DNA of 23,235 bases, taken from IMG/VR virus record IMGVR_UViG_3300024265_000209, positions 1-23,235 of that record; one strand, written 5' to 3'. This DNA comes from a virus. The first letter of the stretch is position 1. Every line of letters begins with the position of its first letter. The position numbers were made by a program, and so were the translations under genes. Of the stretch, positions 1 through 23,235 are shown piece after piece. The notes under the pieces were generated by a model, which searched no databases, was not told the origin of the DNA, and saw only the letters and a list, made by a program, of their open reading frames with translations.

Positions 1-2
1 CT

Positions 3-1772
3 GGAGATTCGATATATATTGACGATATTTATTTTCAATCAGGTGCAGCATCCTCAGCAGATCGATTAGGTGGTTGTGAAGTAATTAGTTATCGTTCGAG
101 TAAAACAGGAGTCACGCCTGATACTGGTGATGATCTGGGTTCAGGTAGTTGGTTAAATACTCAGGAAATTCCGTTTAATACTGCAAATGTTGGTCGATAT
201 ACACTTGATGCAGCTGGTGCAGGATCAGTTAATACTGATGATGTAGGTGGTTCATCTGGTGGTGGGCCAAATACTGATACTAATCTTGATGGTACTATAC
301 CTGCACTTAAGGGTATTTGGTATGCAAAACGAGATGCTGGAACTGCAACTAGTCATTATGGACTGCTGGGCAATAGTGGTGATGGTACGACTCGGACTCC
401 AGAATTAGGACTTACTTCAACTGATACTATATATACATGGATATCTGAGCTAACAACGATAGTACCAACTACCTCAGAATATTGCAAGATTGGTTTTGAA
501 AAATCATCTGGTGGACGTGTATTTAATTGCCGTGATATGTTAGCAGTTATTTTGCATGTTCCAGTTGCATCAGTACCACGAGATGTTACTACTATTGCTG
601 AATTAATTGCAGTTACAGAGAATGCTGCTTCAATTAATATTAATGTTCCTAGAGTAGTAAATTGTGCTGTAGAATTAGTTGCGGTTACTGAAAATGATTC
701 AATAGTTGCTACTGCTGTACCTAGAGCTGTAACTAGTATTCCAGAACTAATTGCAATTACTGAAAATGATTCAATAATTGCTACTGCTGTACCTAGAGCT
801 GTAACTAGTATTCCAGAAGTAGTTGCAGTTACAGAATCAGATGCTTTAGTAAATAGTGAACGGAATATAGTTACTGATCCTGAAGTAGTTGCAGTTACTG
901 AAAACGATTCAATAGTTGCTACTGCTGTACCTAGAGCTGTAACTAGTATTCCAGAACTAATTGCAATTACTGAAAATGATGCAATTATAAATAGTACTCG
1001 TGATATATCTACTATTTCAGAATTAATTGCAGTTATTGAGAATGATGCAACTATTGATGCTAGTAGTCCATTAGTTGTAAATTGTATACCTGAACTTGTT
1101 TCAGTTATTGAAAATAATTCTGCTGTTGATTTTAGCCGACTAATTACTGGAGTATCTGAAGTAATAGCAGTAATTGAGAATGATACTTCTGTTAATAGAG
1201 GTAGAAATATTGCAGGTATATCTGAAGCTATTGTTATTATTGAATCTGATGCAACAATACAAAAAGATAATAGTGTAGCTACTATACCAGAATTTATTGC
1301 TGTCGTAGAAAATAGTGCCACAGTAAGTAGAAATAGAGATATTATTAGTATTCCTGAATCTATTGCTGCTATTGAATCTAATGCAATAATAAATCGAGCA
1401 AGAAATATTGCTACAGATCCAGAATTAATTGCAGTAATTGAAAATGATGCAACTATTTTAGCTAATGTTGATAGACTTGTAAATTGTATTACTGAAATTG
1501 TATTAGTTAAAGAAAATATTGCTACTATTAATTCAAGTCGTAATGTTATCACTACATTTGAATTAATAGCCGTAATAGAAAATGATTCAATTATTACAAA
1601 AAATGTTAACGTAGGAGCTCTATCAGAGCAAATAAGTGTTACAGAAAATTTAACCACTATTACACTTACTTATAATGTAAGTGGAATACCTGAAGTAATT
1701 CATATTATTGAGTCACAAGCAGTTATAATAAGAGATAGTATTATAGTTAGAAGAGTAATTATAGTATCGTGA
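3..1772 (+). CDS. Tail/adhesin-like structural protein, C-terminal 589 aa (5' end outside window)
   Basis: The frame is open from the left edge without a stop, so this is the C-terminal part of a longer protein; the first internal Met (position 537) is not the start. Residues 1-180 hold an opening with IYIDD and LGG, Gly/Ser/Asp-rich loops, and a second half with IWYAKRDAG and SEYCKIGFE. This resembles the lectin-like jelly-roll domain seen from memory in phage tail and minor structural proteins (typical LGD...YLVDE...AR.DGG pattern). Residues 200-589 are about 17 tandem repeats of 22 or 24 residues with the core E-[LVI]-I-A-V-[TI]-E-N-D-A. The likely role is host surface recognition or tail decoration, by inference from repeat architecture and position next to late genes. 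A beta-solenoid or fibre fold is plausible because each repeat alternates hydrophobic and polar residues around an END/ESD turn. Exact virion location is unknown. Confidence 0.7.
   Translation, partial: GDSIYIDDIYFQSGAASSADRLGGCEVISYRSSKTGVTPDTGDDLGSGSWLNTQEIPFNTANVGRYTLDAAGAGSVNTDDVGGSSGGGPNTDTNLDGTIPALKGIWYAKRDAGTATSHYGLLGNSGDGTTRTPELGLTSTDTIYTWISELTTIVPTTSEYCKIGFEKSSGGRVFNCRDMLAVILHVPVASVPRDVTTIAELIAVTENAASININVPRVVNCAVELVAVTENDSIVATAVPRAVTSIPELIAITENDSIIATAVPRAVTSIPEVVAVTESDALVNSERNIVTDPEVVAVTENDSIVATAVPRAVTSIPELIAITENDAIINSTRDISTISELIAVIENDATIDASSPLVVNCIPELVSVIENNSAVDFSRLITGVSEVIAVIENDTSVNRGRNIAGISEAIVIIESDATIQKDNSVATIPEFIAVVENSATVSRNRDIISIPESIAAIESNAIINRARNIATDPELIAVIENDATILANVDRLVNCITEIVLVKENIATINSSRNVITTFELIAVIENDSIITKNVNVGALSEQISVTENLTTITLTYNVSGIPEVIHIIESQAVIIRDSIIVRRVIIVS
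600..1769 (+). repeat. In-frame tandem array of 66/72-bp repeats (17 units)
   Basis: Units start at 600, 672, 744, 816, 882, 954, 1020, 1092, 1158, 1224, 1290, 1356, 1422, 1494, 1560, 1626 and 1692; the last is 26 codons and runs to the stop. Each encodes 22 residues, or 24 where two extra residues sit before a V/P-rich segment (units 1, 2, 3, 5, 7 and 13). The protein core is ELIAVxENDAxI followed by a variable stretch and then (S/T)IP or TDP. Codon use differs between most units, so the array is mostly old, but units 2, 3 and 5 are almost identical in DNA. The residues just before unit 1 (starting DMLAVILHVP) are also 22 long and may be a degenerate unit. Confidence 0.9.
696..980 (+). repeat. 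75-bp perfect duplication inside the repeat array
   Basis: Bases 696-770 are identical to 906-980, an exact offset of 210 bp, equal to repeat units of 72+72+66 bp. A shorter identical run of about 40 bp is shared between units 2 and 3 at an offset of 72 bp. The mismatch-free copy contrasts with the strong divergence of the other units and indicates recent duplication or gene conversion that keeps the reading frame. Confidence 0.85.
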
Positions 1773-1800
1773 TTTAATACTAACTAGTAGAGAAATTAAA

Positions 1801-2223
1801 ATGGCTGAACAACTTTGGAAAATGCTTAAAGGTGAAAAAATATCTCTTTCACTATTAGCAGTAATTGTATACTTTCTTTATTTAAGTTATGGTTGGGTTC
1901 AAACATCTTTTATTCCAATAGCAGCAGCAGATGATTATGCTTTGAGTAAAGATGTTGCAATAATTCACTCATTAATAGAAGCTAATGGTGAGCTACTTAC
2001 TACTCATATTAGTGATTATACAATTCGTGATGCATTACTTGCTGTAGATAATATTGAGAGTGATATTACTAGTGTAAAAGCACTTCAATCAGTTGGAAAA
2101 CCTACAGCAGAAACAGAATCTATTCTAGCTATTTTAAATGACAAATTAATAGATGCACAAGAATATTGTGATTGCTTAATAAAAGAAGAACCAAATTGTA
2201 AACACTTAAAAGGTGCAAGATAG
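1801..2223 (+). CDS. Small single-span membrane protein, possible lysis accessory protein
   Basis: The 140-aa product has a positively charged N-terminus (KMLKGEK), one hydrophobic segment at about residues 14-37 (LSLLAVIVYFLYLSYGW), then a mostly helical hydrophilic region ending with Cys residues (YCDCLIKEEPNC). The charge distribution predicts N-in/C-out topology, so the C-terminal domain would lie in the periplasm or outside. That topology, the size and the endolysin gene just downstream would suit a spanin-like inner membrane subunit, a holin or an immunity/exclusion protein. No family motif settles the choice. It begins 28 bp after the repeat protein with a weak purine-rich ribosome site (AGAGA). 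It is real by codon use and absence of a better overlapping frame; function is open. Confidence 0.65.
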   Translation: MAEQLWKMLKGEKISLSLLAVIVYFLYLSYGWVQTSFIPIAAADDYALSKDVAIIHSLIEANGELLTTHISDYTIRDALLAVDNIESDITSVKALQSVGKPTAETESILAILNDKLIDAQEYCDCLIKEEPNCKHLKGAR

Positions 2224-2224
2224 C

Positions 2225-2246
2225 AACGTGTACAGCTGTCACGGTT
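2225..2246. promoter_or_regulatory. Imperfect 22-bp palindrome in 53-bp intergenic gap
   Basis: Just after the stop at 2223 lies AACGTG-T-ACAGCTGT-CACGGTT. The centre ACAGCTGT is a perfect 8-bp palindrome flanked by GTG/CAC and AAC/GTT, with one unpaired base on each side. It could be an operator or a small RNA hairpin ahead of the 170-aa gene. No T-run follows, so it does not look like an intrinsic terminator. Function unproven. Confidence 0.3.
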
Positions 2247-2276
2247 AATTACAGCTCAAATGTATGGAGAAAGAAA

Positions 2277-2789
2277 ATGGTAGATATTAAGATTAGTCCG
2301 ATTGAAAAAGCAATGACTGAAGCGATTATGAAAGTAATTGGTGCAGTTGCTAGTGGTGCTGCAGCTGGTACAACACAGGCCACAGCTGGTGCTCAAGGTA
2401 CTGTTGGTGGTGCTGCAGCTGAAGCTGGTTTGTCTTCACAAGGTGTAAGCTCTGATGTGCAGGCTAAGGTTGATGTTAGTGCTGCTGAAGTTATTGAGAG
2501 TTTGAATGTTCATGCTCTTAAGGATACTAGCATTGCCAATAAGATGTTGGTTGATAGCTATGGAGCTAGGCTTGGTAGTAATGCAAAGTTGTATGATGCT
2601 ACTGCAACTGCAATTGCGTTGGCTACGTTGGGTACTACTCACAACATGACTTTGCAACAACAGATGGCTAGTGATCATCGTGATCAGAACCACAACAAGC
2701 AGATCAATATTGACGAACAGGTCATTGCTGTGGCAGCACTCTATGCACGAGTTGTTGAACGGTTGAACAATCCAACACCGCCAGCATAA
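2277..2789 (+). CDS. Hypothetical Ala/Gly-rich phage protein (170 aa), possibly a virion protein
   Basis: No family was recognised. The first third is rich in Ala, Gly and Thr (GAVASGAAAGTTQATAGAQG); the rest is helical and ends in a charged His/Asn/Gln stretch (HRDQNHNKQINIDEQ) and a Pro-rich tail. There is no signal peptide and no clear membrane span. A strong ribosome site (GGAG at 2266-2269, 7 bp from the ATG) and base composition clearly more G/C-rich than its neighbours suggest high expression or a separate origin. Its stop overlaps the endolysin start (TAATG), so the two are probably translated together. A structural or decoration protein is possible, but this is inference from expression signals and location among late genes. 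Confidence 0.65.
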   Translation: MVDIKISPIEKAMTEAIMKVIGAVASGAAAGTTQATAGAQGTVGGAAAEAGLSSQGVSSDVQAKVDVSAAEVIESLNVHALKDTSIANKMLVDSYGARLGSNAKLYDATATAIALATLGTTHNMTLQQQMASDHRDQNHNKQINIDEQVIAVAALYARVVERLNNPTPPA

Positions 2790-3097
2790 TGTCATTGGGG
2801 AATGAGAGGCGTAAGTTTACAGAAGCCTCTGCGCTTCTCATTCTCTATGCTCGTTATAAAGGTTGGTATCTTGCTGGAGATCAGCTAAAACGTTGCAGAG
2901 ACTGTAAGGTTGGTGATGAAGATAGTGTTCATAAATTAGGTCTAGCTGAAGATATGAATTTATATATTGATGGCCAATATATTAAAGATAGTACTGGTCA
3001 TACTGAATTACATGATTTTTGGGATATGCTTGGTGGTGCTCCTAGAATTGAAAAAGATATGAACCATTATAGTTTTAAGTGGGAAGGTAAATGGTAA
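2789..3097 (+). CDS. M15-family peptidase endolysin (VanY/L-Ala-D-Glu peptidase type)
   Basis: A 102-aa single-domain enzyme predicted to cleave peptide bonds in peptidoglycan at the end of infection. The zinc-site pattern of the M15 family is visible: SVHKLGLAED (His48 and Asp55 as ligands, matching SxHxxGxAxD), and DMNHYSF near the C-terminus (Asp90 as general base, His93 as third ligand). Between them, LYIDGQYIKD and FWDMLGG match the short phage subgroup, which reads NLFxDGxYLxD...YWxxLGG. The length fits phage M15 endolysins that lack a cell-wall-binding domain. No signal peptide is present, so export would need a holin; the membrane protein two genes upstream is a candidate. The start overlaps the previous stop (TAATG), and no strong ribosome site is seen, which suggests translational coupling. 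Confidence 0.85.
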   Translation: MSLGNERRKFTEASALLILYARYKGWYLAGDQLKRCRDCKVGDEDSVHKLGLAEDMNLYIDGQYIKDSTGHTELHDFWDMLGGAPRIEKDMNHYSFKWEGKW

Positions 3098-3519
3098 TGG
3101 CTAAGTTTATTAAGATTCCAACATTTGATATTTTTGATGAAGAGACAGGAGAATGGGCTGAGCCTGATAATTGGTGGCTTGATGGTAAATTAATTTATCA
3201 AAGCGATTTGATAGGCAAGAATGGTAAACCTGTGCTTGTCGTAGTACCAGATCGTTTTGAAACAGATTTAGCATCAATTCCAAAGTTTCCTCCTGGACTA
3301 AGAACTTTATTTATTCGCAATGGAAAACATAGGATTGCTGCTGTACCGCATGATTATCTATGCCGCTTAGGAATGAAATTTCCACGTAGATTAGCAGATA
3401 GAATTTTTCTTGAGGCTATGGAACTTCGTGGAGTTGGTAAAGTTAAACGATACCTAATGTATTGGGCAGTTCGTGCAAATACTGAACGTATGATATTAAT
3501 AGGAAAAGCAAGTGCCTAA
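3097..3519 (+). CDS. DUF1353 family phage protein
   Basis: The 140-aa product has the DUF1353 hallmarks: VVVPDRFETDLASIPKFPPG (the 'GFxTDLASVP' motif) at about residues 50-69 and AAVPHDYLCRL (the 'AAxxHDxLY' motif) around residue 82, followed by a helical region with ADRIFLEAM. DUF1353 proteins are common in tailed phages, often beside endolysin or tail genes, but their biochemical role is not established. An ATG six bases upstream (3091) is in frame. I chose 3097 because the ribosome site GGAAGG (3082-3087) is then 9 bp away rather than 3, and because it gives the same TAATG overlap used by the preceding gene. No membrane segment is seen. Confidence 0.8.
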   Translation: MAKFIKIPTFDIFDEETGEWAEPDNWWLDGKLIYQSDLIGKNGKPVLVVVPDRFETDLASIPKFPPGLRTLFIRNGKHRIAAVPHDYLCRLGMKFPRRLADRIFLEAMELRGVGKVKRYLMYWAVRANTERMILIGKASA

Positions 3520-5389
3520 AATAAATATCTTTAATGGTGGTCTGCGTACAGCGCAAGCACCTCATTTGATTAAAGAAAATGAGAGTGTTGCGTTTGTTAA
3601 CATGAATCATCGCATAGGTATATTAGAACCTATTAAAGATAAAATATTAAAGATTACAGGTGCTGAGAAATATGGTCATTTCTTTACAATTGATTCACTT
3701 TGGTATTGGTCAGCTACACCTAAGGATTTTGTAGAATTTCAAGAACGTCTGTATATTGGTAATCGTACAGGCACTAGTACTAAAATAGTAGGTGGTACTG
3801 AATTTAATATGGGTATACAGAAACCAACTGATATACCAACAATTGTTGTTAGTGCTGAAACACCAGAACAAGATGAAGTTACACGATTAGATCTTCTAGC
3901 AGGAGATACTGGTGGAGATATTCCTGATGAAACTACACTCAGGTATAAAGTTGTTAATATCGATGCAGCAGGTAAAATGTACATAGATAATACTGAATTC
4001 TCTATTCGTATAGATTCTGGTACAGCTACAAATAAAGTATTTGTTACATGCACTGATACTAATATTGATGATACTATCGCAGTATTTAGATTCTTTGACA
4101 ATTACTGGCGTAAAATTTATGAGGGTGCTGGTTCTGCTACAATTTTAATTCCTGTAGTTACAGACTCTGTTCATGATATAAGTGCTAATGTTGATGATAC
4201 TAATTATCGAGTAACAGGATTGAAAGGCACCTATCAATATGCGCTTACTTTTCATAACTCATTAGATGGTACAGAATCTGCACCTGTACTATCAGCTGAA
4301 GCTGAAGTTGACTGGGGTACAGCTACAGTTAATAATCTTGAAATAGCAACTGATCCGCAAGTAGATGAACGCAAATTATATCGCATAGGTGGTGCTTCCA
4401 CAGCATTTACATTAGTTACTACTTTAGACAATATAGTAGTTAGCTATGTAGATAGTGCTAAAGATGATGAGTTAGAAGGTAGTCTGTTAATATCAGAGCA
4501 AAATTTTCCGCCTGTAGCTAATTTAGAATGGCTTATGGAATCTTATGCTATGCTATTCGCAGCAGATGGAGATAAACTTAGGTTTACTCCAATTGGTGAA
4601 CCAGACTATTGGCCACAAACGTATTTTCTTGACTTTCCTAGACCAATAACTGGATTAGCTAAGACTCCAATTGGAATACTCGTATTTAATAGATTTGAAA
4701 CTTGGTTAGTTACTGGTACAGGACCATTATCATTAACTCAACAATTACTTACAGGAAGCCAAGGTTGTGTTCAAGGTGATACTGTTGTAAATATTGAAGG
4801 TTCAGCTCTATGGGTTAGTACAGATGGTATTTGCATGTCTAATGGTGGTGTAGTTGGTGTAATCACTGAAGATAAATTAGGTAAGCTTATTACTGAAGCA
4901 GGACCATACAAAGCAAGTAATGTTCAAAACGCTGTAGTTTACGATGAACGTTATTATGTACTTATGTTAGATTTAGGTACTACCTTAATGCTTGATTTAA
5001 ACAGACAAATAATTGAGCAAATTAATTACGATATAAGCTTTTTCAATAAAGCTAATGATATACTATATGGTTTTCTTGCGGGTGATTTATATGAATTAGA
5101 AGGTAGTGTAACTCCGATGCAAATGCAGTACAGTTCGCCTGTATATATAGGTCGTGGGTATACAATACCTAAGGTGTATAAGAATTTCTATGTATATAGT
5201 GAAGGTGATATAACAATAAACATTCTTATTGATGGTGTTATAATTCAAACTGATGTTTTTACTAATACTGATAATCATCAAGTTAAAATACCACATGAAA
5301 AAACAAGAGGTTATTCATTACAATTTCATATTTTTGGTACTGGCACTGTATTTGAAGTTCAGTGGGAGGAAGGCAATGCCACCCAATGA
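3512..5389 (+). CDS. Large beta-propeller-like tail/head-closure protein (P22 gp10-like or T7 gp12-like)
   Basis: This 625-aa protein starts at GTG, with AGGA 7 bp upstream. The N-terminal third is beta-rich and contains an insert that looks Ig-like (about residues 110-290, including a DDTNYRVTGLKGTYQYALTF segment). From about residue 335 the pattern is that of phage DNA-stabilisation/tail nozzle propellers: MLFAADGDKLRFTPIGEPDYWP, then GILVFNRFETWLVTG, then ALWVSTDGICMSNGG and a C-terminal small beta domain. This recalls P22 gp10, in which 'HPDRYSA', 'STIEYFS' and 'FISNP' occupy equivalent places. Its likely role is closure of the portal and formation of the tail tube. Neighbours (portal, ejection proteins) agree. 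A different tail-tube protein with the same fold is possible. Confidence 0.65.
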   Translation: MPKINIFNGGLRTAQAPHLIKENESVAFVNMNHRIGILEPIKDKILKITGAEKYGHFFTIDSLWYWSATPKDFVEFQERLYIGNRTGTSTKIVGGTEFNMGIQKPTDIPTIVVSAETPEQDEVTRLDLLAGDTGGDIPDETTLRYKVVNIDAAGKMYIDNTEFSIRIDSGTATNKVFVTCTDTNIDDTIAVFRFFDNYWRKIYEGAGSATILIPVVTDSVHDISANVDDTNYRVTGLKGTYQYALTFHNSLDGTESAPVLSAEAEVDWGTATVNNLEIATDPQVDERKLYRIGGASTAFTLVTTLDNIVVSYVDSAKDDELEGSLLISEQNFPPVANLEWLMESYAMLFAADGDKLRFTPIGEPDYWPQTYFLDFPRPITGLAKTPIGILVFNRFETWLVTGTGPLSLTQQLLTGSQGCVQGDTVVNIEGSALWVSTDGICMSNGGVVGVITEDKLGKLITEAGPYKASNVQNAVVYDERYYVLMLDLGTTLMLDLNRQIIEQINYDISFFNKANDILYGFLAGDLYELEGSVTPMQMQYSSPVYIGRGYTIPKVYKNFYVYSEGDITINILIDGVIIQTDVFTNTDNHQVKIPHEKTRGYSLQFHIFGTGTVFEVQWEEGNATQ

Positions 5390-5840
5390 AACAATTATAG
5401 CAGTACCACTTAGTGTAGAACAAGAAGGACAAACTAGACAATTCTTAGTTCGTTTAATTGAAAAGCTTGATATTGTTTTAGGTTTTCGTGGTGGCGATCC
5501 ATATGTATCTATCTCACAATTACAATCAGTATCAGCAACATCAGCAAGTGGATTAACAACATTAGAACAAACAGTATTGAATGTTATAACTTCTTTACTA
5601 AGTGATAATAGTGCAGTTGTTACTCAATTATTTGCAGTAGCAGCAGCTGAAAATAGTGCGGCTATTGCAGCTCTTAAATCTGGTAGTACTGTAAGTGATA
5701 ATGATGAATCAACACAAACAATAACAGCTCCACCAACTCAAGCAGAAGTGCAGAACATACAAGATCAAGTTGTTGCAAATGCAGGTGATTTTAATAATTT
5801 GTTAACAGCATTACGAGGAACAGGGATTATAGCAACATGA
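5376..5840 (+). CDS. Hypothetical structural-module protein (154 aa)
   Basis: The start is ATG 5376 (MPPNETIIAVPL), directly after an excellent ribosome site GGGAGGAAGG (5364-5373); it overlaps the end of the propeller gene by 14 bp. An earlier in-frame Met at 5253 would add a hydrophobic, Lys-rich leader that merely reads the upstream gene out of frame, so it is rejected. The N-terminal part (residues 10-45) is amphipathic, the middle is Ala/Ser/Thr-rich and probably helical (LTTLEQTVLNVITSLL, AVAAAENSAAIAAL), and the C-terminal part is polar. No known domain was recognised. Position suggests a small virion or assembly protein, perhaps a coiled-coil oligomer. Its stop overlaps the next start as ATGA. 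Confidence 0.65.
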   Translation: MPPNETIIAVPLSVEQEGQTRQFLVRLIEKLDIVLGFRGGDPYVSISQLQSVSATSASGLTTLEQTVLNVITSLLSDNSAVVTQLFAVAAAENSAAIAALKSGSTVSDNDESTQTITAPPTQAEVQNIQDQVVANAGDFNNLLTALRGTGIIAT

Positions 5841-6253
5841 ATCAACTAACAGTAGCACAAAAGACAATAGTAGATTTGCAGGAAGCAATGGAAAGTATGC
5901 CAGCATTAACTACAAATATGCGAGAGTATACAGATCACTTTTTTGCTCCTGGAATATATTTACGTACATTATTTGTTCCTAAAGGACATGTAGTAGTTAG
6001 CATGATGCATAAGCATAAAACTCTTAATATAATATTAAAGGGCAAAGCATCTATTGTAACTAGTGGGGGTGTAGAAATAATTGCTGAAGCACCTTTTATA
6101 TTTACTTCTGAACCAGGACAGAAAGCTGGTTATGCTATTGAAAATGTATGGTATGCTGCTATTCACCCAAATCCAGATGACATTACAGATATTGAACAGT
6201 TAGAACAATTATTTATGGCTTTGACATATAAAGAACTGGAGGTTCTACCATGA
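5837..6253 (+). CDS. Phage cupin-fold protein
   Basis: The 138-aa product matches a small cupin family that often sits among phage structural genes. Visible marks are HFFAPGIYLRTLFVPKG (residues 34-50), the metal-site-like SMMHKHKTLNIILKGKASI (His58 and His60), APFIFTSEPGQKAGYA (residues 85-100), and WYAAIHPNPDDITDIEQLE near the end. In the family the equivalent reads G..iHK.eHin...kG.i.V...G....aP.....pGt.R.gya....vW...H. The molecular role is not known; a sugar- or metal-binding accessory protein or a virion component is possible. It overlaps both neighbours by four bases (ATGA), so it belongs firmly to the late operon. Confidence 0.75.
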   Translation: MNQLTVAQKTIVDLQEAMESMPALTTNMREYTDHFFAPGIYLRTLFVPKGHVVVSMMHKHKTLNIILKGKASIVTSGGVEIIAEAPFIFTSEPGQKAGYAIENVWYAAIHPNPDDITDIEQLEQLFMALTYKELEVLP

Positions 6254-6864
6254 GTGGAGCAATTATAGGAGGAGCAGCCATTGGTTTAGTAGGTGCTATA
6301 ATCACTTCGAAAGGTGCAAAGAAATCAGCAGAAGAAGCTGCAGAAATTGCAACTGATGCAGAAGATGCACGGCTTGATTTTGAACGTGAACAATGGCAAG
6401 AATGGCGAGATACATACGGACCTATAGAAGATAGCTTAGCTGCTTATTATGAAACATTAACACCATCATTTCGTGCTACTCAAGGTCTCGAAGCTCATGA
6501 GAAAGAGATGAATCGTGCTAGACAGAATCTTAGTGAGAATTTAGCACAGCGTGGTATTGCTACTAGTGGTATTGCAGCACAAGTAGAAACTGAATTAGCT
6601 GTATCTTCTGCTGAAGAACGTGCACGAATTCGAGCAGCTGCACCTCTTGAGGTAGCTAAAGAAAAACTTGGTTTCTTACAAGTTGGTCTTGGACAAAATC
6701 CAAATGCTGGTATGAGTGATGCATTAACAGATGTAGCTAATAGAACACAACAAGATGCACGGACAACAGCACAGAATGCTGGTGTTGCTTCTGGTGCAAT
6801 GATAAGTTCATTTACTGACTTAGCCCAAGCAGGATTTACTGCTTGGATGAATAGAGGACCATAA
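6250..6864 (+). CDS. Probable internal virion / DNA ejection protein (204 aa)
   Basis: The N-terminus is a Gly/Ala/Ile-rich hydrophobic segment (MSGAIIGGAAIGLVGAIITS), followed by Lys/Glu/Ala-rich helices and then the segment LSENLAQRGIATSGIAAQVE (residues 94-113). This organisation is typical, from memory, of small P22 gp7-like ejection proteins: a glycine-rich hydrophobic start, a 'YGPIEDSLAAYY' type segment, then a conserved 'G...SG....' helix and an Ala/Gln-rich tail. Such proteins leave the virion with the DNA and help it cross the envelope. GGAGG lies 8 bp before the ATG. It is followed within 2 bp by a second probable virion protein and then the portal, which supports the role. No enzymatic motif is present. 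Confidence 0.6.
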   Translation: MSGAIIGGAAIGLVGAIITSKGAKKSAEEAAEIATDAEDARLDFEREQWQEWRDTYGPIEDSLAAYYETLTPSFRATQGLEAHEKEMNRARQNLSENLAQRGIATSGIAAQVETELAVSSAEERARIRAAAPLEVAKEKLGFLQVGLGQNPNAGMSDALTDVANRTQQDARTTAQNAGVASGAMISSFTDLAQAGFTAWMNRGP

Positions 6865-6866
6865 TC

Positions 6867-8513
6867 ATGGGTACTAGTATATTAGCAGACAGCTACATCG
6901 CTACTGGTCAAGCAGTTGCTTTTAATGAAGGTATGTCACCTGAGCGTATGGCAGAGCGCTCTACAGCATATTCTAATAAAGAAGCACAAGATCAGAAATT
7001 GAGAACACTTAAAGCAACTGAACCAACAGAAGCAGATCGCGAAACATTAGCAGATACGCAAACTATTCAGTTACAGAATACTCTTGAAGCACAAAAACAA
7101 ATGTTGTTAGATAATAATAAACAAAAGACTTTTACTGCTTATGAACGTTATGATGCTGATTCTGATGTAAGACATCTTAATACTATGCTTACTGATCTTG
7201 AAAGTACTGGTAGTAAACTATATGGTAAGATTGCTCGTGTAGATAAGCTTACTGAAGAAGATAGACAGATGATGGAAGATATGGGCATCCCTTCTGATTT
7301 AGTAACTGAAATTATTAACAATCCTGAATTGAATAAATCTTACGTTAAAATAACTCAGAAAGATGGTTCTACTAGTTTTGGTGATTTAGATGTTCTTAAG
7401 GGTTTAACTGGTTATAATGATTATGCAAGTCAAAAAGAACTAGTTCGTCAAAAGACTGCACGTGAAATTGAGATGATGTCTGCAATGGGATATGATCTTA
7501 CACCAGCTGGACGTGAGGCTTTCCGTAGAACTAAGAATGAATTAGGTCCTAATGTAGATGTTAAGTCTCCACAGTTTCAAGAAGCTCTTACTGAAAACAT
7601 AAAGAAAATAAAACTAGAAGATAGAAAAAGTACTCGTCGTAGTAGTGATGGTAATGCTAAGGGTGAGTATAGTGGTTCAGAACGAGATCGTGAAGCTAGA
7701 CGTAGAGCAAGAATAGAAGGTCTTACACCTTATGATCCTGAGTGGGATGAAGCAGTGTCAAGACATTTATCAGATGTTGTAGATGAGTTTAGAGAAACAT
7801 CAGCTTCTAGAAATGTTGGTAGCGCATCTACTGCAGAAGATGAACTCTTAGAAATGGGTTTCATGGAGATGGATATCCCTGAACTTACTCAAACTGAAAG
7901 AGTAAAAATTGAGCAGAAGATTAGAACAATTGAAGAGCTTGGTGGTGCTAAGTTAGATGCAACAACTAAAAAGAATTTAACTAATATCCGTAAATTAACT
8001 AGTTTAGGTGAATTAGGTAGTGATTTAACAGATCAACAAACTGGTCTGATAGATAATGTTTATCGATTAGTTAAAAGATATGTAACTGATAATGTTGAAG
8101 GTGTTCAAGCTGCTTCTGCTTATTCACATTTTCGTAACTTAGCTATGAATGCTTTGTATGGTGGACAATTGACACCTAATGAAGCTAAACAGTTTAGAAA
8201 AGCTTTTGGTTCATTAGCACAACAACGTGGACCAGTATTAGCTCAGTTTAGAGTCGCATTACAAGATACTAAAGATTCATATGAAGCTATAGTACAAACA
8301 GAAAATGACATGGTAATTAAGTGGCGTACAGGTCAAACAGGTGAAGATCTTTATAATGTCATTGATAGTTTAGATGATCGTATTCGACTAATTGATGATA
8401 TAGCTAAAGGTAAACCAATAACAACAATTAATCCACCACTTAGTAAAGCACCTGCAACAGTTATAAGTCCAGAAGATAGAGCTATATTAGAAGAAATATA
8501 CGGAGACAATTGA
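6867..8513 (+). CDS. Probable internal virion protein (548 aa)
   Basis: A long, hydrophilic, mostly helical protein with no membrane span and no catalytic motif I recognise. Residues 1-120 are Glu/Gln/Lys-rich and likely coiled; around residues 252-280 there is a disordered basic/Ser stretch (DRKSTRRSSDGNAKGEYSGS and ERDREARRRAR). The C-terminal half contains ASAYSHFRNLAMNALYGGQL and LTPNEAKQFRKAFGSLAQQR, which read like helical bundles of virion proteins. It lies between a gp7-like ejection protein and the portal, so a second ejection or core protein (in the place of P22 gp20/gp16) is the best guess. This is inference from order and composition. A ribosome site AGAGGA precedes the ATG. Confidence 0.55.
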   Translation: MGTSILADSYIATGQAVAFNEGMSPERMAERSTAYSNKEAQDQKLRTLKATEPTEADRETLADTQTIQLQNTLEAQKQMLLDNNKQKTFTAYERYDADSDVRHLNTMLTDLESTGSKLYGKIARVDKLTEEDRQMMEDMGIPSDLVTEIINNPELNKSYVKITQKDGSTSFGDLDVLKGLTGYNDYASQKELVRQKTAREIEMMSAMGYDLTPAGREAFRRTKNELGPNVDVKSPQFQEALTENIKKIKLEDRKSTRRSSDGNAKGEYSGSERDREARRRARIEGLTPYDPEWDEAVSRHLSDVVDEFRETSASRNVGSASTAEDELLEMGFMEMDIPELTQTERVKIEQKIRTIEELGGAKLDATTKKNLTNIRKLTSLGELGSDLTDQQTGLIDNVYRLVKRYVTDNVEGVQAASAYSHFRNLAMNALYGGQLTPNEAKQFRKAFGSLAQQRGPVLAQFRVALQDTKDSYEAIVQTENDMVIKWRTGQTGEDLYNVIDSLDDRIRLIDDIAKGKPITTINPPLSKAPATVISPEDRAILEEIYGDN

Positions 8514-10375
8514 TGAAAACTGATATTGAAACATTACGAGACAGTTTCTGGCTCGGTTATGATGAATATCTTGACTCTAGAGTAGAAGCTGAACTTGCAT
8601 GGAATTATTATCATAATAGACAGTGGACAGCTGATGTTGTTAATAAGTTAACAGCTCGTGGTCAGCCTGTAGAGACGTTCAATATTGTTAAGCTATTTAG
8701 TCGTATGCTTGTTGGATATTATTCTACAACAGTTAATACAGCTGTTGCAGATCCAAATCAATATAGTGATTTAACTACTGCTTCGTTAGTTACGGATGCT
8801 CTTGCTTCTATTTTCAGTACTAATAATATGGACGTACAAGGTGATGAAATTAAATTAGGTGGTATTGTATCTGGTTTAATGTGCACTATGCAACAACCAT
8901 ATAAGACAGGTAGTCGTGATCAATTTGGTCGTCCTATATATGATATTAGAATTACTTCTGTACCTGATTATGAAATAATTTTAGACCCATTGAGTACAAA
9001 TGTTGATTATTCTGATGCTAGATTCTTACATCGCTTTAAATGGCTCCCAGCTGAGTCTGTCATTAAAATGTTTGGTAAGTCTAAAGTTGATGAGTTAGAA
9101 GCCAATCATAACCATCTGCGAGTCCCTGAAGCTGATTATGATTATAGAGCACAAGGTCATCGTGGATTCTATGGTCGTTATAAAGTATTTGATAACTACC
9201 TTATAACTCATACAGTTGTAGAAGATGATCATGGTAAACGTTGGTCTATCTATTGGTCAAGTGAAGTAGAATTAGATCGCAAAGAAATTACATATAAAGA
9301 TGTTAAGTGGGACTATCGTGTATGTAAGTTACAGTCTTCTACTTTCAAAGAATACTATGGTGTATTTCATGAAGTGCTAGAAACTCAAAAAGCTATTAAT
9401 CAAGCACTTATTAAATTACAATTAATGGCTAATTCTGAAAAAGTCTTTGTAGAGAAAACAGCTGTTCCTGATATGGCTAAATTCACTGATGCTGTTAATC
9501 GTGTGAATGGTGTTATTCCAGTTAAAAGTTTGAAGGGTATTAGAGTTGAAAGACTTTCAGCAGATGCTATTGAGCAATATCAGATTATAGATAAGGCATT
9601 TGATCGTATTCAACGAGTACTTAATATTAATGACTCATTCCTCGGTATGGCATTTGCTTCTGATAGCGGCCGTAAAGTTAAACTGCAACAAAATGCTACA
9701 ATTATGGCTTTACGGTACCTGACTGTACGTATTGAATCTTTTTATAAGTTATTAGGTCAAGATATAGCAGCATTAGTTAAACAATACTATACTGCAGATC
9801 AAATTTTACGTGTAGCTGATGATATAGTTGGCCAACGATTTATACAACTTAATAAACCAATGGAGCAATGGTCAGGACAAATTGATCCAGAAACTGGTCA
9901 AGCTATTATGGAACCAGTATTTGAACAAGTATTTGATCCTGAAGATGATAAACCGCTTGTTGATGATAAAGGTCGTTTAGTCTTTGCTCCTATACCAGAA
10001 CCTGCTACTGAATTACAATTTACTAAACATGATATTCACATTGAAGCTGTAAACTATAATGATGAAGATGAGCGTACTCAACTCATGCTTGAAACTGTTA
10101 TGTCTGGTCAGATGGGTCAAATGATGGCTCAAGTAAATCCAGCAGGTTTCTTCAAAATATCATCACTTAGTTTGAAGACTATGAAAACTAAATACTCACC
10201 AGAGATTAGTCGTATTTTTGAAGAGACAGCTAAGATGTTACAGCAGTCGCCTGAAGACGAAGAAGGCGCAGCAGCTATTGCTGGTGGAATAGCACAACCA
10301 TCAGGTGGTAGCAGTAGTCAGAATATGAGCAAACAAAATAAACTTCCAACTAATACTAATGAGGCAGTAATATGA
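8513..10375 (+). CDS. Portal protein, P22-like
   Basis: A 620-aa protein with the head-tail connector signature. The N-terminal region has WNYYHNRQWTADVVNKL and RGQPVETFNIVK (residues 29-60), matching the portal motif '(Y)Y.G.QW...........GrP....N.v'. A central region follows with VPDYEIILDPLS and ARFLHRFKWLPAE, as in P22-type portals ('v....f.DP.s...D..DA.....'). Next come a helical stem/crown region (KAFDRIQRVLNINDSFLG) and an acidic, Gly/Ser-rich C-terminal tail. The portal forms the dodecameric DNA entry ring. I use ATG 8513, which overlaps the previous stop (TGATG) and lies 7 bp from GGAG (8502-8505); an in-frame TTG at 8510 is closer to the ribosome site and less likely. Terminase and capsid genes are not in this window. 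Confidence 0.85.
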   Translation: MKTDIETLRDSFWLGYDEYLDSRVEAELAWNYYHNRQWTADVVNKLTARGQPVETFNIVKLFSRMLVGYYSTTVNTAVADPNQYSDLTTASLVTDALASIFSTNNMDVQGDEIKLGGIVSGLMCTMQQPYKTGSRDQFGRPIYDIRITSVPDYEIILDPLSTNVDYSDARFLHRFKWLPAESVIKMFGKSKVDELEANHNHLRVPEADYDYRAQGHRGFYGRYKVFDNYLITHTVVEDDHGKRWSIYWSSEVELDRKEITYKDVKWDYRVCKLQSSTFKEYYGVFHEVLETQKAINQALIKLQLMANSEKVFVEKTAVPDMAKFTDAVNRVNGVIPVKSLKGIRVERLSADAIEQYQIIDKAFDRIQRVLNINDSFLGMAFASDSGRKVKLQQNATIMALRYLTVRIESFYKLLGQDIAALVKQYYTADQILRVADDIVGQRFIQLNKPMEQWSGQIDPETGQAIMEPVFEQVFDPEDDKPLVDDKGRLVFAPIPEPATELQFTKHDIHIEAVNYNDEDERTQLMLETVMSGQMGQMMAQVNPAGFFKISSLSLKTMKTKYSPEISRIFEETAKMLQQSPEDEEGAAAIAGGIAQPSGGSSSQNMSKQNKLPTNTNEAVI

Positions 10376-13300
10376 GTTTATTTAAGTTGGGTAAATTAGG
10401 TCTTGATTTAGCAGTAGATGTTAGATCTACTCTTGAAGATGCACTCAAAGCTATGCCAGATCAAAATATGGAACCTGATAGTATAGCTAATGGATTAAAG
10501 AATAGAGGTGTGCAGGATCGTGAAATAGAACAATCAGGTGTTAACAGATGGCTAAATAGAGATATAGCAGATAATGAATTACCTAAACCAAAAGACATAT
10601 TAGAATGGGTAAAAAGAACTAGACAAGATAAATATTCAGTGCATGAAATTCGTGGCACACCATCTGGAAATCGTACTAATATTGATGATTTAGCAGCAGA
10701 AGTTGGCGATGAACCACTTGAAAATATGACTCCTGCTCAGTATCTTGGTAATATTGTCGAAGGTATACAAGATGGTCGTATTCCTGCTGAAGATCTTCCT
10801 GAGGGCTGGCTTGAAAGACTTCGTGATGCTGTTCATACAGCTGAAGAAATAGAAGTAGACGGTAATATTGATAGACTTGGTTCTGTATTAGATCGGTATG
10901 GTTTTATAGGCGAAGAGGATTATCAATTTGTAGATGAAGCTATTACTAATTTAGATGCTTTTGTAGAAACTGTACATCGTGCACAAGGACGTGAAGCCGC
11001 ACTAGCATTTGAACAAGAAGTATTAACAGCTGGTAGTAGGTCTAAAGAGCAAATATTAAGAGCTTATGATTTTGATGTAGATGATCTAGTAGGTATAGAA
11101 GGTAATTTTCAATCGTATGTAGAAGAAATACGTAGACAAGATGGTAATAGAATTGCACAAAGATTTGAGACAGAATTTTTGGCAGCTAGAGTAGAAGGTC
11201 AAGTAATTGAACCATTAGGTGTTACATTACAACCAGCAGAATTACTTGTAGAAGCTGATACAGAGCTTAGGCGGTTAGCAGATAATTTTGGTACAGAAGC
11301 TCCAGATGTTAATGATCAAGCTGCAGTGAATGAGTTTATACATGAACTAACTACTCCGCTTAATCCAGATATACCTCTTGATCCTGAAATTATAAGACCT
11401 ATAAATGAATTTCATGCTGCTTATACTCAATTGAGACAAGCTATTGATGCAGGTGAAGGTACTATAGATATACCTAATTTCAATACACGTATAATAGATC
11501 CTAATACTCCAATGACTTTCTCTGATAATGCATATAGAGGATATGCTTTGCCTAATACTAATGATGCTTCTTATGCTGTTCGTATTTATAAGAATAAAGC
11601 TGTAGATACTAAAGGTTTTAACTATGTTGAGCATTTTCCTGGTGAAGCTGTAAATGGAGGTACATTCCATACACGTACAGATGTTATACAGAATAATGAA
11701 GTACTTCGTATTCAGGAGATTCAATCAGATATTCAGAATGCAATGACTAAACAGAAAACTAGAGCTATTGCTAATTGGAGAAATAGTTCTTTTAAATTGC
11801 GTATATTTGATATTACTCCTACTTCTGATAATCCAGAAGCTATAGAGATTTTAAGTAAAGTCAATGATAATGTGCTCAAACTTTTAGATGCAAAAGGTAT
11901 AAGACCTAATCATGGTGACGTAAGTGATGTTTTAGAAAGTACATTTAGAACAGATATATATGAGTCAATGTCAGAATTGTTACATCCAGATGATCTTAGC
12001 AATTTACAATCGTTTACACAACATTGGTTAGGTGCATTAAAAATTACTTCTAATTCTGGTGCAATGAGTATGCCTGAAACTGTTGCAAAAGATCTTGCAG
12101 AAAATACTGATTTGTCATTAGAACAAGTCAAAACAATTGGTAAAGAGTTAGAAACTTTTCCTGAAAGGTATAAATTACAAGTTGAAAAAGAATTACAAAA
12201 ACATACAGATAAAGCAGAGGAAATAGATAAGCTTAGAATATCACCTAAAGAACGACAAACTCGTATTCAATTAGGTACTAGAAATGCTACAGTTGAAGAA
12301 CAAATACTACAAGCTAGATCTATAGTAGATGCTACTGAACTTGTCAATAATAAATATGGCTTAGATCTACTTGATACAGATATAAAGAATCAAAGTCAGT
12401 TGCGTGAAGCTATAACAGAAGCTGTAATGGATTCTCCCTTAGATACAATAGCAGATAATGTACTTAAACAAATGAATACACCTCCTGTGAGAGTACGTGG
12501 TCAAGTAATACGAATGTCAAGAGGAACAGAAGAACGTATTAAAACTGAGATTAATAATGTTACTGACAAAGGCATAAACTATATACAAGCAAGTTTTCCT
12601 GATAAACCTGATATTTTAGCTATAGCAAAAGAAGCTACAGATGAAGCAACTAAAACTGTGAAAGAAGGTATGAAAGAATTAACTCCACTAGAGAAATTCC
12701 CTGACGCTAATAAATTTGATTTAGATATACCATGGAGAAAGCAAGGTATTCAAAATGAAGTTGTACGTGCTATTGAAAATGGTCAAAAAGAAGTATGGCT
12801 TACTGTTAAACCAGAAGGTACAAGTAAATTAGTTCGTGATCAAAAAACTGTACAACCTGCTTATGAAACTGGTGGTAGTATAAACAAAACTTTTAGAGCT
12901 GTAGCTAAAAGATTTGGTGCTAAAGTAGTTGAAGAAGATGGCTATCTTAAAATGAAACTTGCTGCTATTGCTAGTAGTGGAGTAACTTTACCTCTTTATG
13001 CAGATACGAATAGGCAAGATTTTATTATTGAAGCTCGTGAACGTGGTTTAGACGATGCTACAATTGCAGCATTCTTAGAAGAAAAACCTATTAAAGAAGT
13101 AGAACAATCTCATCAGTTTCAAGAAGCAATAAATAGAGGTATTGATCCTGCTGTAGCTAAAAAGTTTGAGCATGAACGATTCATTCAGGAATTAAATCCA
13201 AATCAATTTGCTGAACATCCTGGTATTGAAAGTGATTTACCTACAATAGATGGTTCTATTCGATATGATAAACTACCTTTTGATACTATTAAAGAAATAG

Positions 13301-15729
13301 CTATTGAATTAGAAGTTGATCCTAGTACTCCATCAGGTATAGATCAAATCTATGAGGAAGCTATATATAAAAACAATCCTGGATTGCGAGAAGCTAATCA
13401 AAAGAAAGCAGGCGAATTCTTAGCAGATGAAGCTAGAAGTGATATTGCAGACTTCATTGAACTAAATGATTACTGGCAACCATTCAATTGGGCGGCAGGA
13501 AAACTTGGTTGGGGTTTAGCTGAAGAAGTATATAGACTTAGAAAAGCTCAAATAGCTCGTGATGTAGTTGAGATAGGTAAAGAGCATGGTTATGATCTCA
13601 TTGCTGGACAAGGTCAAGAAGTAGGTAATCCACCTATAATATTAGAAGAAGATAGATGGTATGTCAATGTTAATGGTAATGTCTTTGATGCTACACCAGG
13701 AATTTTAGCCAGTCTAGCTCGTGAAGGTGGTGAAATAGGTATATCTATAGGAGGTGGTACTGCTGCTGCATTAGCAGTTGATAGATACACTAAAGGTTGG
13801 GAAGCATTTCCACCTACACGGTTAATGAAATTTGGCGCAGTAACTGCTGGCTTTGTAGCTGGTGCTGTATTTGGTGATCAAGTAGATTATGCTACAGCTG
13901 CTATTAGACAGCATGAAGAATATAACTGGAGTGTAGCTTTAGATAAAGCTTTAGGTTCAGCACAACTTGCTGTTGTTGGTGAAGTATTAGGATTAGCAGG
14001 AATCACAATACTTAAAAGTAGTGCAAGACATATAATACGTGCCTATAATACTGCAGCAAATGGTAATATCGATGGTGCTTATGATATATTGCTTAGATCA
14101 TTAGATGTTACAGATGAACAAGCACAAGAACTTGTTAGACGATGGGAAAGTGTTAATCAGAAGCAAGCACCTGTATTAGCTGATAAAAGAGGTAGATTTA
14201 ATCCGCGTAATCTTCTTGGTAAACCAGATAAAGAAAAAGCTATTGCTATATTACCGGTAACTAGAGCTGGTGGTGAACATATAATACCAGCAATAGCTGA
14301 AAAGAATCCTAGAGCTTCTGCTGCTATTGTTTCTGAAATAAACCAACGAGCTAAATCGTTAGTAAGAGCTGCATCAGGTGAAATTGATAAAAGTGGTAAA
14401 CGTATAGTAGCTCAAGAAATTATTGATGGCATTGGTACATATAAAGCTGATGTAGAAGACTTTTACAATGTGATTAAACAACAAGGCGGTGATCTAGCAC
14501 CTACTGGATATGGCTGGGATATGGATACAATGGCAATTAAGCCATTAGTTGAAGATCTAATTAGTAAAATATATAGAGATGGCCCACGTAAAGCTGCAAT
14601 GAATATGCTAAAGCGTATTGACAAGCTAACTACAGGTCGTACCTTTGAAGATCTCATTGAACTGCGCCAGTTAATGAATAAAGTTCGTAGTGGAAGAAGT
14701 CTTGGCAAAGGTGAGCATGAAGCATTTCAAAACATTATGGGTAATATAGATAATGAGATTGAAGATGTGTCAAGACGTATGGGACCAGGTGGTGAGCAAT
14801 GGGCTAAAGACTGGACAACGGCTAAAGCTGATTATAGTGAGATGAAAAAACTAACTAATAATGCTTTGTCTAAAATTTTACAGCGTCCAGGTATTAGTGA
14901 TGAAGTAGTTGCTAAAGCTTTAGTTAAATACGGTACTGCTTTAGATGGTACATATGATAACTTGATTAAGCGATTACCACTTGATGTGCAACCTAATGTA
15001 GAAGCACTGATTATTGATAATTTAGTTGAAAAATTTACTGATGGCAATATTACACAATTGCAAGCAACTAATTTTCCAGAATTATCTAGAGCATTAGCTG
15101 ACTACGATTTTGTATGGCCACGATCTAGATCATTAAGAAGAGTAGTTGATACATTCGCTGAAATTTATCAAAATGATAATGCACTATCATATGTATCTGG
15201 TGGTATCTCAACAACTAAATTCCAAAGTTATCTTACTACTGATCCTGTTATAAGGGCTAAATTTGAAATTGCTAGTGGATTCTTTAATCAGATTAAGATT
15301 TTAATGGGTGGACCTAAAGGTGATGCTGCTGCATTAATTAAAGCTAGTGCTAAATTACTTGAAGATCCATTGAATCCACATAATGTTGAACGAGCACTTG
15401 CTGCAGTAGAAGATGATTCTATACTTCAAAGTGCTATTAAGAAACTATCTGCTGAAACTGCTGCATCTAGACACTTAGGCAGACCAGGAGTTACTGGTAA
15501 GGTCAAAATCTTTAGAGATAAAAGCGGTAGATTATGGACTAAAGATGGTAAAGGTCGTACAGCTGCTGAAGGAATACCAATGCACCGTATGACTAATGAA
15601 GAAGTTGCTACTAAAGTTTCTCAAGCAAAAGATGTGAGAAACCTTAGTGAAATAGAAAAGGCTAGATTAATTGATGCTGGGTTTGTATCAATTGGATTGG
15701 ACGATGGCACAGTTATTATACTTAACTAA
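10372..15729 (+). CDS. Giant 1785-aa polyvalent-type virion protein with EIQSD domain and membrane-active-like segment
   Basis: The last gene of the late block, overlapping the portal stop (ATGA) and preceded by GAGG. Three recognisable parts are seen. (1) Residues 46-95 match the N-terminal module of large phage multi-domain proteins: EIEQSGVNRWL ... KPKDILEWV ... VHEI, whose usual form is EIEWSGL..WL...t..e.l..v......eev. (2) Residues 384-453 match the next module: YRGYALP, HFPGEAVNGGTFHTRTD and EVLRIQEIQSD (normally YtLPg...HF...N.laH.R...R.....vl.i.EiQSDw). Its second half resumes at 787-861 (PWRKQGIQNEVVRAIENG, then FGAKVVEEDGYLKM). (3) Residues 1116-1215 hold three Gly/Ala-rich hydrophobic stretches (1124-1139, 1152-1171, 1194-1215). 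The rest is helical. It probably enters the cell with DNA, as T7 gp16 or polyvalent proteins do. No lytic transglycosylase or protease motif was found. Confidence 0.7.
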   Translation: MSLFKLGKLGLDLAVDVRSTLEDALKAMPDQNMEPDSIANGLKNRGVQDREIEQSGVNRWLNRDIADNELPKPKDILEWVKRTRQDKYSVHEIRGTPSGNRTNIDDLAAEVGDEPLENMTPAQYLGNIVEGIQDGRIPAEDLPEGWLERLRDAVHTAEEIEVDGNIDRLGSVLDRYGFIGEEDYQFVDEAITNLDAFVETVHRAQGREAALAFEQEVLTAGSRSKEQILRAYDFDVDDLVGIEGNFQSYVEEIRRQDGNRIAQRFETEFLAARVEGQVIEPLGVTLQPAELLVEADTELRRLADNFGTEAPDVNDQAAVNEFIHELTTPLNPDIPLDPEIIRPINEFHAAYTQLRQAIDAGEGTIDIPNFNTRIIDPNTPMTFSDNAYRGYALPNTNDASYAVRIYKNKAVDTKGFNYVEHFPGEAVNGGTFHTRTDVIQNNEVLRIQEIQSDIQNAMTKQKTRAIANWRNSSFKLRIFDITPTSDNPEAIEILSKVNDNVLKLLDAKGIRPNHGDVSDVLESTFRTDIYESMSELLHPDDLSNLQSFTQHWLGALKITSNSGAMSMPETVAKDLAENTDLSLEQVKTIGKELETFPERYKLQVEKELQKHTDKAEEIDKLRISPKERQTRIQLGTRNATVEEQILQARSIVDATELVNNKYGLDLLDTDIKNQSQLREAITEAVMDSPLDTIADNVLKQMNTPPVRVRGQVIRMSRGTEERIKTEINNVTDKGINYIQASFPDKPDILAIAKEATDEATKTVKEGMKELTPLEKFPDANKFDLDIPWRKQGIQNEVVRAIENGQKEVWLTVKPEGTSKLVRDQKTVQPAYETGGSINKTFRAVAKRFGAKVVEEDGYLKMKLAAIASSGVTLPLYADTNRQDFIIEARERGLDDATIAAFLEEKPIKEVEQSHQFQEAINRGIDPAVAKKFEHERFIQELNPNQFAEHPGIESDLPTIDGSIRYDKLPFDTIKEIAIELEVDPSTPSGIDQIYEEAIYKNNPGLREANQKKAGEFLADEARSDIADFIELNDYWQPFNWAAGKLGWGLAEEVYRLRKAQIARDVVEIGKEHGYDLIAGQGQEVGNPPIILEEDRWYVNVNGNVFDATPGILASLAREGGEIGISIGGGTAAALAVDRYTKGWEAFPPTRLMKFGAVTAGFVAGAVFGDQVDYATAAIRQHEEYNWSVALDKALGSAQLAVVGEVLGLAGITILKSSARHIIRAYNTAANGNIDGAYDILLRSLDVTDEQAQELVRRWESVNQKQAPVLADKRGRFNPRNLLGKPDKEKAIAILPVTRAGGEHIIPAIAEKNPRASAAIVSEINQRAKSLVRAASGEIDKSGKRIVAQEIIDGIGTYKADVEDFYNVIKQQGGDLAPTGYGWDMDTMAIKPLVEDLISKIYRDGPRKAAMNMLKRIDKLTTGRTFEDLIELRQLMNKVRSGRSLGKGEHEAFQNIMGNIDNEIEDVSRRMGPGGEQWAKDWTTAKADYSEMKKLTNNALSKILQRPGISDEVVAKALVKYGTALDGTYDNLIKRLPLDVQPNVEALIIDNLVEKFTDGNITQLQATNFPELSRALADYDFVWPRSRSLRRVVDTFAEIYQNDNALSYVSGGISTTKFQSYLTTDPVIRAKFEIASGFFNQIKILMGGPKGDAAALIKASAKLLEDPLNPHNVERALAAVEDDSILQSAIKKLSAETAASRHLGRPGVTGKVKIFRDKSGRLWTKDGKGRTAAEGIPMHRMTNEEVATKVSQAKDVRNLSEIEKARLIDAGFVSIGLDDGTVIILN

Positions 15730-16116
15730 GAAATCGTCGTAAGAATCACACCAAAACGCTATACCATTGCGTTTCTTTACCTCGGCAAGGTTCCAGGATT
15801 GAAGCTTTCTAGGTTTCTCTCCTGGTTTTTTTACTTCTACAGACCAGAACCGTCCTTGCGGATCACATGATATAATATCAGACACACCACCTCTGCTCGC
15901 CACTATTACATTAACACTATAATGATTGTTAGCTCTAAGTGTAGTTAATATCTTACCTTGTATACCTTGTTCTTTCATTTTCTCTTCTCCATCTAGTGCA
16001 TTATTTTCTAATAACATAAAATATCTAATTAATGCATCTGTGGTCTGATAGTGGCATTTCTCTATAGCCCACTCACGAAATTTTAATAACTCTTCCATTA
16101 CAGTTGATCTCACCAT
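15688..16116 (-). CDS. VRR-NUC domain endonuclease
   Basis: A 142-aa protein of the PD-(D/E)XK superfamily, VRR-NUC type. The active site is visible: GGVSDIISCD (Asp80), then VEVKKPG (Glu94 and Lys96), then KLQSWNL (Gln106), preceded by a helix with Glu44/Glu45 and followed by NGIAFWCDSYDDF, the usual end of the domain. Phage VRR-NUC enzymes are thought to be structure-specific nucleases, some resolving Holliday junctions, which would suit processing of recombination intermediates before packaging. It is the last gene of the leftward operon. Its end overlaps the convergent giant gene by 42 bp. A second in-frame Met (residue 7, position 16098) has GGTGAG upstream and could be the real start; the first Met has ACGGA four bases away. 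Confidence 0.8.
   Translation of the reverse strand: MVRSTVMEELLKFREWAIEKCHYQTTDALIRYFMLLENNALDGEEKMKEQGIQGKILTTLRANNHYSVNVIVASRGGVSDIISCDPQGRFWSVEVKKPGEKPRKLQSWNLAEVKKRNGIAFWCDSYDDFLVKYNNCAIVQSN
15793..15832 (+). terminator. Possible weak rho-independent terminator for the rightward late transcript
   Basis: CCAGGA (15793-15798) pairs with TCCTGG (15820-15825), with a 21-nt loop, followed by seven T residues (15826-15832). It lies 64 bp after the stop of the giant late gene, where a terminator would be expected, but inside the VRR-NUC coding region read on the other strand, where the T-run is simply two Lys codons of the active-site motif. The loop is large, so it may be chance. Confidence 0.3.
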
Positions 16117-16120
16117 TTGA

Positions 16121-16185
16121 TCCGTGTCGCCACGAAATTAAAAACTTGTCAAATCTACAGCCAAAAAGTTTTGTCTCGACACGGA
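16121..16185. repeat. Nested inverted repeat in the 103-bp ligase/VRR-NUC gap
   Basis: The outer arms TCCGTGTCG (16121-16129) and CGACACGGA (16177-16185) pair perfectly over 9 bp. The inner arms AAAACTT (16141-16147) and AAGTTTT (16166-16172) pair perfectly over 7 bp around an 18-nt loop. On the minus strand, the inner hairpin is followed by a run of T residues, and the outer stem includes the ACGGA just before the VRR-NUC start. It could be a leader structure controlling that gene, a terminator after the ligase gene, or a protein-binding site. The rest of the gap (16117-16219) shows no other feature. Confidence 0.6.
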
Positions 16186-16219
16186 CAATCCTATGAGACC
16201 TAGCGTATGCTTATGGCTA

Positions 16220-17092
16220 TTACTTGTCAATTCTTACACCATTGAACCTAGGTAGAAATAATGACCATCTACCTGTGCGTTGATCTTGAATAACACTATT
16301 ATATTTAATTTCAATAGTTCTATCAATGTAAACATACGGAGTTAAAGATCGTTGATTGTCATTCATACCTGAACCAGCTTTAACTATGACATGCTTTCCT
16401 TCAACTGTACCACAACAAACTAAAGCACCAATCATACCTTCATACTTACCTGTACCTGGAGTAGTATTAGTACATAATAAATCAGCAGTCTTAGTTTCTT
16501 TAATCTTAACCCAATGAGGTGAGCGTGAGAACCTATACATATGATGTTTTGGTTTAAGTATAAGACCTTCAAATCCATCAGCATATAATTGCTCACTTAG
16601 TTCTTGTACTTCTTTTATTGAATTAACTAATGTGTTACGAGCTATTGGTAATCCAGCAGTAATTGTACGTTCAAAGGTATTCACATAACGGAAGTGATAA
16701 TCTTCTTCACATTTACGAGCAATAAAATCCTCTATAGACATGCTATCAAAAAGCGGATAATCTAAAATACCTTCATTGATACGTCCACCATGCATAGCAG
16801 AATTAATCATGCCTGATACCATAGGACGAGTACCTACACGACCACCTTGCGTCACTATCTCACCATCTAACATAACATTACCAAGTCTAGCATCTAATAA
16901 TTGTCCACTGAGATTAGGTAAAGGTACTTCATTACCATTATAGGTATAGAACTTTGGCATGTCTTCAACGATTTTAGTTATTAGTCTAACACCATCAAAC
17001 TTTAACTGTGCTATGAGTGGAAATTCAAGCTTTTCAAGCGGTACTTCTTTAGCCTTCATAGCTTTAATTTCTACCTTAGGTAGTGTAATCAT
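16220..17092 (-). CDS. ATP-dependent DNA ligase
   Basis: A compact 290-aa nucleotidyltransferase that seals nicks. All core motifs are visible: motif I QLKFDGVR with Lys31 as the AMP-accepting residue; the conserved Glu in LDGEI (Glu78); motif III region around FYTYNG (residues 48-53); motif IV GFEGLILK (173-180); and motif V WVKIK (194-198). About 90 residues follow, enough for the OB-fold domain, which ends with a basic stretch (TGRWSLFLPRFNGVRIDK). It is shorter than T7 ligase (about 359 aa) because it has a minimal N-terminus, like other small phage ligases. The start overlaps the helicase stop (ATGA), so the two are translated as a unit. It likely acts in lagging-strand joining or repair next to the phage polymerase. 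Confidence 0.93.
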   Translation of the reverse strand: MITLPKVEIKAMKAKEVPLEKLEFPLIAQLKFDGVRLITKIVEDMPKFYTYNGNEVPLPNLSGQLLDARLGNVMLDGEIVTQGGRVGTRPMVSGMINSAMHGGRINEGILDYPLFDSMSIEDFIARKCEEDYHFRYVNTFERTITAGLPIARNTLVNSIKEVQELSEQLYADGFEGLILKPKHHMYRFSRSPHWVKIKETKTADLLCTNTTPGTGKYEGMIGALVCCGTVEGKHVIVKAGSGMNDNQRSLTPYVYIDRTIEIKYNSVIQDQRTGRWSLFLPRFNGVRIDK

Positions 17093-18312
17093 AAATAATT
17101 CCTTTCAAATACTGAATCAACAAAATTCATTTTATTAACTGATACTATATTATATACTTGTTCACTTACTGCTTTCTTAACTAACAAGAAATGTACTGTG
17201 ATTGGTCGATCTCTATCTTGTGATGCTTGTCTTGCTCTACGTTGAGTATGCTTAGCTGTAGAAAAATCTTGTGAATACATTACGATTGTTTCTATATGAG
17301 CTAGGTCAATACCTTCTGCATATGAAGTAGCTTGTAAGACAGTAGCTTTCTTAAAGAATTTACGTAGCTTTCGTCCTTCTGCTATGTAGTGATAATAGAT
17401 AACAAGATCTTCTGTATCACCCCATGTCTTTAATATGTATGTTACTTTCTCTCTATTATAGAGGAACCAATATTTTGGTACAATACGAGGTTTACCATTT
17501 TTAATTGCTATTTCACTTGTTTTAGCTACTCCACCTTCTAACATATGCAGTGAAGTACGTAATTTCATAGGTGAATCACAGATAAGCTCTACATTACCAA
17601 AGTCATACATCTTATCTTCCATCAACTCATTATATATATCTTTAGTTGACTGAATTAAATTAATGTAGTGTAATTTATCTATTGGCTCATGTTTAAACTT
17701 AAGTTCTTTACGTGTTCTAGTAATGAATAAGTGCTTTGTTTCTGATATTATTAGTTCTTCTTTAGTTTTAGTATATACAGGAACCTGTTTGCTGTTATAC
17801 CATGCATGACTTGGTATACCATAATCTTTAAACCATGCATAAAAAGTCTTATACTTTCTCCAGGGTGACCAAGAACTAAGAGCAAACTGATGATACAGCA
17901 TCTGATAGCCTTGAGCATGCGGTGTAGCAGATAAATATATAATAGGACATCGTATGCTAGTGTTTTCTTGTATACGTTTGTGCATTGCTGATTGCTCAGG
18001 GTATCCACTTATATAGTTATGTGCTTCGTCTAATATCAATAAGTCACATCTACCAAATTTATGTACTTGATGATAATTAGTTACATAATACTTTTTTGTA
18101 TGAGAGAACTGACTCAGTACTTTGAGCCAGTCCTTCACAGCTTTTTTCTTTGTTACGACTAGTACATCTCTAATATTGCACATCTCTGCCATTAGTATAG
18201 AAGTAATAGTCTTACCTGTTCTTTCTTCCATAGCTAAATAGCAGATCATGTGCTCTTTTAGCACATCATAGCCTAGCTTAGATATTTCTAATTGATGTGA
18301 TCTAGCTTTCAT
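17089..18312 (-). CDS. Superfamily 2 helicase, SNF2-like
   Basis: A 407-aa ATPase with the ordered SF2 motifs: a Q-motif-like start (SHQLEISKLG), Walker A in the phage form EERTGKT (residues 29-35), motif Ia region DVLVVTKKKAVKDW, Walker B/DEAH in LLILDEAHN, motif III as LSATP, and in domain 2 a motif V-like ATSYAEGIDLAHI and motif VI as QRRARQASQDR. The arrangement resembles the short SNF2-type helicases found in phage replication operons. Its role would be unwinding or remodelling DNA at the fork or during recombination. It overlaps both neighbours by four bases. No nuclease or zinc domain is fused to it. Confidence 0.9.
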   Translation of the reverse strand: MKARSHQLEISKLGYDVLKEHMICYLAMEERTGKTITSILMAEMCNIRDVLVVTKKKAVKDWLKVLSQFSHTKKYYVTNYHQVHKFGRCDLLILDEAHNYISGYPEQSAMHKRIQENTSIRCPIIYLSATPHAQGYQMLYHQFALSSWSPWRKYKTFYAWFKDYGIPSHAWYNSKQVPVYTKTKEELIISETKHLFITRTRKELKFKHEPIDKLHYINLIQSTKDIYNELMEDKMYDFGNVELICDSPMKLRTSLHMLEGGVAKTSEIAIKNGKPRIVPKYWFLYNREKVTYILKTWGDTEDLVIYYHYIAEGRKLRKFFKKATVLQATSYAEGIDLAHIETIVMYSQDFSTAKHTQRRARQASQDRDRPITVHFLLVKKAVSEQVYNIVSVNKMNFVDSVFERNYL

Positions 18313-19337
18313 TTCTTAAAAAATACCAGTGTGACTGATTCTTTACTTGCAACTGGAGCTACATAAGTAACTATGCCTACTGTCTTCCATTTTCTTTTTG
18401 GTTGATAAGTAGCATCACCAACTAAAATAGCAAAGCGTTTATTACCAGCTTGAAAAACATAACCTTCATCTTGTACATTGACTTTAGTTAATTCAGTTTC
18501 CTTACCAATGAAGTTAACTAAATGAGTTAAAGCTTTATCTGCCGTGCTATTAGGATCTTGTCCATATTTAGCAGTAGCCCAATATAAGACACGAAATTGA
18601 TTAGAAGTTAAATTACGTAGTGATGCATAATGCAATAGCCGGCCTAGTACACGTATGGCAGTACCACCACCAAAATCACCTTCTGTTACCTTACGACCTA
18701 GTTCTTCACCTACAATCAAAGGCAATCCATAACTAGTTACACTGTCTAAATAAACGATATAGTCTAGCTGTCGACCTTTGCCTACAATATAATGAACATT
18801 GATTGAAGTAATAAGGTCACGTACTCGCTTACCAGCCAATTTACATGCATATGTACCAACAATAGTGTAGTCTAAAAGAGCTGCTAAGAAAGCTCTATTC
18901 TGTACACTTGAACCATTACCAATAGAACCTAAGGTAATAGGTATTCGATTATTGACTGCTTGTACGAAAGGTGCAAAATCATATTCAACATAGGTTGCTA
19001 TTGGATTGCTACCTGTATTTTTATTAAAATCTCGCGAAGTTATTTCATTACCTGTCATCACTGTCAAACTACCAAATGCGTTATCCCAAAGTAGTAACAA
19101 TTCCTTTATGGAAGTATTAACATCAGCACGATATTGTTTACCATTATCAGCGTCAACATTTGCTATGTGTTGTGCTACTCTATCTGCATCCCGACCAGAT
19201 ACAAAACCCAATTGATTTGGATATAATAAATTTGCACTTAGTGTAGCTGCATTAGATACTTGCTTGTGTGTGCGTACATTATTACCCCAATTCTCATAAG
19301 GGCCAGAGCTTGATCCTACAAATTCAGCTATATTCAT
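18309..19337 (-). CDS. Unrecognised 342-aa protein in the replication operon
   Basis: I do not recognise a family. The product is soluble, without a signal peptide or membrane span. Its N-terminal region is Asn/Ser/Gly-rich (EFVGSSSGPYENWGNN), the middle shows alternating beta and helical segments (LDYTIVGTYACKLAGKRVRD, then LDYIVYLDSVTSYGLP), and the C-terminal domain is beta-rich and basic (FAILVGDATYQPKRKWKTVG). A good ribosome site (GAGG 8 bp from the ATG) follows a 27-bp gap, and its stop overlaps the helicase start (ATGA). Strict coupling to the helicase and ligase argues for a DNA-transaction role, for example a replication accessory or single-strand-binding function, but nothing in the sequence proves it. 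Confidence 0.7.
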   Translation of the reverse strand: MNIAEFVGSSSGPYENWGNNVRTHKQVSNAATLSANLLYPNQLGFVSGRDADRVAQHIANVDADNGKQYRADVNTSIKELLLLWDNAFGSLTVMTGNEITSRDFNKNTGSNPIATYVEYDFAPFVQAVNNRIPITLGSIGNGSSVQNRAFLAALLDYTIVGTYACKLAGKRVRDLITSINVHYIVGKGRQLDYIVYLDSVTSYGLPLIVGEELGRKVTEGDFGGGTAIRVLGRLLHYASLRNLTSNQFRVLYWATAKYGQDPNSTADKALTHLVNFIGKETELTKVNVQDEGYVFQAGNKRFAILVGDATYQPKRKWKTVGIVTYVAPVASKESVTLVFFKK

Positions 19338-19364
19338 TTCAGTTACCTCTAATGTGATTTAGCC

Positions 19365-19565
19365 TCATATTAAATCGTTTCGACTTAATTGAATAATATC
19401 TTCAGGTGAAACACCAGCTTTGATTAAAGCTATTGTTGTTTGTGATTTATCTGCATCAGCTTCAACATATTCTACAATATTAGCTGGTGTTATTGTACCA
19501 ATATAAATACTAGCTTTATCGTGAACCATATTAGCTTCATCAACTTCTAAAATTATCTTTCTCAT
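19365..19565 (-). CDS. Small acidic hypothetical protein (66 aa)
   Basis: The predicted protein starts MRKIILEVDE, has a beta-rich first half (ASIYIGTITPANIVEYVEA) and a helical second half ending GVSPEDIIQLSRNDLI. Its start overlaps the stop of the upstream nuclease gene (ATGA), and no other frame competes, so it is probably real. No family was recognised. Its size and acidity would suit a regulator or an inhibitor of a partner protein, but that is speculation. Confidence 0.6.
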   Translation of the reverse strand: MRKIILEVDEANMVHDKASIYIGTITPANIVEYVEADADKSQTTIALIKAGVSPEDIIQLSRNDLI

Positions 19566-20353
19566 GATTTTGTACCTACAAATCTGCAGTCATTATAAAA
19601 AGCACAGTACTTGGGACTGCATAACCAGTACTTAGGATTACCTCTAAAGAGGATGTTTGGATCAATTATATCTTTGTTAAGAACTTCAAGTGTATCGAGA
19701 AGTGTATTCACAATAGCTTTAGCTTTAGGGATATTGATTTGTGCATCCATTACATGACCTTCAGGCTTAGCCTTAAGGACTACTGCTTGAATGCTACTAT
19801 TATTAACCTTGATACCATTCTCTTCTACTACAAATCTATAAATAGATTGCTGTGTAGATGAATTAGCTACTTGAGGTTTACGTTTACTTGTCTTGACATC
19901 AGATATAAGACCAAGACGTTCTTCAACATAATCAAGTGTACCAGATATACCCTCAACAATAGGATGACCAGTAATCTTAACTGTATACCTTTTCTCTACA
20001 TGAGTTGGAATAACTACCCAAGGTACGATATCTTCAACATATGTATCAAGACCTACGATAATCTCTTTAGCACATGAACCTTGTGATTCACTCGCGTCAT
20101 AGACTAAGCCTTTCTGTTCTTCTTCAGTGAAAGCTTCCATTGCTGCATCAGCCATAGAACCTTTACTAGAGATCTTAGTCTTAGCTTTAATACTGTCCTT
20201 CCACATCTCTTCAACACCTGCATGAATAGCAGTACCAATTGCTGCACGGCTATTAGGAATGCTTGTGCCTCCTAAGATGAATACACGATACCACTGAGAT
20301 GGGCATTGTGCACCACCATCTAATGACGATGGTCTTAATATAATTTTACTCAT
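19562..20353 (-). CDS. Cas4/RecB-like PD-(D/E)XK exonuclease with Fe-S cluster motif
   Basis: A 263-aa nuclease. Visible motifs are SLDGGAQCPSQW with Cys17, GTAIHAGVEEMW with His44, GTLDYVEERLGLISDVKTSK carrying Asp141, Asp152 and Lys154 (the D-x(n)-DxK core), then QQSIYRF (the Q...Y motif), and a C-terminal cluster of Cys245, Cys250 and Cys256. One early plus three late cysteines is the AddB/Cas4 arrangement that binds a 4Fe-4S cluster. In phages such enzymes act in replication, recombination or host DNA breakdown; no CRISPR array or other cas gene is present here, so the Cas4 resemblance does not imply CRISPR function. It overlaps the deaminase stop by 8 bp. Confidence 0.85.
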   Translation of the reverse strand: MSKIILRPSSLDGGAQCPSQWYRVFILGGTSIPNSRAAIGTAIHAGVEEMWKDSIKAKTKISSKGSMADAAMEAFTEEEQKGLVYDASESQGSCAKEIIVGLDTYVEDIVPWVVIPTHVEKRYTVKITGHPIVEGISGTLDYVEERLGLISDVKTSKRKPQVANSSTQQSIYRFVVEENGIKVNNSSIQAVVLKAKPEGHVMDAQINIPKAKAIVNTLLDTLEVLNKDIIDPNILFRGNPKYWLCSPKYCAFYNDCRFVGTKS

Positions 20354-20765
20354 AAAACTTCACCTCTATCTTAGCTTCAGTTAAAAGACTGATAGCCATT
20401 AGTTGATCATCCTTCCATGATCCACCAGGATTAGGGCAGACAATCTGTTTGATTCTTGCATTGATTAATAGCTTAGCACACTCAATACATGGTGCTTTAG
20501 TTACATGCATAGTCCAACCACGTAATGATGTATCACCATTAACAATACAGTTAGCTTCAGCATGTACCATTAGTTGATTCTTTAGAACTCTATCTGTCAA
20601 GAGTTCTTCTGTGTCTTCTATACCAGTAGGAAAGCCATTATAACCAATGACTATACCACGCTTATCAGGTGAAACGCATATAGCACCCACCTGTTTATTA
20701 GGATCCTTAGACCATGTGGCTACTTCAAGTGCTAACGAGAAGTAACGCATATTCCACTTATTCAT
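20346..20765 (-). CDS. Deoxycytidylate (dCMP) deaminase
   Basis: A 139-aa zinc-dependent deaminase. The catalytic pattern is clear: HAEAN with His68 as zinc ligand and Glu70 as proton shuttle, and PCIECAK with Cys93 and Cys96 as the other ligands. The N-terminal segment SKDPNKQVGAICV and the substrate-loop GYNGFPTG are typical of dCMP deaminases. It converts dCMP to dUMP, the substrate of thymidylate synthase, and thus alters the host nucleotide pool. It is encoded two genes after a thymidylate-synthase homologue that may itself act on dCMP, so the two could compete for or partition the same substrate. Allosteric extension sequences known from some enzymes of the family were not identified. 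Confidence 0.92.
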   Translation of the reverse strand: MNKWNMRYFSLALEVATWSKDPNKQVGAICVSPDKRGIVIGYNGFPTGIEDTEELLTDRVLKNQLMVHAEANCIVNGDTSLRGWTMHVTKAPCIECAKLLINARIKQIVCPNPGGSWKDDQLMAISLLTEAKIEVKFYE

Positions 20766-21039
20766 TTAGTATATCTTGCTCCGCTAAAATTGCATAACCA
20801 GCTATGTCATGCCATGTATCTGAATGAGCATGACCTTCATTAAGTATACGAGCAATCTTATGCATAATCATACCTAAAGCAATACGTTGTACACTAGATA
20901 AGTGTTGACCATGTGTATTTTGTATATGCCGTAAATGTAATTCTATACGTGCATGTCGTTTAAAAGGTCCATGTTGTATTTTACGTTCTTTTAATGTTGC
21001 TTCTACATGTATTGTACTATCTGAGCCACTCTTTTCCAT
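20758..21039 (-). CDS. DUF6378-like small phage protein (93 aa)
   Basis: The start is set at 21039 (MEKSGSDSTIHVEA), where a GGAA ribosome site lies 6 bp upstream and only a short gap follows the preceding stop. An earlier Met at 21093 would overlap that gene by about 40 bp and reads its coding sequence out of frame. The body has ERKIQHGPFKRHARIELHL and IALGMIMHKIARIL, then DTWHDIAGYAILAEQ, a pattern of the phage/prophage DUF6378 type ('.R...yG.f..........lmM..hKiaRi......~DsW.DiaGYa.la'). This fold is related to MazG-like helical NTP-binding proteins by resemblance of its 'K..R......D...D.aGY' core, though no enzyme activity is established. Context is nucleotide metabolism. Confidence 0.7.
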   Translation of the reverse strand: MEKSGSDSTIHVEATLKERKIQHGPFKRHARIELHLRHIQNTHGQHLSSVQRIALGMIMHKIARILNEGHAHSDTWHDIAGYAILAEQDILNE

Positions 21040-21049
21040 AGTATTTCCA

Positions 21050-21844
21050 TTAATGTAATTCAAATTGAATTGGATTGAAGGGATCATAATCAATGAGACT
21101 TATAGAGTCCTTATTGAAATCATATAAAGAACCTTCATTTAAATAACTTACAGGATAATCACCTACAGTTGCTACTGCAGCCAAATATTCTTTTACACCA
21201 TAAGTATGTGATTTATAGATATGTGTGTCACCTAGCATGAAGACTAATTTACCAGGTTGCAAACCTAATTGATCTGCCATTAGTATATTCCAAGTAGCAG
21301 CTAAGATTACATCTGATGGTAAGCCTATCATAGTATCAACTGAACGCTGATACCAAATCATTTCTAAGTAGCCACCATTCACGTACCATTGATATAATAA
21401 ATGGCAGCAAGGTAAACTAAGATCAGGTAAATGATCAGGTTGCCAACCAGATATAATGTGCCTACGACCGGTTGGGTCATTCGCGAGACTATCCAACGTA
21501 GCTTCCAACTGGTTAACGCCATTAAAGTTGAGCCAGCTATTACCATAATCAATATTAATAGTTCCATCAACATTACTCCATTTATTCCAATAAGGACAAC
21601 CTTCATCTTCAAAATCCTTAATAGTCTTAGGACCTTTCAAGAATGCAGCCATCTCACCAAAGACACCTGTATAGAACATTCGCCTACCTTGTAAGATAGG
21701 GAATTGTCCCCAGCAAAGTTCATGCACTTCAAGTGTCTTACCAAAGACAGCTCTAGTAGGAGCATTACGAGTTTCTCTATCATTACCATCTCGCAATACT
21801 TCATTGATTAGTTTACAATAATCTTGTTCATATTGGCTAGGCAT
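21050..21844 (-). CDS. Thymidylate-synthase-family enzyme with Asn-to-Asp change; candidate dCMP hydroxymethylase/methylase
   Basis: A 264-aa protein with the full ThyA fold: GRRHIISGW (Arg127/Arg128, phosphate binding), LSLPCCHLLYQ with catalytic Cys147, YQRSVDTMIGLPSDV (Arg167, Ser168, Asp170), LGDTHIYKSH (His/Tyr contacts to the nucleotide), and Glu64 in VFGEMAAFLKG. In standard ThyA the segment is GLPFN, and that Asn (E. coli N177, L. casei N229) selects dUMP; here it is Asp178. In T4 dCMP hydroxymethylase the equivalent residue is Asp179, and N229D in L. casei ThyA lets the enzyme act on dCMP. So the substrate may be dCMP and the product hydroxymethyl- or methyl-dCMP. The predicted change is read directly from codon GAT; the activity is inference. 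Start and stop overlap neighbours closely. Confidence 0.85.
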   Translation of the reverse strand: MPSQYEQDYCKLINEVLRDGNDRETRNAPTRAVFGKTLEVHELCWGQFPILQGRRMFYTGVFGEMAAFLKGPKTIKDFEDEGCPYWNKWSNVDGTINIDYGNSWLNFNGVNQLEATLDSLANDPTGRRHIISGWQPDHLPDLSLPCCHLLYQWYVNGGYLEMIWYQRSVDTMIGLPSDVILAATWNILMADQLGLQPGKLVFMLGDTHIYKSHTYGVKEYLAAVATVGDYPVSYLNEGSLYDFNKDSISLIDYDPFNPIQFELH

Positions 21845-22251
21845 TATAACCTATCTCCAACTTTAGGATAACCTTCACCATCTAATGCTATGTGTCTATC
21901 ATAATTAGTTCTATCTACTATTTGAACCAACCATGTATAAGAATATCCATCATCTAAGTGTGGTTTATCATGTATTTCTATAATAGTGACAACATTCCAA
22001 TGACCATTAGTAAAGACTACAGCTTTATCACCAACTTCACAATCTTCATCTGTCATGAATGTATATATCATTAATGATGTAGCATATTTAACACCTACTG
22101 TAATAAATTCTTTAGGTCTAATATCTTCTATAATAGTATTTAGTAAATGTGGAGAACAGCATTCAACATGTCTTTTTGCTTCCCAACATGAATCACATAA
22201 TTTAGTAGTATCCATAGCTCTTTCTATACCACAATATTTGCATTTAGTCAT
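21844..22251 (-). CDS. Zinc-ribbon protein with C-terminal phage beta domain (135 aa)
   Basis: The N-terminus is a treble Cys pair (CKYCG at residues 4-7 and CDSC at 19-22), a probable zinc ribbon, followed by a Cys/His-containing helix (HVECCSPH). Residues 50-130 form a beta-rich domain with YATSLMIYTFMTDEDCEVGD, GHWNVVTIIEI and SYTWLVQIVDR. The last part resembles small phage domains of the type 'Y.Y.vp....v.vGD.vvv........v..v.ei', whose role is unknown. Both ends overlap neighbours by one base (TAATG). Nucleic-acid binding next to the polymerase is plausible but not shown. Confidence 0.7.
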   Translation of the reverse strand: MTKCKYCGIERAMDTTKLCDSCWEAKRHVECCSPHLLNTIIEDIRPKEFITVGVKYATSLMIYTFMTDEDCEVGDKAVVFTNGHWNVVTIIEIHDKPHLDDGYSYTWLVQIVDRTNYDRHIALDGEGYPKVGDRL

Positions 22252-23234
22252 TACTCTACCTCGTATTTAAATGTATAAGAATCTACTTCAATATCACCCC
22301 AGTGATAACCACCAAGGACTTGTACTGGCATTGGAAGATCCTTAATTAAAAGCTGTTTACTAACTTCAGACCATGCATCTTGCATTGCTTCAGCCATTCG
22401 TGCAGCCATTTGCGTATACATTGTCTTATCATTAGGTGCATCAACAATAAAGCTATCATGAATAAAGTTTTGTAGATAGCAATCATTGTCTTTAAAATGT
22501 GGATACATGTAATGCATGGCTAACTTAGCTACTTCAGCACCTGTACCTTGATTCTCAATATTCAATTGATCAGTCATCATACGACCACGGTATTTACGAC
22601 CACATGCTGTTGAGCCTAATCGTCCACCATTATAATCTCTAATACCTTTCTGTTGCCATGCTGTTATACCAGGGAATAGGTTTTTCCACCTACGCATTTC
22701 ACGACCAACATCATTGAAATCCATTAGTATGTCAGCTTTCTCAATAAGAATACCTCTCATCATACCAACACCACCACCGTATAAAGCATTGAAATTAATA
22801 GTCTTAGCAATATCTCTAATGATACCTAATTGATCTCTTACGAGATTGTGAATGTCACCTCCTTCTCTATAAGTGGTAACCATTCGGTAGTCTCCAGTAA
22901 TCGCAGCAATCCCTCTGAGCTCAAGTTGTGAAAAGTCACTGTATAACATGTATCTGTCGGGCCTAGCTCTAAAGATATGTTTAGTTTTCCTAGGAGTTTG
23001 CTGTAAATTTTGATCACTGCATGTATATCTTCCTGATCTAGCATAAGGACCAAAGATGCCATAAATCATTCCTTCTGGTGTATCAAACTTATTAAGAAAA
23101 CTATTAAGCTTTAGTAGCTTACGTACTATACGAACTTGACCTGCCTTCTTATTACCTTGTAATGCAAGAGTAGCAAGGCCTAAGCCATTAGACATATCAC
23201 TGCCTATATAAGGTCTTACTTGTTTATATGAGTT
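22251..23234 (-). CDS. Family A DNA polymerase, C-terminal part (5' end outside window)
   Basis: Reading leftward from the right edge the frame is open from position 23234, so the gene continues beyond the window; the Met at 23195 is internal. Thumb and palm/finger motifs are present: SGRYTCSDQNLQQTP (the TGR..S..PNLQ.IP motif), motif A DFSQLELRGIA with the first catalytic Asp, motif B RDIAKTINFNALYGGG, and motif C IHDSFIVDAP with the second catalytic Asp. Motif B reads NFN where most relatives have NFG, and motif C reads HDS where most have HDE. It is the replicative polymerase of the phage and heads this stretch of the leftward operon. Proofreading domains, if any, lie outside the window. 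I am certain of the family. Confidence 0.93.
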   Translation of the reverse strand, partial: NSYKQVRPYIGSDMSNGLGLATLALQGNKKAGQVRIVRKLLKLNSFLNKFDTPEGMIYGIFGPYARSGRYTCSDQNLQQTPRKTKHIFRARPDRYMLYSDFSQLELRGIAAITGDYRMVTTYREGGDIHNLVRDQLGIIRDIAKTINFNALYGGGVGMMRGILIEKADILMDFNDVGREMRRWKNLFPGITAWQQKGIRDYNGGRLGSTACGRKYRGRMMTDQLNIENQGTGAEVAKLAMHYMYPHFKDNDCYLQNFIHDSFIVDAPNDKTMYTQMAARMAEAMQDAWSEVSKQLLIKDLPMPVQVLGGYHWGDIEVDSYTFKYEVE

Positions 23235-23235
23235 C

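Follow-up and report, generated by a model that had tools for sequence, protein, structure and literature searches.

Which pyrimidine nucleotide does a phage enzyme of the thymidylate synthase (TS) family act on when the Asn that marks TS sensu stricto is replaced by Asp? This question is raised by a gene at positions 21050 to 21844 (minus strand) of IMG/VR virus record IMGVR_UViG_3300024265_000209, which we analyzed as a single stretch of 23,235 nucleotides (here called the window). The gene encodes 264 amino acids from an ATG start, and its product is a predicted dCMP methylase, i.e., a ThyA-fold C5-modifying enzyme. In our reading, the protein probably has dCMP as its substrate and converts it to a C5-modified form for use in phage DNA; the most likely product is 5-methyl-dCMP, incorporated as 5-methylcytosine (5mC), with 5-hydroxymethyl-dCMP as the main rival. 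We infer the substrate, the product, its incorporation, and the protection that it may confer from sequence, family conservation, gene order, and fold prediction.

A ThyA fold with Asp at the pyrimidine-selecting position

The window protein is a full-length match to PF00303 (Thymidylat_synt; residues 7 to 262, E value = 2.5e-57, 194.5 bits). Its AlphaFold2 model (mean pLDDT of 95.3) superposes on ThyA over 254 residues (1.3 Å, Z of 34), including the C terminus up to ThyA residue 263, and profile and fold thus both place it within the TS fold. T4 gp42 was absent among the 50 fold matches listed for the window protein, which has no bearing on this membership.

The alignment with Escherichia coli ThyA (EcTS) is free of gaps across EcTS 143 to 180 (window 144 to 181) and pairs Asp178 (codon GAT, positions 21311 to 21313, minus strand) with EcTS Asn177. 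The codon and the alignment bear out the Asn-to-Asp replacement that the original prediction had read from the DNA letters alone. That prediction had also equated the residue with Asp179 of the T4 dCMP hydroxymethylase and had proposed a wider alignment as a check; when ThyA, T4 gp42, and relatives of phage XP12 were aligned, Asp178 fell in the pyrimidine-selecting column, which it shares with Asp179 of gp42. The remaining ThyA contacts are intact, as predicted, with Cys147 at the position of the catalytic nucleophile (EcTS C146), Arg127 and Arg128 (R126 and R127), Ser168 (S167), Asp170 (D169), His208 (H207), and Tyr210 (Y209) all aligned; Glu64 matches E58 as well. The C-terminal residues are FELH in the window protein versus PVAI in ThyA.

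Conservation of Asp178 across a podovirus family

Relatives of the window protein occur in phages KF-1 (46.5% identity), Amaethon (53% over 82% of the query), VPMS1, PH1, and Kolga, in two spring-water podoviruses, and on 134 IMG/VR stretches. The Kafunavirus-like podovirus group has hosts in Edwardsiella, Dickeya, Vibrio, Pseudoalteromonas, and Pelagibacter. The DNA patterns used for recruiting the family left out residue 178, and the IMG/VR part of the set was the best 80 of the 134 stretches, giving 88 aligned sequences together with the cultured Kafunavirus-like phages. Asp is present at position 178 in 86 of these 88 sequences and, after removal of near-duplicates (at least 90% identical), in 67 of 69, at a mean pairwise identity of 48%. 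Asp178 is a family trait and not a private mutation, and its conservation is more than chance. Asp99, Leu144, Pro145, Cys146, Cys147, and His148 are invariant in all 88 sequences.

The only two Asn-type genes (L027:5001-5828 and L028:4992-5807) are sisters nested in the Asp clade (FastTree; pair support of 0.68) and therefore look like one reversion. Neither of these contigs encodes a dCMP deaminase, and L027 carries a dihydrofolate reductase (DHFR) gene 2.5 kb downstream of the TS gene. Covariation of Asp or Asn with DHFR is suggestive in this respect but has no statistical weight, because Asp-type loci also have DHFR and the Asn type consists of just two sister sequences. Vibrio phage VP-1 (Ackermannviridae; L094/L106), whose TS has Asp177 and Pro147 with a thymidylate kinase nearby, joins the family as a sister branch with support of 1.0 (FastTree). 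A further TS-family protein, from Alishewanella phage Slickus01 (L104:2486-3391), has Ala at EcTS 177 and Trp at 147.

A single TS gene in each record and calibration by phages with reported cytosine modification

Exactly one TS gene (PF00303) was found in each of the 24 family records searched, which comprised 17 IMG/VR contigs and 7 phages (KF-1, Amaethon, VPMS1, PH1, Kolga, and both spring-water phages). With a single TS gene in every record searched, the Asp form does not accompany an ordinary TS as an additional gene. For the phage of the window, whose record is a fragment of 23 kb, we infer a single TS gene from these relatives. VP-1 and VR26 likewise have one PF00303 gene each, and T4 has three pieces, namely, the intron-split td and gp42. 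T4 td, a true TS (structure 1tis), has Asn at the selecting position, as do E. coli ThyA and the ThyA-like phage TSs compared.

The T4-like phage VR7 provides an independent calibration. Its sole TS gene is a td with Asp177 and with TS-like His147 and Leu143, and its genome has no gene 42 (gp42); VR26 also has a td with Asp177 as its sole TS gene in a genome without gp42. Both Gaprivervirus genes (L129:1498-2358 in VR7 and L097:1498-2358 in VR26) are annotated as dTMP synthase. VR7 cytosines are reported to be modified, and its DNA unglycosylated (PMC6326788). The Gaprivervirus td may be a dCMP methylase from which this modification arises, and VR7 supports the view of Asp177 TSs as cytosine-modifying enzymes.

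DoCa10 and AXL1, which represent their relative, the 5mC phage XP12, in our comparison, also carry Asp at EcTS 177. Their Asn143 and Pro147 motif is Leu144 and His148 in the window protein; this difference counts against close kinship and not against activity, because the class is not known to require the motif. PF00303 is the domain most strongly associated with cytosine-modified contigs, in which Asp177 is typical and PF00383, PF14437, PF01068, PF14743, and PF01503 are associated or co-occurring domains (PMC8670742). Besides PF00303, the window encodes PF00383, PF14437, PF01068, and PF14743, and its relatives encode PF01503-like proteins. In that study, modified contigs are further set apart from unmodified ones at position 147, for which the text names no alternative residue; of these two marks, the window protein has Asp178, with position 147 unchanged (His148).

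Methyl or hydroxymethyl product

The original prediction left open whether the product is hydroxymethylated or methylated and took T4 dCMP hydroxymethylase as its leading comparison. Hydroxymethylases have an Asp three residues before the catalytic Cys and a Ser or Thr two residues before the catalytic Tyr, and the T4 D145N replacement abolishes product formation (PMC6400193). At the position of T4 Asp145, where Asp or Glu would be expected, the window protein has Leu144 (Leu in 88/88), and at that of T4 Ser94 it has Ile98 (Val, Leu, or Ile in 88/88). Its C-terminal tail is full-length, whereas T4 gp42 ends earlier. The residue at EcTS 143 is Asp in T4 gp42, SPO1, M6, and PhiW-14, Leu in ThyA-type proteins and the window family, and Asn in the XP12 relatives; we take the M6 and PhiW-14 proteins to be hydroxymethylases. 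ThyA Trp80 is kept throughout the window family and Trp83 in 86 of its 88 sequences. Carbamoyltransferase (PF02543) and family 2 glycosyltransferase (PF00535), the two families searched as possible signs of 5-hydroxymethylcytosine (5hmC), were found in none of 50 relatives.

Methylation is the likelier chemistry because the signature Asp and Ser are absent and the Leu143, Trp80, and Trp83 of ThyA are kept, and 5-methyl-dCMP is further favored by the lack of PF02543 and PF00535 proteins in the 50 records. Given action on dCMP, these residues lead us to lean toward a methyl rather than a hydroxymethyl product, and the comparison with T4 loses its leading place.

A dCMP hydroxymethylase, in which water instead of hydride would attack the exocyclic methylene to give 5-hydroxymethyl-dCMP and DNA with 5hmC, the state of T4 DNA prior to glucosylation, is possible but doubtful. 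It draws its case from Asp99, which is found in no other TS-family protein compared. Asp99 adjoins the catalytic Tyr100, where ThyA has Val93, and is located spatially where T4 places Ser94; it could activate water in place of the T4 Ser94-Asp145 pair. Asp99 is, however, retained in both Asn178 sequences, and even the single D145N change leaves T4 gp42 without product (PMC6400193). Other points in favor of hydroxymethylation are a C-terminal tail sequence unlike that of ThyA and the distribution of DHFR, which a hydroxymethylase would not need. Reductive methylation would need DHFR, whose gene adjoins the TS gene in an XP12 relative and in VR7; its presence above the cutoff in only 4 of 50 family records counts against the methylation reading.

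Gene neighborhood and the possible use of dUMP

All of the neighboring genes considered here are on the minus strand. A family A DNA polymerase gene (positions 22251 to 23234), whose 5' part is cut by the window end, lies upstream of the TS gene in agreement with the Kafunavirus gene order, and between the two is a gene for a 135-amino-acid protein (21844 to 22251) without known function according to open reading frame and profile searches. Directly downstream, overlapping the 3' end of the TS gene, lies a gene for a helical DUF6378 protein (20758 to 21093) that is possibly nucleotide related, followed by a dCMP deaminase gene identified by profile matches (20346 to 20765; PF00383, PF14437, and phrog_174). 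An ATP-dependent DNA ligase gene, also identified by profile matches (16220 to 17092; PF01068 and PF14743), belongs to the neighboring replication module. The order of polymerase, TS, (NTP-pyrophosphatase), (DUF6378), dCMP deaminase, PD-(D/E)XK nuclease, helicase, and ligase matches that in KF-1-like phages.

Among 59 nonredundant Asp loci with at least 3 kb of downstream sequence, NTP-pyrophosphatase is encoded in 47, dCMP deaminase in 49, and at least one of the two in 58. Members of the window subclade encode DUF6378 and the deaminase, with no match to the adjacent NTP-pyrophosphatase of its relatives. In one relative (L017), the TS gene is directly followed by a gene for a gp1-like deoxynucleoside monophosphate (dNMP) kinase (L017:5804-6433; match to phrog_139, E value = 2.7e-10), and homologues occur in three other records. 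T4 gp1 is a known dNMP kinase of this type. One part of phrog_38514 matches the L017 kinase and another the Kolga pyrophosphatase, which suggests a natural fusion.

This neighborhood fits nucleotide-level cytosine modification, and we regard it as moderate evidence because the same genes fit ordinary dTMP supply. By analogy, the pool logic resembles that of T4, in which a pyrophosphatase yields dCMP for the C5-modifying enzyme and a kinase, and a deaminase feeds dTMP synthesis; in the window phage, the dCMP deaminase could supply dUMP for host ThyA.

Several other features of these regions were observed. The DUF6378 protein has the motif HKiARILN...DtWHDIaGYA, conserved beside some family TS genes; we considered it as a dCTPase, and neither Foldseek nor VIA-align gave a convincing PDB match for its helical AlphaFold model. 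In six relatives, at L028:5804-6217 and five other loci, the TS gene is immediately followed by one for a 137-amino-acid protein of no known family, whose start (GRDGQLP) vaguely recalls DHFR. Elsewhere in the window, positions 3 to 1772, cut by the window start, encode a protein containing numerous imperfect repeats of the form PELIAVTENDSI, and positions 10372 to 15729, in the structural gene region, encode a 1,785-amino-acid protein without a Pfam match.

An ordinary TS that tolerates Asp and still methylates dUMP would agree with the deaminase as a source of dUMP, with the ThyA-like state of every other catalytic residue, and with the name thymidylate synthase that family proteins bear in database records. 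We consider this reading unlikely, given that, in the literature summarized in PMC8670742, an N-to-D change at the pyrimidine-selecting site switches TS toward dCMP, that Asn is kept in E. coli ThyA, T4 td, and the ThyA-like phage TSs compared, and that Asp is held across so divergent a family. A thymidylate bypass, in which dCMP would be methylated and the adjacent deaminase would turn 5-methyl-dCMP into dTMP with little or no 5mC in DNA, is very unlikely: it accords with the deaminase near most Asp-type genes and on neither Asn-type contig and with the title of a 1982 paper on new thymidylate biosynthesis in XP12 infection (cited in PMC11946847). It cannot be the general role, because no PF00383 protein is encoded by Kolga or VPMS1, whose Asp-type genomes are complete, or by the L017 contig of 41.9 kb, and it is at odds with the association of Asp177 with modified DNA (PMC8670742) and with the reported modification of VR7 cytosines (PMC6326788).

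Proposed mechanism

Action on dCMP is supported by the conservation of Asp, the single TS gene per genome, the nucleotide pool genes nearby, the calibration with VR7, and the published link between Asp177 and modified contigs (PMC8670742). The part of the original prediction that proposed a dCMP substrate and, as a likely consequence, modified cytosine in virion DNA thus stands as the probable reading. The enzyme would have a TS fold with its substrate switched from dUMP to dCMP, and Asp178 would recognize and protonate the cytosine ring. Cys147 would attack C6, methylene-tetrahydrofolate would provide the one-carbon unit for C5, and the intermediate would most likely be reduced to 5-methyl-dCMP, since the enzyme keeps the features that go with hydride transfer (Leu144, Trp86, Trp89, and the full C-terminal tail) and lacks the Asp with which hydroxymethylases activate water. 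Phosphorylation may be carried out by the phage gp1-like kinase in some relatives and otherwise by a host kinase; upon polymerization, phage cytosines would become 5mC, which many restriction enzymes would fail to cut. In most relatives, a MazG-like pyrophosphatase would supply dCMP from dCTP, and host ThyA would make dTMP with the help of the dCMP deaminase. Points against this reading are the retention of His148 (EcTS 147), the window subclade having no adjacent NTP-pyrophosphatase, and the altered C-terminal residues. In the literature searched, we found no enzyme assay or nucleoside analysis for any family member and no restriction digest data for KF-1, ETP-1, or VPMS1.

Implications

Chemistry of this class has precedents in XP12, T4, and engineered TSs, and the family described here is widespread and unrecognized. 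Its genes were deposited as thymidylate synthase and read as dTMP supply helpers, and those of the papers examined that mention these phages treat the TS just as an auxiliary metabolic gene or do not discuss it. It is somewhat more plausible than otherwise that a large unrecognized podovirus group has genomes in which cytosine is fully modified through a third natural lineage of dCMP C5 enzymes, distinct from those of T4 and XP12, that combines a ThyA-like site with the N-to-D change and invariant Asp99 and Cys146 and either methylates dCMP or hydroxymethylates it through a different residue set. If the enzymes act on dCMP, KF-1, ETP-1, VPMS1, PH1, Amaethon, Kolga, and the viruses of the 134 IMG/VR stretches would be phages with modified cytosines. 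Modified cytosine could hide phage DNA from host restriction enzymes, and such modification would bear on resistance to restriction and to type IV enzymes, on the sequencing and cloning of such DNA, and on the evolution of the dUMP/dCMP and methyl/hydroxymethyl choices within one fold. The natural Asn reversion and the VR7 td offer ready-made comparison pairs.

Comparison with known systems

A close parallel in the active site is engineered TS (N229D in Lactobacillus casei and N177D in E. coli), which has the same ThyA-like site with Asn changed to Asp and is reported to make 5-methyl-dCMP, as cited in PMC8670742. Compared with these variants, the natural family adds invariant Asp99 (for Val93) and Cys146 (for Pro145), usually has Ser or Ala177 for Phe176, and differs in its C-terminal tail. 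The family shares with T4 gp42 (PMC6400193) the fold, the catalytic Cys, the equivalent of Asp179, and a phage nucleotide pool module with a deaminase and, in relatives, a pyrophosphatase and gp1-like kinase. However, identity to gp42 is 21%, and the window protein is without Asp145 and Ser94 equivalents and keeps Trp83, Leu143, and the full C-terminal tail. The T4 system also differs in that no glucosyltransferase was found in the window family (PF02543 and PF00535 searched in 50 records).

The XP12-type (Bosavirus) TS protein of 5mC phages shares Asp at EcTS 177 and a cluster with dCMP deaminase, which in AXL1 includes an annotated nucleotide pyrophosphohydrolase, but it forms a separate tree branch with its own Asn143, Pro147, and Ala93 and with an adjacent DHFR. 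The Gaprivervirus td of VR7 and VR26 is similar as a single TS gene that combines Asp177 with His147 and Leu143, in VR7 in a phage whose cytosines are reported as modified; it differs in being close to T4 td, in its adjacent DHFR and ThyA-like C terminus, and in having neither Asp99 nor Cys146. Finally, the TS-family dUMP hydroxymethylases of SPO1, M6, and PhiW-14 share the TS fold and the modification of phage DNA at the nucleotide level, but their residue 177 is Asn, which goes with dUMP, and their residue 143 is Asp, which goes with hydroxymethylation; the window protein is the opposite at both sites.
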